From assembly GCF_900113715.1 (NCBI RefSeq), contig NZ_FOQK01000003.1, forward strand, positions 103,033 to 167,032: a stretch of 64,000 bases of DNA, given 5' to 3'. The DNA is from Pseudoselenomonas ruminantium (GTDB lineage: Bacteria > Bacillota > Negativicutes > Selenomonadales > Selenomonadaceae). The translations under genes were made by a program, and so were the position numbers. Under the pieces are notes generated by a model. That model did not search any database. It saw only the letters and a list, made by a program, of their open reading frames with translations, and was not told the origin of the DNA. Below, one piece after another: positions 1-64,000 of this stretch; position 1 is the stretch's first letter, and each line of letters begins with the position of its first letter.

Positions 1-1017
1 GCAGCCGAATGCATAGCCCGAAGCTACATTGAGCACGGCCGTACCCGAGGAAAGTGCCGCATAGTTGATCGGCGGCAGGAAACCGTCAAGCACCATGAAC
101 CGCTTGCGGCCGATATAGGCTGCCACAATGCTGCTGATGATCAGTGCCACACTGATGGACCAGATGGCCGAAACCTTGCCGACCTGCGTCGCCAGCAGCG
201 ACAGATGCAGATCCTTCAGCGTCTCCAAGCTGTCAGCGCTCCAATGGAAGCCCCAAGCCCAGCCAAACGGATTCGACAGGATGACGTTGATGACGATGAC
301 CAGCACCAGCGGCAGCAGTGCCCAGTACCAAGGGATATGGATCTTCGGATTGCGCTTGCGCCGTCCATCCACCACATGATTGCCGTAGCCTTCACCGGAA
401 GCCTTGAGCACCTTTGCCCGATGCCCTACCCAGCCCCAGCCGATCAACAGGAACAAAAGGGACGCAAACAAGCCAATCCCCGGTGCTGCCCAAGTGCTCG
501 TCTGGAAATACGACGAAGGGATGATGTTCTGGATCTGCGGCGTGCCCGGCAGCGAGACCATCGCAAACGAGAAGATACCCACCCAGAGCGCCGCTGGCAG
601 CAGCCGCTTCGGAATATCCGCTTTCTTGAAGACCACCGCACCGAACGGATACATGACAAATGCAACGACGAAAACACTGAGGCCACCATAGGTCAACGCA
701 CCGCAGCCCATCAGCACCGCCAATATCGCCCGCTTCTCCCCAAGCACGTCGACAATCTTGCCGGCCACCGCCGAAGCCAAGCCACCTTTCTCCATCAGAC
801 GCGCAAACACCGCGCCAAACAGGAATACCGGATAGTATGTCTTGACGTATTCTGCCAGGCGTGTCATATAGAGCTCGCTATAAACCGGCAGGATATCAAA
901 GACGCTGGCCAGTGCCGCCAGCCCGGCAAAAAACGGTGCAATCAGGATGATCGACCAACCCCGATACGCAAAATACATCAACCCCAGCAATGCCAATGCT
1001 ATACAAAGTGCCTCCAT
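1..1017 (-). CDS. GntP-family permease (partial, N-terminal 339 residues)
   Basis: Reading leftward from ATG at 1017 there is an open frame to the window edge, giving an inner-membrane protein of alternating hydrophobic segments. It starts MEALCIALALLGLMYFAYRG, has a conserved-looking stretch near residues 60-75 (YPVFLFGAVFARLME) and a Gly-rich helix (LMGCGALTYGGLSVF). This arrangement resembles GntP/gluconate:H+ symporters and related organic-acid permeases, usually about 440 residues, so roughly the last quarter lies outside the window. A purine-rich GAGGGGAG sits about 15 bases upstream, rather far for a ribosome site. The substrate cannot be told from sequence. It probably has its own promoter, because a hairpin terminator follows the upstream flavodoxin gene. 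Confidence 0.7.
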   Translation of the reverse strand, partial: MEALCIALALLGLMYFAYRGWSIILIAPFFAGLAALASVFDILPVYSELYMTRLAEYVKTYYPVFLFGAVFARLMEKGGLASAVAGKIVDVLGEKRAILAVLMGCGALTYGGLSVFVVAFVMYPFGAVVFKKADIPKRLLPAALWVGIFSFAMVSLPGTPQIQNIIPSSYFQTSTWAAPGIGLFASLLFLLIGWGWVGHRAKVLKASGEGYGNHVVDGRRKRNPKIHIPWYWALLPLVLVIVINVILSNPFGWAWGFHWSADSLETLKDLHLSLLATQVGKVSAIWSISVALIISSIVAAYIGRKRFMVLDGFLPPINYAALSSGTAVLNVASGYAFGC

Positions 1018-1118
1018 GTCGTCCAAAGACTCCCCTCTGTAAATAGGATTCAATAATAATAAACTATAAACACCGCGAAACGATAACAATTAGGAATGAT
1101 AGATTTTTTTTCCATAGG

Positions 1119-1148
1119 AAAAGCAGCCGACACCTGCCGGCTGCTTTT
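1119..1148. repeat. Perfect 11-bp inverted repeat in the permease leader
   Basis: AAAAGCAGCCG is followed after 8 bases by its exact complement CGGCTGCTTTT. The hairpin lies between the flavodoxin terminator and the permease start. No clear T-run follows it on the minus strand, so it may be a leader structure rather than a terminator. Confidence 0.5.
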
Positions 1149-1250
1149 CTCCCTGCTTGTTTCGTTTACAGATTTTATATTACCATTAATATTTTTTATT
1201 GTCAATTAAAATTTATATTTGTCCTTTTATTCAGAATATTTGCCAACAAC

Positions 1251-1288
1251 AAAGGGGCAGCCGGACGCATACGTCCAACTGCCCCTTT
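1251..1288 (-). terminator. Rho-independent-type terminator after the flavodoxin gene
   Basis: The arms AAAGGGGCAG and CTGCCCCTTT pair perfectly. On the minus strand the hairpin is followed by a moderate T-rich tail (TTGTTG). It lies just past the flavodoxin stop codon. Confidence 0.7.
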
Positions 1289-1292
1289 GCCA

Positions 1293-1871
1293 TCACTCCT
1301 GTTTTCTTTGCTGCTGCAATGCCGCCAGCTTCGCTGCCTGCTTGGCCGCGAACCGCGCCTTCAGGACCAGCTTATGCTCCATGCGCTCGACAAGATCCTG
1401 CGCCGCCGCGATGTCCTGTGCATCGGGATGCGTTGCTGCCAAACGCCACCGCTCCTTGCTCTGGGGCCCGCCATGCGGGTCATCAGGGCCAGCCTTCTTG
1501 CGCTTTTCCAGCATAGCCGGATTGATCTTGCCACGGCAGCCAAAGGTGCCGAGTATCTCACAACCCGCGCCCAGATGATAGCCCGCCCGGGCAAAGGAAG
1601 TGATGGCATGCTCACTGGTCGGCGCCGTCCCATGCGTCTGGAAGAATACCACCTTCGCATTCTCCACACCTGCCAGATATTTCAGCGTCAACGGGTCTGG
1701 CTGGCCCAGCCGCAGCCAATAGCCGATGGCCACCACATCATATGCCGATAGATCCTGCGGCGCATCCTGTACGCGGAAAATATCCGCGTCATCAGCCTTC
1801 TGGGCAATCGCCTCCGCAATCTGCCGCGTATTCCCGGTCACGGAAGAGTAGATCACAGCCCATTTCGTCAT
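1293..1871 (-). CDS. Flavodoxin-family protein
   Basis: This 192-residue protein starts MTKWAVIYSSVTGNTRQIAE. The segment SSVTGNTRQ is the FMN-phosphate loop of flavodoxins (T/S-x-T-G-x-T). The frame stays open 29 codons further upstream, but ATG at 1871 has AGGGGG 8 bases before it and places the first beta strand at the N terminus. After the flavodoxin fold comes a charged Ala/Lys-rich tail (about residues 140-192), longer than in classic electron-transfer flavodoxins. It is expected to bind FMN and act as a cytoplasmic one- or two-electron carrier; the partner is unknown. The divergent neighbour is an MFS exporter with a 173-base shared upstream region. Confidence 0.8.
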   Translation of the reverse strand: MTKWAVIYSSVTGNTRQIAEAIAQKADDADIFRVQDAPQDLSAYDVVAIGYWLRLGQPDPLTLKYLAGVENAKVVFFQTHGTAPTSEHAITSFARAGYHLGAGCEILGTFGCRGKINPAMLEKRKKAGPDDPHGGPQSKERWRLAATHPDAQDIAAAQDLVERMEHKLVLKARFAAKQAAKLAALQQQRKQE

Positions 1872-2044
1872 ATCATATCCCCCTGTCTCATTTAGATACT
1901 GCCATTGTAACACAAAAGACCGGCGATGACCGTAAGGTTTGTTACAGCCAGCTGGCATGATAGGCTTTGCGTTCAGCAGCCAGCTTTGCTACAATGGAAT
2001 CTGTTATCTTTGAACAATCATCGCTATATTCCCGAGGTGCAACT

Positions 2045-3202
2045 ATGAACCATATTCCTTTCCGCGTGAATGTCGCTCTGCTGAGCGCCGGACACTTCCT
2101 CAACGATTTCTATTGCAATTTCCTGCCCATCCTGCTGCCAGTCATCATCCCGCAGCTTGGTCTTTCGCTGACACTCAGCGGCTTATTGATCATGGTCATG
2201 TCCATCACCAGCAATCTCTTGCAGCCGGTCTTCGGCTACATCATGGACAAGCACGACTGGCGCCGGCTCTTGGTCCCCGTCCTGCCCTTCGGCGCCATCT
2301 GCATCTGCACGATAGGCTTCGTCACCAGCAAATCCATGCTGTTTTTCGTCATCGCCTTGACGGGCCTTTCCGTTTCTCTCTTCCATCCGCTCGGCTCGAC
2401 CCTGGTCGCCAAGTCCAGCAGTCCGCAAAACCTCTCCAGTGACATGTCTTACTACATCGCTGGTGGCAACATCGGCTTTGCGCTGGCCCCGCTGGCCCTC
2501 GTAGCCTTCACCGCTGTCTATCCGCTGACATCACTGCCCTGGCTGATCCTCCCCAGCATACTGCTGGCTGCCATCCTGTCCCAGAGCAAACTGCAGCAGT
2601 TCTCCACCATCCCTGCCCATAGCAGCAGCCAGCGGGCCCTGCGCCTTGGCGAAGTGCTTGCCAACCGGTCGGTAATCAAGCTCAATCTCGCCATGGGCCT
2701 TCGCTGCTGGACCCATACCTCGGTGTCCACCTTCCTGCCCTTGCTGCTGATCCACGCAGGGTACAGCTCCCTGCTGTCGGGCAGCCTGCTGACTTTGTTC
2801 CTGGTCGGCTGTACTGCCGGCGGCCTCGCTGGCGGCTGGCTCGGTAAGCGCTGTTCCCATAAGTCCATCATCGTAGGCTCACTGCTGCTCGGCCTGCTGC
2901 CCACCTGGTATTTCTTCACGCACGCCGGCACAGAGCTGCTGTCCCTCGCAGCCTTGTTCTTCTCAGGCTTCTTCCTGCTCTCTCCCCAGCCCAGCTCCTT
3001 GGTCTGGGCCAACCACCTCATGCCGGCCAATGCGGGCATGGCAGCCGGCATGATGCTCGGACTTTCCTTCGGCCTTGGCAGCATCGGCACAGCCATCACC
3101 GCGGCACTGGCCGACTACATCGGCCTTTCCACCGCGCTGCTGCTGACCTCGCTGCCCCTGCTGCTCGCCGCATCCTTCGCCGCAGCAACACCAACAAAAT
3201 AA
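2045..3202 (+). CDS. MFS transporter, fosmidomycin-resistance (Fsr)-like
   Basis: The product is a 385-residue inner-membrane protein with about 12 hydrophobic helices. The N-terminal pattern (LLSAGHFLNDFYCNFLPILL), the VFGYIMDKHDWRR loop between helices 2 and 3, and SLFHPLGSTL in helix 4 are typical of the Fsr/YfnC branch of the major facilitator superfamily, which exports small drugs such as fosmidomycin. ATG at 2045 was chosen because GAGGTG lies 6 bases upstream; the upstream 26 codons of open frame lack a ribosome site. The true substrate is unknown. It stands alone on the plus strand and ends at a bidirectional terminator. Confidence 0.82.
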   Translation: MNHIPFRVNVALLSAGHFLNDFYCNFLPILLPVIIPQLGLSLTLSGLLIMVMSITSNLLQPVFGYIMDKHDWRRLLVPVLPFGAICICTIGFVTSKSMLFFVIALTGLSVSLFHPLGSTLVAKSSSPQNLSSDMSYYIAGGNIGFALAPLALVAFTAVYPLTSLPWLILPSILLAAILSQSKLQQFSTIPAHSSSQRALRLGEVLANRSVIKLNLAMGLRCWTHTSVSTFLPLLLIHAGYSSLLSGSLLTLFLVGCTAGGLAGGWLGKRCSHKSIIVGSLLLGLLPTWYFFTHAGTELLSLAALFFSGFFLLSPQPSSLVWANHLMPANAGMAAGMMLGLSFGLGSIGTAITAALADYIGLSTALLLTSLPLLLAASFAAATPTK

Positions 3203-3234
3203 AATGCCAGCAGGCTGAAGCCTGCTGGCATTTT
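3201..3234. terminator. Bidirectional terminator between MFS gene and Pel-like operon
   Basis: AAAATGCCAGCAGGCT and AGCCTGCTGGCATTTT form a perfect stem with a 2-base loop and T-runs on both strands. It serves the convergent MFS and GH114 genes. Confidence 0.88.
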
Positions 3235-4228
3235 ATTTTGCACTTCCCTCACGGAAATACTGATACACATCGATGACATCCAGGAAAGCTCCGTCAAAAC
3301 CTGCCTGCATGATGGTATCCAAATAGGCCGTGGGGCTTCCGTAAAGGATTGCCTGCCACTCTTTCTGCCAGTATCTGACGCGATGGCTGCCCCAATCCTC
3401 ATTCACCCCAGCCAACCATGTAGGAGGCTCTGCCTGCCATTTCGGCCGCCAATAGGCACGATATGGCTCGGCCTCGCCGACACTCATATAGGCATAGACG
3501 AGACGGCGGCCGCCCTGCGGCTTGCGCTGCAGCCGCAAGACCTCTGCCGCTGTCAGCGGGCGGTCCTCGCAATACAGATCAATGATCAGCAAGTCGTAGG
3601 GTGACTGTTCCAGCCGTGCAAAGTATTCTTCCCGCGCGTAGTTCCCAGGATTCAGCAGCACCAGGAAATTGCGGACATCCCCCAGCCTCCGGATATCGCG
3701 GTCATTGATACCGGCTGGCTGTTCCTGCGGAATGGCATCAAGATTCCGCCGTGTGGATGCCCAGCTGATATAGCCGCAGCGGTCGTTTTTCTGCCTTGAA
3801 GCTGCCTTCTGTGCCTCCGTCTGCACATAATCGATGTTGAAGACTGGCAGCCCCGCCTGCAGCGGGACCTGCAGGGCCAGCTTGTAATAATCGCTGGTTT
3901 CCTTGCTTGTCTCCTCGCCATCCTTGAGGTCACTGCCGTAGAACACCGATTCCACCAGCTGCCCGTCAAGGCTCTGCAGCATCTTGCTGGCATTCTGCGG
4001 CGTATTGCCATCATACGGAAGGTATAATGGCGCTCCGCCATTAGCCAGCAGCCCGAATCCAGGCTTCCGGACCTGCACATAATCATGCAGGCTTCCCAGC
4101 AGGTCCACCATCGCCGTGTCATAAGCCACAGGCTCTGCCGCTTCGCTGCTTCCCAGCGCCGAGGATGCCGTGAGCAGCCCAAGCCCCAGAGCGATCTTGC
4201 GCAGTAACGCGCCCATTCTTCCAGCCAT
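3233..4228 (-). CDS. GH114-like endo-alpha-1,4-polygalactosaminidase (Pel hydrolase)
   Basis: The protein has 331 residues and an N-terminal signal peptide (hydrophobic LGLGLLTASSALGSS, cleavage likely after residue 30, AEA). The C-terminal half carries glycoside-hydrolase family 114 hallmarks: YDLLIIDLY, VYAYMSVGEAEPYR and GFDGAFLDVIDVYQYF, whose acidic residues at strand ends are the likely catalytic ones. The family cleaves alpha-1,4-galactosaminan, and the hydrolase half of Pseudomonas PelA has related activity. It is the last gene of the Pel-like operon, 15 bases after the barrel gene. The likely role is trimming or releasing polymer in the periplasm or at the surface. It carries no deacetylase domain; that job would fall to the DUF2194 protein. 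Confidence 0.82.
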   Translation of the reverse strand: MAGRMGALLRKIALGLGLLTASSALGSSEAAEPVAYDTAMVDLLGSLHDYVQVRKPGFGLLANGGAPLYLPYDGNTPQNASKMLQSLDGQLVESVFYGSDLKDGEETSKETSDYYKLALQVPLQAGLPVFNIDYVQTEAQKAASRQKNDRCGYISWASTRRNLDAIPQEQPAGINDRDIRRLGDVRNFLVLLNPGNYAREEYFARLEQSPYDLLIIDLYCEDRPLTAAEVLRLQRKPQGGRRLVYAYMSVGEAEPYRAYWRPKWQAEPPTWLAGVNEDWGSHRVRYWQKEWQAILYGSPTAYLDTIMQAGFDGAFLDVIDVYQYFREGSAK

Positions 4229-4243
4229 TGTTTTTCTCCTGTA

Positions 4244-6487
4244 TCAGAACGTGTGATTATACATCAGGCTCATATTCCAGCCATGATAGGAATCCGTGTC
4301 ATCGCCATCGATCGTGTAGGTTTCCAGCTTGGCTGCCAGTGCAGCCCGCTCATTGCAGCGATAATCATAGCCCAGCAGCACCGACTTGCTGCGGCGGCCG
4401 TTTTCCTCCGTGCCTGTCCGCCAGTTATAGCTCTGGCCATTCGTCTCGCCATACCCCAGCAGGATATAAACCGCCTGCTGCCGGTCAAACTGGTGTCGCC
4501 AGCCCAGGCCGCCATAGTAGCGCCGCATGCTGCTCGCCGTCGTCCCTTCCTGGTAACTGCCGATCAGATAATACTGCCAGGAGTCCCGTTCATCGATATC
4601 CTGATTGCCGTAGAGACGCAAAATCCAATCCTCGCCATCGTCATTGCGCCCGTCGAGAGCAATAGCCCTGTCATCCAGGACGTACTCCCTTCCCCTCTCC
4701 AAATATGAGTAGAGCTGCCTGCGATAGTACGAATGGCTGGCATTGATATGCGTCAGCTGGGCGGAGAACTGGTCGTGTTCCCCGCTGTGCCGGTACGTCA
4801 GATCCTGTCGGAACTGATTGCTGGGATCGATGCGGTCTTCTGTTTCCACATCCTGCACCCGTGACAGGTCAATCCCCCGCGCTGCGGCATAGGCACGGAC
4901 AGCATCGTAACTCAGATCCGCCGCCGACAGGCTTTTTGCCACACTGCTGTGATAGCTGTAATCGCCGCGGATGATATAGCTCAGCCGCCCGGTCAGGCTG
5001 TCGCGCCCGGTGATATGCCGGGTCACCTCGATGCCCGGCGTCACCTGCCAGCCTTCGCTGAACGAATTGTACCTGGCCAGCCCATCGGCCATCATCGCAT
5101 TCTGATGCACATTGGAAACGCCTGTCGGCACATTGACCGTCAGCAGATAATGCACGTCGTATTGCCTATGGTTGTTTCTCAGCACCATGCCCAGCGTGGT
5201 ATCCGTCCAGCCGCGTACATGGCCTTTGCGAAGGCCTGTATCCGAATCGAGCCAGCCCGTGGACAGCGAGAAATCCCACTGCTTCTCCGCCGCATAGAAG
5301 CCGATTGGCTGATAGAGCTGGTAGCCACGCTGCCCAGCCCCGCGCCAGGTATAGTATTCGAAGCCCAGGCCAGCGCCCCATCCCTCACCGAAATGCGCCA
5401 GCGAATCATCCGCCTGCTGCTTCCACAGCTGCGTGTCCTGAAGAGCCTGGGACGCTTCTGCCACATAAGCCGCCGCTTCCTGGCTCCATTTGATGCCATC
5501 GGCCACATCCTGCTGCCGCTGCTGGATATCCGTCTGCGCGTCGTCCTGCTGCCCGGTAAGATCTGCCACCCACTGCCGCGCATCGCGCTCCGCATCCTCA
5601 GCCGCCTCGCGCGCAGCCACGAGGGCATCGAGCTGCGCATCCAGCGCATCCAGTGCGGCTTCGCTTTCATCGATGGCCGCATCCAGCTCCTGCAGCCGGG
5701 CTGCCAATGGTGCCAGCTCACCGCTGCGGTCGGCCACCATGCCCGATGCCTGCCTGGCCGCATTGACCTTGGCGATGACGTCATAGAGCCGGTTCTGTTC
5801 GTAGTTGACGCTCTGCCAGGCCTGCTCGATGATAGCTTCCAGATTTTCCTGCTGCTGCTCATACGTGCGCATCTGCTCCACTACTGCCGCATAATTCCCC
5901 TGTACCGTCTGGCGGTCTGCCAGCAGCTCGCTGACAATCGTCTGCTGCGCTGAAATGTGGGGCAGGAAATCCGCAGCTGCCCGCTGGGCAGCCAAGGCCT
6001 CCTGCGTGCGGGCAGCGCTCTCGGCTTTTGCCCGTGACAATTCCTCGGTCACCCGCTGCAAGCGGCGTTCAGCTTCATCGAGCTCCTGCCGCGACGTCGC
6101 CAGTGCCGCCGCAGCATCCCGCTCAGACTGCCTTGCCTGCTGCAGAGCAGCTTCAGCCTGCACCAAGGCATCAGCGGCTTCACGCACATTGCGTTTGGCA
6201 GCTGCGAAATCACGGATGCGGTCACGTGAATCGCGCAGGGATTGCAGGGCCTCCGGCACCTCGGTGAACGTATGGACGGAGGCCGCCTCAGCAGCCACTG
6301 CTGGCAGCAGGCCAAGCGAACCAAGCGAAACCGCCGCCGCTCCCTGCCGCAGGAATTCCTGCTGCTGCATGTGCCGGCGGCGGCTGCGCGTCATGCGCAT
6401 GGCCGACTGCTCACGCAAGCGCCTGGCGGCAGCCGCCGCTTCTTTCTGAGGCTGCAAGCGTTTACGCCCCTTGCGGCTAAGCCTCAT
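4244..6487 (-). CDS. Outer-membrane protein: coiled coil plus beta-barrel, Pel export candidate
   Basis: The product has 747 residues. A very basic N-terminal stretch leads into a hydrophobic segment ending near residue 70 (LLPAVAAEAAS), consistent with a long signal peptide; initiation at an internal Met (about 30) is possible. Residues about 95-370 are almost pure charged/Ala/Gln helix, predicted coiled coil. Residues about 375-747 alternate polar and aromatic residues in strand-turn patterns (FEYYTWRGAGQRGYQLYQ, WRHQFDRQQAVYILLGYG) and end in MSLMYNHTF, a C-terminal aromatic typical of outer-membrane barrels. The start overlaps the pelG stop by four bases with GGAGGGAGG upstream, so it is translationally coupled. 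I recognise no family. By position it could replace PelB/PelC, the periplasmic TPR and outer-membrane pore of Pseudomonas; the coiled coil might span the periplasm. Confidence 0.75.
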   Translation of the reverse strand: MRLSRKGRKRLQPQKEAAAAARRLREQSAMRMTRSRRRHMQQQEFLRQGAAAVSLGSLGLLPAVAAEAASVHTFTEVPEALQSLRDSRDRIRDFAAAKRNVREAADALVQAEAALQQARQSERDAAAALATSRQELDEAERRLQRVTEELSRAKAESAARTQEALAAQRAAADFLPHISAQQTIVSELLADRQTVQGNYAAVVEQMRTYEQQQENLEAIIEQAWQSVNYEQNRLYDVIAKVNAARQASGMVADRSGELAPLAARLQELDAAIDESEAALDALDAQLDALVAAREAAEDAERDARQWVADLTGQQDDAQTDIQQRQQDVADGIKWSQEAAAYVAEASQALQDTQLWKQQADDSLAHFGEGWGAGLGFEYYTWRGAGQRGYQLYQPIGFYAAEKQWDFSLSTGWLDSDTGLRKGHVRGWTDTTLGMVLRNNHRQYDVHYLLTVNVPTGVSNVHQNAMMADGLARYNSFSEGWQVTPGIEVTRHITGRDSLTGRLSYIIRGDYSYHSSVAKSLSAADLSYDAVRAYAAARGIDLSRVQDVETEDRIDPSNQFRQDLTYRHSGEHDQFSAQLTHINASHSYYRRQLYSYLERGREYVLDDRAIALDGRNDDGEDWILRLYGNQDIDERDSWQYYLIGSYQEGTTASSMRRYYGGLGWRHQFDRQQAVYILLGYGETNGQSYNWRTGTEENGRRSKSVLLGYDYRCNERAALAAKLETYTIDGDDTDSYHGWNMSLMYNHTF

Positions 6488-7965
6488 GGCTCCTCCCTCC
6501 TCTCTCGCTCCAAATCAACATACCGCTCCCCATACAAACGCATGGCCAGCCGGGTAAGCAGACCATGTGGCGGCTGATAGAAGACAGGCTGTGAGCAGAA
6601 TACCAGATAGTTGATGCGGCTGGCAAAATGATCGAGCCGCCAGGCAGCGACCACAAAGCTTGCTGCCGCCGCCAGGAAAAAGGTGAACCCGTAGCTCTGC
6701 TCCCCCCACCAGCAAAGGCCCAAGACGCCCAGCACCAGATTGCTGGCCAAGAAGAACAATGACACCATGAGCACATCCTTCTGATAGTCAAAATAGATCA
6801 GCAGAATGTAGATGAGCTGCAGCAGTCCCGTAAAGAAGGCACCGAACAGCAGGACATTGAACATGTTGACCTGCTCATAGGTAATCCCCGCCCGCGACAG
6901 GATATAGCTGCCCAGCGCCAGGAACACCAGCGTGAACACCAGCTGCAGCTCTGCGGCATGCCGCAGCTCAAACCACAGGACATGCAACAGGTCCTTGCGC
7001 GCATCCTCGATCTGCCGGAAATTCCCCTTGCGCGTGATATGCGAGAAATAGACTGCATAACGCTGGTAAAAATTCGTCTCCACTGACACGACAAACACCA
7101 TCATGAGCGGCAGGACTGACAGCAGCGCATAGAAGGTGACCACATCATAGACCGGCGAATAGCGGAAGGTTCCCGCCACTTCGACACCCCAAGGGCCAAA
7201 CCAGATCAGGATATTGGGCAGGAACAGTCCGGCCGCATAGCTGGCAGCGATCACGAACAGCCGCCAATGGCGCTCGAAATACGGCAAGAACGCAAAGTTC
7301 ATGCCATCTTCCGGCAAGCCAAAGCAGGCAGCGATGTGCCACAGGAACAACAGGACACAAAGGGCCATGCCCATATCGACGGCCAGCAGCGCAGACTGCT
7401 CGGCCGGCAGCCAGCCTGCCCCTAGCAGCTGCGCTGCCAGCATTATACTCACCACGACGCCAGCCAGATAGCTCAGCAGCAACCGCTTGTATTTCTTGAT
7501 GGCTGTCAGGTATACGCTTTCCACCCAGGAAATCAGCAGCAGGGCAAAGAACAGATATGCGAGCCACTTCGTCAACGATGCCAGCGGTCTGCCCCATAAG
7601 AAAGCCAGCGCCAGAAGCCCCCCGAGGGCAGATAGCAGCGCCGCACTGCCAAACAGTGAAGCCGTGATATCCTTGTAACGTGCCAGCGACAGGGAATCAG
7701 CCAGATAGCGCGTAAGCACCATCGTGAAGCCGCTCGACAAGATCTGCGAGAAAATGAACGCATACACCACAGCCGCCACAAAGACCTGCACGGACTCCGC
7801 CGGCACGGCAAAGTGCCGGAACAGCAGCTGGACGGCCAGTACCATGCCCGTCAGCAAGGCAAAGGGCCCCGCCGTGATGATGGCCGAGTACGAATAAGCC
7901 CGGATATGACCAGCCGCCGTCCGGGCCGTAAAGAGTTTCTTCAGTTCGAAGCCGACGCCTGCCAT
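6484..7965 (-). CDS. pelG: PelG, polysaccharide flippase-like inner-membrane protein
   Basis: This is a 493-residue protein with about 12 transmembrane helices. The start MAGVGFELKKLFTARTA and the following SAIITAGPFALLTG match the characteristic N terminus of PelG, a member of the MOP/Wzx-like flippase superfamily, and the length is normal. PelG is thought to work with the glycosyltransferase PelF, PelD and PelE to move the growing galactosamine-rich polymer across the inner membrane. The start codon shares its A with the pelF stop (TGATG), and the stop overlaps the barrel gene start, so expression is tightly coupled. Confidence 0.9.
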   Translation of the reverse strand: MAGVGFELKKLFTARTAAGHIRAYSYSAIITAGPFALLTGMVLAVQLLFRHFAVPAESVQVFVAAVVYAFIFSQILSSGFTMVLTRYLADSLSLARYKDITASLFGSAALLSALGGLLALAFLWGRPLASLTKWLAYLFFALLLISWVESVYLTAIKKYKRLLLSYLAGVVVSIMLAAQLLGAGWLPAEQSALLAVDMGMALCVLLFLWHIAACFGLPEDGMNFAFLPYFERHWRLFVIAASYAAGLFLPNILIWFGPWGVEVAGTFRYSPVYDVVTFYALLSVLPLMMVFVVSVETNFYQRYAVYFSHITRKGNFRQIEDARKDLLHVLWFELRHAAELQLVFTLVFLALGSYILSRAGITYEQVNMFNVLLFGAFFTGLLQLIYILLIYFDYQKDVLMVSLFFLASNLVLGVLGLCWWGEQSYGFTFFLAAAASFVVAAWRLDHFASRINYLVFCSQPVFYQPPHGLLTRLAMRLYGERYVDLERERREEP

Positions 7966-9392
7966 CAGCCCTTGACCTCCTTTGCCTGCGCGTATATCCT
8001 GCGATACGCTGCCAGGAAATGTTCATACGTGTAGCCGCGCTTGACGCGCTCGTAGCCGATGCTGCCCATCTGCCGCCTGAGCGCAAAGTCACGGCCCAGC
8101 CGGACAATCTCCTTGGCCATGGCTTCAAAATCCATCGGGGCAACGATAGCCCCCGCCGCCCCGAGCGTATCCGTACTGTCGCCATAGATGAGCTCACGGC
8201 AGCAGCCGACATCCGTCGTCACAAACGGCCGATGCGCCGCCTGCCCTTCCAGCACCGCCAGCGGCTGCCCCTCACTGATGCTCGAAAGGATCATAAGATC
8301 TATCTGCGGCAGATACTTGACGATATCCACCGACCCAGTAAATGTCACATCCTCAATCCGCAGCATGGCTACGGTCTGCTGGCATAAGGCATAATATTCG
8401 GGATCTTCATCGAAGCCGCCCATGATGACCAGCCGGGCTGCGGGAATCTCCTGCTTGACGAGGAAGAAGGCCCGCAGCAGCGTGACAATATCCTTGATGG
8501 GCACAACGCGGACAACAGCTCCGAGCGTAAGCGGCCCCTCATGGGGCTGCAGTTCAGGAATCTGCGCAAAACGCTCCATATGCACGCCATTCGGCACGAT
8601 GCCGATCTTTGCCGGATCGCAGCCCAGGTCGCGCTCAATCTCGGCATTGTGCTCAAACAGCGTATAGACATGATCGGCCACCCGGTAAGACAATCTGGCC
8701 AGATTGTAGAAATACTGGATCCAGACCGACTTGAAGTCGCCCTTGGCCCAATCGCTCTTGATGATCTCCACCTCGCGCTCACGCGAGTAGATGCCATGCT
8801 CCGTGATGATGAATGGCTTATGGTAGACCTCCGCTGCCATCGCACCGATCACCCCGCAGTAGCCCGTGGCGACACTGTGATAGACATCCGCTGCTGGCAA
8901 ATCCTGCTGCAGCAGGAAGAACAGGGGCAGCAGCATCGAGCGCAGGGTCCAGAAGAAATCCGTGAAGGGCAGATACGGATAGTTCTCCTCGTATACCCGC
9001 TGGATCACATCGAAGAAATCGCTGCTCATGAAGATGTCCAGCGGGCTCTGGAACCGGCCGCGGTCACGGAAGATCACCGACAGCTCCTGGACGTTGATAG
9101 GCTTGCTGCCTGTCACCAGCTCGTAAAGCAGTTTCCGCTCAGCCGCGTTCAGGATATTCTCCCGCATTCCCTTTGACTTGAGGCTCAGGATATCATCGAG
9201 GAACTCCTCCTGCACGCCAACCACATTGGCCGGGAGCTTGTATTTGAAATCGCCGCGGTTCTTGGCCTCGGCCCCGATGGAGTAGATGAAGAACTCATGC
9301 TCCGGCAAGCCTTGTATAAGCATCTGGCACCAGGAAGATACACCGCCTACCACATAGGGATAGGACCCTTCCGTCAACAGGCAGATACGCAT
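7965..9392 (-). CDS. pelF: PelF, GT4 glycosyltransferase
   Basis: The product is a soluble 475-residue GT-B fold glycosyltransferase. It starts MRICLLTEGSYPYVVGGVSS, a loop typical of PelF, and has an acceptor-side motif FIITEHGIYSRERE. The donor-binding half contains VPIKDIVTLLRAF and the E-x7-E region SEGQPLAVLEGQ. PelF proteins polymerise the Pel backbone from UDP-sugars on the cytoplasmic face, docking to PelD/PelE/PelG. Both ends overlap neighbouring genes by one base (TGATG). The length matches the family, about 480-510 residues. Confidence 0.92.
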   Translation of the reverse strand: MRICLLTEGSYPYVVGGVSSWCQMLIQGLPEHEFFIYSIGAEAKNRGDFKYKLPANVVGVQEEFLDDILSLKSKGMRENILNAAERKLLYELVTGSKPINVQELSVIFRDRGRFQSPLDIFMSSDFFDVIQRVYEENYPYLPFTDFFWTLRSMLLPLFFLLQQDLPAADVYHSVATGYCGVIGAMAAEVYHKPFIITEHGIYSREREVEIIKSDWAKGDFKSVWIQYFYNLARLSYRVADHVYTLFEHNAEIERDLGCDPAKIGIVPNGVHMERFAQIPELQPHEGPLTLGAVVRVVPIKDIVTLLRAFFLVKQEIPAARLVIMGGFDEDPEYYALCQQTVAMLRIEDVTFTGSVDIVKYLPQIDLMILSSISEGQPLAVLEGQAAHRPFVTTDVGCCRELIYGDSTDTLGAAGAIVAPMDFEAMAKEIVRLGRDFALRRQMGSIGYERVKRGYTYEHFLAAYRRIYAQAKEVKG

Positions 9393-11215
9393 CAGTTCTC
9401 CTCCTTCCAGAATAATACCGCTTTGGCAGACTGCGTCTCAATCATATAGCAGTCCGTGCCAATGCGCGTGAACTCCGCCCCCTCCGCATGACCGATGGTC
9501 TTATCCGTATGCAGGATGAACCGCAGCGGATGACCAAAATCCCAGCAATGCAGCACCAGCCGGTCCGTGAGCCGCTGCACGCGGTAGTCCATGTCGAGAT
9601 AATCATCCAGATAGGCTGCACACTCCGAATCCGTCACGGGGCGCAGCCAATCATAGCGCGCCTGCATCTCTGCCAAGAACGCCCGGAACCCCTTTTCCAT
9701 CATTGCCCAGCTTTTATCCTGGCTCTCCACATAGAACATCTCATCGGGATGGACGAAATGGGAAAAACAACCGATATAGTTGATGACACTGATCTGCTCA
9801 TAGATGCTCTGCCGGCTCGGCATATAGCCGGCAGAAGTGCGCGGGATATCATAGGTGCCATCCCCCTGGCGGTCAAAATCCGTGATATACGCCTTATCGG
9901 GAGCTACACCATCAAACAGGGAGGAAAAGATCCGCACCTCGGGGAACACCTGCCGTATCGCCGCCTTGCCCTCAGGGCTCAGGATATCCGATGGCGGCAC
10001 ATAGGCCCGGATCTCATAACCGGGATAGGCATCCTCTACATAGCGCCGAAGCTCCTGCAGCGACTCAGCCATGGCCTGCTGGCTGGGCCAGGGCTGGTAA
10101 TCAAGATTCCCCTGGTTATAGCCCGCTGGTGCCAGCGACTGATGGTTATAGCCGTGGATGCCCAGCTCGCCGCCCATGTCCAGCAGCTCCCGTCCGTAGA
10201 TGATGAAATCATTGCGGATACGGCTGCCAGCCGGCGGCACAAAGGGCCCCTCGACCTGATTGCCATACGACTCGATGATGAGCCCCGTATACTTCAGATT
10301 GAAATCCTTGGCTGCCTGCCGCATATACGGCCACCAACGCTGGCGATAGAAATCCTCCGTCGTCAGCTGCATTTCCGCATAGATCTTGGGATTGGTGCCC
10401 TCGGGGATCGGTGCAGGGAAATCATCGATGAAGACCAGCTTCGTCCCCAGGACGGGATAGATATCCTCCGCCCCGCAGTGGGCGATGACAGCCGTCAGCA
10501 GTCCCGCATTCGTCTTGTCGTCGCGCACACTGCCATTGTAGACCAGGTACTTCCCCTTGCCGGCCGCATGCTCCCAGAGCAGCGGCTGGCCGTCTGCCGC
10601 ACTGATATGCAGCGTGGCATCGCCGCTCAACTGCGCCTCGGTGCAGACCGTATCATAGACCGTCCCCTCGCCAAAGGAAGCCCCCTGGCCGCCAAACAGG
10701 AAATCCGTCCAGAGATGGATGCCACGGACTGTCTTGCCGCCGCCCAACCGCGCAACGCCCAGCTCCGCGAGCAAGTCCTGCGGCAGACTGCCGTCTGCCG
10801 CTTCCAGCCGCATCAGAACAGCTACGGTTCCACCTGCCGCCGCATACTGGCGCACCGCTGGCAGGCAGGCCACGCGCTCGAGGCTGCCTGACGCCAACAG
10901 GACACCACGGTAGCCGCCGTCAACGGCCGTATCATCCGCATAGATGGAGGCGATGTCGCAGTCCTTCTTCTGCTGCGCCAAGATCTTTGCCAACCGATGG
11001 CGGGCAAACACGCTGCCCACATCCCGCGGGTCATAGAGGATGAGATATCTGTCCCGCGCCTGTGCCACCGCATCCCCCTGCTCCTCCATCGCTGGCAGCA
11101 GCGCCAGATTCCGCAGCGGTGACAGGTGCAGGAAGCCATCCATGCGGCTGAACTGGAAAAACACGCCCAGCACCATGACCAGGGCGAACACCAGCGCAAT
11201 GCCCCGTTTATCCAT
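9392..11215 (-). CDS. DUF2194 protein with CE4-like deacetylase domain (PelA deacetylase counterpart)
   Basis: The protein has 607 residues and is anchored by one N-terminal transmembrane helix (about residues 5-22). Residues about 50-260 form a Rossmann-like, possibly glutamine-amidotransferase-like, region. From about 270 on there is a polysaccharide-deacetylase-type barrel with LVFIDDFPAPIPEG (paired Asp motif) and LGIHGYNHQSL (His-x3-His metal site). This matches DUF2194 proteins found in Pel-like clusters, where a deacetylase converts part of the GalNAc polymer to cationic GalN. It lacks the fused glycosidase of Pseudomonas PelA; the GH114 gene at the operon end supplies it. The start overlaps the upstream stop by eight bases with GGAGGT before it. 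Confidence 0.82.
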   Translation of the reverse strand: MDKRGIALVFALVMVLGVFFQFSRMDGFLHLSPLRNLALLPAMEEQGDAVAQARDRYLILYDPRDVGSVFARHRLAKILAQQKKDCDIASIYADDTAVDGGYRGVLLASGSLERVACLPAVRQYAAAGGTVAVLMRLEAADGSLPQDLLAELGVARLGGGKTVRGIHLWTDFLFGGQGASFGEGTVYDTVCTEAQLSGDATLHISAADGQPLLWEHAAGKGKYLVYNGSVRDDKTNAGLLTAVIAHCGAEDIYPVLGTKLVFIDDFPAPIPEGTNPKIYAEMQLTTEDFYRQRWWPYMRQAAKDFNLKYTGLIIESYGNQVEGPFVPPAGSRIRNDFIIYGRELLDMGGELGIHGYNHQSLAPAGYNQGNLDYQPWPSQQAMAESLQELRRYVEDAYPGYEIRAYVPPSDILSPEGKAAIRQVFPEVRIFSSLFDGVAPDKAYITDFDRQGDGTYDIPRTSAGYMPSRQSIYEQISVINYIGCFSHFVHPDEMFYVESQDKSWAMMEKGFRAFLAEMQARYDWLRPVTDSECAAYLDDYLDMDYRVQRLTDRLVLHCWDFGHPLRFILHTDKTIGHAEGAEFTRIGTDCYMIETQSAKAVLFWKEEN

Positions 11216-12107
11216 TGCTGCGTACCTCCTTATCCCAAAAACGGATCACCTGCAGCGCCTTCTGCGACAACTCCAGCGGCGAAGCCTTCAGCGCCTGGAT
11301 TGCCCGCTGCAGGTCCTCCGGCCTGTGCTCCGCCTGGTAAAGCTCGATATACATGAGATACGATTCTTCCCGCGCAGGGAAACGCAGCATCATCTGCTCG
11401 CAGACCTGCTCCGCCGTGCGGAAATTGCGTATATCGAGGAGCTGCCCGATCTCCTCGCAGTAATAGCCGATATTGTCCGGCCGCAGCGCCAGCAGGCGAT
11501 CCAGCAAGCCGATATAGTCCCCCTGCTTCTTGCGCCAGGTCACATGATCGATGAACTCCCGCTGCGACAGGTATTCGCGCAGCATCTCCACGTATTCCTC
11601 GAGCAGCACCACATCTTCTTCCCGCTGGCCGGAAAGCACGGCACTCTCCTGCTCGAAAAGCTTCGTCTCAAGCTTTTCCATACGCGTCGTCAGCATCGAT
11701 ACCGCATAATAGGCAATCTCCCGGTCACGGTCATGCATGGCCATCTGCAGGATATTCTGGTTATCGACGACCGACTGCTTGATGGCCTCCGTGAAGAAAT
11801 GGCGCTTCTGCTGCACATCGCTGACCAGGAAGGCGTCATTGAGCGGGATGATATCACGATCCAATTCCGTGCCGCGGAAGAACGCCTCGCCCGCATCTTC
11901 CTGCTCCGGTACCCGCTCCCGATACAGATGCAGCAGCCGGCAGCCAAGCTTGAACAGCAGCAGGATGACCAGCCCGCAGAATGGCAGGCAGAGCACCAGC
12001 ACAGACTCCGCCAAGGCCCGCGGCAGGGAATGGGCCCGCCAGTCGAGCCAGAAGAACGCCGCTGTGAGCAGCAGATGGCACAGGACTGCCAACGAAAACA
12101 TACTCAT
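11208..12107 (-). CDS. pelE: PelE-like membrane/helical-repeat protein
   Basis: This 299-residue protein has two N-terminal transmembrane helices (about residues 5-20 and 35-55) followed by an all-helical cytoplasmic region. The region between about 190 and 285 reads like TPR-type helical pairs (YIGLLDRLLALRPDNIGYY, FRTAEQVCEQMMLRFPAREE). PelE proteins have this plan: membrane anchor plus TPRs that hold PelF to PelD and PelG. Assignment rests mostly on architecture and position between the PelD-like and deacetylase genes, since PelE sequences diverge strongly. The start overlaps the upstream stop (ATGA) and is preceded by GAGGGG. Confidence 0.72.
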   Translation of the reverse strand: MSMFSLAVLCHLLLTAAFFWLDWRAHSLPRALAESVLVLCLPFCGLVILLLFKLGCRLLHLYRERVPEQEDAGEAFFRGTELDRDIIPLNDAFLVSDVQQKRHFFTEAIKQSVVDNQNILQMAMHDRDREIAYYAVSMLTTRMEKLETKLFEQESAVLSGQREEDVVLLEEYVEMLREYLSQREFIDHVTWRKKQGDYIGLLDRLLALRPDNIGYYCEEIGQLLDIRNFRTAEQVCEQMMLRFPAREESYLMYIELYQAEHRPEDLQRAIQALKASPLELSQKALQVIRFWDKEVRSNG

Positions 12108-14194
12108 ACTATCCCCTCATCGACCTGGGTCTGCAGCCCGCGCTTCTGTAAGCGGCGCTGGACCATCGCCGTCACCTCTTCATCTGCATCCGGCAGCAGC
12201 ACATAGACGCGATCCGCCCGCAAGCCCACGAAGTCCTCATTGCGGATGGCGCCGGACAGCCGGCTGTCCAGCTCCTGGTAGTCCAGGCCTGTCATGTCCA
12301 CCCGCAGCATGGCCAGCGGCAGATCTCCCTGCAGCTGGCGGCGCGCCTTGAGCTCCGCGATAATCTTGTCAAACTCCTTGGCCTGCAGGATACGGGTATT
12401 CCCCCAGTAGCGCCGCGCCTGGATTTCGCTCTCATACTGATAGGCTCGTCCCATCGACGACGATATCAGGCGCACCGTGATCGACAGCAGATTCTGCTGA
12501 TGCAGGCTCCACTGCTCGAACCGCATGCCAAAGACTTCTACGACAGCAATGACCCTTCCCTGATGGATGATGGGCGCCGCCATATCTGGCGCATCCGCCG
12601 CCAGTTCCCGATTGATATAGACCGCCTTCTCGTGTAGCACGGATTGCAGATAGCGGCAATCCGCCACGCGCAAAGAGCGCGGCAGCTGGTTTGCCAGCCG
12701 CCCCAGCCGTACCTTCTGCCGCAGATACCGCTGGTCATTGCCCACCACGTAGACGGCGATGTCCCGGACATCCAGCACCTGCGCCGTGACAGCAGCCGCC
12801 TGAGTGAAGATATTCTCGGGCTCCACACTGTCAAGATTGCGGATGATCCGGTAGAGGCGTCCGATGCTGTCATCGGAATTCACGATCTGGTGGTACAGAT
12901 GATTCTTGACCTCCATATTCTCATCGTATAGGCGCTTCAAGACAGCCAGCCTTTCCTCATGCTGGGCTGCCTGCCAATGGGCTGCCTCCCGTTCATACCT
13001 GCGGCTGTCAGCCACATAGCCGGTGAGTACCGCAACCAACAGATACGTGATCAGATGCAGGAGCATCGCCGGAACATAGAACAGCCCCACGAGCGTGCTG
13101 CCCTGATGCAGCATGGCGCCAAGCAGCAGCACCGACGACAGCGCCATCGCAAGCAGCGCCTGCTGCTTGCCATAGAGAAGCCCCATGGCACCGATATAGA
13201 CAAAATTCATATCAAAGGGGACAATCGGATTCACCGGCTGCCCCTGCTGAAAGGCCATGACTGCCCCCATCAAGGCAAAGCCAGCCAGGTTCTCTGCCAA
13301 CGGGATGGCCCGCCGCAGCCTTTGCTGCCACTGCAGCCGCCTGCCAGTGTTTGCCAGCTCCCGCTGCTGGTCAGCGGCTGCTGCCTGCACATACTGCCAG
13401 GTGAGCTGCAAGCCTTCGGCCAGCGGATATTTCGGCCGCCAGCCCAGCTCGGATGCCGCTTTCTGCTCTGCCATGCCGCCCATCGCATAATCCTCCGCAG
13501 AATCTGCATCGATTGCCAGCGGACAAGCCTTCCCCGTTGCCTGGCGCACCAGCTGCGGCAGCTCTTCCCAGCGGACTGCCTCGCCCGCTGCCAGGCTGAT
13601 GGTTCCGCCCGTGTAGCGGCGGGCAACGGCCCGGTAAAGCCCATATACCGCATCCTCGCGGTATAGGAACGCCCGCTTCCCCGGCCGCCGGCTCGTCACC
13701 ACCCCGCCCTGCGCCAGCGAATACAGCGCGCGGCTCAGGAAGCCATCCTGCTTGCGGCAGCCTGGGCCATAGACCTCGGGCAGCCGCACGATAGCAAAGC
13801 CGCAGCCTGTGACGTCCGCCCAGCCACGCCCCATGCGTTCCGCCATGGCAGCCACCTCGCTCAAGGGGCGCTGCCCTTCAGCCAGTGGCTCGGCCAGCGT
13901 CGACGACACCAAATACACCTGCGTGACACCAGCCTGCCAGCCAGCCTGCAGGACATGCAGGAAATCCTGCAGCGCCTTGATGCCTGGCTCGCCAGTCAGA
14001 GCCACATCAAGCGCATAGACGAGCACAGGGATATTGTGAATCTTGATGACCTCTTCGGATGCTGGCTTATCCGCCTCCCACACAAAGGTCTGCCAGCCCT
14101 CTTTCGTAAACACCTGCCGCAACTCCGTCTGCCAGAACAGTCCCTGACCGGCAAAAACGATCTTCTTGCGGATATCCTTGCGATCTGCCGCCAT
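12104..14194 (-). CDS. pelD: PelD-like c-di-GMP receptor fused to an N-terminal epimerase-like domain
   Basis: The protein has 696 residues. Residues 1 to about 270 resemble an extended short-chain dehydrogenase/NDP-sugar epimerase (VYLVSSTLAEPL, VRLPEVYGPGCRKQDGFLS), but the nucleotide loop reads FAGQGLFWQ rather than GxxGxxG and I see no YxxxK, so activity is doubtful. About 295-405 holds four membrane helices. About 410-595 is a coiled helix and GAF domain. About 600-696 is a degenerate GGDEF domain in which IRNED keeps the RxxD inhibitory c-di-GMP site while the catalytic signature is ADRVY. Membrane-GAF-degenerate GGDEF is exactly the PelD plan; PelD binds c-di-GMP and switches on synthesis. 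The epimerase domain recalls PelX-type UDP-GlcNAc C4-epimerases linked to other pel loci. First gene of the cluster, 43 bases after holA. Confidence 0.85.
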   Translation of the reverse strand: MAADRKDIRKKIVFAGQGLFWQTELRQVFTKEGWQTFVWEADKPASEEVIKIHNIPVLVYALDVALTGEPGIKALQDFLHVLQAGWQAGVTQVYLVSSTLAEPLAEGQRPLSEVAAMAERMGRGWADVTGCGFAIVRLPEVYGPGCRKQDGFLSRALYSLAQGGVVTSRRPGKRAFLYREDAVYGLYRAVARRYTGGTISLAAGEAVRWEELPQLVRQATGKACPLAIDADSAEDYAMGGMAEQKAASELGWRPKYPLAEGLQLTWQYVQAAAADQQRELANTGRRLQWQQRLRRAIPLAENLAGFALMGAVMAFQQGQPVNPIVPFDMNFVYIGAMGLLYGKQQALLAMALSSVLLLGAMLHQGSTLVGLFYVPAMLLHLITYLLVAVLTGYVADSRRYEREAAHWQAAQHEERLAVLKRLYDENMEVKNHLYHQIVNSDDSIGRLYRIIRNLDSVEPENIFTQAAAVTAQVLDVRDIAVYVVGNDQRYLRQKVRLGRLANQLPRSLRVADCRYLQSVLHEKAVYINRELAADAPDMAAPIIHQGRVIAVVEVFGMRFEQWSLHQQNLLSITVRLISSSMGRAYQYESEIQARRYWGNTRILQAKEFDKIIAELKARRQLQGDLPLAMLRVDMTGLDYQELDSRLSGAIRNEDFVGLRADRVYVLLPDADEEVTAMVQRRLQKRGLQTQVDEGIV

Positions 14195-14237
14195 GCCGCG
14201 CCCCCTCTCTGCCTATCTCTATCTCTGCCGCTATGCC

Positions 14238-15284
14238 CTAAGCCTTTTCGCATAGACGGATCACTGTATGCTCGAGTATTTCCTCACCAGCCTGCCCCGT
14301 CTTGAGCCAATAATCGGCGTCGATGAGCTCCAGCATCGCCGCCTTGAGCACCGCCTCAGGGAACTGTGCCGCCGCCCGGCCAAGCTTTTCCGCGATGAAT
14401 GGATTGAGTTCCATGGGCTTGGCCAGCGCTTTGCCGCGTATCCCCTTGGCCTGCAAGGTCTTCGCCTGCCAAAGCTGGCGCACATGACGCGTCAGCAGCG
14501 ACAGGATCACCGTGAAATAAGTGCCATCAGCCAGCTGCCGCTTCAAAAGCATCAATGCTTTGCGGCTGTTGCGCTCGCTTATCGCATCCATCAGCGAGAA
14601 GACCGATACCTCCGGCAGGCCGGCAAAGACCTTGACGAGCTCTGCCTTGGTGATGCGGCGCTCCTCGGCGAACAAGGCCAGCTTATCAAACTCCCGGTCC
14701 AAGAACTCCAGGGAGATCTGCTGCATCATGCTGACCGCTCCCTGGAAATACGCGTAGGCATCGCGATCGAGCTCGCGGTTCATCGACTGCAGTTTGCCCT
14801 GCAGCCAGTCGTTGATGTTCCAGGCACGCACGGCCTCAGCCTCCAGCACCAGGCCGTATTTCTCTATCGTCTTGTATAGCTTACGCCGCTTGTCCGCCTT
14901 GTCTCCCGTCACGAAGATGACATAGCTGAACGGCGGCATATCCACCAGCGTCGCCAACAGGCGCTCCATCTTCTTGTCCTTGGCCGCCGCCTTCTTCTCC
15001 CCGTCTTGCTTGGCCTTGTCCTTGAACAGCGCCGTATTGCGGAGCAGCAGCACATTTTTGTCAGCAAAAAAAGGAGCCGTCTCGATCATGCCGATAAGAT
15101 CATCTGTATCGATATCAGCCGTGATTTTCTGAACAGACTCCGCAGCATCCTGTGGATGCGAAAACAGCCCCGCCATAATCCGTTTCAGGGCCTTGTCGAT
15201 ATAATAATGTTCTTCGCCAGCCAGCAGGAAAAGATGACAATCCTGCTGCTGCTGGAGTTTCACCATAAACTCGCCAAATTTCAC
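14238..15284 (-). CDS. holA: DNA polymerase III subunit delta
   Basis: The 348-residue product is the clamp-loader subunit that opens the beta sliding clamp. It shows the family layout: an N-terminal region with HLFLLAGEEHYYIDKALKRI, a degenerate AAA+ fold, and a C-terminal helical collar with VFSLMDAISERNSRKALMLL and LLTRHVRQLWQAKTL. The length matches Firmicute HolA, about 340. The start is GTG; an internal ATG at residue 7 would remove the first conserved strand. It lies directly upstream of the Pel-like genes on the same strand, so read-through into them is possible. Confidence 0.9.
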   Translation of the reverse strand: MKFGEFMVKLQQQQDCHLFLLAGEEHYYIDKALKRIMAGLFSHPQDAAESVQKITADIDTDDLIGMIETAPFFADKNVLLLRNTALFKDKAKQDGEKKAAAKDKKMERLLATLVDMPPFSYVIFVTGDKADKRRKLYKTIEKYGLVLEAEAVRAWNINDWLQGKLQSMNRELDRDAYAYFQGAVSMMQQISLEFLDREFDKLALFAEERRITKAELVKVFAGLPEVSVFSLMDAISERNSRKALMLLKRQLADGTYFTVILSLLTRHVRQLWQAKTLQAKGIRGKALAKPMELNPFIAEKLGRAAAQFPEAVLKAAMLELIDADYWLKTGQAGEEILEHTVIRLCEKA

Positions 15285-15338
15285 GTCATATCCGCATCTT
15301 TCTTTTCATCATAGCTTACATTCTCTCCGTATTCTAAT

Positions 15339-15367
15339 ATTATAGTAAAAGGGCATCGCTCAGACAA
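15339..15367 (-). promoter_or_regulatory. Predicted sigma-A-type promoter for holA (and possibly the Pel-like operon)
   Basis: On the minus strand TTGTCT is separated by 17 bases from TATAAT. The -35 lies in the loop of the gdhA terminator hairpin. It is about 55 bases upstream of the holA GTG. Confidence 0.45.
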
Positions 15368-15376
15368 GCGATGCCC
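15351..15376 (-). terminator. Terminator of gdhA
   Basis: GGGCATCGCT and AGCGATGCCC pair with a 6-base loop. On the minus strand a TTTTA run follows. It lies just after the gdhA stop codon. Confidence 0.82.
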
Positions 15377-15398
15377 CAGTATTTTTTTGCGTCAAAGC

Positions 15399-16748
15399 TC
15401 AGACCAGCCCATGGGCCAGCATGATATCTGCTACCTTGACAAACGCCGTGATATTGGCGCCCGCCACCAGATCATCCGGGTCAGCATATTTCTCGGCATT
15501 TGCTTTCGCGCAGCGGTAGATATTGGCCATGATATCCTTGAGCTTGTTGTCCACCTCGGCAAACGTCCACTGCAGGCGCTCGGAGTTCTGCGACATCTCC
15601 AGTGCCGATACGGCAACGCCACCGGCATTGGCCGCCTTGGCCGGCGCAAACAGCACCTTGTTCTGCTGGAAGTACTCGATAGCCTCCAGCGACGACGGCA
15701 TATTGGCACCCTCACCGACCGCGATGACGCCGTTGGCTACCAGAGCCTTGGCACTCTCGATATCGATCTCTCCCTGGGTCGCACAGGGCAGTGCCACATC
15801 GCATTTGACCGTCCAGACCCCCGTGCAGCCCTCATGGTACTCGGCCTGCGGATGCGCAGCGACATATTCCTTGATGCGGCCACGGCGCACCTGCTTGATC
15901 TCCTTGACCGCATCGAGGTCGATGCCATTGGGATCATAGATATAGCCGTCCGAATCGGAGCAGGTAACGACCTTGGCACCGTATTCCTGTGCCTTCTCGA
16001 TGGCATAAGTCGCCACGTTGCCAGCACCAGAGACGACGAGGGTCTTGTCCTTGAGGCTGATGTTCTTGTCATCGAGCATGTTCTTGACGAAATACATCAG
16101 GCCATAGCCCGTAGCTTCCGGACGGGCGAGGCTGCCCCAATAGTCCACACGCTTGCCCGTGAGCACCGCCGCATCATAGGCATTGCAGATGCGTTTGTAC
16201 TGGCCGAACAGATAGCCGATCTCACGGCCGCCTACGCCGATATCGCCAGCCGGCACATCGACATGAGGGCCGATGTGGCGATAGAGCTCCGTCATGAAGC
16301 TCTGGCAGAAATGCATGACCTCGTTGTCTGACTTGCCATGCGGATCGAAATCCGAGCCGCCCTTCGCTCCACCGATAGGAAGGCCCGTAAGTGCATTCTT
16401 GTAAACCTGCTCAAAGGCCAGGAATTTGAGGATATCGAGGTTGACACTGGGATGGAAGCGCAAGCCGCCTTTATAGGGGCCGACTGCGCTGTTCATCTGG
16501 ACGCGGAAGCCGCGGTTGATATGCGTCACGCCCTTGTCATCCTGCCACGGCACCCGGAAGGAGACGACGCGCTCTGGCTCGACCATGCGCTCGAGAATCT
16601 TCTGTTCCTTGTATTCCGGATGCTTCTCCAGAACAGGTACGACAGTCTCCAAGACTTTTGAAACCGTGGTTTTGAACTGTTTCTGTTCCGGGTCACGTTT
16701 GCCAATGAGGTCCAGGGTATCCTGGACATACTGTTTCATGTCTGCCAA
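15399..16748 (-). CDS. gdhA: NADP-type glutamate dehydrogenase
   Basis: The 449-residue enzyme interconverts 2-oxoglutarate plus ammonia and glutamate in the cytoplasm. Clear hallmarks are GPYKGGLRFHPSVN with the substrate-binding lysine region, LPIGGAKGGSDFDPHGKSD (catalytic lysine loop), DVPAGDIGVGGREIGYLFG and the dinucleotide fold VVSGAGNVATYA. Length and sequence are those of the hexameric bacterial, usually NADP-specific, class. The reading frame starts with TTG, preceded by AAAGGAGCG 9 bases upstream; the next ATG (residue 4) is too far from that site. A predicted promoter and a terminator bracket it, so it is monocistronic. Confidence 0.95.
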   Translation of the reverse strand: MADMKQYVQDTLDLIGKRDPEQKQFKTTVSKVLETVVPVLEKHPEYKEQKILERMVEPERVVSFRVPWQDDKGVTHINRGFRVQMNSAVGPYKGGLRFHPSVNLDILKFLAFEQVYKNALTGLPIGGAKGGSDFDPHGKSDNEVMHFCQSFMTELYRHIGPHVDVPAGDIGVGGREIGYLFGQYKRICNAYDAAVLTGKRVDYWGSLARPEATGYGLMYFVKNMLDDKNISLKDKTLVVSGAGNVATYAIEKAQEYGAKVVTCSDSDGYIYDPNGIDLDAVKEIKQVRRGRIKEYVAAHPQAEYHEGCTGVWTVKCDVALPCATQGEIDIESAKALVANGVIAVGEGANMPSSLEAIEYFQQNKVLFAPAKAANAGGVAVSALEMSQNSERLQWTFAEVDNKLKDIMANIYRCAKANAEKYADPDDLVAGANITAFVKVADIMLAHGLV

Positions 16749-16820
16749 AGTAATCGCTCCTTTTGCCTAGATATTCTATTCTGCCAGCAAGGGTCCCGAA
16801 GTTCCCCTCCAACGCTTCTC

Positions 16821-16849
16821 AGTATACTATATTTCGTTTAAAATGTACA
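16821..16849 (-). promoter_or_regulatory. Predicted gdhA promoter
   Basis: Minus-strand TGTACA (-35, 4 of 6 matches) is followed after 17 bases by TATACT (-10), about 75 bases before the gdhA start. No other gene start is near. Confidence 0.45.
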
Positions 16850-16935
16850 TAGATTTGCATAAGAAACACTTTTGTGACAATTTGCCATCACCAGCAGCTG
16901 GCAGGCAGCTGCAAACGTAACATCTGCCGCACAGC

Positions 16936-19530
16936 TTACATGTTCTGCACATATTGGCGCGGGATCGTCGCCAGGAACGGGCTCTGATGCACGTAATGTC
17001 CATACCGCTGCTGGCACCAGGACACGAATAGCTGCTTGCGGGCACGCGTTATCGCCACGTAGAAAAGCCGCTCCTCCTCTGCGAGCTTGCCCGATTTCTC
17101 CGCCTGGAATCCCGGGAACGTCCCCGCCTGCATCCCCGCTAGGAACACATAATCAAACTCAGAGCCCTTGGCCTGATGCACCGTGATGATGGGGATCTGG
17201 GGCTTCTTCGTCAGCGCGTCAAGCTCGGTGTTCGAAAGCGTCGTGAAGCGCAGGAAGCGCTCGATGGCATCCAGCGGGCGGATCGATTCATCATCGAGGT
17301 CGCGCGCCTGCCGGAAAAGATCCCGCAGGTTCTCCACGCGCTGATACTCCTTGTGCTGTGTATAATACTCGCTGATGCCAGCCTCAACGACGATCTTGCC
17401 GAGAAGCTGCCAGGGACGCATATCCCCGGCCCGCTGCCGGAAGGAATCGATAAGTCCTGCCAGACCGGCGAACTTTTCCTGCCAGACGGCAAAATACTCG
17501 CGGCGCTGCGCGCTCTGCGGCCCGATATCCCTCTGCAGCGCAAACATGAGGATCTCCGCCGTTGCCTTGATATCATCGAGCGCATCATGGGAAGATTTAT
17601 GGCTGACCTTGCAGTAATCTCCCAGAAACTCCAGCTTGTGGTTCGGCAGGTTCGGATAGAACCGGCGGAAGATATCCAACGTATCGTAATAGCAGATGTA
17701 CGAAAGCTGCGGCAGTCCCAGCCGTGCCAAGTGGCTGCCCAGGATGCGCAGGTCATACGTCACGTTATGTCCGACGATAACAGAACCTGCGGCAAACTCG
17801 CAGAACTCCTGGAGCACCTGCGCGGGATCCTGCCCATGCTGTGCCAGCCATTCGTCGCTCATCTTATGCACGCGCACCGAGTCGCCCACGCGGCGCGTCG
17901 GCCGCAATACGCGCTGGAATTCCTGCTTGATGCTGCCATCTTTTCCCAGCCGTATGCCAGCAATCTGGATGATCTCATCGCGCGTCGTGTCCACGCCCGT
18001 CGCCTCGACATCAAAGACAACGATGTTTTCCTGCGCCAGCGCATCCTGCAGCAGCTGGAAAGGATCGCCATCGCGCCGGGCAAACGGATCGATGAAATCC
18101 GTGAGCCGGATGCCCGCCCGGCGGTACTCCGCAGACGACAGCTTGCGGATGGTCGCCGGGCCGATTCCCTCCCCGAAGCGGTTGAGGATGCGCACCAGGC
18201 TCGACACATCGTGCTTGTTGGCAATCAGGCGCAGGAAGGCCAGCACATCCTTGACCTCCTGCCGCCGGAAGAATTTCATCTCATCGATGAGCATGAAGGG
18301 CAGGCGCTGATTCTCAGGCTGCAGCCGGCCCAGTGAGCGGAAATACGCCGACAGGTCTTTGTTGTAGCGGTTGCTGCGCGTCAGGATGCAGACGCGCGCA
18401 TAGTCCTGCACAGGCAGCTGCTGGATAGCATAGTAGATCCACTGCGCCTCCTCTGCCATATCCATGACACCCTTGAAAACTATCTTTTCCCCATGCTCTT
18501 GGCTCACAGCCTGCAAGCCATCGGGGTAAAGCGCCGACACACGCTCGGGGAACAATGCCTGCAAACTCGCAAACGAAGCATTCAGGAGCACCTGCGTCGA
18601 TCGGTAGTTCTCGTGCAGCACAATACGGCGCGGGTGATATTCCTGCTGGTAGCTGCGCAATACCTGCTCCGGATGTGACCCGCGCCATTCGTAGATGGTC
18701 TGGAAGTAGTCGCCGCATAGCAGCAGACGGCTGCTGCCAAAGATGCTCGCGATGATTCCATATTCCAGTTCACTGGTGTCCTGCACCTCATCGATATTGA
18801 TATACGAAAAGCGGCGCGCCCATTTGACAGCCACCGCCTCCTGGGCCAGCAGCTGCCCCGCATTGACGATGAGATCCGTGAAGTCCAGACCATGCAGGCC
18901 ATGCAGCCGCTGGTCGTACTCAGCCGTAAGCGACGGCCCCCAGTCCTGCCAGCCGCTGAACAGCCGCGCATAATAATGGTACGAATCATCGACAGCCAGC
19001 GCCTTGACCGCCCCAGCCTCCCTCTGGATGAGCTGCGCGAGCGTCCGCCGGTAGTCCTCCGCCGCATCCTCCGAATAATACCCATAGGCCGCCCGCTTCT
19101 CCTTCAGCTGGGCGACCAGGTTCTGCACGGCCATAAGCGGCCACTCCGCCGCGAGGATATCCTTGAGCAGCCCCCGGCAGTCCGTCTCATCAAAGATCGT
19201 GAAATCAGCAAACAGGTCTGAGTGCCGCTTGGCCTCGGTCTTGATGACATCGTAGCAGAACCCATGGAAGGTGCGCACGACCACGCGGCTGCCAGCCTCG
19301 CCAGCCCGCGCCTCCACACGCTCCCGCATCTCGCGGCAGGCCTTGTTCGTGAAGGTCAGGCAGAGGATTTCCTCCGGCAGTGCCTTCTCCTTGGCCAAGA
19401 TGTTGGCGATCCGGCAGGCCAGGGTATTCGTCTTGCCCGTCCCCGCCGGAGCGAGCAGCAAAATATTGGCAGACAGTTCTTCCACTGCCTGCCGCTGCTG
19501 CTCATTCAATTCCGAAAAGTCTTCCTCCAT
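16936..19530 (-). CDS. UvrD/Rep-type DNA helicase with inserted DEDDh 3'-5' exonuclease
   Basis: About 864 residues. The N-terminal helicase half has the Q-motif LNEQQRQAV, Walker A LLAPAGTGKT, Walker B INIDEVQDTS and VLHENYRST. Around residues 515-690 an exonuclease is inserted: VVFDVEATG (ExoI, D and E), VGHNVTYDLRILG (ExoII) and SHDALDDIKAT (ExoIII, His-x4-Asp), the DnaQ/PolC epsilon-type DEDDh set. The helicase then resumes with VHQAKGSEFDYVFLAG and RLFYVAITRARKQLF (motifs V and VI). All key residues are present in both parts, so both activities look intact. ATG at 19530 has GGGGG about 8 bases upstream; a TTG seven codons earlier overlaps the previous stop and is possible. Likely role: repair or recombination, in the competence region. 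Confidence 0.88.
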   Translation of the reverse strand: MEEDFSELNEQQRQAVEELSANILLLAPAGTGKTNTLACRIANILAKEKALPEEILCLTFTNKACREMRERVEARAGEAGSRVVVRTFHGFCYDVIKTEAKRHSDLFADFTIFDETDCRGLLKDILAAEWPLMAVQNLVAQLKEKRAAYGYYSEDAAEDYRRTLAQLIQREAGAVKALAVDDSYHYYARLFSGWQDWGPSLTAEYDQRLHGLHGLDFTDLIVNAGQLLAQEAVAVKWARRFSYINIDEVQDTSELEYGIIASIFGSSRLLLCGDYFQTIYEWRGSHPEQVLRSYQQEYHPRRIVLHENYRSTQVLLNASFASLQALFPERVSALYPDGLQAVSQEHGEKIVFKGVMDMAEEAQWIYYAIQQLPVQDYARVCILTRSNRYNKDLSAYFRSLGRLQPENQRLPFMLIDEMKFFRRQEVKDVLAFLRLIANKHDVSSLVRILNRFGEGIGPATIRKLSSAEYRRAGIRLTDFIDPFARRDGDPFQLLQDALAQENIVVFDVEATGVDTTRDEIIQIAGIRLGKDGSIKQEFQRVLRPTRRVGDSVRVHKMSDEWLAQHGQDPAQVLQEFCEFAAGSVIVGHNVTYDLRILGSHLARLGLPQLSYICYYDTLDIFRRFYPNLPNHKLEFLGDYCKVSHKSSHDALDDIKATAEILMFALQRDIGPQSAQRREYFAVWQEKFAGLAGLIDSFRQRAGDMRPWQLLGKIVVEAGISEYYTQHKEYQRVENLRDLFRQARDLDDESIRPLDAIERFLRFTTLSNTELDALTKKPQIPIITVHQAKGSEFDYVFLAGMQAGTFPGFQAEKSGKLAEEERLFYVAITRARKQLFVSWCQQRYGHYVHQSPFLATIPRQYVQNM

Positions 19531-19547
19531 TTCGCAGCCCCCATCAC

Positions 19548-19739
19548 TCAAGCGTTCAGGGATGACTCAAACACCTCCACACAGGACTTCTTGCGTATCG
19601 CGGCTAGCATTTCCTCATACGAAGCCGGCTGCATGCCCATGCGGACAAATTTATCGTGCATCGCAATCTCCATATCCACGGCCGCCTCGGACACTCCGGC
19701 AGCCATTGCCTGCGCTTTGAATTCTTCTGCTTGCATCAT
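19548..19739 (-). CDS. Small conserved-looking protein, unknown function
   Basis: This 63-residue protein starts MMQAEEFKAQAMAAGVSEAA. It is acidic/helical with no signal peptide or membrane segment. GGAGG lies 9 bases before the start and the stop overlaps the alternative TTG start of the helicase gene, which supports real translation and co-transcription. The central part (AMHDKFVRMGMQPASYEEML) could fold as a helical hairpin. I do not recognise the family. Confidence 0.6.
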   Translation of the reverse strand: MMQAEEFKAQAMAAGVSEAAVDMEIAMHDKFVRMGMQPASYEEMLAAIRKKSCVEVFESSLNA

Positions 19740-19836
19740 ATTGTCATCCTCCAGCTAGTCATACTCTACAATAATATATTCGTCCCCTATGCGTATTTTC
19801 CCTCCCGTCAGGAAGTCTAGGACTTTCTGCCTATCC

Positions 19837-20136
19837 TTATTCCTCGACGTTCAGGAACTGGAGGAATCCCGTCATATCCAGCACTTCCCGCACATTGGGA
19901 TTCACATGAACCAGCGTCATCTTGCCCTGCTTGCGCATGAGCTTCTCTGCCACCAGCAGCACGCGCAGCCCTGCCGAAGCGATGTATTCCAGTGCCGAAA
20001 AATCCAGTGTGAGTGCCGTGATGCCGGCAATCTCCTGCTTGACACAGGCATCAAGTTCCGGTGCTGTCGCCGCATCCAGCCGTCCTGCCAGCGCCAGCGT
20101 CAATTCCGTCCCGTTTTTTTCTTTCTTGATTTCCAT
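19837..20136 (-). CDS. STAS-domain anti-sigma factor antagonist (SpoIIAA/RsbV-like)
   Basis: The 99-residue single-domain STAS protein contains the phosphorylation-site motif ALEYIASAGLRVLL, where the serine after A is the conserved target. In partner switching the unphosphorylated form binds the anti-sigma kinase and frees its target. ATG at 20136 was preferred because it begins directly with the first strand (MEIKKEKNGTELTLALAG) and has GGGAG upstream; the 26 extra codons before it belong to the gap after the kinase gene. It follows the RsbW-like kinase by 25 bases. No sigma-B-type sigma factor is present in this window. Confidence 0.85.
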   Translation of the reverse strand: MEIKKEKNGTELTLALAGRLDAATAPELDACVKQEIAGITALTLDFSALEYIASAGLRVLLVAEKLMRKQGKMTLVHVNPNVREVLDMTGFLQFLNVEE

Positions 20137-20161
20137 GATCGATTGCTCCCTTCTCAGCCTG

Positions 20162-20590
20162 CTATGATTCCTGCGGCAAAAGCGTCTTGCGCAAAGCAAG
20201 GATATTCTTTCCATCTTCCCGCCGATAGCTGACCTCGTCCATGATCTTCTTGACTAAAAATATCCCCCAGCCACCGATTTCCCGGTCCTTCAGATCCACA
20301 TCCGTCGCTGGATCATCACGGGCCAACGGATCGAAGGGCCGGCCTGCATCCATGAAAATAAGCTCGATTGCCGCCGGATCCTCTGTGACTTTGCCCGCGA
20401 CCACGACCTGTCCGGTCTGCGGTGCATAGGCATAACTGGCGATATTGACGAAGATCTCTTCCACCGCCACCTCCAGCTGGCTCCGCTCCCTTGACGAGAT
20501 TGCAGCCAAAGCCATGAACGCATCCAGCCAATCATTGAGCCTGGCAAGATTCTGTATATCCGCATCGAGGACAATCTCCTCCTGCTTCAT
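20162..20590 (-). CDS. Anti-sigma regulatory factor, HATPase (RsbW/SpoIIAB-like)
   Basis: The 142-residue GHKL-type serine kinase shows the N box VAVEEIFVNIASYAY, the G1 region FMDAGRPFDP and the G2-like GGWGIFLVKKIMDEV. Such kinases phosphorylate the STAS antagonist and bind a sigma factor or another output protein. The start overlaps the stop of the decayed phosphatase fragment (ATGA) and is preceded by GGGGGG. With the STAS gene downstream and a phosphatase remnant upstream, this was once a complete three-part switch. Confidence 0.87.
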   Translation of the reverse strand: MKQEEIVLDADIQNLARLNDWLDAFMALAAISSRERSQLEVAVEEIFVNIASYAYAPQTGQVVVAGKVTEDPAAIELIFMDAGRPFDPLARDDPATDVDLKDREIGGWGIFLVKKIMDEVSYRREDGKNILALRKTLLPQES

Positions 20591-20775
20591 GCCGGCTCAC
20601 CCCCCTTTCCCTTATACACTATGGCCAGCATCGTGATATCAGCCATTGCCGCTGCCCTCAAGCGGACAGCCTGCACGGCCGGAAAATTTCTCGCTGCCTC
20701 CGGAGCCTCCCGTCTGCAAGCACTTTCCTGAATAGATTTCTGTGAGAAGGTGCCATTTTCCTGCTTGACGCTTCC
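20587..20775 (-). pseudogene. C-terminal remnant of a SpoIIE/RsbU-type PP2C phosphatase
   Basis: Between the comEC stop and the kinase start an open frame of 62 codons has no start codon of its own. It reads like the tail of a SpoIIE-family phosphatase: NGTFSQKSIQES followed by a helix and MADITMLAIVYKGK, matching the usual closing D-D-I-T-x-L strand. Its TGA overlaps the kinase ATG (ATGA), as expected for a former operon member. The catalytic domain is absent and the fragment follows the comEC TAG in the same frame, so most of the gene appears deleted. Alternatively it is a chance match, but the overlap and neighbours argue against that. Confidence 0.6.
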
Positions 20776-23181
20776 CTATTCCGCAAACTCCCCTGCTCCG
20801 TAGGCCTCTACCCGCATTTTTTCGCCGTCGGTATGGAATACCACCGCCCCATCTTTGTCTGTGCGGTAGATCGTGACCCCTGCCGTTTCCAGCCGCTTGA
20901 CGACTTCAGGGCGGGGATGGCCGAAGCTGTTATCCGCGCCCACGCAGAATACCCCCCACTTAGGTGCAACGGCCTGGAGGAAAGCCTCCGACGTGGACGT
21001 GTCTGAGCCATGATGCCCGACCTTGAGCACCGTGCTTCTGACTTTCTTCCCCTGGGCCAGCAGCTTTGTTTCATTCTCGGTCACCAAGTCGCCAGTGAAC
21101 AGGAAGCTGGCCTTGCCATAGCTGACCCGATAGACGTTGGAAGCCTCGTTGCCAGCCCGGCCTTTTGCATCGAGCTGCTTGGGTGCGAAGATGACCTCGA
21201 GCTTCACACCATCGATGCAGAAGCTGGCCCCTTCCTCAGCTTCTGCCAGCGTGACTGGCGGCACCGCCGGAAGCTGCAAGCTCCTGCGATAGGCTGCAGC
21301 CCCTTCGCTGGCCGTGACGACTTTGCCCACCGGCAGTTTCCTGACGATTGCTCCCGCACCAGCGGCATGGTCTTCATGCGCATGCGTCAGGAAGATGTAA
21401 TCGAGCTTGCGGACACCGTAGTGCCACAGGTAAGGGATATCCACTCGTGCACCCACGTCAAATGCCCCATCGCGCGTGCCGCCCGTATCGATCATGAAGG
21501 CGTGATGTCCCGGCGTTATCACGAGACACGCATCGCCCTGCCCCACGTCGATGAAATGCACGGTCATCTCCGCTGGCTGCATATACCGCCAGCCGGCCAA
21601 CAGGCAGACAGCTGCCAGCAGGACAACCAGCAGCTGTTTCTGGCGGAGTAGCGCCGCCTGCCATCGCTGCCGCAGCTCCAGAGGCAGCAAGCAGAAGACC
21701 AGCCCGCTGTAATAAAGGCCGCTCCAGAAAGCCCCCAGCGATGGCACCCATACCTGACTGGCAGGCAGATGGGCAATGCCGCGCGTCAGCTCTGCAACAG
21801 CCCCCAGCAGCAGGCTGTCGCCCGCAAAGACCAGCTTGCCGGCCAGCGGCAGGAAAAAAGCCACGAGCCCCGCCAGCAGCGCCGCCACGATCATCCACTC
21901 CAAGATGGGCACCACGAGGAGATTGGCCAAAAGCGCCGCCAGCGACAACTGATTGAAATACCACGCCAGGATAGGCAAGGCCGCCGCCTGGGCCGCTATC
22001 GTGATGGCAAAGCTCCCGGCCAGGAACTCCGGCCATCCCCTCTGCAGCAGCCAGCCACGGATGGCCGGTGCCAGGTACAAGAGCCCGGCCGTCGCCAGGA
22101 ACGAGAGCTGGAAGCTGATATGGAACAGCAGCAGCGGCGATACCACCAGCATCACCAGCCCTGTGAGCACGAGAATGCGGCCGGCTGCCTTTTCCCGCTC
22201 CAGTGACAAGGCCAGAAACGCCAGTCCGCCCATGATAGCCGAACGTATCACCGGCGGCACACAGCCCGCCAGGATGCTGTAAATGATGATCACGCCGATG
22301 ACCAGCACAGCCGTCGCCTGCCGCGGCAGCCGGAAAAGCGTCCCCAGCCAAGCCATGACCGCAGCCAGCAGGCTGATATGCGATCCCGACACCGACAGGA
22401 TGTGGACGATGCCTGCCGTCGTGAAATCCTCCAGCAGCTCCGGACGGATGCCCTCATAGCCCCCAAACAGCAAGGCAAAGATTGCCGCTGCATCCTCACG
22501 GGGCATGACCGCAGACATCGCCGCCCGATAATGCTCCCGGACACCAGTGATCCACCGGGCAAAGGCATAGCCAGCCTGGGGCTCGATCGTCACGCCCCGC
22601 TTGCCCGCAGCCAGCGAGGCTGTGATTCCCTGCGCCCGCAGCAGTCCCCGCGTATCCAGCTGTCCTGGATTGCGATAGCCATGCGGCGCCTTTATCTTCC
22701 CCACAGCCGTAAGCCTGTCGCCCACCTGTGCCGCTGGCACTTCCCCTTCAGCCACACGCGCATAGACATACAAGCCTCCTGAGCGGATCTGTTCATCACC
22801 AGCAAGCCTGGCTTTTGACACGTCAAGGGCATACCTGACTTTCCGCTGGCCGGTCAGATCTTCCGTGACCCGCGGCTCCTCCCGCAACGTCCCTGTGACT
22901 TTGACCTCCTGCCCCGCCAGATGAACGATATCGTTCTCTGGCAGTGTCCTGGCCGCATCAAACCGCACCCAGCCCAACAGGAAAGCCGCCAGCAGCAACG
23001 CCAGCCAGCTCCAGCGGCTGCTGCGCCATATCAGGATGCCACTGGCCCCCGCTGCTGCCAGCAGGGCAGCCATGCCCCAGCTCCCAGCCTGCCAGCCGCA
23101 AAACTTCGCCAGTGCCATCCCCGCACAGAGCATGACCAGGCAGCCTGCCAGGAACGGCTGCTGCTGCTGACCCGTTTCCAT
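20776..23181 (-). CDS. comEC: ComEC/Rec2 DNA-uptake channel protein
   Basis: The 801-residue inner-membrane protein transports single-stranded DNA during natural transformation. In order it has N-terminal membrane helices, a soluble OB-like DUF4131 region (about 70-190, HLAGQEVKVTGTLREEPR), the Competence domain (about 220-490, with HILSVSGSHISLLAAVMAWL), and a C-terminal metallo-beta-lactamase domain (about 540-790) with HFIDVGQGDACLV, THAHEDHAAG and KVGHHGSDTS. All metal ligands appear present and the length is complete. comEA lies 31 bases upstream. Other competence genes are outside this window. Confidence 0.93.
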   Translation of the reverse strand: METGQQQQPFLAGCLVMLCAGMALAKFCGWQAGSWGMAALLAAAGASGILIWRSSRWSWLALLLAAFLLGWVRFDAARTLPENDIVHLAGQEVKVTGTLREEPRVTEDLTGQRKVRYALDVSKARLAGDEQIRSGGLYVYARVAEGEVPAAQVGDRLTAVGKIKAPHGYRNPGQLDTRGLLRAQGITASLAAGKRGVTIEPQAGYAFARWITGVREHYRAAMSAVMPREDAAAIFALLFGGYEGIRPELLEDFTTAGIVHILSVSGSHISLLAAVMAWLGTLFRLPRQATAVLVIGVIIIYSILAGCVPPVIRSAIMGGLAFLALSLEREKAAGRILVLTGLVMLVVSPLLLFHISFQLSFLATAGLLYLAPAIRGWLLQRGWPEFLAGSFAITIAAQAAALPILAWYFNQLSLAALLANLLVVPILEWMIVAALLAGLVAFFLPLAGKLVFAGDSLLLGAVAELTRGIAHLPASQVWVPSLGAFWSGLYYSGLVFCLLPLELRQRWQAALLRQKQLLVVLLAAVCLLAGWRYMQPAEMTVHFIDVGQGDACLVITPGHHAFMIDTGGTRDGAFDVGARVDIPYLWHYGVRKLDYIFLTHAHEDHAAGAGAIVRKLPVGKVVTASEGAAAYRRSLQLPAVPPVTLAEAEEGASFCIDGVKLEVIFAPKQLDAKGRAGNEASNVYRVSYGKASFLFTGDLVTENETKLLAQGKKVRSTVLKVGHHGSDTSTSEAFLQAVAPKWGVFCVGADNSFGHPRPEVVKRLETAGVTIYRTDKDGAVVFHTDGEKMRVEAYGAGEFAE

Positions 23182-23212
23182 CGTGCCTCACGCCTTTCCC
23201 CGCACGCCTGTC

Positions 23213-23767
23213 TCAGATACAGAGCTTGTCCTTCATCTTCGCGAACTTCGCCTCACCGATCCCCCGGACCTTCTTGATGTCTTCGATGCGTTCAAAGCGT
23301 CCCTGGGTCTCGCGATATTCGATGATGCGCTTGGCCATGGCTGGGCCGACCCCCGGCAGCGAATCGAGCTCCTTTTCATCGGCCGTGTTGATGTTGACGC
23401 AGCCATTTCCGTCTTGGCTGCCGGCGGCAGTTTTCCCGTCACCAGCCTTCTTTTCGGGCACGCGCAGCTGCTGGCCGTCCTGCAGGGGCTGCGCCATATT
23501 GACGCGCTCCTGGTCTGCAGTCGGCAGCAGCCCGCCGCAGGCATTGACTGCCTCAGCAGCACGTGCGCCTTCGCGGAGCGTCACGACCCCGGGCCTGCTC
23601 ACAGCACCGGTCACATATACCGTAATTGCGGCCTTCGCATCTGTCTCTTCCTGCACCTCTGCCGCATCCAAGGCCACAGCCTGCTCCTGCATATGCACAC
23701 CATACATCGTCCCGCCGGCTGCCGCCAGCAGCAACACCAGCAGGATGAACATGGACTTCTTGTACAT
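23213..23767 (-). CDS. comEA: ComEA, DNA-binding competence protein
   Basis: About 184 residues: an N-terminal transmembrane anchor (FILLVLLLAAAGGTMYGV), an SLBB domain (about 50-115, ITVYVTGAVSRPGVVTL), a Gly/Asp linker, and a helix-hairpin-helix pair (NINTADEKELDSLPGVG and FERIEDIKKVRGIGEAKF). The protein binds incoming double-stranded DNA outside the inner membrane and hands it to ComEC. The start is uncertain: ATG at 23767 is 13 bases from a strong GGGAGGGG, and a TTG or GTG two to five codons earlier is better spaced. Confidence 0.92.
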   Translation of the reverse strand: MYKKSMFILLVLLLAAAGGTMYGVHMQEQAVALDAAEVQEETDAKAAITVYVTGAVSRPGVVTLREGARAAEAVNACGGLLPTADQERVNMAQPLQDGQQLRVPEKKAGDGKTAAGSQDGNGCVNINTADEKELDSLPGVGPAMAKRIIEYRETQGRFERIEDIKKVRGIGEAKFAKMKDKLCI

Positions 23768-23828
23768 CGGCAATGCACATCCCCTCCCTTTGTCTTCCAA
23801 TCCTCCTTCTACTTCTCTGCCAATGAAA

Positions 23829-23854
23829 AAACTCCTGCCCGCAGACAGGAGTTT
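23829..23854 (-). terminator. Terminator of the 117-residue gene
   Basis: AAACTCCTG and CAGGAGTTT form the stem and the minus strand continues with T6. It separates the upstream gene from comEA. Confidence 0.8.
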
Positions 23855-23897
23855 CCTCGCAATATATTATGATAAGTTGTTGGCTAGATCGGTGCGC

Positions 23898-24251
23898 TCA
23901 GGCAATCGCCGTGCGGAAGAAGTCCTCCACGAGGCGGTCCCAGCCCATATCGTAAACGTTGCGCTCACCGAGCTCATTCTGATACTGGGCCAAAGCGATG
24001 GTCATCAAAGAATCAGCCACGTAGCCGTCATCATCCATGCCAGCTTCTACATAGCTGTCGTGCACGGTATTGACTACCTCATTGAGCCGTTCCTGCGTCA
24101 TGGTGTTGATGATGTAATACATAGCCGACAAATACTCAGCAGTATCCTTACGATAGCCGGCCGGAGTCTCCTTGACCGCATCCATGATCTGACGCAGCTG
24201 GCTCAGCGCTATGAACTTTATTCTCGTAACGTACATGTCTTGAGTAAACAT
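23898..24251 (-). CDS. Unknown 117-residue protein
   Basis: The product begins MFTQDMYVTRIKFIALSQLR and is mostly helical, with an acidic middle (SYVEAGMDDDGYVADSLM) and a WDRLVEDFFRTA end. It has no signal peptide, membrane helix or known motif that I can see. GGGGGAATG lies just ahead of the start. It is divergent from the large cNMP-domain-like gene and has its own terminator. I do not recognise the family. Confidence 0.6.
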   Translation of the reverse strand: MFTQDMYVTRIKFIALSQLRQIMDAVKETPAGYRKDTAEYLSAMYYIINTMTQERLNEVVNTVHDSYVEAGMDDDGYVADSLMTIALAQYQNELGERNVYDMGWDRLVEDFFRTAIA

Positions 24252-24378
24252 ACATCATTCCCCCTAACGTGGATATATCATATCATACATTTACATTGAA
24301 TGCAATTTGTATGCATGTATACATGTAATACTGTTAATTGAATAATATGACTTTTCTCATAACCGTGCAAGAATGACC

Positions 24379-24408
24379 TTGCCAGCCAGGGACAATATGC
24401 AGTAAAAT
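24379..24408 (+). promoter_or_regulatory. Predicted promoter of the 703-residue gene
   Basis: TTGCCA is followed after 18 bases by TAAAAT, about 58 bases before the ATG. The same intergenic region holds an ATGCATGTATACATGTA palindromic stretch near 24312-24328. Confidence 0.35.
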
Positions 24409-24465
24409 AAGAAAGAATATATCATACAAAGAGTAGGGAATCATTGATTTGGGGAGGTTTACTTG

Positions 24466-26574
24466 ATGGAAAAGATCAAGCTAAGCAAGGGACAAGTATT
24501 ACATAAAAAAGGCGATAGCGTCAGCACGTTGGAAATCCTGCTGGCCGGCGCACTGACCCTGACCGACGGCGATGATGTGGAAGTCAACCTGGGCAGCGGG
24601 TCGATTGTCGGGCCAGCGTATGCACCAGCTGAGACATACCGCTTCGATTATATCGCCCGCGAGGAGTCGACGCTGATTGTCCTCGATTACGAGAGCGAGG
24701 ACGACATCGTCGAGGCCGTCACTGGCACACCGGCCATCGCACCAGTCATCGCAGCGGCCAGCATGGAGGCTGCTGTGAAAATGCTCAACGCGCTGTCGTC
24801 GGCTGCCGATTCAGCGGCTGAGCTTTGCAAAGACATCAAATATAATTACAACGAATATCAATTCATGTGCGTGCAGCTCCAGCAGCAGCCTGAGAACTTC
24901 GTCTTCATCTCAGCACTGGCGGCACCTGAGCCGGCAGGAACCACAGCAGGCTGGGAAGCCGACCTCTGCCGGGCCTTCTGCGACCGGCGCGCGCTGCTGG
25001 AGAAGGAGTTCTATCCGCTCGACACGACCTTCTGCCTCGCCACTGTGATGCGTGCCGCCAGCATCGAGCGGAAGATCTGCGGACAGCTTGAGGATATGCT
25101 CAGTTTCATCAACAATACCAAGCTGATCGCCAAGCCTTTCACCGAGGCCTTCTACGCAGTGAAATCGCGTGTCGACACGAATGCCCGGAGCGACTCCGAC
25201 GCCGCTCCGCTGATCCACAATGCACTGGATATGATCCTGGCCTTCTCCGGGGTCGACACCGACATTGCCGATGCCTTCCGCAAGGACATCAAGACCTACA
25301 CCGAGGTTGAAGACCGCTGGGCCAAGTCCGACGAGATGCGCCGCCTGCGCATGAGCATCGCCGATGGCTTCTATCGGGTCTACGAGGCTGCGTTCTTCAA
25401 GAGCATGGAGACCTCGCTGATTCCGGCCGAGGTCCGCATGTTCTTTCTCTTCGGCTTCGTCGACGAGACGCTGGCGGGTGCCGCCAACACCGAGTATCTC
25501 TACCGCACGGCTGTAGGCTGGGAAAATGACCCCGAAGGCCAGATCCTCTGCCTCTACGATTGGCTGCAGAAAATCTACCAGGGCGAGGCCGTCCCCTCCA
25601 AGAATGAATTCGACAACGACTGGCCCGAATCGCTGCGCGAGGATGTCCGGACGGGCGTCCTGACCCAGCAGCAGGCCGATGAGCTCCTGGTCGACAACCG
25701 GGCCATGGTCAGCTTTGAGATCCGCAACATGTTCACGTCAGCCAACAAGGCCACCTACGGGCGCCTGGCTTCCTTCGTCCCGGTATTCAACGCCCAGGAT
25801 GTCGTGCGGCCTCTCGAGAAGAGCATCGCTTCGCCGACACTGGTGCGTGCGGCCTTCGACAAGGTCCTTGCTGTCGACTTCGGCTGCTTCTACCGCCCGA
25901 CGCTGACCTCGTTCTCCGAGTTCAAGATTCCGCACTTCGTCTACAACGCCGAGGTACGCCCCTATGTCATCCTGATGCCGAATTTCGGCAGCCGCGGCCT
26001 CATGTGGCAGGAAATCGAAGGCATGCGGCGCGTGACGCCAGCCCATATGATGCTGTCGATCTTCCACTCCGAGGATCTCGACGCCACGATCGTCCATATG
26101 TGTGCCCTGTTCCGTTGGGAAATGTGCCGCCGCATCCAGGGCGTGCGCTACGCCGATATCTCCGAGCCGTCACTTACTTCGGAGTACATGAATTATCTCC
26201 AGTTCTACCGCAAGAACGGCTATCTCTCCAGCGATATCAAGGAACGCATCAAGCTCACCCTGCAGAAGGCGCGCAACGACTATAAGACCGTCTTCGTCGC
26301 TGATTACGAGAAATATATCCAGAGCGAGGCCTACGGCATGCCCAAGCTCAACAAAATCGCCCGCGAGATTCTGTTCAAATACTGCACATTCTCGCAGCGA
26401 TTCCGCGCAGAACGCGGCCACAGCCCGCAGTATCAGCCTCTCATGGACCGCTGGAACGTTGCCCACAACACCCGCACCCATAACCTTGACCTGATCCTGC
26501 GCAAGATCCAGCGCATGAATCCGGATGCTGTCCCCGCCGAGCTCCTGGGCGAGATCAAATTCGTCAATCTCTGA
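24466..26574 (+). CDS. Large protein with N-terminal cyclic-nucleotide-binding-like domain, unknown function
   Basis: About 702 residues. Residues 1-90 resemble a Crp-type beta-roll (GQVLHKKGDSVSTLEILLAG, then VNLGSGSIVGPAYAPAE), though the phosphate-binding cassette is poorly conserved and no helix-turn-helix follows. The other 600 residues are helical and soluble, with no motif known to me (for example RPYVILMPNFGSRGLMWQE and FSQRFRAERGHSPQYQPLMD). ATG at 24466 has GGGGAGG 8 bases upstream. It is monocistronic. It may be a signalling or scaffold protein sensing a nucleotide or other ligand; that is a guess. Confidence 0.7.
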   Translation: MEKIKLSKGQVLHKKGDSVSTLEILLAGALTLTDGDDVEVNLGSGSIVGPAYAPAETYRFDYIAREESTLIVLDYESEDDIVEAVTGTPAIAPVIAAASMEAAVKMLNALSSAADSAAELCKDIKYNYNEYQFMCVQLQQQPENFVFISALAAPEPAGTTAGWEADLCRAFCDRRALLEKEFYPLDTTFCLATVMRAASIERKICGQLEDMLSFINNTKLIAKPFTEAFYAVKSRVDTNARSDSDAAPLIHNALDMILAFSGVDTDIADAFRKDIKTYTEVEDRWAKSDEMRRLRMSIADGFYRVYEAAFFKSMETSLIPAEVRMFFLFGFVDETLAGAANTEYLYRTAVGWENDPEGQILCLYDWLQKIYQGEAVPSKNEFDNDWPESLREDVRTGVLTQQQADELLVDNRAMVSFEIRNMFTSANKATYGRLASFVPVFNAQDVVRPLEKSIASPTLVRAAFDKVLAVDFGCFYRPTLTSFSEFKIPHFVYNAEVRPYVILMPNFGSRGLMWQEIEGMRRVTPAHMMLSIFHSEDLDATIVHMCALFRWEMCRRIQGVRYADISEPSLTSEYMNYLQFYRKNGYLSSDIKERIKLTLQKARNDYKTVFVADYEKYIQSEAYGMPKLNKIAREILFKYCTFSQRFRAERGHSPQYQPLMDRWNVAHNTRTHNLDLILRKIQRMNPDAVPAELLGEIKFVNL

Positions 26575-26582
26575 TGACAGCA

Positions 26583-26625
26583 AAAGGCAGCCGCCTGAGA
26601 AAAAACTCTCAGGCGGCTGCCTTTT
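26583..26625. terminator. Bidirectional terminator
   Basis: AAAGGCAGCCGCCTGAGA pairs with TCTCAGGCGGCTGCCTTT around a short A-rich loop, with a T-run on each side. It separates the converging cNMP-domain gene and serA. Confidence 0.9.
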
Positions 26626-26647
26626 TATTTCCTATTATACTGATCGC

Positions 26648-28231
26648 TTAGATTGCGTAGAAGTTGACGAGTCTTGCATCGGAGATGCCATCCATGCCCT
26701 TGATGACTTCCATGACAGCTGCCGGGATATCATTATCGACCGTCAGCACCATAAGGCTCGTGCCTTCGATTTCGGTCTTGCCGACCTGCATGGCCGAAAT
26801 ATTGATGCCGTTATTGCCGAGCAAGGAACCGATCGTGCCGATGACGCCTGGGCGATTGATATGCGGGCAGACGAGGATGCGCGCATGGGGATCGACGTCG
26901 ACGCGGAACTTGTTGATGCGGACGATGCGGCCCTCGCTGCCGAACAGCGTGCCCTGTACCGAAAGCTCCTTGCCAGCGACCTGTGCCTTGACCGTGATGA
27001 GATTCGTGAAGTCCTCGACTTCCTTCTCCTTGACCTCGGTGACCTTGATGCCACGCTCTTTGGCCAGACCCGGTGCATTGACGTAGTTGACCTCGTTTTC
27101 CATGATGGGGTTGAGCATCCCCTTGACGACAGCCGTCGTCAGAAGGCCCGTATTGACCTCGGTGATCTCGCCGTTGTAGATGACCTCGACCTTCTCCACC
27201 GGGCCGTCAGCCAGCGACACGACCGTGCCGCCGAGGCGCTCAGCCAGAGTCAGATACGGCGAGATGACCTTCATGACCTGCGGCGATACCGGCGCCATGT
27301 TGACGGCCGTCGCTACCGGCTCGCCCTTGAGAGCGGCCAGGATACCCTCGGAGACATCGAGCGAAACGCCGATCTGCGCCTCGACCGTCGATGCGCCAAG
27401 ATGCGGCGTCAGCACGATGCCCGGTACGCCGACCAGCGGATGGTCAGCACCGACCGGCTCGCTGGTGTAGACGTCGATGGCCGCGCCGGCCACGATGCCC
27501 TGCTTGACAGCCTCGGCCAGGTCCTCCTCGACGATGATGCCGCCGCGTGCGCAGTTCACCAGACGCACGCCCTGTTTCATCTTCTTCATCTGCTCCATGC
27601 CGATCATGCCCTTGGTATCCGGCGTCAGCGGCATATGAACCGTGATGAAATCCGACTGCGTGATGACATCCTCAAAGGTCCCGATCGTCACGCCGAGTGC
27701 CTTGGCTCGCTCCTCATTGATATAGGGGTCATAGGCGATGACCTTCATATCAAAGGCCATCGCACGCTTGGCTACGCCTGCACCGATGCGGCCCATGCCG
27801 ATGACGCCGAGGGTCTTGCCCCGCAGCTCAACGCCGACATACTTCTTGCGATTCCACTCGCCCTTCTGCATCGTCTCGTTGGCAACGGGGATATTGCGCG
27901 ACATCGCGAGCATCATTGCCATCGTGTGCTCCGTCGCCGCAATCGTGTTGCCGCCCGGCGAATTGATAACAATGATGCCCTTGGCCGTAGCGGCCGGGAT
28001 ATCGATGTTATCGACGCCGACACCGGCGCGGCCGATGATCTTGAGGTTCTTGGCCCGCTCGATGACTTCTGCCGTCACCTTGGATGCCGAGCGCACCATC
28101 AGTGCATCATACGCCGGAATGATTTCGAGCAGTTCTTCTGCCGAAATCTTGTCTTTGACATCGACTTCGAATTCTTTCTGTAAAAGCTCAATACCTTTCG
28201 GGGAAATACCATCTGCAGCCAAAACCTTCAT
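26648..28231 (-). CDS. serA: D-3-phosphoglycerate dehydrogenase
   Basis: The 527-residue enzyme oxidises 3-phosphoglycerate to 3-phosphohydroxypyruvate, the first step of serine synthesis. It is the long form: substrate/NAD domains (residues 1-310; AGVGVDNIDIPAATAKGI, GVIGMGRIGAGVAKRAMAF, the catalytic His in LTPHLGASTVEAQ), an intervening ASB domain (about 320-450) and a C-terminal ACT domain (GVIGTIGSLLGNNGINISAM) that usually binds serine for feedback. GGAGGAG precedes two ATGs; the second (28231) has better spacing, the first is 28237. A T-box leader lies upstream and serC is divergent. Confidence 0.95.
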   Translation of the reverse strand: MKVLAADGISPKGIELLQKEFEVDVKDKISAEELLEIIPAYDALMVRSASKVTAEVIERAKNLKIIGRAGVGVDNIDIPAATAKGIIVINSPGGNTIAATEHTMAMMLAMSRNIPVANETMQKGEWNRKKYVGVELRGKTLGVIGMGRIGAGVAKRAMAFDMKVIAYDPYINEERAKALGVTIGTFEDVITQSDFITVHMPLTPDTKGMIGMEQMKKMKQGVRLVNCARGGIIVEEDLAEAVKQGIVAGAAIDVYTSEPVGADHPLVGVPGIVLTPHLGASTVEAQIGVSLDVSEGILAALKGEPVATAVNMAPVSPQVMKVISPYLTLAERLGGTVVSLADGPVEKVEVIYNGEITEVNTGLLTTAVVKGMLNPIMENEVNYVNAPGLAKERGIKVTEVKEKEVEDFTNLITVKAQVAGKELSVQGTLFGSEGRIVRINKFRVDVDPHARILVCPHINRPGVIGTIGSLLGNNGINISAMQVGKTEIEGTSLMVLTVDNDIPAAVMEVIKGMDGISDARLVNFYAI

Positions 28232-28314
28232 GTTCATCGCTCCTCCAATATCTTTCGGGAAAATACTTTCCTCATAGAATTCTACACAGACAGAACAAAA
28301 ACCTTTCAAGAATA

Positions 28315-28550
28315 GAAAAAGCTCCGTCCCGATTGGGACGAAGCTGAAAGTTCCGTGGTGCCACCCAAGTGATATACGCATATATCTCTCATTGCCGCTG
28401 TATCGGGCGTCCCGTCTGACTCATCGCCAGCCGCTCCAAGGTGGAACAACAGGTTCTCCCTCTGACTCGCACCAGCCGTCAGCTCTCTTGGCGGTTAGTC
28501 CCTGCTGCTTCCTCTTCCTCGCGTTATCACGTGCCTATTCTTCTGTGCAT
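28315..28550 (-). promoter_or_regulatory. T-box leader of serA, probably tRNA-Ser responsive
   Basis: On the minus strand the leader has a stem I region (GAGAGAGCTGACGGCTGGTG, then GCGAGTCAGAGGGAG), the conserved T-box TGGGTGGCACCACGGAA at 28351-28367, and a terminator (AGCTTCGTCCC / GGGACGGAGCT at 28320-28346) followed by TTTTTC. Uncharged tRNA binding would favour the antiterminator and allow serA expression. A UCC triplet at 28443-28445, followed by A, is a plausible serine specifier in the descending side of stem I. I fitted this by eye. Confidence 0.88.
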
Positions 28551-28556
28551 AACCGT

Positions 28557-28585
28557 ATTATAGCCTCTCCATCTCTCACCGTCAA
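28557..28585 (-). promoter_or_regulatory. serA promoter
   Basis: Minus-strand TTGACG, a 17-base spacer and a perfect TATAAT lie directly upstream of the T-box leader. Confidence 0.8.
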
Positions 28586-28745
28586 GTGTGTTTTTCAGAA
28601 AAACAATATTTATTTTCATGCTTGCTTTTCATAAATTTCCGCGTTAAAATATAACAAAACGCTATATGTCCACATTGCATGGACGCTCCGTTTTTGTAAA
28701 TCTGTCAAAAAAACAGCATGATGATTTGTTATAGGAGGTTATCCC

Positions 28746-29837
28746 ATGGAAGCAGACCGCGTATACAATTTCAACCCGGGTCCGGCAACGCTGCCGCTCG
28801 AGGTACTCAAGGAGGCTCAGGCCGAGTTCCTGAATTTCAACCATAGTGGCATGTCCATCCTCGAGATCAGCCACCGTGCCAAGCAGTACGCTGAAGTCCA
28901 CCAGCAGGCCAAAGCTGACATCAAGGAGCTCATGGGGCTTGGTGACGACTATGAAGTCCTGTTCTGCCAGGGCGGCGCCAGCCAGCAGTTCGCGATGATT
29001 CCGCTGAACTTCGCTACCAAAGAGCACCCAGGCAGCTACGTCCTCTCCGGCAGCTTCGCGACCAAAGCCTACAAAGAGGCGGAACTCTTGGGTGTGGGCG
29101 AGGTTGCCGCCTCTTCCAAGGCAGTCGACTTCCGTCATATCCCGACCCAGGACGAGCTCACGATCAATCCTGAGGCGGCCTATGTCCATCTCTGCTATAA
29201 CAACACGATCTATGGTACCGAGTACCACTATGTGCCGGATACCCACGGCGTGCCTCTCTTTGCCGACATGTCCTCCGACATGCTCTCGCGCCCGGTAGAC
29301 TTCCAGAAGTTCGACTTCATCTACGCCGGCGTGCAGAAAAACCTCGGCCCGGCTGGTGTCGTCCTCGTCGTCGCCAAGAAAGAGCTCTTAGCCAAGAGCC
29401 CGCAGACGCTGCCGACGATGCTGCGTTACAGCACGTTCCTCGAAAAGGATTCGCTCTATAACACGCCGCCAGCTTTCTGCATCTACATGGTCGGCAAAGT
29501 CGCTGCCTGGATCAAGGCCAACGGCGGTCTTGCCGAGATGGAGAAACGCAACCAGAAGAAGGCCAAGGTCGTCTACGATGCCATCGATAATTCGGACGGC
29601 TTCTACCGCGGCCATGCCGACAAGGACAGCCGTTCCTTCATGAACGTCACCTTCCGCCTGCCGAGCGAAGAGCTTGAGAAGAAATTCGTCGCTGAAGCCC
29701 TCGAGCATCAGCTCAGCGGCGTCAAAGGCCATCGCAGTGTCGGCGGCATGCGCGCCTCCATCTACAACGCTATGCCGTATGAAGGTGCCCTCCGCCTCGC
29801 CGAGTTCATGGAAAAGTTCCGCAAGGCCAACGCCTGA
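28746..29837 (+). CDS. serC: Phosphoserine aminotransferase
   Basis: The 363-residue PLP enzyme converts 3-phosphohydroxypyruvate and glutamate to phosphoserine, the step after SerA. It begins RVYNFNPGPATLPLEVLKEA, typical of SerC; the PLP lysine lies in IYAGVQKNLGPAGVVLVV; GHRSVGGMRASIYNAMP is near the C terminus. AGGAGG precedes the ATG. It is divergent from serA across about 510 bases that include the serA T-box. The third pathway gene, serB, is not here. A strong terminator follows. Confidence 0.96.
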   Translation: MEADRVYNFNPGPATLPLEVLKEAQAEFLNFNHSGMSILEISHRAKQYAEVHQQAKADIKELMGLGDDYEVLFCQGGASQQFAMIPLNFATKEHPGSYVLSGSFATKAYKEAELLGVGEVAASSKAVDFRHIPTQDELTINPEAAYVHLCYNNTIYGTEYHYVPDTHGVPLFADMSSDMLSRPVDFQKFDFIYAGVQKNLGPAGVVLVVAKKELLAKSPQTLPTMLRYSTFLEKDSLYNTPPAFCIYMVGKVAAWIKANGGLAEMEKRNQKKAKVVYDAIDNSDGFYRGHADKDSRSFMNVTFRLPSEELEKKFVAEALEHQLSGVKGHRSVGGMRASIYNAMPYEGALRLAEFMEKFRKANA

Positions 29838-29854
29838 CAGCATAAATATTTATA

Positions 29855-29892
29855 GGGAAAAGACGTCACCGATAACAGTGACGTCTTTTCCC
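29855..29892 (+). terminator. Terminator of serC
   Basis: A 15-bp perfect stem (GGGAAAAGACGTCAC / GTGACGTCTTTTCCC) with an 8-base loop lies just after the serC stop. The T-run is inside the descending arm. Confidence 0.82.
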
Positions 29893-29905
29893 GTGTCTAT
29901 GCCTG

Positions 29906-29914
29906 TGCTATAAT
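29906..29914 (+). promoter_or_regulatory. Extended -10 promoter of the DeoR-type gene
   Basis: TGCTATAAT is a perfect extended -10 about 48 bases before the start codon. No good -35 is visible, which an extended -10 can tolerate. The identical nonamer precedes the 50-residue gene at 30842. Confidence 0.5.
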
Positions 29915-29961
29915 TGACATGGACAACAAGAATTAGAATGTCACAGATAGGAATTGATAAC

Positions 29962-30705
29962 ATGCACATGCGACACACACACTTACTCAATCTTGTAAAC
30001 CAAAAGAAACGCGTTGCTGTCACGGAGCTTGCCCAGGCACTGGATGTCTCCGAAGTGACCATCCGCAAAGATCTCAATCTCCTTGAGCGCAAAGGTCTGC
30101 TGCGCCGCGAGCACGGCTATGCGGCCATGACGGCCAGCGATGACATCGCCAACCATCTCTCCTTCAACTATGAGCGCAAACGCCAGATTGCCCAGCGGGC
30201 CGCTGAGAGCATCCACAACGGCGAGACGGTCATGATTGAGTCCGGCGGCTGCTGCGCACTGCTTGCCGAAGAGCTGGCCACCAACCGCCGTGATGTCACC
30301 ATCATCACCAACTCGGCTTTCATCGCCGACTATGTCCGCAAACAGCCCAATGCCCATATCATCCTTCTGGGCGGCGAATATCAGAATGAGTCGCAAGTCA
30401 TGATCGGCCCGATGATCCAGACCTGTGTCAGGGATTTTTCGGTCAACAAATTCTTCGTTGGCACAGACGGACTCAATGAGCACGGCTTCATGTCCAACGA
30501 CATCATGCGTGCCGAAGCGGCCCGCACCATGGCCAACAGCGCCAATCAGGTCATCGTCCTGACCGAGTCCAGCAAATTCCAGACGACAGGTGTCGTCTCC
30601 CTGCTGCCCCTCGAACGCGTCAGTGCCGTCTACACCGATGGCGACGCCGACAGCCAGTCGCTCACGCTGCTCAACAACAGCGGCATCCATGTCTATCCGG
30701 TCTGA
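29962..30705 (+). CDS. DeoR-family transcriptional regulator
   Basis: The 247-residue protein has an N-terminal DeoR helix-turn-helix (HLLNLVNQKKRVAVTELAQA, then DVSEVTIRKDLNLLERKGLL) and a C-terminal sugar-phosphate-sensing domain of the ribose-5-phosphate isomerase type (FFVGTDGLNEHGFMSNDIMR, ESSKFQTTGVVSLLPLERV). ATG at 29962 has AGGA at normal spacing; a second ATG two codons on is also possible. DeoR regulators usually repress sugar-use operons and respond to a phosphorylated sugar. No sugar operon is adjacent, so the target is elsewhere or it is autoregulated. Confidence 0.9.
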   Translation: MHMRHTHLLNLVNQKKRVAVTELAQALDVSEVTIRKDLNLLERKGLLRREHGYAAMTASDDIANHLSFNYERKRQIAQRAAESIHNGETVMIESGGCCALLAEELATNRRDVTIITNSAFIADYVRKQPNAHIILLGGEYQNESQVMIGPMIQTCVRDFSVNKFFVGTDGLNEHGFMSNDIMRAEAARTMANSANQVIVLTESSKFQTTGVVSLLPLERVSAVYTDGDADSQSLTLLNNSGIHVYPV

Positions 30706-30753
30706 TGCGCTGCTGCATAAAAAATCTTTATATCCATCATCAGTAAAAATTAC

Positions 30754-30781
30754 TTGCAAATATACCTAAAGGTGCTATAAT
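30754..30781 (+). promoter_or_regulatory. Promoter of the 50-residue gene
   Basis: TTGCAA, a 16-base spacer and an extended -10 TGCTATAAT lie about 60 bases before the small gene. Confidence 0.65.
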
Positions 30782-30841
30782 ATCATCTTGTGAGTTGGTA
30801 CTAATACTTGCTCAGAAATTATTGACACAGGAGGTATAGAC

Positions 30842-30994
30842 ATGCAGGATTTAGCAAAGGTCCTTGGCCAAAAACTCAACAGCTGGGAGTTCCGTGAAGC
30901 TTGGGAAGAAAGCTCGATGGAATACGATTTCCTGGACCGTATTGCAACGGTATGTGCAAAAGTTGCTCATAACGCTGATGAAACCAACAACTGA
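30842..30994 (+). CDS. 50-residue acidic small protein, unknown
   Basis: An open frame starts MQDLAKVLGQKLNSWEFREA and ends AHNADETNN. It has a strong ribosome site (AGGAGG, 7-8 bases upstream), its own extended -10 promoter and its own terminator, so expression of a stand-alone small protein is likely. It is acidic, without signal peptide or membrane helix; the middle (WEESSMEYDFLDRIATVCAK) looks like an amphipathic helix. I do not recognise a family. Confidence 0.72.
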   Translation: MQDLAKVLGQKLNSWEFREAWEESSMEYDFLDRIATVCAKVAHNADETNN

Positions 30995-31014
30995 TCCGGT
31001 TGCCGACAATAAAT

Positions 31015-31044
31015 AAGACCTCACTTCGCTTGAAGTGAGGTCTT
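31015..31044. terminator. Terminator after the 50-residue gene and the DUF4127 gene
   Basis: AAGACCTCACTTC and GAAGTGAGGTCTT form a 13-bp stem with a tetraloop, followed by TTCTTTATTTT on the plus strand. The converging gene ends at 31048. Confidence 0.86.
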
Positions 31045-31047
31045 TCT

Positions 31048-32733
31048 TTATTTTGCTGTTTTTTTCGTCTTTTCTGCCGCCGTATTCATGAAGTAGCGGA
31101 AATCCTTGCGCTCACCGCGCTGGATGTCCGACTCGAACATGCGGTTCCAGGGGAACGTGACGTTGATGTCCTCGAGGCTCTTGAACGGGGGCAGGTTCTC
31201 CTGCACGAACTGCTCCATCAAGCGGGTCGACCGCAGGCCTACCGCCTCGCGCTTGGCGTCGAGGGAGCCATAGAAGCCATCGCCGCGCAGCCAGGTCAGC
31301 TGGCGCGCCACGATATTGCGCACATTCGCCTGATAGCCCCAATCGTCCAGATACCGCGTGAGCAGCAGCTCATCGACATCGGCATCCTTCATGTATTTCG
31401 TGAGCATGCCTGCGCCGATCACAAAGCCCGAGCTGTTGGTCGGCGTGTTCCATCCCGAATACGCCTTAATCTTGAAGAGCAGGCCGCGTTTCTTGAGCTC
31501 CTCCATCAGCGCATTGTCAGCGCCGTTGGCGTAAGCGATATCGGCAATACCCACTGGATATCCCTTGCCGACGTATTCCTGGACGATATCGGCAAAGTAT
31601 GCAGTGCCCTCGCGCGGACGCCCGTCATTGGCACGATCATTGGCCTCATAGGTCTTGCCATTCGGATTCGTGTTGACCGTCAGTACCAGATCGGCATTCG
31701 CAGGGCTCGTCACCGGCATGCCGCCGCCCGCCGTGATGGCCGAGCTCACCGACGCGCTGATCCGCTCATCTGAGTAAGCAGGCACCGTCGCGGGACCACG
31801 GCCCCAATTGTAGCGGACGTACACAAACGGCACATCCTTGCGCAGGTTATTGACAGCACGGGACATCAGCAGCATGCCCATCTCGTCGATGCCGGCCATC
31901 GTCTGAAACTCCGTCTTGCCCAGATCCTTGCCCTCTTCATCAAGATGGCGGCTCTCCATATGCGTCCGCGAATACGGCGCATTGTCATCGCGGCCCAGCA
32001 CCAGATAGTTGAACAGCTTGCCGCGGGTCAGCTTGATGAGCTGCTGATTGGCCGAATAGTTCTTGTCACGGCGTCCCAGCCAGTCCTGCATATGCTTGCG
32101 CGGAATGAGCTCCTCCAGGAAGGCTGCTTCCTTCGTCTCCCGGCGGGTCAGCCCTTCAACCTCTTCCTTGTCCTTGAGCACGGTATAGCGGAAGATATCC
32201 GCGCCATAACTGCGATAGTATTCAGGCTCTTCATGGCCGGATGCCGCGCCCGAACGCGGCGTGCGCATAATCGAACCAAACACATAGAGCGGCAGCTTGG
32301 GATTCTCCTTGCGAAATGACTTGAAGTTCTCGGTGCGGGCCAGGATCTGTTCCTTGGTATAGCTGTGCTTGCGTGAGCCGACAAGGCTGCCATAGATCAG
32401 CGAATCCGACGAAACAACCGCTGCATCCGCATCCCGGGCATTCTCCTTCAGCCAAGCCCACAACTCATCGGGATGGCCGAGATCCTGCCGGTTGCCCAAT
32501 AGCTTGTCCGGCGGAACAATCACCTCATAGCCCAGTTTCTGCACCACTTCAGCCGTCTGCTGATTCGATATCGGCCGATTGTCATGGGGTACGTAGATAA
32601 TCCTGGGCACCACATTCTGCTTATGGCGTGCGGAAGCCATCGGCAATGCCATGACCATCACGCCCAGCACCAGTACCAGTGCCAATATACGCCGTTTCAA
32701 AAAACCGCTCCCTTCAATACCTTGCCGGCTCAT
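31048..32733 (-). CDS. DUF4127-family exported protein
   Basis: The 561-residue protein has an N-terminal signal peptide (LKRRILALVLVLGVMVMALP, cleaved after ASA). The mature part starts RIIYVPHDNRPISNQQTAE and contains YLVLGRDDNAPYSRTHMESR and PFVYVRYNWGRGPATVPAYS, features of DUF4127 proteins. These are exported or periplasmic, of unknown function. The ATG overlaps the upstream stop by four bases; a TTG eleven codons in (GGGAG before it) is an alternative start and fits the signal peptide better. It is the last gene of a three-gene operon. Confidence 0.85.
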   Translation of the reverse strand: MSRQGIEGSGFLKRRILALVLVLGVMVMALPMASARHKQNVVPRIIYVPHDNRPISNQQTAEVVQKLGYEVIVPPDKLLGNRQDLGHPDELWAWLKENARDADAAVVSSDSLIYGSLVGSRKHSYTKEQILARTENFKSFRKENPKLPLYVFGSIMRTPRSGAASGHEEPEYYRSYGADIFRYTVLKDKEEVEGLTRRETKEAAFLEELIPRKHMQDWLGRRDKNYSANQQLIKLTRGKLFNYLVLGRDDNAPYSRTHMESRHLDEEGKDLGKTEFQTMAGIDEMGMLLMSRAVNNLRKDVPFVYVRYNWGRGPATVPAYSDERISASVSSAITAGGGMPVTSPANADLVLTVNTNPNGKTYEANDRANDGRPREGTAYFADIVQEYVGKGYPVGIADIAYANGADNALMEELKKRGLLFKIKAYSGWNTPTNSSGFVIGAGMLTKYMKDADVDELLLTRYLDDWGYQANVRNIVARQLTWLRGDGFYGSLDAKREAVGLRSTRLMEQFVQENLPPFKSLEDINVTFPWNRMFESDIQRGERKDFRYFMNTAAEKTKKTAK

Positions 32734-33422
32734 TCTGCCGTCCTGCTTTTGACCAGTCCCACCAACGCATCCTTCACCTCATCGGGAATGTTGAGTTTCG
32801 TCTGGAACTCCACACCGCCTTCCTTCGGAGAGGCATTCCGGATTTCGATCATATCGATGAGCCGATGCCCCTGATACTGCGTCTGGCCAAAGTCTGACTC
32901 CGCGAGTACCTTGCTGTAATCCACCCGGACGGTGTTGCCATGGATTTCCAAGGGCAGGTCATCTGAAATCTCGATATGGCCCAGCATGCGCTCCGCCATA
33001 GACAGCGATATGCGGGAAAAGACCCAGGACATGAGCCCCTGCGACGGCAGATTGCGCTCGCGCACACGATAAACCATATACGAGGTATCGCCTTCGTGAA
33101 CAAATTCCTTGATCTCGCCCGAAAGCTCGATCCGCCCCACTTTTGCGTCCGTGTCTGCCGTGATGTCCAGCCGGCCATTGGCATGTGATTTGACCGTCAC
33201 TGCCTTCACATGCCCCTCCGCGGGGATGCGCTTGGCCAGTGCCTCGTTGATCACATCGTCCGGCACGAACAGTTTTCCCTGGCTGATTTCCAGCAGCGAT
33301 TCCTTGGACCAGGTCTGCTGGATGACCTTCAGCGCCGGCCCGTAATCCTTGACCGCCTGCTGCACCCTTGACCAGTCGATATTCTGTATCTGTTCCTGCC
33401 AACCAGCTGGTAAATCTATCAT
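32730..33422 (-). CDS. Unknown 230-residue protein
   Basis: It starts MIDLPAGWQEQIQNIDWSRV. A helical N-terminal third is followed by beta-rich sequence (GHVKAVTVKSHANGRLDITA, RIELSGEIKEFVHEG) that is loosely like DUF2993/LmeA lipid-binding folds. No signal peptide is visible and I cannot assign the family. It lies 5 bases after the DUF2225 gene and overlaps DUF4127 by 4, so the three are co-expressed. Confidence 0.62.
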   Translation of the reverse strand: MIDLPAGWQEQIQNIDWSRVQQAVKDYGPALKVIQQTWSKESLLEISQGKLFVPDDVINEALAKRIPAEGHVKAVTVKSHANGRLDITADTDAKVGRIELSGEIKEFVHEGDTSYMVYRVRERNLPSQGLMSWVFSRISLSMAERMLGHIEISDDLPLEIHGNTVRVDYSKVLAESDFGQTQYQGHRLIDMIEIRNASPKEGGVEFQTKLNIPDEVKDALVGLVKSRTAE

Positions 33423-33427
33423 CTTGC

Positions 33428-34117
33428 TTACGCCTCCGCACTTGTCCCCTTGTTCTCACGGATCGTCTGCCAGAGATCCTGAGCACGTTTGTACATCTTG
33501 TTATCCGTATTGCGGATATTCTGGTCGCCGATGATGCGAGAAATATACTGCGTCGCTTTCTCGTAATCATTCATGCGATAGTAGATGGCTCCGATCAGAT
33601 ACATCGCCATCGTATCGGTCATACCATTGATCGGGTAGCGCTCCGTCATCAGCGAGCGGTCATAGAGCTCCGCTGCGCGCTGGAGCATCTCCATTTCCTT
33701 CTCCGGCTCCTCAGCATCGCGGTAGATCCAGCCCAGCTCGAGATAAAGGCCTGCGCGCTTGGCCAGCGGCTGATCGGTAAGCTCCGCATAGAAAATGGCC
33801 AGCTTGAACGAAGCCACGGCATCGGGAACCTGACGCTCCTCGACGAACTGCATCCCCAAGGTGCGCTTCGACAGGAATTCTTCGATCTTGCGTTTGTGCA
33901 GTGCCGGCATAGTCCCTAAGAAGGTCTTCTCATCGGCTGCATAGCCGCAATGCTCACAAAACCAGATTTTATAGAAATACGGATTGAAGTCTTTGTAATG
34001 CATGCAGAAATCTTCATCCATCTTCTCCATCATCAATTTGGACTTCGTCTTGACAACCCGCGTCGATTCCCCACAGATCGGGCACGTCTTCTCAACAACA
34101 AAAGTAAATTCACCCAT
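33428..34117 (-). CDS. DUF2225 protein: zinc ribbon plus TPR
   Basis: The 229-residue cytoplasmic protein begins MGEFTFVVEKTCPICGESTR. Two Cys pairs (CPICG and CEHCG, about residues 12-60) form a likely zinc ribbon, followed by TPR-type helices (AGLYLELGWIYRDAEEPEKE, YLIGAIYYRMNDYEKATQYI). This matches DUF2225, common in Firmicutes and without known function. ATG at 34117 was chosen over one seven codons earlier because GAGGGAG lies 5-6 bases before it. It heads the operon with the unknown and DUF4127 genes. Confidence 0.85.
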   Translation of the reverse strand: MGEFTFVVEKTCPICGESTRVVKTKSKLMMEKMDEDFCMHYKDFNPYFYKIWFCEHCGYAADEKTFLGTMPALHKRKIEEFLSKRTLGMQFVEERQVPDAVASFKLAIFYAELTDQPLAKRAGLYLELGWIYRDAEEPEKEMEMLQRAAELYDRSLMTERYPINGMTDTMAMYLIGAIYYRMNDYEKATQYISRIIGDQNIRNTDNKMYKRAQDLWQTIRENKGTSAEA

Positions 34118-34226
34118 GATTTCTCCCTCTTCTTCCATTGGATTCCCTTAGACAATATATCTAGGATACCACATTATCCCGGAAAAATAAATGAAAGCTG
34201 CGCTTTCCCAGCTTAGAATTGACTGA

Positions 34227-34260
34227 GAAGAGCCTTTCCCTCTGCGGGAAAGGCTCCTTC
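34227..34260 (-). terminator. Hairpin at the end of the glycogen operon
   Basis: GAAGAGCCTTTCCC and GGGAAAGGCTCCTTC pair almost fully around a 5-base loop just after the debranching/MalQ stop. The T-tract is weak (TTCTTCTC), so termination may be incomplete. Confidence 0.6.
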
Positions 34261-34277
34261 TATCCTGTCGCTGCCAC

Positions 34278-37200
34278 TCAGCGTCCATATTTCCGGCAAA
34301 GTCTTGCCAACTCATCAGCATCAGCCGTCAGGAGATAATCCGATTTGAGCCGCCATTTCCAGTTAAGGCCCACAGTACCCGGGATATTCATCCGGCTGCG
34401 TTCATCCAGCTGCAGGATATCCTGCATGGGAATCATGGCCAGCCGGGCATCAGCCGCATAGGCAAACTCGATGAGCTTGCGCGCGATGCTGTCCGGACGG
34501 TCGGCCTTGGCATGCAGCATGCCAGCCACCGCTGCCCGCATCGTATCGTCGATGTCCTGCTTGTACCAGCCGATTGTCGTATTGTTGTCATGCGTACCTG
34601 TATAGACGATACTGTTTTCTGGGGTCACGCAGCCCAGGCGCCCCTGTGCATTGAAGTGCAGCGTGAAATGCAGCACTTTCATGCCGGGGAAGCCGCAAGC
34701 ATCGCGCAGCTGTCCGACTTCATCGGTGATGATGCCGAGGTCCTCGGCTACGATGGGCATCTGCCCGCCCAGATCCTTGCGGATCTCATCAAAGAACGGC
34801 TTGCCCGGCCCCTTGACCCAATGGCCGTTGATGGCCGTGTCCGCCTTGCCGTCGACCTCCCAGTAAGACTCGAAGCCCCGGAAGTGATCGATGCGGACGA
34901 TGTCCACGAGCTCGAACAGCTTGCGGAAGCGCCGCTTCCACCAGCCATACTTCTCTTCCTTCATGGCCGTCCAATCATACTGGGGATTGCCCCAGAGCTG
35001 GCCGGTCGCGCTGAAGTAATCGGGCGGTACGCCAGCCACGGTATGGGCCGTGCCATCGGGATTCAGGTCAAAGAGATGCTGGTTAGCCCAGACATCAGCA
35101 CTGTCTCCCGCCAGGAAGATCGGCATATCGCCCATGATCTGGATGCCCTGCTGTTTGGCGTATTCATGCAGGCGCTGCCACTGCTGGGCAAACACGAACT
35201 GCTCGAACTTGACCAAGCCGATAGCATCTGCCAGCCGCTTCGACAGCTCCTTGAGCGCCTTCTTCTCATGCTTCTTGACTGCCTCCGGCCACTTGGTCCA
35301 CTCGACGCCCTTGAATTCCTTCTTAGCCGCCTGGAACAAGGCGAAGTCCTCCAGCCAGTACGCCTCGCGCTCACAGAACGCCAGATACTCGCCATTGCTC
35401 TCCGCCTCGGCCTTGAACTTCGTCCAGGCCTTCTTGAGGCATTTGTTCTTGAAATTATAGACCCACTCGAAGTCGATGAACGACGAATTGCTCACATACG
35501 GAACGCGCGCTTCTGCCGCTGTCAGCCACTTATGCGCCAAAAGCTCCTCGATATCGATGAGCATCGGATTGCCTGCAAAGGCCGACGAGGACTGGTACGG
35601 CGAGTAGCCGACATTGTCCGTGGGACCAAGGGGCAGGATCTGCCAGACATGCTGCCCGGACTGCTTGAGGAAGTCAATGAAGCGCTGTGCTTCCTTGCCG
35701 AGATCGCCAATGCCGTATTTCGACGGCAGCGAAGTCGGATGCAGCAGGATGCCTGCCTGCCGCGGATACTTGCGTGGCTGCCGTTTGTGCTCCAGCAATA
35801 TGCCGGTCAGCGGCGCCAATTTGACTTCGACCTGGCCGCGGACGACTGGATACTCTTTGCCACTGCCCAAAGCATCAACGAAACAACCATCAGCAAAATC
35901 GCTGACATCCATATAAACCATCCGGCTCTCACTGCGGCTCCGATTGAAAGCGACCAAAAACGCTCCGTCCTCAGCCTCAGCGCCAAAGACATCCTCGCCG
36001 CCACGGATGACACGCGCATAAGCGATCGTATCGCCATCAGCGCTAAGCGGCAGCAGGCTGCCAGTCTGCAAGACCGTATGCTTGTTGCGCAGAGCGATGA
36101 TTTTCTTATACCACTCGCGCAGGTAAAGGTCGCCGCCATCCCAGGGATATGGCCGGCGGTTATACGGATCTTTGAATCCCTGCATGCCGATCTCATCACC
36201 ATAATATATACAGGGCACACCAGGATACGTCATCTGCCACAGCGCCGCCATCATGAGCCGTGCAGCACCGAGGTTGTACTGCTCCTTGTCCAGCCGCGCC
36301 CGTGACTGCTCCACAGCCGGCATGCCATCATAATAGGCCGCATCGCCGAGCAACGTGATGGCGCGCTGGACATCATGGCTGCCGATCAGGTTCATCATCG
36401 CGTAAAAATTCTCACGCGGATAATTCTCCCGCAGGCTCTCGAAACGCCGTTGCGCTGTCTGGCCGTCGACATGCCCCTTGAGGAAATCGAACAGGATGGT
36501 GCGGAACGGATAGTTCATCGCCGAATCCATTTCCTGCCCGCAAAGATACTCGCGCGGCACACCATAGGCAATCTTATGCGAAGCATCTTCCCAGACCTCG
36601 CCGATCATGACAGCCTCGGGATTGCTTTTCTTGAGTTCCGCAAAAAAAGACTGCGAGAAGGGCTCCGGCAGCTCGTCGATCACATCCAGCCGCCAGCCGG
36701 CAACACCTTCATTTAGCCAATGATGCAGGACACTATCCGGCGCTGAAATGATGAAATCCATATACGAAGGCGTTGTCTCCGTAACGTTCGGCAGCGTATT
36801 GAAATTCCACCAGCTGTCGTATTCATAGGGGAAATTGCGGAAATTATACCACTCGTAATATGGCGACTCCTTGGACTGGAATGCGCCCACCGTATCATAT
36901 TGGCCCGCACGATTGAAGTAACGGCTGTTGCTGCCCGTGTGACTGAACACACCATCAATGATGATACGGATGCCTTGTGCCTTGGCCGCCTCAATGAGTT
37001 CGCGGAAATCTTCATTGGTTCCCAATATGGGGTCTATTTTATGATAATCGCCCGTATCATAATGATGATTGCTTTCCGACTCAAAGACAGGATTCAGGTA
37101 GATGACCGATATGCCTAATTCCTTCAGATAGCCAAGTTTTTCCTTAATGCCCTGCAAGTTGCCGCCAAAGAAATCATACGCCACGATTTCCTTCGTATCG

Positions 37201-37736
37201 GGGTCCTTATAATAGCAAGGATCGTCTGACCAGTCCGCATGATAGACTGCCCCCTTCTTCTGTATCAGCTTGTCGCCCTTGCGGCAGAACCGGTCGGGGA
37301 ATATCTGATACATGACGCTGTGCTTGAACCAGTCCGGCGTCTTGGCGCCCTGGTTGTAGACCGTGATCTGGAACGATGGCGGTACATGGTCGTAGACATT
37401 ACCCAGTCCGCCCCATTGCTCCGGATTGTTGCCATAGTAAGTCGTGCCCTGCGCTGTCGTGATGATGAAGTAATACCATAGCAGGCAGCCCTTTTCCGGC
37501 ATCTCCATGTCGGCACAGTAGAACTTCTCCGCACTGTCGCTATCATCCTTCGTCGTCAGATTCACGAGCTTCTCGCCCGATTTATCATGCCAGAGCCGCA
37601 AGAGAACATGACGGATTTCCTGTTTGGTCTTCAACCGTATCCCCAGCCGGACTTTTGTGCCGGCTTCCGCCGCACCAATCGGCGAGCGGAAATAGATATT
37701 CTGGGAGTTATGCTCGACCTCACTTCTATCCAGCAT
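34278..37736 (-). CDS. Bifunctional GH13 debranching/neopullulanase-type enzyme fused to 4-alpha-glucanotransferase (GH77)
   Basis: A 1152-residue fusion. Residues about 1-115 form a CBM34-like beta domain; about 130-640 a GH13 barrel with IIIDGVFSHTGSNSRYF, the nucleophile in GWRLDVIDELP, the acid in AVMIGEVWED and NLIGSHDVQR; about 660-1152 a MalQ domain with GILLHPTSLPSKYGIGDLG, GDMPIFLAGDSADVW, VRIDHFRGFESYWEV, VAEDLGIITDEVGQL and YTGTHDNNTT. Together these would hydrolyse branch points or short dextrins and disproportionate the linear stubs into acceptors for GlgP. ATG at 37736 follows GGAGGAG at 6 bases; the 24 upstream codons lack a ribosome site. Last gene of the glg operon. Confidence 0.92.
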   Translation of the reverse strand: MLDRSEVEHNSQNIYFRSPIGAAEAGTKVRLGIRLKTKQEIRHVLLRLWHDKSGEKLVNLTTKDDSDSAEKFYCADMEMPEKGCLLWYYFIITTAQGTTYYGNNPEQWGGLGNVYDHVPPSFQITVYNQGAKTPDWFKHSVMYQIFPDRFCRKGDKLIQKKGAVYHADWSDDPCYYKDPDTKEIVAYDFFGGNLQGIKEKLGYLKELGISVIYLNPVFESESNHHYDTGDYHKIDPILGTNEDFRELIEAAKAQGIRIIIDGVFSHTGSNSRYFNRAGQYDTVGAFQSKESPYYEWYNFRNFPYEYDSWWNFNTLPNVTETTPSYMDFIISAPDSVLHHWLNEGVAGWRLDVIDELPEPFSQSFFAELKKSNPEAVMIGEVWEDASHKIAYGVPREYLCGQEMDSAMNYPFRTILFDFLKGHVDGQTAQRRFESLRENYPRENFYAMMNLIGSHDVQRAITLLGDAAYYDGMPAVEQSRARLDKEQYNLGAARLMMAALWQMTYPGVPCIYYGDEIGMQGFKDPYNRRPYPWDGGDLYLREWYKKIIALRNKHTVLQTGSLLPLSADGDTIAYARVIRGGEDVFGAEAEDGAFLVAFNRSRSESRMVYMDVSDFADGCFVDALGSGKEYPVVRGQVEVKLAPLTGILLEHKRQPRKYPRQAGILLHPTSLPSKYGIGDLGKEAQRFIDFLKQSGQHVWQILPLGPTDNVGYSPYQSSSAFAGNPMLIDIEELLAHKWLTAAEARVPYVSNSSFIDFEWVYNFKNKCLKKAWTKFKAEAESNGEYLAFCEREAYWLEDFALFQAAKKEFKGVEWTKWPEAVKKHEKKALKELSKRLADAIGLVKFEQFVFAQQWQRLHEYAKQQGIQIMGDMPIFLAGDSADVWANQHLFDLNPDGTAHTVAGVPPDYFSATGQLWGNPQYDWTAMKEEKYGWWKRRFRKLFELVDIVRIDHFRGFESYWEVDGKADTAINGHWVKGPGKPFFDEIRKDLGGQMPIVAEDLGIITDEVGQLRDACGFPGMKVLHFTLHFNAQGRLGCVTPENSIVYTGTHDNNTTIGWYKQDIDDTMRAAVAGMLHAKADRPDSIARKLIEFAYAADARLAMIPMQDILQLDERSRMNIPGTVGLNWKWRLKSDYLLTADADELARLCRKYGR

Positions 37737-37817
37737 AAAATCTCCTCCTTCTCTTCTCGTACTCAGTCCCGCTTGCATAAAAGGCGGCAAAGATCCTTGC
37801 CGCCCCATGTATTTTGC

Positions 37818-39254
37818 TTATTCTGCCAACAGCCTGTTATACAGTGCCTTGTATTCCTTGGCAGAGTTCTTCCAACTATAATCGGTATTCATGGCATTCT
37901 CTACGATATGCTGCCATTCTTCAAAATTCTCATAAGCACTGAGTGCACGCTTCAACGCATACATCATCTCGTGCGCATTGTAATCACAGAATACGAAGCC
38001 ATTGCCCTCGTTGGTATACTTATCGTACTGCTGGACTGTATCCTTGAGGCCGCCAGTCTCGCGGACTACAGGAATAGCACCATAGCGCATGGCGATCAGC
38101 TGGCCAATGCCGCATGGCTCATAGTTCGAGGGCATGAGGAAAATGTCCGCTGCCGCATAGATGCGTTGTGCCAGCTCATTCGAGAAACGGATATTGGCTT
38201 TGACCTTCGTCGGGAAGCGCCATTCCAGTCCCTTGAACCACTCTTCGTACTCCTTGTCGCCCGTTCCGAGGATGACCAGCTGGATGTTTTCATGCTGCAG
38301 GATCTCATCCATCATGCGCACGATAAGATCCAGGCCCTTGGCCTCAACGAGGCGGGAAATCAGGGCAACCATAGGCGTACGGCGGCTCATCGGCAAGCCC
38401 AGGAAGTTCTGAAGCTCGGTTTTGTTGTCGGCTTTGCGGTCACGGCTGTCCACATCGTAAGTCTCAAACAGGTTTTTATCAGTAGCAGGATTGTAGATAT
38501 TGTAGTCAATGCCATTCACGATGCCATACAGCGAATCACGGCGGCTGCGCAGCAGTCCATCAAGATTCTCGCCGAAGTAATCGTACTGGATTTCCTGCGC
38601 ATACGTCCTGCTGACTGTGGAAATATAGTCTGCATAGATGATGCCGCCCTTCATGAAGTTTACGGCATCGTAAAATTCCAAATCGCCATTGTTGAAATAC
38701 TTCCAGTCTAGTCCCAGGACATCGCTCATGATCTCCTTCGGGAAAACACCCTGATACTTGAGGTTGTGGATCGTATAGAGCGTACGGATTTTGCGGTAGC
38801 GCTCATCGTCCATATGCTCGAGCTTCAGCAGGACGTTCACCATGCCAGCATGCCAGTCATTCGTATGGATGACATCCGGCCAGAAATCGACGATAGGCAG
38901 CAGACTCAGCACGGCACGGCAGAAGAATGAAAACCGCTCTGCATCATCATCATAGCCATAGAAACCCTCGCGGTCGAAGTATTCCTGATTGTCCACAAAG
39001 TAATAGGTGATGCCGTCCTTTTCATACTTGTCCAGACCGATATATTTCTGACGCCAGGCCACACTCAGTTCGCCATCGTAGATATGCTCCATGGCATTGC
39101 GGATCTCAGGTGCGATCTTGCCGTATTTCGGCATGACCACACGGACCTCCACCCCTTCTTCTTTCAGTGCCTGCGGCAGCGTTCCTGCTACATCAGCCAG
39201 GCCTCCGGTCTTCGCAAATGGTACTGCTTCAGATGCAACATAAAGAACTTTCAT
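37818..39254 (-). CDS. glgA: Glycogen synthase (ADP-glucose, GT5)
   Basis: The 478-residue protein transfers glucose from ADP-glucose to the non-reducing ends of glycogen. It starts MKVLYVASEAVPFAKTGGLA, where KTGGL binds ADP; HTNDWHAGMV and, in the second half, SNYEPCGIGQLIAM and VRETGGLKDTV are GT5 signatures. AAGGAGG precedes two nearby ATGs; the second (39254) has the right spacing and fits the family N terminus. It starts 13 bases after glgB. Confidence 0.96.
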   Translation of the reverse strand: MKVLYVASEAVPFAKTGGLADVAGTLPQALKEEGVEVRVVMPKYGKIAPEIRNAMEHIYDGELSVAWRQKYIGLDKYEKDGITYYFVDNQEYFDREGFYGYDDDAERFSFFCRAVLSLLPIVDFWPDVIHTNDWHAGMVNVLLKLEHMDDERYRKIRTLYTIHNLKYQGVFPKEIMSDVLGLDWKYFNNGDLEFYDAVNFMKGGIIYADYISTVSRTYAQEIQYDYFGENLDGLLRSRRDSLYGIVNGIDYNIYNPATDKNLFETYDVDSRDRKADNKTELQNFLGLPMSRRTPMVALISRLVEAKGLDLIVRMMDEILQHENIQLVILGTGDKEYEEWFKGLEWRFPTKVKANIRFSNELAQRIYAAADIFLMPSNYEPCGIGQLIAMRYGAIPVVRETGGLKDTVQQYDKYTNEGNGFVFCDYNAHEMMYALKRALSAYENFEEWQHIVENAMNTDYSWKNSAKEYKALYNRLLAE

Positions 39255-39267
39255 TCCCATTTCCTCC

Positions 39268-41727
39268 TTAGTCATTGCCAGCAGCTTTTTTCTTTGCCGT
39301 GGTCTTCGTGGTTGTGGACTTTGTCGTTTTCTTAGCCGCAGACGTCTTCGTGGCCGCTGTCTTGCGGGTCGTCGTCTTCTTTACAGCGGGCTTCTCTGCT
39401 TCCTTCTCAGCCGCTGCCGTTTTTTTCGCAGCAGTTTTCTTGGCTGCTGTCGTTTTCGTCGCCGCCTTGGCTGTTGCCTTCTTGGCTGTCGTTTTCGGCT
39501 CTGCCTTGGCCGCGGTCTTCTTCGCCGCCGTCTTCGTCTCAGCTTTCACTGCCGTCTTCTTAGCGGTCGTCTTCGCCTTGGCCGTTGTCTTTTTGGCCGT
39601 GGCCTCTGCCTCAGCCTTCGCGGCCGTTTTCTTCGCAGCTGGTTTCGCAGCAGCTTTCGCCGTTGTTTTCTTCGCTGCAGTCTTCGTCGCAGTCTTCTTC
39701 GCTGCCGTCTTCTTCACGGACGTCTTCTTGACTTCGGCGGCTTCTGCCTTGCTGGCAGAATCACTTTCCTCATGGCCTCTGGCATCTACTTCCGCCGAAG
39801 CCTCAGGAAAAGACGTTCCTGCACCAGACTGCCCTTTGAGACGCAGATATACCGTAGCCAGCGGCGGCACCGTGATCGTGATGGACTGCTCACGGTTATG
39901 CCATGGCACATCCTGGCTGATGATCTCGCCATTGTTGAGTACACCGCTGCCACCGAAGGCCTCGTCATCCGAATTGAACACCTCGACGTAATGACCCTTC
40001 GACGGCACGCCGATGCGATAGTTCTGACGGACTTCCGGCGTGAAATTGCAGACAGCGATGATGAAGTCATTGCTGTCCTCAGCCTTGCGGACGAACGAGA
40101 CGATGCTGTTCTCGTTGTCGTTGCAGTCGATCCACTGGAAACCATTCCAATCGAAATCGACCTGCCAGAAAGCTTTGTTATCGCAATAGAACTTGTTGAG
40201 AGCCTTCGAATACGCCTGCATCTTCGTATGCATATCGTACTGCTCGACCAGATGCCAGTCAAGGCTGTCATCGTAATTCCACTCGATGAACTGGCCAAAC
40301 TCACCGCCCATGAACAGGAGCTTCTTGCCCGGATGAGCCATCCAGTAGCCGAAGAAGGTACGCAAACCAGCAAATTTCTGCCAGTAGTCGCCCGGCATCT
40401 TGCTGATCAGCGAGCACTTGCCATGCACGACCTCATCATGCGACAGCGGCAGGACGAAGTTCTCGGAGAACGCATACATGAACGAGAAGGTGACCTTGTC
40501 ATGATTCCACTTGCGATAGATGGGATCAAGGCTCATATACTTGAGCATGTCGTTCATCCAGCCCATGTTCCACTTGTAGTTGAAGCCCATGCCCCCCATG
40601 TAGACCGGCTTGGAGATCAGCGGCCAGGCCGTCGACTCCTCGGCGATCATGAGTGCCTGCGGATGATACTGGAAGATAGCCTCATTGAGCTTGCGCAGGA
40701 AATCCATGGCCTCGAGGTTGCCCGTATCGCCGTATTTGTTCGGCTGCCATTCGCCTTCCTTGCGCCCGTAGTTCAGGTACAGCATATTGGCGACAGCGTC
40801 GATGCGCAGGCCGTCGATATGGAACTCCTCGAACCAGAACATCGCATTGGAGATCAAGAAGCTCTGTACCTCCGTGCGGCCATAATCGAAGTTCGTCGTG
40901 CCCCACTCCCAGTTCTCGGCACGCTGCTCGTTGTCCGACTCGTAGAGCGTCTGTCCATCGAAGTGGCGCAGTCCCTGCTCATCCTTGCAGAAATGGCCCG
41001 GCACCCAGTCCATGATGACGGCGATGCCATTCTGGTGGGCCTTGTCGACGAGATAGCGGAAATCATCCGGCTCGCCATAGCGGCTCGTCACAGCGAAATA
41101 GCCCGTGGCCTGGTAGCCCCAGGAGCCATCGAAGGGATGCTCACAGAGCGGCATGAACTCGATATGCGTATAGTTCATTTCCTTGGCATAGCTGATGAGC
41201 TGATCCGCAAGCTCGCGATACGAGAGATACTCGCCCTCACCATTGCGGCGCCAGGAACCTGCATGGACCTCATAAGTCAGCATGGGACGTCCATACGAGG
41301 ACTCCTTGCGCTTCTTCTCCAGCCAATCGCCATCCTGCCAGTCATAGTGGCTCATATCGTAGACGCGCGATGCCGTCTCCGGTTTCTTTTCCGCATAGAA
41401 CCCATACGGGTCAGCCTTCATGATGCGCGGGCCGCCCCACTGCGGTTCGATGGCATACTTGTAGACAGCGCCCTCCTGGACGTTTTCGATGAACACCGAC
41501 CAGATTTCCCCATCCTCAAGACGGTTCATCGTATTGACGCGGTCATCCCAAGCATTGAAATCACCGACGACACTGATGGATTTCGCATGCGGTGCCCATA
41601 CGGCAAAGCGGACACCTTTTTTGCCGTTTTCCTCCACGAAATGGGCGCCCAGCATCTCATAGGCATGATAATTCGTCCCCTGATGGAACAGGTATCGGTC
41701 AAATTCACTAATATCTGAAGTCTTCAA
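39268..41727 (-). CDS. glgB: 1,4-alpha-glucan branching enzyme with a 160-residue histone-H1-like tail
   Basis: An 819-residue protein. Residues 1-638 are a normal GlgB: a CBM48 domain (FAVWAPHAKSISVVGDFNAW), a GH13 barrel with MDWVPGHFC, the nucleophile in HIDGLRIDAVANMLYL, LMIAEESTAWP and LPLSHDEVVHGK, and a beta domain ending VYLRLKG. After an acidic linker, residues about 660-819 consist almost only of Lys, Ala and Thr in irregular KKTAAK/KTTAK repeats, ending KKKAAGND. Such tails occur in histone-H1-like and AlgP proteins and bind nucleic acids or polyanions; I know of none as standard in GlgB. The start is TTG with AAGGGGG 7 bases upstream. Branching activity should be intact. Confidence 0.93.
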   Translation of the reverse strand: MKTSDISEFDRYLFHQGTNYHAYEMLGAHFVEENGKKGVRFAVWAPHAKSISVVGDFNAWDDRVNTMNRLEDGEIWSVFIENVQEGAVYKYAIEPQWGGPRIMKADPYGFYAEKKPETASRVYDMSHYDWQDGDWLEKKRKESSYGRPMLTYEVHAGSWRRNGEGEYLSYRELADQLISYAKEMNYTHIEFMPLCEHPFDGSWGYQATGYFAVTSRYGEPDDFRYLVDKAHQNGIAVIMDWVPGHFCKDEQGLRHFDGQTLYESDNEQRAENWEWGTTNFDYGRTEVQSFLISNAMFWFEEFHIDGLRIDAVANMLYLNYGRKEGEWQPNKYGDTGNLEAMDFLRKLNEAIFQYHPQALMIAEESTAWPLISKPVYMGGMGFNYKWNMGWMNDMLKYMSLDPIYRKWNHDKVTFSFMYAFSENFVLPLSHDEVVHGKCSLISKMPGDYWQKFAGLRTFFGYWMAHPGKKLLFMGGEFGQFIEWNYDDSLDWHLVEQYDMHTKMQAYSKALNKFYCDNKAFWQVDFDWNGFQWIDCNDNENSIVSFVRKAEDSNDFIIAVCNFTPEVRQNYRIGVPSKGHYVEVFNSDDEAFGGSGVLNNGEIISQDVPWHNREQSITITVPPLATVYLRLKGQSGAGTSFPEASAEVDARGHEESDSASKAEAAEVKKTSVKKTAAKKTATKTAAKKTTAKAAAKPAAKKTAAKAEAEATAKKTTAKAKTTAKKTAVKAETKTAAKKTAAKAEPKTTAKKATAKAATKTTAAKKTAAKKTAAAEKEAEKPAVKKTTTRKTAATKTSAAKKTTKSTTTKTTAKKKAAGND
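39277..39760. repeat. Low-complexity repeat encoding the GlgB tail
   Basis: This stretch is degenerate tandem DNA rich in GCCGTCTTCTT/GGCTGTCGTTTT-type units on the plus strand, corresponding to Lys-Lys-Thr-Ala-Ala repeats of glgB. Such DNA can change copy number by slippage, so tail length may vary between strains. Confidence 0.85.
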
Positions 41728-41802
41728 AAATAATCCCCCTTATAGATAACCGTAGATTCCAGGCGGGACCCCCTGCCCGCCCAAAATCAGCGGCATACGT
41801 GC

Positions 41803-44277
41803 TTACGACATCATGACAGGCTTGACCTGCCAGATTTCATTGGCATACTCATCGATCGTGCGGTCAGATGAGAAGCAGCCAGAGTTGGCAATGTTCATCG
41901 CCGAGGATTTCAGCCAATTGTATTTGTCCTTATAGCGGCGCATGATTTCCTCATGGGCCTCAGCATAGGCATTGAAATCCTTGAGGATGAAGAACTCGTC
42001 ATTGGCGTGCAGCAGATAGTCATACAGCGAATGGAAATCGCCATAGCTGCCGTCCACGAGCTGATTGACGACCAGGCGTACCTGCGGATTCGTGTTGTAT
42101 TCATCCCAAGCCGAGTACGTGCCCGTCGCATAGTAGGTCAGTACTTCTTCCGCCCGGAGACCAAAGATGACGCAATGCTCATCGCCACCGACGGCCTCGC
42201 GGATCTCGACATTGGCACCATCGAGCGTTCCCAGCGTGATGGCACCATTCATCATGAACTTCATGTTGCCGGTACCCGAAGCCTCCTTGGAAGCTGTCGA
42301 GATCTGCTCACTGACGTCTGCGGCCGGATAGACGATCTCGCCGATCGATACGCCAAAGTTCTCGATGAATACGATCTTGATCTTGCCCTTGATGCTGGCA
42401 TCGTTGTTGACCTTCGCCGCCACTGCATTGATGAGGCGGATGGTCTCCTTGGCGATGTAGTAGCCCGGGGCAGCCTTGCCGCCGAAGATATACGTCGTCG
42501 GCAGCATATCGTAGCTCTTGTCCGTCTTGAGCTTGTTGTACTGGTACATGATATGCAGGATATTCATAAGCTGGCGCTTATACGAATGGATGCGCTTCAC
42601 CTGGATATCGAAGATCGAGTCAGGATCGACCTCGATGTGATTGTGTTCTTTGATGTATTCGGCCAGAGCCACCTTGCGCAGGCGTTTGACCTTGCCGAGC
42701 TCCGCCAAAAACGGCTTGTCATCGACATAATCGTTGAGCAGGTCGAGCTGCTCCGGATGACGGTGCCAACGGCGGCTGCCGATTGTCGCATCAATGAGGT
42801 TCGCAAGCTCCGGGTTAGCTCCCATGAGCCAGCGGCGATGCGTGATGCCGTTCGTCTTATTGTTGAACATCTTGGGGTTATACTCGCAGAAATCACGCAA
42901 CGTCGTGGTCTTGAGGATATCCGAGTGGATCTTGGCCACACCGTTCACGCTATGGCAGCCGACAATCGCCAGGCGGGCCATATGCACCATACCGTCCTCG
43001 ATGATCGAGAGCGCGCGTACCTTGCCTTCATCCTGCGGATAGCGCTCACGCACTTCCTCCAGATGGCGACGATTGATCTCGTCGATGATCATATAGACGC
43101 GCGGCAGCAGTGTGCGGAACATGTCAACCGGCCATTTCTCGAGGGCCTCCGGCATGATGGTATGGTTCGTATAAGCAATCGTGCTTCTCGTGATGACCCA
43201 AGCCTCATTCCACTCCAGTCCCTCTTCATCGACCAGGATGCGCATAAGCTCAGCCACTGCCACTGCCGGATGGGTGTCGTTGATATGGATGGCGATCTTC
43301 TGGCCGAAGTCATGGATGTCCATGCCCGTCTTCTTGTAATGGCGCACGATGCTCTGCACGCCAGCCGACGTCATAAAGTATTCCTGGATCAGGCGCATGC
43401 GACGGCCATCATAGGTGCTGTCATCCGGATAGAGATAGCGCGTGATGCTCTCAACGAACAAGCGGTACTCGTTCTTCTGCCGCATCTGTTCCTGCGTCAG
43501 CATGCCATAGTCAGAGAAGTCGCGGTTGACCTCAGCATTCCAGAGACGCAGCGTGTTCACCGTATTGTTATGATAGCCGACAATCGGTACATCATACGGT
43601 ACCGCCATGACCGTCATCGGATTCTCATAGACCAGCTTGAGGCTGCCGTCTTCCATCTCTTTCATATATGCATGGCCGTTGAACTTGACATCGACAGCCT
43701 TATCCGGCTTGCGGTACTCCCAAGCGAAGCCATCGCGCAGCCAGTTATCCGGGATCTCAACCTGGTTGCCATCGATGATCTTCTGCTCGAACAGTCCGTA
43801 CTGGTAACGGATGCTGCAGCCATGTCCCGGCAGGCGATGCGCTGCCATCGAGTCGATGAAGCAGGCTGCCAGTCGGCCAAGGCCGCCATTGCCCAGGCCG
43901 GCATCAGGCTCCTCTTCATACGTCTTGAGCAGGTCGAGGTCGAAATCGTCCAGGACTTCCTTGACGGCTTCCTCGATGCCCAGATTGATGAGATTTGCCT
44001 TGAGCAGACGGCCCATCAGGAACTCGATGGAGAAATAATAAACCTGTTTCTCCTCGCGCTCCCCGTAGGTACGGTTCGTCTTGATCCAGTTATCCGAGAT
44101 ATACTGCTTTGCCGTTGCGGCCACCGTCTGGTAGATCTCCGTCGGTGTCAGTTCATTGAGGTCGCGCCCCCACATGATATGTGCCGTATTGACGAAGCGG
44201 TTCTTCAAGCCTTCTTTGAGCTTTTCAAATTCTTTGTTCTTGGGACTCTTCTGTTTCTTTTCTCTGGCCAAATCCAA
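41803..44277 (-). CDS. glgP: Glycogen/maltodextrin phosphorylase
   Basis: About 824 residues, GT35 family. It releases glucose-1-phosphate from chain ends using phosphate and PLP. Signatures include LGNGGLGRLAACFIDSMA, HINDTHPAVAVAELMRIL, RIHSYKRQLMN and EASGTGNMKFMMNGAITLGT, which holds the PLP lysine. The frame is open to 44343, but TTG at 44277 has AAAGGAGAG 5 bases upstream while the ATGs before it have no ribosome site and overlap a large hairpin; the exact start is uncertain. It lies between glgD and glgB. Confidence 0.94.
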   Translation of the reverse strand: MDLAREKKQKSPKNKEFEKLKEGLKNRFVNTAHIMWGRDLNELTPTEIYQTVAATAKQYISDNWIKTNRTYGEREEKQVYYFSIEFLMGRLLKANLINLGIEEAVKEVLDDFDLDLLKTYEEEPDAGLGNGGLGRLAACFIDSMAAHRLPGHGCSIRYQYGLFEQKIIDGNQVEIPDNWLRDGFAWEYRKPDKAVDVKFNGHAYMKEMEDGSLKLVYENPMTVMAVPYDVPIVGYHNNTVNTLRLWNAEVNRDFSDYGMLTQEQMRQKNEYRLFVESITRYLYPDDSTYDGRRMRLIQEYFMTSAGVQSIVRHYKKTGMDIHDFGQKIAIHINDTHPAVAVAELMRILVDEEGLEWNEAWVITRSTIAYTNHTIMPEALEKWPVDMFRTLLPRVYMIIDEINRRHLEEVRERYPQDEGKVRALSIIEDGMVHMARLAIVGCHSVNGVAKIHSDILKTTTLRDFCEYNPKMFNNKTNGITHRRWLMGANPELANLIDATIGSRRWHRHPEQLDLLNDYVDDKPFLAELGKVKRLRKVALAEYIKEHNHIEVDPDSIFDIQVKRIHSYKRQLMNILHIMYQYNKLKTDKSYDMLPTTYIFGGKAAPGYYIAKETIRLINAVAAKVNNDASIKGKIKIVFIENFGVSIGEIVYPAADVSEQISTASKEASGTGNMKFMMNGAITLGTLDGANVEIREAVGGDEHCVIFGLRAEEVLTYYATGTYSAWDEYNTNPQVRLVVNQLVDGSYGDFHSLYDYLLHANDEFFILKDFNAYAEAHEEIMRRYKDKYNWLKSSAMNIANSGCFSSDRTIDEYANEIWQVKPVMMS

Positions 44278-44324
44278 ACACTCTCCTTTGGCAGTATTCT
44301 TCCTCATGGAATAGCAAACAACAA

Positions 44325-44381
44325 CAGCCGTTGTAACCGCCACTGCCCGTTATAAGCAGTGGTGCCTCGTTACAACGGCTG
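44325..44381 (-). promoter_or_regulatory. Nested hairpin between glgD and glgP
   Basis: A perfect 13-bp outer stem (CAGCCGTTGTAAC / GTTACAACGGCTG) encloses a 7-bp inner stem (CCACTGC / GCAGTGG). The minus strand continues TTGTTGTTTG, a weak T-tract. It could be an attenuator or an mRNA processing/stability element within the operon. Confidence 0.7.
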
Positions 44382-44390
44382 ACCTTGACA

Positions 44391-45497
44391 TCAGATGACG
44401 ACATTCTTCGTGACAATCAACGGATAGTTCTGTGCACCTTTGAGCCACTTCTCCTTCGTGATGACCACGTTCTTGTCGCAGATGACATTCTCGATGAGCG
44501 AGCCATCCTGAATGTCACATTTCTGCATTATGATAGAATTCTTGATCTTAACGTCCTTGCCGACCTTGACGCCGCGGAACAGGATGCTGTTCTCGACCTC
44601 GCCGCGGACGACACAGCCGTTAGCGATCAGCGAATTCTTGACCTCTGCCGTTTCCTTATACTGAACCGGCACTTCATCCTTGACCTTCGTATAGATGGAA
44701 TTCTCCCCCATGAAGAGCTCTTCCCATACTTCAGGTTCCAGGATATCCATATTTGATTTATAGTATGCTGCCGTGGAATCCACATGAGCAACGTAACCAT
44801 CGTGTTCACAAGCATAGATGTTGTATTCCGAGGCACGGCGGATGATGCCATCCATCAGCAGATCCTGACCACCATGCTCATAGGTATAGCGGACCATCTC
44901 GACAAAGATACGCTTCTCCATGAGGTATACGTTCATGGAAACCTGCGAACCATCATAGACGGCTGGCTTCTCGGCAATATCCGTGACGAGCCCATTCTCT
45001 GCCGTCTCGATGACGACATTCTTGCCCGTGGTTTCTTCCGAGACCGTGTGATACACCATCGTGATATCAGCACTGGTATTCTGATGGAAGCGCAGGAGCT
45101 GGCTGAAGTCTACATTGTAGACAAAGCTGCCGCTCGTCAGCAGCACATATTTCTGCGTGCTGTGCTCGAAGAAATCCAGATTGTGATAGAAATTCTTCAG
45201 ATCGCCTTTGCGGGTCGTGCTTTCCTGCTGCGGAGCTGGAAGATAGAACAAGCCATCATGGCGGCGGGCCAGATCCCAATCCTTGCCGGAACGCAGATGG
45301 TCAAGAACCGAGCGCGGCTTGTCGGGTAGCATGACTCCCACATTGGTGATGCCGGAATTGACCATGCTCGAGAGGGTGAAATCGATCAGCCGGTATCTGC
45401 CAGCAAATGGCATGGACTCCACGGCCCGTCGATCCGTCATCTCCCGAATCAGGCTATTCTCTTCCTGAAGATTGATAATCCCCATTACTGTTTTCAA
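44391..45497 (-). CDS. glgD: Glucose-1-phosphate adenylyltransferase regulatory-type subunit
   Basis: The 368-residue paralogue of GlgC found in Firmicutes. It keeps the nucleotidyltransferase fold (MPFAGRYRLIDFTLSSMVNS) and the C-terminal left-handed beta-helix (VVRGEVENSILFRGVKVGKD), but the N-terminal GG-x-G-x-RL pyrophosphorylase loop is replaced by INLQEENSLIREMTDRR, so it is probably not catalytic alone and modulates GlgC in a heteromer. The start is TTG with CGGAGTG upstream. It follows glgC by 54 bases. Confidence 0.94.
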   Translation of the reverse strand: MKTVMGIINLQEENSLIREMTDRRAVESMPFAGRYRLIDFTLSSMVNSGITNVGVMLPDKPRSVLDHLRSGKDWDLARRHDGLFYLPAPQQESTTRKGDLKNFYHNLDFFEHSTQKYVLLTSGSFVYNVDFSQLLRFHQNTSADITMVYHTVSEETTGKNVVIETAENGLVTDIAEKPAVYDGSQVSMNVYLMEKRIFVEMVRYTYEHGGQDLLMDGIIRRASEYNIYACEHDGYVAHVDSTAAYYKSNMDILEPEVWEELFMGENSIYTKVKDEVPVQYKETAEVKNSLIANGCVVRGEVENSILFRGVKVGKDVKIKNSIIMQKCDIQDGSLIENVICDKNVVITKEKWLKGAQNYPLIVTKNVVI

Positions 45498-45551
45498 TTT
45501 TATTCACTCCGATCCAACTATGACTAAGGTTGCTGTGTAATCTTGTGTGTA

Positions 45552-46706
45552 TCAGCCAGCCTGTTTGCTGCCTGCCTCCGTCAATACGGTCTCGCCCTCG
45601 GCTACTACAGTAATGGCGCCTTTCTCTCCGGCTACTTTCGCCCCCTCAGCGATCTCGCAGTTCTGCGCGACGATCGCGTAGTCGACGACAGCATTATCAC
45701 GGATGACCGTCGACGGCATGATGACCGAGTTCGTGACCTTCGCGCCTTTGCCGATGCGCACGCCCGGGAAGATGACCGAGTTCTCGACCTCGCCCAAGAC
45801 CATCGACCCCTCACTGATCATCGAGTTCTTGACCTTGGCATTCGGGCCTACATAATGCGGCGGCATGGACGGGTTGCAGGAGCAGATCTTCCAGTCGCCG
45901 TTGATCTCAAACGGCGGCACATCCTGCAAGAGATCCATGTTTGCCTGCCAGAGGCTCTCGATCGTCCCGACATCCTTCCAATAGCCATCAAAGGCATAGG
46001 AGTACAGACGTGCCTTGTCGGCCAGCATCTTCGGGATGATGTTCTTGCCAAAGTCATGGCTGCTCGTCTCATCCTTGGCATCGTCTTCGAGATACTTCTT
46101 GAGGAAGCTCTTATTGAAGATGTAAATGCCCATCGAAGCCAGATTGCTCTTCGGTTTCGCCGGTTTCTCCTCGAATTCTTCGATGCGTCCATCTTTATTC
46201 GTGTTCATGATACCAAAGCGCGGAGCCTCGTCCCAAGGAACCTCAATGACACCGATCGTAGCCTCGGCCTTGTTCATCTTGTGCGCCTCAAGCATCCACG
46301 AATAATCCATCGTGTAGATGTGGTCGCCAGACAGAATCAGTACATACTCCGGGTCTGCCAGATCGATGAAGTTGAGGTTCTGATAGATGGCATCAGCCGT
46401 ACCGCGATACCAGTCAGCACCCTTCTCGCGTGCATACGGCGGCAGGATGAAGATGCCACCCTCTTTCTTATCCAGATCCCAGGCGCTGCCCGAAGCCAGA
46501 TAGTTATGCAGTTCCAGTGGACGGTACTGCGTCAGTACGCCTACCTTATCAATGCCGGAATTCGCACAGTTGCTCAACGGAAAATCAATGATACGGTATT
46601 TGCCACCGAACGGCACAGCCGGTTTTGCGATTTTCTTCGTCAACGCCCCCAGCCGGCTACCCTGACCGCCAGCCAGAATCATTGCTAAGCATTCTGTCTT
46701 TCTCAT
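45552..46706 (-). CDS. glgC: Glucose-1-phosphate adenylyltransferase, catalytic subunit
   Basis: The 384-residue enzyme makes ADP-glucose from ATP and glucose-1-phosphate, the committed step of glycogen synthesis. It has the nucleotide loop [40 protein letters not shown], the sugar-binding [13 protein letters not shown] and [13 protein letters not shown], and a C-terminal beta-helix. First gene of the glg operon; AGGGGG precedes ATG. Confidence 0.97.
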
Positions 46707-47047
46707 AAAAAATCCCCCTTGGATGTGTAGAAAGCAATTTCCCCTTTTTTATGATTGCTTTCCATATATGTATCTATAAAAACAGATTTCTCTGTTTATA
46801 TACATGAATATCCATTTTCAACGCAAAACCATAATTTTCCATCAAAAACGTTCTTCTTTCTCAAGCTGCCCGCGAGAGATTTCCACATCTGCTGCCCCAC
46901 GGCAAACTCGCAGCCCTTGAGAAAATCAATTTATAATCTAGTAGATTCGCCAAAATTTTTCTTTTTCCTGCTTCAAAAGAAAAAAATTACCATAAATTTT
47001 ATTTTTTATTTGATAAATATAAAATATGCTATTGTGTACAAAAAAAG
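46707..47047. other. AT-rich intergenic region upstream of the glg operon
   Basis: About 340 bases of strongly AT-rich DNA with no supportable gene. It must hold the glg operon promoter on the minus strand; TTGAAA about 15 bases from TATAAA (near 46797-46822) is a poor candidate. A 101-codon plus-strand frame here is low-complexity and lacks a ribosome site. Poly-A/poly-T tracts near 46960-47030 suggest curved or UP-element-like DNA. Confidence 0.5.
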
Positions 47048-47082
47048 GACGCTTTTATGACATAAAATCATAAAAACGTCCA
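47048..47082 (-). terminator. Terminator of the amidase/110-residue gene pair
   Basis: On the minus strand GGACGTTTTTATGA and TCATAAAAGCGTCC pair with one wobble, followed by TTTTTTT. The 110-residue gene's stop codon lies within the stem. Confidence 0.85.
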
Positions 47083-47400
47083 AACCAACGCGCCAACGAA
47101 CAGCGCGATGCTGAATCCCCGCATGGCATTGCTGACTGCCTTGCCATGTTCCCCGAAAAACAACGGCGCCAGCGGCCGCATCTCATGTACCAGGAACGAT
47201 ACGCAGATCATGATCAGCGGGCCGTCGTCTGTCACCCACTCGTAGAGCAGGATGAAGGCGACAATGACAATGGCCAGCAGCTCGCCACGGGCATAGCCGG
47301 TTTTCTTCGTCTGCAACGCCTCATCATGGACCGCACGGCTGACAGGATTGCCAAACTCATCCGTACGGTCCTCTTCACGGACAAACCAACGGTAGCGCAT
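47068..47400 (-). CDS. Unknown 110-residue membrane protein
   Basis: It begins MRYRWFVREEDRTDEFGNPV, a charged head, then two to three membrane helices (ELLAIVIVAFILLYEW, PLIMICVSFLVHEM, AMRGFSIALFVGALVWTFL). It starts 18 bases after the peptidoglycan amidase gene, so the two are probably co-transcribed. The family is not recognised. Confidence 0.7.
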   Translation of the reverse strand: MRYRWFVREEDRTDEFGNPVSRAVHDEALQTKKTGYARGELLAIVIVAFILLYEWVTDDGPLIMICVSFLVHEMRPLAPLFFGEHGKAVSNAMRGFSIALFVGALVWTFL

Positions 47401-47418
47401 GCCAGCCCTCCTCTAATC

Positions 47419-48030
47419 TCAATACAGTTCCGCAGTATCTTCGACCAGGCCATCGAGCATATTATACAAGCTGCGGCCCGGGCAATCCGTCGAGTTGTAC
47501 TCGCGGTGTCCCTTGATGTGCTCGCGGTCGGGATTGATGCCATAGAAGCGGCAAAGAGCGGCCAGCAGCTCAGCAGCCGACTCCATTTGGGCTGACGTCG
47601 GTACAGCCTCCATGAAATTGCCGACCACATTGACACCAATCGTATGCCAATTATGCTGATAACAATGTGCCCCGAGCATATCCATCGGCCGCCCGCGCTC
47701 GATCGTGCCATCCTTGCGGATGAGGAAATGATAGCCGATTCCCGACCAGCCATTATTCAGATGCCACTGATGGACTTCCTCTGCCGATACGTCACGATTG
47801 GTACCGCCGATGTGATGGAGGACAATGCCATCCGTCGTCGTGCGGTTCTCCAGCGAGCGGAACTGCAGATCCGTCTCGCGGATTGGCAGCCCCAGCTTGG
47901 CATCGCGCCTGACGCCGCTGCCATCCGCATTCCAAGCCGCCTCTGCCTGTGCCTGTGGCCAAAGCTCCTGCGTCAGGACAGCGCCAGCCCCCATGCATAT
48001 GATGTTTTTCAAGAAATCCCTGCGATTCAT
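47419..48030 (-). CDS. N-acetylmuramoyl-L-alanine amidase (amidase_2/PGRP) with Tat-type signal
   Basis: The 203-residue protein opens MNRRDFLKNIICMGAGAVLT, a twin-arginine signal (NRRDFLK), so it is likely exported folded. The catalytic domain shows IVLHHIGGTNRD (zinc His), WSGIGYHFLIRKDGTIERGR, TIGVNVVGNFMEA and IKGHREYNSTDCPGRSLY (second zinc His and Cys), the complete zinc set of type-2 amidases that cut the glycan-peptide bond of murein. Probable role: cell-wall recycling or remodelling in the periplasm. The 110-residue membrane protein follows by 18 bases. Confidence 0.9.
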   Translation of the reverse strand: MNRRDFLKNIICMGAGAVLTQELWPQAQAEAAWNADGSGVRRDAKLGLPIRETDLQFRSLENRTTTDGIVLHHIGGTNRDVSAEEVHQWHLNNGWSGIGYHFLIRKDGTIERGRPMDMLGAHCYQHNWHTIGVNVVGNFMEAVPTSAQMESAAELLAALCRFYGINPDREHIKGHREYNSTDCPGRSLYNMLDGLVEDTAELY

Positions 48031-48108
48031 GTATATCTACCTTACTTTTTTACAATAACAGTCCTTATTTTAATCCCCCATTCTGAAAAAAGGCGGTAAG
48101 TCCTAAAA

Positions 48109-49827
48109 TCATGCCTGAACAGGGCGCAGCTGCCAGCTGCCATCACCAGCCAGATGCAGCTCCGTATCATGCTGGGCAAATAAAGTCGAACGATGGCCAA
48201 CACTTACAATGCTCACCTGTGGCAGCTCCCGCTTGATAAGCGCATACATCTCCTGCTCTCGCGGCTCATCAAGCGCTGAGCTCGCCTCATCGAGGAAAAT
48301 CCAATCCGGCTTTACGAGCAGCACACGGGCAAAGGCCAGACGCTGCTGCTCGCCCAGCGACAGGATGCGGCTCCAATCGTCGACATCATCAAGACGGCTG
48401 GCAAACTTCGCCAAGCCGACCAATTCCAGCACTTCCTGCAGCCGCTCTGGGTTACCTTCGGTCGTCAACGGATAGTAAAGCGCACGCCGCAGACTGCCCA
48501 GCGGCAGATACGGCCGCTGCGGCAGGAACAGGATGCGGCTGCCCGCCGGAAACGTAATCCCGCCCTTGCCATAGGGCCAGATGCCAGCCAATGTACGCAA
48601 GAGCGTACTCTTGCCGCAGCCCGAAGCCCCTGTTACCAATACGCGGCTGCCGCTCGGCAATGCCAATGTGCAGTCCTGCAGCAACACGCGCTCATCCGGC
48701 AGCTGCACATGCAAAGCCGTAAGCGAAAGTTCCTGACCTGCCTGTTCGCCGCGCTGCACACCATTTTTGATGGCGCTGACTTCCTCGATATGCTCCGTAA
48801 AGCCAAGCAGTCGGCGAATCACAGCCAGCAGCTGCGCGATGGTATCGTAGGACGTGACAAAAAAAGACAGCGCATCCTGTACGTGGCCGAAAGCCGTCAC
48901 CGTCTGCATAAGCCCGCCCAGTGCCATACCACCCGCAAAATACCGCGGTGCTGCCAGTACCAGCGGCACGATGATTGCCAGCTGGGCATAGCCATTGACA
49001 TAAAAGTTCAATATCTTTGTCTGGCGCATGAGCTGCCAGTAATTCTTGATGACATGGGCAAAACGCTCTTTGAAGCCAATACCCTCAGACGATTCGCCGC
49101 GATAAAAAGCAACGCTCTCACTGTTCTCACGCACACGCATCATATTGAAACGGAAATCCGCCTCATACCGCTGCTGGTCGAAGTTCAAACGGATAAGCTT
49201 GCGGCCTGCAATATGCGCGCCGACAGTGCCCAGTACCGAATAGATGAGTGAGAACCAGAACATATAGCCATAGATGACAAATTCATGGCTGCCTAATGGC
49301 ACCGTAAAAGCTCCTGACAGATTCCACAAGACGACGCCGAATGCCGCCAGCGTCGTAAACTGCTTGAGGAAGCCAATCAAAAGCTGCAGTGTCAAAAGCA
49401 CAAACTGATTGATATCCTCACTGATTCGCTGATCAGGGTTATCGGTGTCGCTTTTCAAGACTTGCAAGCGATAATAAGATTGCTCGCGCAGCCACTTGGC
49501 CATGTAGTCATTGGTCAGCCAGGTACGCCAATTGATCTGGACCATCTGGCGCAGATAGATGGCGTAAACAGCAATGAAGATATGCAGGGAAGCCAGGCCC
49601 GTGAATTCGCCGACCAGCGGCCAAAAGCTATCTGCCTGATACTGCTGCAGGGCATTGTAGAATTCATTGAACCAGCTGTTAATGCAGACGAGCAAGTATA
49701 CATCAAAAAAGTTCAGTCCAATGACAAATGCCAATAATCCTCTGGCACGCCATTTATGCTCAGAATTCCAATAGCCGCGGAACAAGCGCCAAAAATCATA
49801 CATAAATCTTCTTTTCACACCGTTCAC
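48109..49827 (-). CDS. ABC transporter, fused permease-ATPase (YddA/SbmA-BacA-type)
   Basis: The 572-residue half-transporter has an N-terminal membrane domain of the ABC_membrane_2/SbmA-BacA class (residues 1 to about 340; EFYNALQQYQADSFW, INWRTWLTNDYMAKWLR) and an ATPase (about 365-572) with Walker A VTGASGCGKSTLLRTLAG, signature LSLGEQQRLAFAR and Walker B DWIFLDEASSALDE. Relatives handle vitamin B12, long-chain fatty acids or antimicrobial peptides. It would work as a homodimer in the inner membrane. The frame begins with GTG; ATG at residue 9 is an alternative and neither has an ideal ribosome site. Confidence 0.88.
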   Translation of the reverse strand: MNGVKRRFMYDFWRLFRGYWNSEHKWRARGLLAFVIGLNFFDVYLLVCINSWFNEFYNALQQYQADSFWPLVGEFTGLASLHIFIAVYAIYLRQMVQINWRTWLTNDYMAKWLREQSYYRLQVLKSDTDNPDQRISEDINQFVLLTLQLLIGFLKQFTTLAAFGVVLWNLSGAFTVPLGSHEFVIYGYMFWFSLIYSVLGTVGAHIAGRKLIRLNFDQQRYEADFRFNMMRVRENSESVAFYRGESSEGIGFKERFAHVIKNYWQLMRQTKILNFYVNGYAQLAIIVPLVLAAPRYFAGGMALGGLMQTVTAFGHVQDALSFFVTSYDTIAQLLAVIRRLLGFTEHIEEVSAIKNGVQRGEQAGQELSLTALHVQLPDERVLLQDCTLALPSGSRVLVTGASGCGKSTLLRTLAGIWPYGKGGITFPAGSRILFLPQRPYLPLGSLRRALYYPLTTEGNPERLQEVLELVGLAKFASRLDDVDDWSRILSLGEQQRLAFARVLLVKPDWIFLDEASSALDEPREQEMYALIKRELPQVSIVSVGHRSTLFAQHDTELHLAGDGSWQLRPVQA

Positions 49828-49955
49828 ATCCTCTTCTATAATAGGCTAAAAGGCCATTGTATTTTAGTATAGACGTTTCTCCAGTTTCCCGCAAGGCTTG
49901 ATTATGATAGAATAGAAGTGGCCTTAGGCCATAACAACAGGAGGTTTATACACGA

Positions 49956-50624
49956 ATGATTCTCTATATATTGGGCTTTACCGCCCTATTCTTGCTGTTT
50001 TTACTCTACCGTTATCTGCCGAGCAAAAAAATTTTCTGCTACTTCTGCCTGACGCTCCTAGCCGCCGGCGGCATCGTCTACTTCCTCTGGCCGGCAAAAG
50101 AACCTGCGCCAGCTGCCATAAGTGAAGAAGACATAAACTATCAGCTCGAGCAGCAACAGATATTTGCGGCTTGGTATGCAGGGTATCAGCGCGACATCAG
50201 TGAACTTGACCGCAATTGGCAATGGTACCATCAGATTCTCGAAAATTTCAAAGAAGACTCGATCAGTATCCAGACGGCTTATGTCCGCCTCAAACAGCTT
50301 GACCAGGACAGTTTGCAGCTGCGTGACCGCATCAGCCATAATGCACCACCAGTCACGCTTAACGATGGCTGCTACGACCTGCTGATTGAAGTCATGAAAA
50401 AGACCAACAGCTATGCCGATGCCCAATATCATACCATCGCTCTCACCAAGGCAGCTGCCGACCCTGCCAACCTGCGCTCCAACGACCAGGCAGAACAGAG
50501 CCGCATGCTCCAATCAATCATGATCCGCGAATCGCCAGCCGGTCTCTACACAGCCAAAGAGATTGCCACCATCCGCGACTACCTTGACGTACAGGAAGAT
50601 ACATCTCCTGCCCAAAAGCAGTAA
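49956..50624 (+). CDS. Unknown 222-residue membrane-anchored protein
   Basis: Two N-terminal transmembrane helices (LYILGFTALFLLFLLYRYL and IFCYFCLTLLAAGGIVYFLW) are followed by an extracytoplasmic helical domain with many aromatic residues (QQQIFAAWYAGYQRDISELD, RNWQWYHQILENF). AGGAGG lies 12 bases before the ATG. It is monocistronic with a strong terminator. I do not recognise the family. Confidence 0.7.
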   Translation: MILYILGFTALFLLFLLYRYLPSKKIFCYFCLTLLAAGGIVYFLWPAKEPAPAAISEEDINYQLEQQQIFAAWYAGYQRDISELDRNWQWYHQILENFKEDSISIQTAYVRLKQLDQDSLQLRDRISHNAPPVTLNDGCYDLLIEVMKKTNSYADAQYHTIALTKAAADPANLRSNDQAEQSRMLQSIMIRESPAGLYTAKEIATIRDYLDVQEDTSPAQKQ

Positions 50625-50640
50625 CTGCATATGGATACAA

Positions 50641-50685
50641 AAATCCCCCGTAAACCAGATTGTCCATCCAGTTTACGGGGGATTT
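50641..50685. terminator. Bidirectional terminator
   Basis: AAATCCCCCGTAAAC and GTTTACGGGGGATTT make a 15-bp perfect stem between converging genes. Confidence 0.88.
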
Positions 50686-50719
50686 GCTATCCAATGAACC
50701 TTGCCTTATGTTTTTTATA

Positions 50720-52096
50720 TCAATGCGCTGCCCGCGCTAAGGCCGCGCGGCGTTTTGCCCGCAGATGATACCACGCCATCGGCAGCACCAGCATCGGGAT
50801 GCCGGCAAACAAGGCTTCCTGCAGCTCTGGCGTAAAAATCATGACCACCAGGCAGAAGACCTGTGCCCAAATACCAAACAGCGTAACATACGGAAACAGC
50901 GGCGTCTTATAACGCAACGTACCGACCTTGCCCTCAGCCATCAGCTGCTTGCGGAAACGATACTGGCTCCAGCAAATAGAAATCCAGGCAATCGCGCCGG
51001 TAAAACCTGAAACAGCCAGCAGATAGGTGTAAATCACAGAGTCCGGATTGAATGCATAGAGCAGGATAACCGCCCAGCAGGCACAGATGGAAACGAGGAT
51101 GGCCCGCGATGGCATGCCATTGTCGTTGAGCTTGCCCAAAGCCTTGGGAGCCATATCAAGCTTTGCCAGCGCATGCATCGCCCGTGCCGCGCCATAGAGA
51201 CCCGAATTCGAGCACGAAATGGCCGCCGTCAGGATGACAAACGCGAAGAACGCACCAAATCCCGTAAAGCCATACTGATTGACTGCTGCAGCAAACACGC
51301 TCTCTTCCAGTGTTGCCTTGTCCCAGGGCAAAATCGAAATCAGCAGCAAAATCGGAATGATATACAGCGCAATGATGCGCCACGTCACATTGCGGACAGC
51401 AGTCGGAATACTCTTAGCCGGGTCCTTGCATTCGCCTGCTGCCAGGCCGATGATTTCCGTTCCCTGGAAGTTAACCAGAATGATAACCATCGTCAGCACG
51501 ATAGCCCAATAGCCATGCGGAGCAAAACCGCCACTGCCCAGGAGCACGCTGGTGCCGATATAGCCCTGATCGCCGATGAGGCCAAGACAGATGAGTCCAG
51601 CCACAATACTGAAGGCCACGAGAGCTACAATCTTGATAAGTGATAGCCACGACTCGCTCTCGCCGAACTTATCGACATGAAACAGATTGATACAGGTCAC
51701 AATCAGACTGAAGAGCACCGCCCACCAAAGCTGACTGACCATCGGCAAAAAACTATTCATGATGATTCCCGCGGCAATCATCTCCGAGGGAACATACGCG
51801 ACCCAGGTAATCCAATAGGCCCAGCCTACGCCGCACGCCCAGGTTGAAGAAATATGTTCCTGCGCATAATTGACAAATGACCCCGATATCGGTTTTTCGA
51901 CCGCAAGCTCCGCCAGACAGAGCATTACGCAGAGCACAATCAGACCTCCTAAAAGATACGCCAGTATCGATGCCGGCCCGGCCTTTTCGAGGACATACCC
52001 CGTACCGAGGAAGTAGCCACTGCCGATGACTCCGCCCAGCGAAATCAGCTGCAAGTGCCTGTTCTTCAACCCTCTGTTCATTTTCGATTCGTTCAT
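50720..52096 (-). CDS. Amino-acid permease (APC superfamily, AAT family)
   Basis: About 458 residues and 12 membrane helices. The start NRGLKNRHLQLISLGGVIGS and GTGYVLEKAGPASILAYLLG, plus FQGTEIIGLAAGECKDPAKS in helix 6, are typical of GabP/ProY/LysP-type proton-driven amino-acid importers. The substrate cannot be assigned. The frame extends 24 codons further up without a ribosome site; ATG at 52096 has AAGGT close by, and another ATG five codons later is possible. No T-box or riboswitch was seen upstream. Confidence 0.87.
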   Translation of the reverse strand: MNESKMNRGLKNRHLQLISLGGVIGSGYFLGTGYVLEKAGPASILAYLLGGLIVLCVMLCLAELAVEKPISGSFVNYAQEHISSTWACGVGWAYWITWVAYVPSEMIAAGIIMNSFLPMVSQLWWAVLFSLIVTCINLFHVDKFGESESWLSLIKIVALVAFSIVAGLICLGLIGDQGYIGTSVLLGSGGFAPHGYWAIVLTMVIILVNFQGTEIIGLAAGECKDPAKSIPTAVRNVTWRIIALYIIPILLLISILPWDKATLEESVFAAAVNQYGFTGFGAFFAFVILTAAISCSNSGLYGAARAMHALAKLDMAPKALGKLNDNGMPSRAILVSICACWAVILLYAFNPDSVIYTYLLAVSGFTGAIAWISICWSQYRFRKQLMAEGKVGTLRYKTPLFPYVTLFGIWAQVFCLVVMIFTPELQEALFAGIPMLVLPMAWYHLRAKRRAALARAAH

Positions 52097-52313
52097 GACC
52101 TTACTAACACAACCTTCCCAGTACCGCTGCCTGTTTGTGATTTGTATAGCATCTGCCATCCGCGGCACTTCATTTATTACTTCCTAAAGAATACTACAAA
52201 CGCCAAGGAAATACTATAGGCTGAGAAAAGTTTTATGAAATAAATTTCCCTTTCCGTCCCTGTGGATATTACGCTATAATGAAATATGACAATCCCTGCC
52301 AAGAGGTGAAACT

Positions 52314-52955
52314 ATGAACGCATACCGAACCATCCAGGAAACTGATGACTCCATCGAGACGCTCTATGAGATACAGAAATCAAAATTCATCACGCATCTG
52401 CGCCATGCCGATACCGAAGAAGAGGCCCGTGCCTTCATCCAGGCAATGAAGAAGAAATACTTCGACGCCCGTCACAACTGCTCAGCTTACGTGCTCGGCG
52501 AAGGCGCCGACAAACAAAAATCCAACGACGATGGCGAACCTGGCGGCACTGCCGGCAACCCGATACTCGAAGCCATCAAGAAAAACGAACTTACGAATAT
52601 CGTCGTCGTTGTCACGCGCTACTTCGGCGGTATCAAGCTCGGTGCCGGCGGACTGATACGCGCCTACAGCCATGCGGCAGTGCTTGGCATTGAAGCCGCA
52701 ACAGTACTTGCGATGACCCCATTCCAGCAGCTCGATGTGACGGTAGGCTACGACCTGCTTGCCACCGTCGAGCACTGGATGCGCCAACACGAAATCCGCA
52801 GCCTCGAAGCCGACTATGCAGATAACGTCAACCTGCACCTGCTCATCGAGCCTACTGCCAGCGAGCACGTACAGGCAGAGCTTACCGACCTCACGGCTGG
52901 ACGCGCAAGTATCACCCCCGGCGATGAGCAGCTCATCGCCATTCCCGCCTCGTGA
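52314..52955 (+). CDS. YigZ/IMPACT-family protein (UPF0029)
   Basis: The 213-residue cytoplasmic protein has the IMPACT domain (KSKFITHLRHADTEEEARAF; NCSAYVLGEGADKQKSNDDG; EPGGTAGNPIL; TRYFGGIKLGAGGLIRAYS) and a C-terminal DUF1949 ferredoxin-like half. The E-P-x-G-T-A-G and YFGGIKLG-GGL signatures are diagnostic. The function is uncertain; relatives are linked to translation stress and peptide handling. AGAGGTGA lies ahead of the ATG and a terminator follows. Confidence 0.92.
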   Translation: MNAYRTIQETDDSIETLYEIQKSKFITHLRHADTEEEARAFIQAMKKKYFDARHNCSAYVLGEGADKQKSNDDGEPGGTAGNPILEAIKKNELTNIVVVVTRYFGGIKLGAGGLIRAYSHAAVLGIEAATVLAMTPFQQLDVTVGYDLLATVEHWMRQHEIRSLEADYADNVNLHLLIEPTASEHVQAELTDLTAGRASITPGDEQLIAIPAS

Positions 52956-52971
52956 ATACCGTCAACGACAA

Positions 52972-53011
52972 AAGAGGTGTTGCCCGCAAAAACTTTGGGG
53001 CAACACCTCTT
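52972..53011. terminator. Terminator of yigZ-like gene and converging 121-residue gene
   Basis: AAGAGGTGTTGCCC and GGGCAACACCTCTT pair perfectly, with TATTTTTAT following on the plus strand. Confidence 0.87.
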
Positions 53012-53015
53012 ATTT

Positions 53016-53381
53016 TTATAACATCTTATCCTGCTGAGCTGACAGTTCCTTATCAGCTGCCAAGCCATACATGGCCTGCGCCTCGGGGCTGATACTTACC
53101 GTATACGCCTCACCAAAGAAATGATCGCTCGCCACATCTTTGATTTGGTCTTCTACCTTTTTCAGCTGTCCACTCAAATCGCTGATTTTCTCCGCATTCG
53201 CATCCGCACTGATACGGTCAAGCTCAGTAATCTGTGAACGATAATTGAATTTCTGCGCTCTTAGTGTCTCCAGGCTGCCGTCGTTTCCCTCCGGGCTGGC
53301 GGCACCTGCTTTTCCCATGAGATAGGGCGAAATCCGATCCGTGGGATTGTAGAGCACATTGGGAATCGATACGACTTCCAT
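53016..53381 (-). CDS. Unknown 121-residue protein
   Basis: It starts MEVVSIPNVLYNPTDRISPY, has a Gly/Ser-rich stretch and then a coiled-coil-like centre (ITELDRISADANAEKISDLS, GQLKKVEDQIKDVA). GAGGTGAG precedes the ATG. No signal peptide or membrane helix is visible. The layout loosely recalls small FlxA-like coiled-coil proteins; I cannot assign it. Confidence 0.65.
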   Translation of the reverse strand: MEVVSIPNVLYNPTDRISPYLMGKAGAASPEGNDGSLETLRAQKFNYRSQITELDRISADANAEKISDLSGQLKKVEDQIKDVASDHFFGEAYTVSISPEAQAMYGLAADKELSAQQDKML

Positions 53382-53422
53382 ATACTCACCTCATTCCTAC
53401 CATAACCCTATCTTTATTATAC

Positions 53423-53453
53423 CGAAAAAAAAGGCCCGCTGAAATAGGCCTTT
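53423..53453 (-). terminator. Terminator of the gamma-carbonic-anhydrase gene
   Basis: On the minus strand AAAGGCC ... GGCCTTT is followed by eight T residues, immediately after the stop codon. Confidence 0.85.
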
Positions 53454-53472
53454 CTTCCTCATATCATTAAAT

Positions 53473-54030
53473 TCAGATTATTTTTTCACCATGGTAGACT
53501 TCACCAGCAATATCCGGCTTGACGCCATAATCGATGGCCCACTCGCATTTATATTTGATGGCCTGCGCATGGATGCTTGCCAGCCTGTCCTGCGTGCGCA
53601 CCACCTTGCCCGGCACGCCGACCACGAGCGAGTTCGGCGGAATCACATCATTCTCACGTACCAGCGCTCCCGCCGCAATAATAGAACCACGGCCAATCTT
53701 CGCTCCAGTCAACACCGTAGCATTCATGCCGATGAGCACATGATCCTCAATCTCGCAGCCATGCACGACAGCACCATGACCGATTGTCACATAGTCGCCG
53801 ATGATGCACGGATAGTCATCAGCCACATGCAGGCAGGCCAGATCCTGCACATTCGAGCACTCACCAACCGAGATATAGTTCACATCCCCGCGCGCCACAA
53901 CCCCCGGCCAAAGGCTGGCAAACCGCGCAACCCGTACATCGCCAGCCACAAACACTTGTGGCGCAACGAACGCTTCTTCATCAATCTGCGGGCGAATCCC
54001 CTTGAACACATTATCTTTAAGCGTATACAT
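53473..54030 (-). CDS. Gamma-carbonic-anhydrase-family hexapeptide-repeat protein
   Basis: The 185-residue left-handed beta-helix protein has repeats such as FVAGDVRVARFASLWPGVVA, ARGDVNYISVGECSNVQDLA and IGRGSIIAAGALVREND. Three histidines sit where the metal would bind (LACLHVADD and IGHGAVVHGC). It belongs to the YrdA/PaaY/CaiE group; carbonic anhydrase activity is possible but unproven for most members. ATG at 54030 has AAAGGAGTG at 6 bases. A perfect 12-bp palindrome (TTGACCGGTCAA, 54043-54054) sits directly upstream of the ribosome site. Confidence 0.9.
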   Translation of the reverse strand: MYTLKDNVFKGIRPQIDEEAFVAPQVFVAGDVRVARFASLWPGVVARGDVNYISVGECSNVQDLACLHVADDYPCIIGDYVTIGHGAVVHGCEIEDHVLIGMNATVLTGAKIGRGSIIAAGALVRENDVIPPNSLVVGVPGKVVRTQDRLASIHAQAIKYKCEWAIDYGVKPDIAGEVYHGEKII

Positions 54031-54042
54031 AGAAACACTCCT

Positions 54043-54054
54043 TTGACCGGTCAA
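54043..54054 (-). promoter_or_regulatory. 12-bp perfect palindrome before the gamma-carbonic-anhydrase gene
   Basis: TTGACCGGTCAA is self-complementary and ends within a few bases of the ribosome-binding site. It could be an operator; no regulator is known. Confidence 0.35.
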
Positions 54055-54059
54055 AATAA

Positions 54060-54095
54060 AAGAGCCTCGCCATTGTCCTCAAACGCGAAGCCCTT
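54060..54095 (-). terminator. Terminator of the 260-residue gene (G-U stem)
   Basis: As minus-strand RNA, AAGGGCUUCGC pairs with GCGAGGCUCUU through 11 pairs including two G-U wobbles, followed by UUAUUUU. As plus-strand RNA the same positions would be A-C mismatches, so it acts on the minus strand. Confidence 0.7.
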
Positions 54096-54282
54096 TTATA
54101 CAAGGAACGTTGTCTTCAACTACGACCCTTGTAAATCGTAATTGAGAAAACGATTACGAGTGGGATGCAGCTCATACGTCCGCCTGTCCCTGCGCCTATC
54201 ATAGCACCACACCAAGAAAAAAGCAAGCGCTTTTCCTATTTTTTGCTCGTCTTTTATCTTTTTCTTTCTTTTTATGCCGCTT

Positions 54283-55065
54283 TTAGAACAATTTACCGCG
54301 CACATTGCCGGTGAAAAGCTCAATCTCATGGATGAATTCCTTCCACTGCTCAGGCATCTCCTTGCCTCGCAGCGTGTAGCTGCCGCTGTCCTCTGTGCCA
54401 TCGTGCCAGATGAGCTTCCATTCCACCTGCGGCAGGTAGTCATCGGCAATCGTATCCGACTGCGCGCTGAACCGCGCCGCCTGCGCTGCAATGCGCTCCA
54501 GCAGCAGCGGCACATTGCGCACCGAGTCGAACGCATGGCGCTCCGTGCCCAGCCCCTGCTTATGGCGCGTGAATACCACGATATGCTTGCCACGATTGAT
54601 GATCAGCTTCTCCACCAGCTGGATCTGCTTCTGCTTCGGCAGATAGATCGTGCCACCGCTATTCTCAATCGTATCATGCAGAATAAGCGACACCTGCTCC
54701 AACTGGCGCACCTTATGGATTTCGACCCCGGGAATCCGGTTCATGAGATCGACAAACGCGGCCCAGCTGCCAGGATATGCCTGATCACCTACAATGCGGC
54801 GCATGCCAATCTTCGAATCCTTGAACGCCAGCCGCCACAAATGATGCTGCTCTGGCGGCGTCTCCGGCTGATAACTCGCCCGCCAGGACTCCAGATGCAG
54901 CTTCTCTAAGTGGCGCAGCCAGCGGCGGCCGCTTTCCAGCACCTGCATCTTTGCCGTTCCGCCTTCCTCACCATGCGTAACACGGTAATATAATTGCCGC
55001 TCCTTTACAAGCAATTCCACTTTCAGCGGATATTCTTCCATCTCAAACGTCAATTTTTCCAGCAA
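54283..55065 (-). CDS. Unknown 260-residue protein
   Basis: It starts (TTG) MLEKLTFEMEEYPLKVELLV and mixes beta-rich and helical parts: GSWAAFVDLMNRIPGVEIHK, an apparent strand KHIVVFTRHKQGLGTERHAF, and VEWKLIWHDGTEDSGSYTLR near the end. No signal peptide, membrane helix or catalytic motif is clear. GGGAGGAACAGGTAGGA precedes the start. It appears monocistronic, with terminators either side. I do not recognise the family. Confidence 0.62.
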   Translation of the reverse strand: MLEKLTFEMEEYPLKVELLVKERQLYYRVTHGEEGGTAKMQVLESGRRWLRHLEKLHLESWRASYQPETPPEQHHLWRLAFKDSKIGMRRIVGDQAYPGSWAAFVDLMNRIPGVEIHKVRQLEQVSLILHDTIENSGGTIYLPKQKQIQLVEKLIINRGKHIVVFTRHKQGLGTERHAFDSVRNVPLLLERIAAQAARFSAQSDTIADDYLPQVEWKLIWHDGTEDSGSYTLRGKEMPEQWKEFIHEIELFTGNVRGKLF

Positions 55066-55215
55066 TCCTACCTGTTCCTCCCATCATCCCCAGATTTCGT
55101 TCACTACTACCATCATACGCATAGGAACTGGTTCCGTCAAGAAATATCCTCTACATATAAACCTCATCCGTCAGCCTGCGTCTGACACCTGCCCCCAAAG
55201 GGAATACGATACCAC

Positions 55216-55250
55216 AAGAAGTCCACGCTCTCTGCCAGCGTGGACTTCTT
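55216..55250 (-). terminator. Hairpin terminating the bgl operon
   Basis: AAGAAGTCCACGCT and AGCGTGGACTTCTT form a 14-bp stem with a 7-base loop, 20 bases after the bglA stop. The minus-strand T-tract is weak. Confidence 0.72.
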
Positions 55251-55270
55251 GCCCTGGTATAGAAATGTAC

Positions 55271-58755
<3,485 letters not shown>

Positions 58756-58769
58756 TCAACTCGATTACA

Positions 58770-58798
58770 ATAATAACAAATCGGTGGAGAAATGTCAA
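58770..58798 (-). promoter_or_regulatory. bgl operon promoter
   Basis: A perfect -35 TTGACA, a 17-base spacer and TATTAT on the minus strand, about 15 bases before the first RAT. Confidence 0.82.
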
Positions 58799-59044
58799 CA
58801 AAAATCTCTGTCCCAGAACAGAACCAGCGGCCAGTCTGCCCGCCACGTTGTGCATGATATGGCTGTTGCTTCATCCCCCATGATTTTTCGTTTATTAATC
58901 AATTTTAATGAAAGCTATTTAGAATATACACGATGAATATTGCCGCAAAGAAAAGGAATCCTACGAGCATTCTATTTATGATTCATCATCATATCCCCCA
59001 TTTCTTCCGTGCTACGATAAATCAACGAGGAGACATCATCTATC
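58799..59044. other. Divergent intergenic region before the AAA ATPase operon
   Basis: About 245 AT-richer bases without a supportable gene. It must hold the plus-strand promoter for the ATPase operon; I see no convincing -35/-10 pair. Two short plus-strand frames here lack ribosome sites. Confidence 0.4.
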
Positions 59045-61870
59045 ATGACCATGACAGCAAAAGAAATATTGAAATTCTTGCTTCCGGAATATCAAATACT
59101 AACCACTATCAATGAAAAAGGGTTCATTGCCCAAGATCCGGCAGAATCCCGCCTACGCCTTCCCCCAACACAAACATATCCCAGCGGAATGGTTGCGCAG
59201 CAAACGGAACCGGCCCCAGCCGCCGCTCAACCTATGCCCTCCATATCAGCCGCCCCGTTTCCCCAGCCTGATGAGAGCCTGACTTCTCCAAAGAATATAT
59301 CCGGCAACGAAGAATCAAAAACAACCACGGAACCCAGCAATGCCTTTGCGGACCTGCCCGCTTCACTGAAAAAATACTGGGTGGGCTCTGAACGTGACCG
59401 CCATGCACTTTGCAAAGCGTTTCAACGGCCCTATGTCAAAGGATTCGAGCATAATATCCCGAAAAATGCCATCCTGCTCATCGGCGAAAACAGCCGCGGG
59501 AAAACATACGCCGTCAAATGTATCAGTGAACTGTTGAAACAGCGCAAAATATTCCGCTCCCCCGCTCTATCCATCATCGATTTCAACGATTACGCTGCGG
59601 ATACTTCCCAGGGGCTGTTCCTAAGCGATTTATACCAGGCATTGAATACCCATACCGAAGCAGTCGTATTCGAGAATGTCGAAAAATCATCTATGCCCCA
59701 GCTTGAGATCCTGTACCAGCTTTTGACCGAGGGAACTTACAGATTATCCAAGCGGTACATGATGCACAACAGCAGTCTGGTTGAGGCCACAGGCATGCTG
59801 GACACAGGACTCGTTTCTAACATAGAGGCCCGGGGAAAGTTCTTTGTCTTTACGACGACCCTTTCACAGGCAAAGATAATCGCATTTCTGGGAAATAAAA
59901 TCATAAAGGAGTTTGGCGACATCATAGCGCTGGATCCCATCGCAGGCAAACAGATAAAGGACCTGGCCTATACGCTCTGCGTCAACATGCTGCACAAGTG
60001 CAAAGACAATCTGCATATCGACGCTGAAGTCGACGAAACACTCATCAACGAATTAAGCACCCACTATGGCACCACGCATAGCATAAAAGATTTAGCCACT
60101 TACATAGAAGACCAGCTCTATGACCCTTTGACGGAGATGAAGCTGCAAGAGAAACTCCATGACCATGAGCGCATTCAGCTGTCATATGACAAGGGATATT
60201 GCGTAGCAGCAGAAAGCGGCGAAATCATAAGGACATCTGCCTACCAGAAGAATTACTATGCACTTGAACTTGAGGACGCGCGTCAGGAATTGGAGCAGGT
60301 AATCGGTCTTGCCAAAGTAAAAGAATACGTGCGGAATCTGGAAAACAACGTCAAGGTCCAGCGGCTGCGAGCCGGCAAAGGCTTAAAAAGCACCAATCTG
60401 TCCATGCATATGATTTTCGCAGGCAATCCCGGCACAGGAAAAACGACCATGGCCAGGATTGTCGCCAAATACCTGAAAGCAATCGGTGTGCTGTCCTCCG
60501 GCCATTTATGCGAAGTGACGAGAGCCGATTTGGTAGGCCAATACGTTGGCCATACCGCAGCAAAAACCACAGCTGTGATCAAGAGCGCCATCGGCGGCGT
60601 GCTGTTCATCGATGAGGCCTATTCACTCAGTAGAGGGAAAGGCGATGTTTTTGGCACAGAAGCGATTGACGCGCTCGTGAAAGGCATGGAAGACAATCGG
60701 GAGGATCTGGTTGTAATCCTGGCCGGCTACGAAAAGGAAATGCAGGAATTCCTCAAGACCAACAGCGGCCTGAAGTCCCGCTTCCCCAATATTGTTCATT
60801 TTGAAGATTACACCATCGAAGAAATGTGCCGGATTGCTGACGTCACTGCCACGGCAAAGGGCTACAAGCTCTCCGATCTCTGCACAGACGGCTTGCGGCA
60901 TACCTTTGAGAAACATCAAATCAAAGGGAAGAATGACAGTGGCAATGGCCGTCTCGTGCGGAACCTAATTGAAGATGCTATCTTGAAGCAATCCCAAAGA
61001 ATCATGCAAAATCCAGAAGACAATATGGAATTACTGCTCCCAGAGGATTTCGGCTTCACAGAACAAACAGGATTTGACCTTGAAAAACGTCTGAATAAAG
61101 TAATCGGCATAGAAAATGTCAAGAAATACATCCGCAGCCTTGCCGCCCGCATAAAGATCCAGGCCATGCGAAGGCAGGCCGGCTTGAAGACCGATGACAC
61201 CCAAACCTTGCATATGATTTTTGCCGGCAATCCCGGGACTGGCAAAACCATGATGGCCCGGACGGTTGCAGACGTACTGTACAATCTCAAGGTCATCCCC
61301 ACCAACAAACTGATAGAAACCGACCGCTCAGGTCTTGTCGCAGGCTATGTGGGACAGACGGCGATAAAGACGCGCCAGGTAATCGAGACGGCCTTAGGCG
61401 GTGTGCTGTTCATCGACGAAGCCTATGCGCTGGCGCAGGGCAGCAAAAACGATTTTGGGCAGGAAGCCATCGATACACTCGTCAAGATGATGGACGATAA
61501 CCGGGACCAGCTTGTCGTAATCCTCGCCGGCTACAGCGAGGATATGCATAGCTTCCTGCGCAAGAACGCCGGCCTGCAGTCCAGATTCGCCAATATCATC
61601 GAGTTTCCCGACTACACTACCGATGAGCTCATGCAGATTGCCGAGAATATGTATGCCGGCAATGGATATGTATTGGATGCAGACAGCCAGGCCCTCCTAC
61701 GAGAAAAATTTGCCGCAGCCCGCTTGGACAAACAGTTCGGCAATGGCCGCTATGTAAGGAACGTATTCGAAAAATCCATCAATAACCAGGCGCTGCGCCT
61801 GAGCAAGGAAAACAATCTTTCCCAAGCTGCATTGAGCACCATCACGAAAAACGATATACAGGAGGTCTGA
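59045..61870 (+). CDS. Triple AAA+ ATPase: degenerate Clp-like domain plus two CbbX/SpoVK-type domains
   Basis: A 941-residue cytoplasmic protein. Residues 1-35 form a small helical head, followed by a Pro-rich linker to about 90. About 125-345 is a Clp-like AAA domain: Walker A ILLIGENSRGKTYAV, a changed Walker B AVVFENVEKSS (usually D-E), and an ILYQLLTEGTYRLSKRY segment. About 415-640 and 685-930 are two CbbX/SpoVK-type modules, each with MIFAGNPGTGKT, GGVLFIDEAY and an arginine-rich C-terminal helical lid; both look active. EccA of type VII secretion and CbbX (Rubisco activase) share this module, but no partner of either system is here. GAGGAG precedes the paired ATGs (59045/59051). AGGAGG of the next gene overlaps the end: a tight three-gene operon. 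Confidence 0.82.
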   Translation: MTMTAKEILKFLLPEYQILTTINEKGFIAQDPAESRLRLPPTQTYPSGMVAQQTEPAPAAAQPMPSISAAPFPQPDESLTSPKNISGNEESKTTTEPSNAFADLPASLKKYWVGSERDRHALCKAFQRPYVKGFEHNIPKNAILLIGENSRGKTYAVKCISELLKQRKIFRSPALSIIDFNDYAADTSQGLFLSDLYQALNTHTEAVVFENVEKSSMPQLEILYQLLTEGTYRLSKRYMMHNSSLVEATGMLDTGLVSNIEARGKFFVFTTTLSQAKIIAFLGNKIIKEFGDIIALDPIAGKQIKDLAYTLCVNMLHKCKDNLHIDAEVDETLINELSTHYGTTHSIKDLATYIEDQLYDPLTEMKLQEKLHDHERIQLSYDKGYCVAAESGEIIRTSAYQKNYYALELEDARQELEQVIGLAKVKEYVRNLENNVKVQRLRAGKGLKSTNLSMHMIFAGNPGTGKTTMARIVAKYLKAIGVLSSGHLCEVTRADLVGQYVGHTAAKTTAVIKSAIGGVLFIDEAYSLSRGKGDVFGTEAIDALVKGMEDNREDLVVILAGYEKEMQEFLKTNSGLKSRFPNIVHFEDYTIEEMCRIADVTATAKGYKLSDLCTDGLRHTFEKHQIKGKNDSGNGRLVRNLIEDAILKQSQRIMQNPEDNMELLLPEDFGFTEQTGFDLEKRLNKVIGIENVKKYIRSLAARIKIQAMRRQAGLKTDDTQTLHMIFAGNPGTGKTMMARTVADVLYNLKVIPTNKLIETDRSGLVAGYVGQTAIKTRQVIETALGGVLFIDEAYALAQGSKNDFGQEAIDTLVKMMDDNRDQLVVILAGYSEDMHSFLRKNAGLQSRFANIIEFPDYTTDELMQIAENMYAGNGYVLDADSQALLREKFAAARLDKQFGNGRYVRNVFEKSINNQALRLSKENNLSQAALSTITKNDIQEV

Positions 61871-61874
61871 TGAT

Positions 61875-62327
61875 ATGAAAGAACGGATTTTGAACTTCAT
61901 GGCAGGACTATGGTTTTTCGGGATATTGATGTGGGCACTGCTTTTTGGCGTCCTTGCCCTGCTCATGATTTCTTTCTGCGATATCGCCGGCATGCTTAAC
62001 AGCGGATTTTCCAAATCCGCCATTGGCCTAATCGTCTGCTTCTTATTGGGAATGATTTTAACCCTAACAGGTGCGATTCCTGTATTCAGGAAATGCTACT
62101 ATAAATTACCCTGGCTATACCCTTTCAGCATGATGCTCAGCATGGATCTTTTCATCGTGAGCATTGCGGAAACCATCTTAGCCAAAGGATTTTCTGTAAT
62201 CAGTACGCCACGTCATACCATAACCATAGCCGTTATGGTTGTGCAACTCATTGTCTGCAGGCTTGCAATGTGCGCTTATCTGAAAAAATATCCCATGGCC
62301 ATCCACCAATATGACAGGCTGGAGTGA
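61875..62327 (+). CDS. Unknown four-helix membrane protein
   Basis: The 150-residue protein has four hydrophobic segments: WFFGILMWALLFGVLALLMI, AIGLIVCFLLGMILTLTGAI, PFSMMLSMDLFIVSIAETIL and ITIAVMVVQLIVCRLAMCAY, with a basic loop RKCYYK after the second. It follows the ATPase stop by four bases with AGGAGG inside the ATPase end, and its stop lies just before the next gene's ATG. Family unknown; the context suggests a membrane partner of the ATPase. Confidence 0.75.
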   Translation: MKERILNFMAGLWFFGILMWALLFGVLALLMISFCDIAGMLNSGFSKSAIGLIVCFLLGMILTLTGAIPVFRKCYYKLPWLYPFSMMLSMDLFIVSIAETILAKGFSVISTPRHTITIAVMVVQLIVCRLAMCAYLKKYPMAIHQYDRLE

Positions 62328-62332
62328 TACGA

Positions 62333-62941
62333 ATGGAAAACAATGAACGAAAGAATGAACATACACTGGAAAACCACAGGGAATACATCCCTGACATAGC
62401 GCAGGGAATGCCAGATCATAGCCATGAAGCGGCTTCCCCTTTCACCAAGCGCATAATAAAAGAAGCCGTCCCGCTTCTCCTGGCCAGTATGCTGGCCATT
62501 ATCTTCGGGATGATGAGCCATTCCGGCCACGCTGTCAACAAGAGCAGTGACGCAAAAGCAGCCCTCGAAACCCATATGTCCACTACACTGCCTGCCGGTA
62601 CCAGGCTGCTGTCAAAAGACGAGCACTACGCCGGTGGCGATATGACCATCACACATAAAGATTCTGCGGCAAAAACCAAGCTGTATATTTGGGATTATGC
62701 CGCAGAAGATGGGGACTATGTGCAAATATTTGTAGATGGGGCACCACTTGGCGAGCCTTTCATGATAAAAAATACCCCCGTAGCTCTTACGGTGCCGGCT
62801 GTTGGCGAAGTCAAAGTCGTAGGCACCCGAGATGGCGGCGGCGGCATAACTTATGCAGTTTATTATGAATCGGATCAGACCACCTATTTCAATGGCATGA
62901 ACCAAGGCGGCAGCAATGTGTACACACTGCTGCGGGAATAA
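62333..62941 (+). CDS. Unknown membrane-anchored extracytoplasmic beta-domain protein
   Basis: A 202-residue protein with a polar N terminus (about 45 residues, His/Glu rich), one transmembrane helix (EAVPLLLASMLAIIFGMM) and an outer domain of about 135 residues. That domain (KLYIWDYAAEDGDYVQIFVD, then PLGEPFMIKNTPVALTVPA) reads like an Ig/beta-sandwich repeat common in surface proteins. ATG at 62333 was chosen because GGAG is 8 bases upstream and overlaps the previous stop. Last gene of the ATPase operon. Family unknown. Confidence 0.7.
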   Translation: MENNERKNEHTLENHREYIPDIAQGMPDHSHEAASPFTKRIIKEAVPLLLASMLAIIFGMMSHSGHAVNKSSDAKAALETHMSTTLPAGTRLLSKDEHYAGGDMTITHKDSAAKTKLYIWDYAAEDGDYVQIFVDGAPLGEPFMIKNTPVALTVPAVGEVKVVGTRDGGGGITYAVYYESDQTTYFNGMNQGGSNVYTLLRE

Positions 62942-62964
62942 TTATTTTGCCGGCCAATACAAAA

Positions 62965-64000
62965 GAGGGTGTGACAAAATGCAAAAGCATTTTGTCCACC
63001 TTCTTTTTTCATGCCTATTTTTACTTTTTAGAGAATAACCGCTGAAAAATGGGCACAAAGCCCCTTTCCCCATAAAACAGTATTTCTACAGATTATGCGG
63101 CTTTCTTCAAACGTAACTTTTTTTTATGATATTTATAGAGGTTGTGCCCAATAGAAACCAGGAAAATCTCCAACCGGACCTGTTTCATACCTTTTCGGAC
63201 AATTCGTTTGTACCAACGATTATTTTTCATGATGCCGAAAGTTCCTTCTGATTGAATGGAACGATTCATACGGAGAAGTGCACCATGGATGCTTTCTAGG
63301 TTATCCACAACTTCCTGATGCATGGAAGTCAATTCTTCGTTGATGCGAATGATTCTATTCTTGTCCGTCCTTTTGCATTGTGTAGCATAAGAACAATCGG
63401 TACAATCTTCGCATTGATATATTTCTTCCTGACGTCCATACAGATTTCCTTTGATATTCTTGCGATATTTGAGATGGAAGGCTTTTCCCGCAGGACAGCG
63501 TAGTATACCGTCTTCGTCAATCTTGAAATTGACTGGCCGAAAGGGATTATCCCGATATTTCGTGTTGGTTGTTTCTTTTTTGAACATGGGAAATTTCATA
63601 TATTTTTCCATGCCGTGCTGCTCACAGAAAATGTAATTGTTGTAAGAACCATACCCTGCATCGGCCACAGGATATTTCGGATAGAATCCATATGTTTTAT
63701 GGAACTGCTCCAATAAGGGAATGAAACAGTCCATATCCGAGCGGTACTGATTGACGTCAGCTACAGCGATGTATTCATCGGCAATACCGAATTGGACATT
63801 ATAGGCGGGGAGCAGCTGGTCGTTTCCCATATAGTCCTTCTTGATCCGCATGAATGTTGCCGAATGGTCTGTTTTGGAATAACTGTTGCGGTTAGGCCCG
63901 CAAATGGTAATCCGTTCGACATACTCCTCAAGCTTTTCGATATATTCCTGCAGGCGCTCGTAGTGCCTCTGTTGTGGCGTTTTGCGATGACCAATACCAT
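62965..64000 (-). mobile_element. IS1182-type insertion sequence (partial)
   Basis: The element appears to begin near 62965 with GAGGGTGTGACAAAATGC; GACAAAATGC / GCATTTTGTC (62973-62996) makes a terminal hairpin like those at IS1182-family ends. A transposase on the minus strand fills the rest and runs off the window, so the other end and any target duplication are not visible. Confidence 0.75.
63093..64000 (-). CDS. IS1182-family transposase (5' end outside the window)
   Basis: The visible part has about 302 residues. Continuing in frame beyond the first internal Met, the sequence reads GIGHRKTPQQRHYERLQEYI at the window edge. SKTDHSATFMRIKKDYMGND and LLPAYNVQFGIADEYIAVAD are the DDE core typical of IS1182/DUF4277-like transposases (first Asp in TDH), followed by PVADAGYGSYNNYIF, the Cys-rich YQCEDCTDCSYATQCKRTDK insertion, and QSEGTFGIMKNNRWYKRI with the catalytic Glu. 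The 3' part is intact and ends normally (KKLRLKKAA), so the element could be functional. Confidence 0.88.
   Translation of the reverse strand, partial: GIGHRKTPQQRHYERLQEYIEKLEEYVERITICGPNRNSYSKTDHSATFMRIKKDYMGNDQLLPAYNVQFGIADEYIAVADVNQYRSDMDCFIPLLEQFHKTYGFYPKYPVADAGYGSYNNYIFCEQHGMEKYMKFPMFKKETTNTKYRDNPFRPVNFKIDEDGILRCPAGKAFHLKYRKNIKGNLYGRQEEIYQCEDCTDCSYATQCKRTDKNRIIRINEELTSMHQEVVDNLESIHGALLRMNRSIQSEGTFGIMKNNRWYKRIVRKGMKQVRLEIFLVSIGHNLYKYHKKKLRLKKAA

What the first reader, a model, noticed from the sequence alone, without database searches (positions are those of the whole stretch)
4244..6487. Coiled-coil/beta-barrel protein in place of PelB and PelC
The Pel-like operon has no PelB (TPR plus porin) or PelC. 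Instead a single 747-residue protein joins a long periplasm-length coiled coil to a C-terminal outer-membrane barrel ending in Phe. It would be a distinct solution for exporting a cationic polysaccharide in diderm Firmicutes. Sequence shows coil, barrel pattern and operon coupling; the export role is inference.
Basis: partly seen in the sequence, partly recalled or inferred. Interest (0 to 1): 0.85.

Follow-up and report, generated by a model that had tools for sequence, protein, structure and literature searches.

The report
Coiled-coil barrel beside sugar-polymer synthases
In a group of two-membraned Firmicutes, a protein family predicted to be a long coil joined to an outer-membrane barrel sits beside genes for Pel-like, cellulose-like and other sugar-polymer synthases, and likely lets these polymers out of the cell in place of the exporters known from Pseudomonas and E. 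coli.

Summary
Window 6487..4244 (minus strand) encodes 747 residues; its start codon overlaps the pelG stop in a Pel-like operon with no PelB-type gene. AlphaFold2 gives two long helices and a confident C-terminal barrel (alone: pLDDT 89, pTM 0.84) that I read as 18 strands. Fold matches are outer-membrane barrels; PelB, BcsC and AlgE are among them but not singled out.

Of 58 genomes with PelG over cut-off, 57 carry the gene and 54 have it directly downstream of pelG; the exception's contig ends there. The wider result: seven further copies lie in loci of other synthases (cellulose-synthase-like with MBOAT; BcsB with GT2 and DUF2334; GT2 with deacetylase-like). PelB- and BcsC-barrel models find nothing in 67 genomes. 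TPR-type PgaA proteins with PgaB partners do occur in some of them, so the family replaces some TPR exporters, not all.

Best reading: an outer-membrane exporter family shared by several synthases in Negativicutes. Localisation, pore and export are inferred. Against: two unlinked copies in Pel genomes, three genomes without a recognised synthase, an undiscriminating fold, weak in-out alternation, no experiment.

The parts
4244..6487 (-). coil-barrel gene, 747 residues
   Evidence: no Pfam or NCBIfam match over cut-off
6347..6487 (-). residues 1-47, Arg-rich stretch before the hydrophobic segment
   Evidence: read from sequence; seen in the family's relatives
6281..6346 (-). residues 48-69, likely signal sequence
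   Evidence: my reading of the sequence; no signal-peptide program was run
5396..6271 (-). residues 73-364, predicted long helices (coiled coil)
4250..5383 (-). residues 369-746, predicted outer-membrane beta barrel (18 strands by my reading)
6484..7965 (-). pelG
   Evidence: PF16933 4e-124
7965..9392 (-). pelF
   Evidence: NF038011 1.3e-112
9392..11215 (-). DUF2194 gene, PelA-deacetylase-like
   Evidence: PF09960 5.9e-115; weak DUF2334; role by analogy with PMC7112168
11208..12107 (-). pelE-like gene
   Evidence: place in operon; only a sub-threshold TPR hit
12104..14194 (-). pelD-like gene with epimerase-like N-terminus and GAF
   Evidence: PF01370 8.4e-05, PF01590 8.7e-05
3233..4228 (-). 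GH114 gene, PelA-hydrolase-like
   Evidence: PF03537 1.8e-16; starts 15 bases after the coil-barrel gene

Best explanation
This gene, whose start codon overlaps the stop codon of pelG, encodes a 747-residue protein predicted to be a long periplasmic coiled coil joined to an outer-membrane barrel, which likely forms the exit route for the polymer made by the neighbouring Pel-like synthase. The chain would be polymerised by PelF, passed over the inner membrane by PelD/E/G, trimmed and partly deacetylated in the periplasm by the GH114 and DUF2194 proteins, guided along or beside the coil, and released through the barrel. Shown: the gene, its operon place, its family and its recurrent neighbours. 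Predicted: coil, barrel, strand number. Inferred: outer-membrane localisation, conduction of polymer, contact of coil with synthase. The same family likely serves cellulose-type and other GT2-type synthases in Negativicutes, doing the work that PelB and BcsC do in Proteobacteria.
Against: The fold ties with porins, CymA, CdiB and BamA, and PelB is not in the 50 rows shown by Foldseek for the barrel alone. In-out alternation on my strands is weak (216 of 5000 shuffles). G120 and G184 have the gene away from pelG; G187, G189 and G042 show no synthase beside it. Charge does not follow the polymer. Nothing shows localisation or transport.
Confidence: 0.72

Rival explanations
1. It is an envelope-spanning scaffold or tether, OmpM-like in kind, that positions the synthase or holds the membranes apart; the polymer leaves by another barrel.
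For: Coil plus barrel is the OmpM plan in the same class (PMC10628300 passages); copies without a nearby synthase exist; G042 has its copy beside a protein I read as OmpM-like.
Against: Near-complete linkage to polymer synthases of several kinds; no other exporter found for Pel or cellulose by PelB and BcsC models; no SLH match, though Pfam also gave none for the OmpM-like protein.
Confidence: 0.14
2. It is a very divergent PelB/BcsC relative in which TPRs were lost and a coil gained, so not a separate family.
For: Same general barrel fold and same operon role.
Against: No match to PF24604, PF05420 or TPR models in the window protein nor among families matched by 24 members; 18 strands by my reading against 16 in PelB, BcsC and PgaA (PMC12141448 passages).
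Confidence: 0.09
3. It is an uptake porin or adhesin that merely shares these loci.
For: Porins and FadL-type channels are among the best fold matches.
Against: Constant position after pelG and recurrence with other synthases.
Confidence: 0.05

Closest known systems
PelB-PelC of Pseudomonas aeruginosa
   Different: PelB has TPRs, 16 strands and a PelC ring (PMC12141448 passages); here a coil, 18 strands by my reading, no PelB model match and no PelC gene in the operon
BcsC and PgaA
   Different: TPR periplasmic part; BcsC model absent in 67 genomes; PgaA-type proteins occur separately in some
OmpM of Negativicutes
   Same: Long coil followed by a barrel in diderm Firmicutes (PMC10628300 passages)
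   Different: OmpM carries an SLH domain and is a trimeric 16-stranded porin; this family shows no SLH match and goes with polymer synthases
Gram-positive pelDEADAFG operon
   Same: Epimerase-PelD, PelE, deacetylase-only PelA, PelF, PelG (PMC7112168 section 6)
   Different: Monoderms need no outer-membrane part; here a coil-barrel gene and a GH114 gene follow pelG

Membership tests
PelB | TPR periplasmic domain | tested here: not met
   No TPR family at E up to 0.1 in the window protein; long unbroken helices in the model
PelB | PelB barrel profile PF24604 | tested here: not met
   No match; 0 of 67 genomes. Control: the model finds a divergent PelB-position gene in an Azospirillum plasmid at 24.2 bits, below its cut-off, and rang in none of 14 named genomes
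PelB | 16-stranded barrel | tested here: inconclusive
   18 strands by my reading of a predicted model
PelB | Partner lipoprotein PelC | tested here: inconclusive
   No such gene among the seven of the operon. PF11684 matched 23 of 189 family genomes, one over cut-off (G120), none of 14 controls; it also missed the PelC-position gene of Azospirillum
BcsC | BCSC_C barrel profile PF05420 | tested here: not met
   0 of 67 genomes, E. coli control rings
OmpM | SLH domain | tested here: inconclusive
   No SLH match, but Pfam also gave none for a protein I read as OmpM-like; the model has no folded part between signal and coil
Outer-membrane beta-barrel proteins | Predicted closed barrel with C-terminal aromatic or hydrophobic residue | tested here: met
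   last residue F, L, I, M, W or Y in all 29 proteins
Pel synthesis operon | PelF and PelG together with PelD/E/A-like genes | tested here: met
   PelF, PelG, DUF2194, GH114 by profile; PelD/E by place and weak domains
Polysaccharide exporter | Passage of polymer through the barrel | not testable with these tools
   Needs secretion and conductance experiments

The most novel reading that the evidence does not exclude
Negativicutes use one modular coil-barrel exporter family for several unrelated polymer synthases: the coil bridges the periplasm and couples the inner-membrane synthase straight to the outer-membrane barrel, doing away with TPR scaffold and PelC ring, and the barrel has been handed between Pel, cellulose-type and GT2-type loci during evolution.
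Probability: 0.5. Interest if true: 0.85.

Novelty: new variant of a known kind. Interest (0 to 1): 0.75.

Why it matters
I found no description of how diderm Firmicutes move synthase-made polysaccharides over their outer membrane (searches; open-licence PMC papers only). [quoted passage not shown] Negativicutes have one, so they would need an exporter. If this family is it, one family works with several chemically different polymers, which separates the export step from the synthase type and makes it testable by a single deletion.

Tried and rejected
Pore charge as a sign of a cationic substrate: barrel net charge is -10 here and +18 and +10 in the two cellulose-type copies, but Pel-linked copies range from -19 to +2 and inward-facing counts overlap; dropped. 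Fold search as a way to single out PelB or BcsC: large outer-membrane barrels tie. Sequence search of PDB: the barrel brings up nothing convincing; the window protein alone gives weak coil and unrelated hits and the profile brings up coiled-coil proteins in the rows shown. Named-organism scan: alignments A2 and A3 too diverse; A4 gave two loci. Rows dropped before counts: PelG hits under cut-off G136 and G338; six genomes with a match only in the coil, G322, G378, G350, G310, G368, G317. OmpM tether and divergent PelB were kept as rivals, not excluded.

Full report
What is there. The gene lies at 6487..4244 on the minus strand and encodes 747 residues. It is the sixth of seven co-oriented genes at 14194..3233: PelD-like with an epimerase-like N-terminus, PelE-like, DUF2194, PelF, PelG, coil-barrel (CB below) and GH114. 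The pelG stop and the CB start overlap as ATGA behind a GGAGG-type site; CB and GH114 are 15 bases apart. Nothing matches CB over cut-off in Pfam or NCBIfam. Without CB and GH114 the gene set is that of the Gram-positive pelDEADAFG type (PMC7112168, section 6 read).

Linkage to Pel. In the 189 held genomes of the family CB matches 53 and PelG 53, of which 52 over cut-off. Of 250 class genomes drawn, PelG matches 37, 35 over cut-off, and the A1 model of CB matches 47, some only in the coil. Combined, 58 genomes have PelG over cut-off; 57 have CB; 54 have it downstream of pelG on the same strand, within 631 bases of the match ends. The four others: G152, whose contig ends 52 bases after pelG; G125, where DUF2194 and GH114 genes come between; G120 and G184, where CB is on another contig. 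With the broader A2 model 73 of 380 class genomes match; six of these match only in the coil and were set aside, and among the 67 left G010 is cut by a contig end after the coil. One of them, G379, is a further Pel operon with CB after pelG, so 58 of these 67 have PelG. In G198 PelG and CB share one 1135-residue open frame with a signal-like stretch at the join; real fusion or sequence error is open.

Beyond Pel. Nine of the 67 showed no PelG (two; seven, which I take to have drawn the same 250 genomes). Their neighbours, and those of a second CB copy in G198, were read. G233 (Methylomusa anaerophila, by the contig length of P0056) and G245 have BcsB (1.4e-42, 2.1e-49), a GT2 and a DUF2334 protein. 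G352, G312 and G236 have a GT2 (59 to 93% identical among them) and deacetylase-like proteins: the Pfam hit passes its cut-off in G352 and G312 and falls short in G236. In G312 and G352 an unidentified opposite-strand frame lies between that gene and CB, and a second, related protein without Pfam match follows CB. G312 (second copy) and G198 (second copy) have a cellulose-synthase-like GT2 with PilZ and an MBOAT protein, G198 also an AlgX-like one. That is seven copies in three non-Pel kinds of locus. The G198 synthase finds matches in 3 of 351 class genomes, G198, G312 and G235, all three with CB; in G235 the two are on different contigs, CB at a contig edge. G187, G189 and G042 show no recognised synthase beside CB, G042 on a 4.8 kb contig; I did not search them for GT2s at large.

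One family. The copies align over the barrel with shared motifs. In a tree of 29 barrels the cellulose-type and BcsB-type copies form one clade (99/98) inside a wider group that also holds Pel-linked copies, and the GT2/deacetylase-like copies fall elsewhere in that group. The root is a midpoint and several branches are long, so direction is not shown; more than one change of partner is the simplest reading.

Other exporters. In 67 genomes (the 58 and the nine without PelG; G379 not included) PF24604 (PelB barrel) matches 0 and PF05420 (BcsC) 0 (E. coli control rings). The PelB model rang in none of the 14 named control genomes; as a control it found a divergent PelB-position gene on an Azospirillum plasmid below its cut-off. 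PF21197 (PgaA) matches 6 of 67, two over cut-off. Two were followed: in G145 a TPR and PgaA-barrel protein stands next to a GHL13-deacetylase (PgaB-like) and a GT2, and in G173 a similar protein, below the PgaA cut-off, stands next to a GHL13-deacetylase. Both genomes also have CB with Pel. So CB is not the only exporter type in the class. For PelC the model PF11684 matched 23 of 189 family genomes, one over cut-off, and it missed the PelC-position gene of Azospirillum, so only the operon's own gene list speaks.

How it likely works. Polymer made by PelF crosses the inner membrane through PelD/E/G, is processed by the DUF2194 and GH114 proteins, and leaves through the CB barrel; the coil would take the part that TPRs play in PelB, bridging toward the synthase. 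Linkage and family are shown; localisation, pore and coil contacts are inferred. In P. aeruginosa the PelB interior is negatively charged for the cationic polymer (PMC12141448 abstract and passages); here the charge evidence is mixed.

Rivals. A tether in the manner of OmpM is the main one (PMC10628300 passages). CB has no SLH match, but Pfam gave none either for a protein I read as OmpM-like, so this test is soft. Divergent PelB is possible in the sense of old common descent of barrels; no profile supports it.

Novelty. [quoted passage not shown] Searches listed no paper that I recognised as describing this protein; a Selenomonas paper notes PelF and PelG homologues (PMC13339959 passages), and the Veillonella outer-membrane proteome was seen in passages only (PMC5491611). 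The kind of thing, an outer-membrane barrel of a synthase-dependent system, is known; the coil in place of TPRs and the sharing among synthases are not, as far as these searches reach.

Noticed in passing
window 6347-6487 (residues 1-47); also L118, L123, P0015: Arg-rich, partly repeated stretch (R-M-S/T-R type) before the hydrophobic segment in many same-family copies, much longer than an ordinary signal-peptide start.
   Followed up: no
L114 9171-12578: One open frame of 1135 residues joins PelG and coil-barrel in G198, with a signal-like stretch at the join.
   Followed up: partly
L138 4771-9911; L131 2-3492: TPR plus PgaA-type barrel next to a GHL13-deacetylase in G145 (with GT2) and G173, genomes that also have Pel and coil-barrel.
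   Followed up: partly
L128 3785-13019: Cetobacterium somerae plasmid Pel operon has no PelB match; its PelG is 703 residues, about 240 beyond the Pfam match, followed by a 305-residue protein without Pfam match.
   Followed up: no
L126 229-561: A contig edge in a MAG labelled Pseudomonadota encodes about 110 residues like the last strands of the barrel; relative outside the class or misbinning is unknown.
   Followed up: no
L110 7318-8310 (-); L112 10277-11263 (+): An opposite-strand frame of about 330 residues, 64% identical between G312 and G352, lies between deacetylase-like gene and coil-barrel; no Pfam match.
   Followed up: partly
L117 1-2686; L138 10412-13493: A protein I read as OmpM-like followed by a UDP-sugar dehydrogenase sits beside the coil-barrel gene in G042 and beside the pga-type operon in G145.
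   Followed up: no
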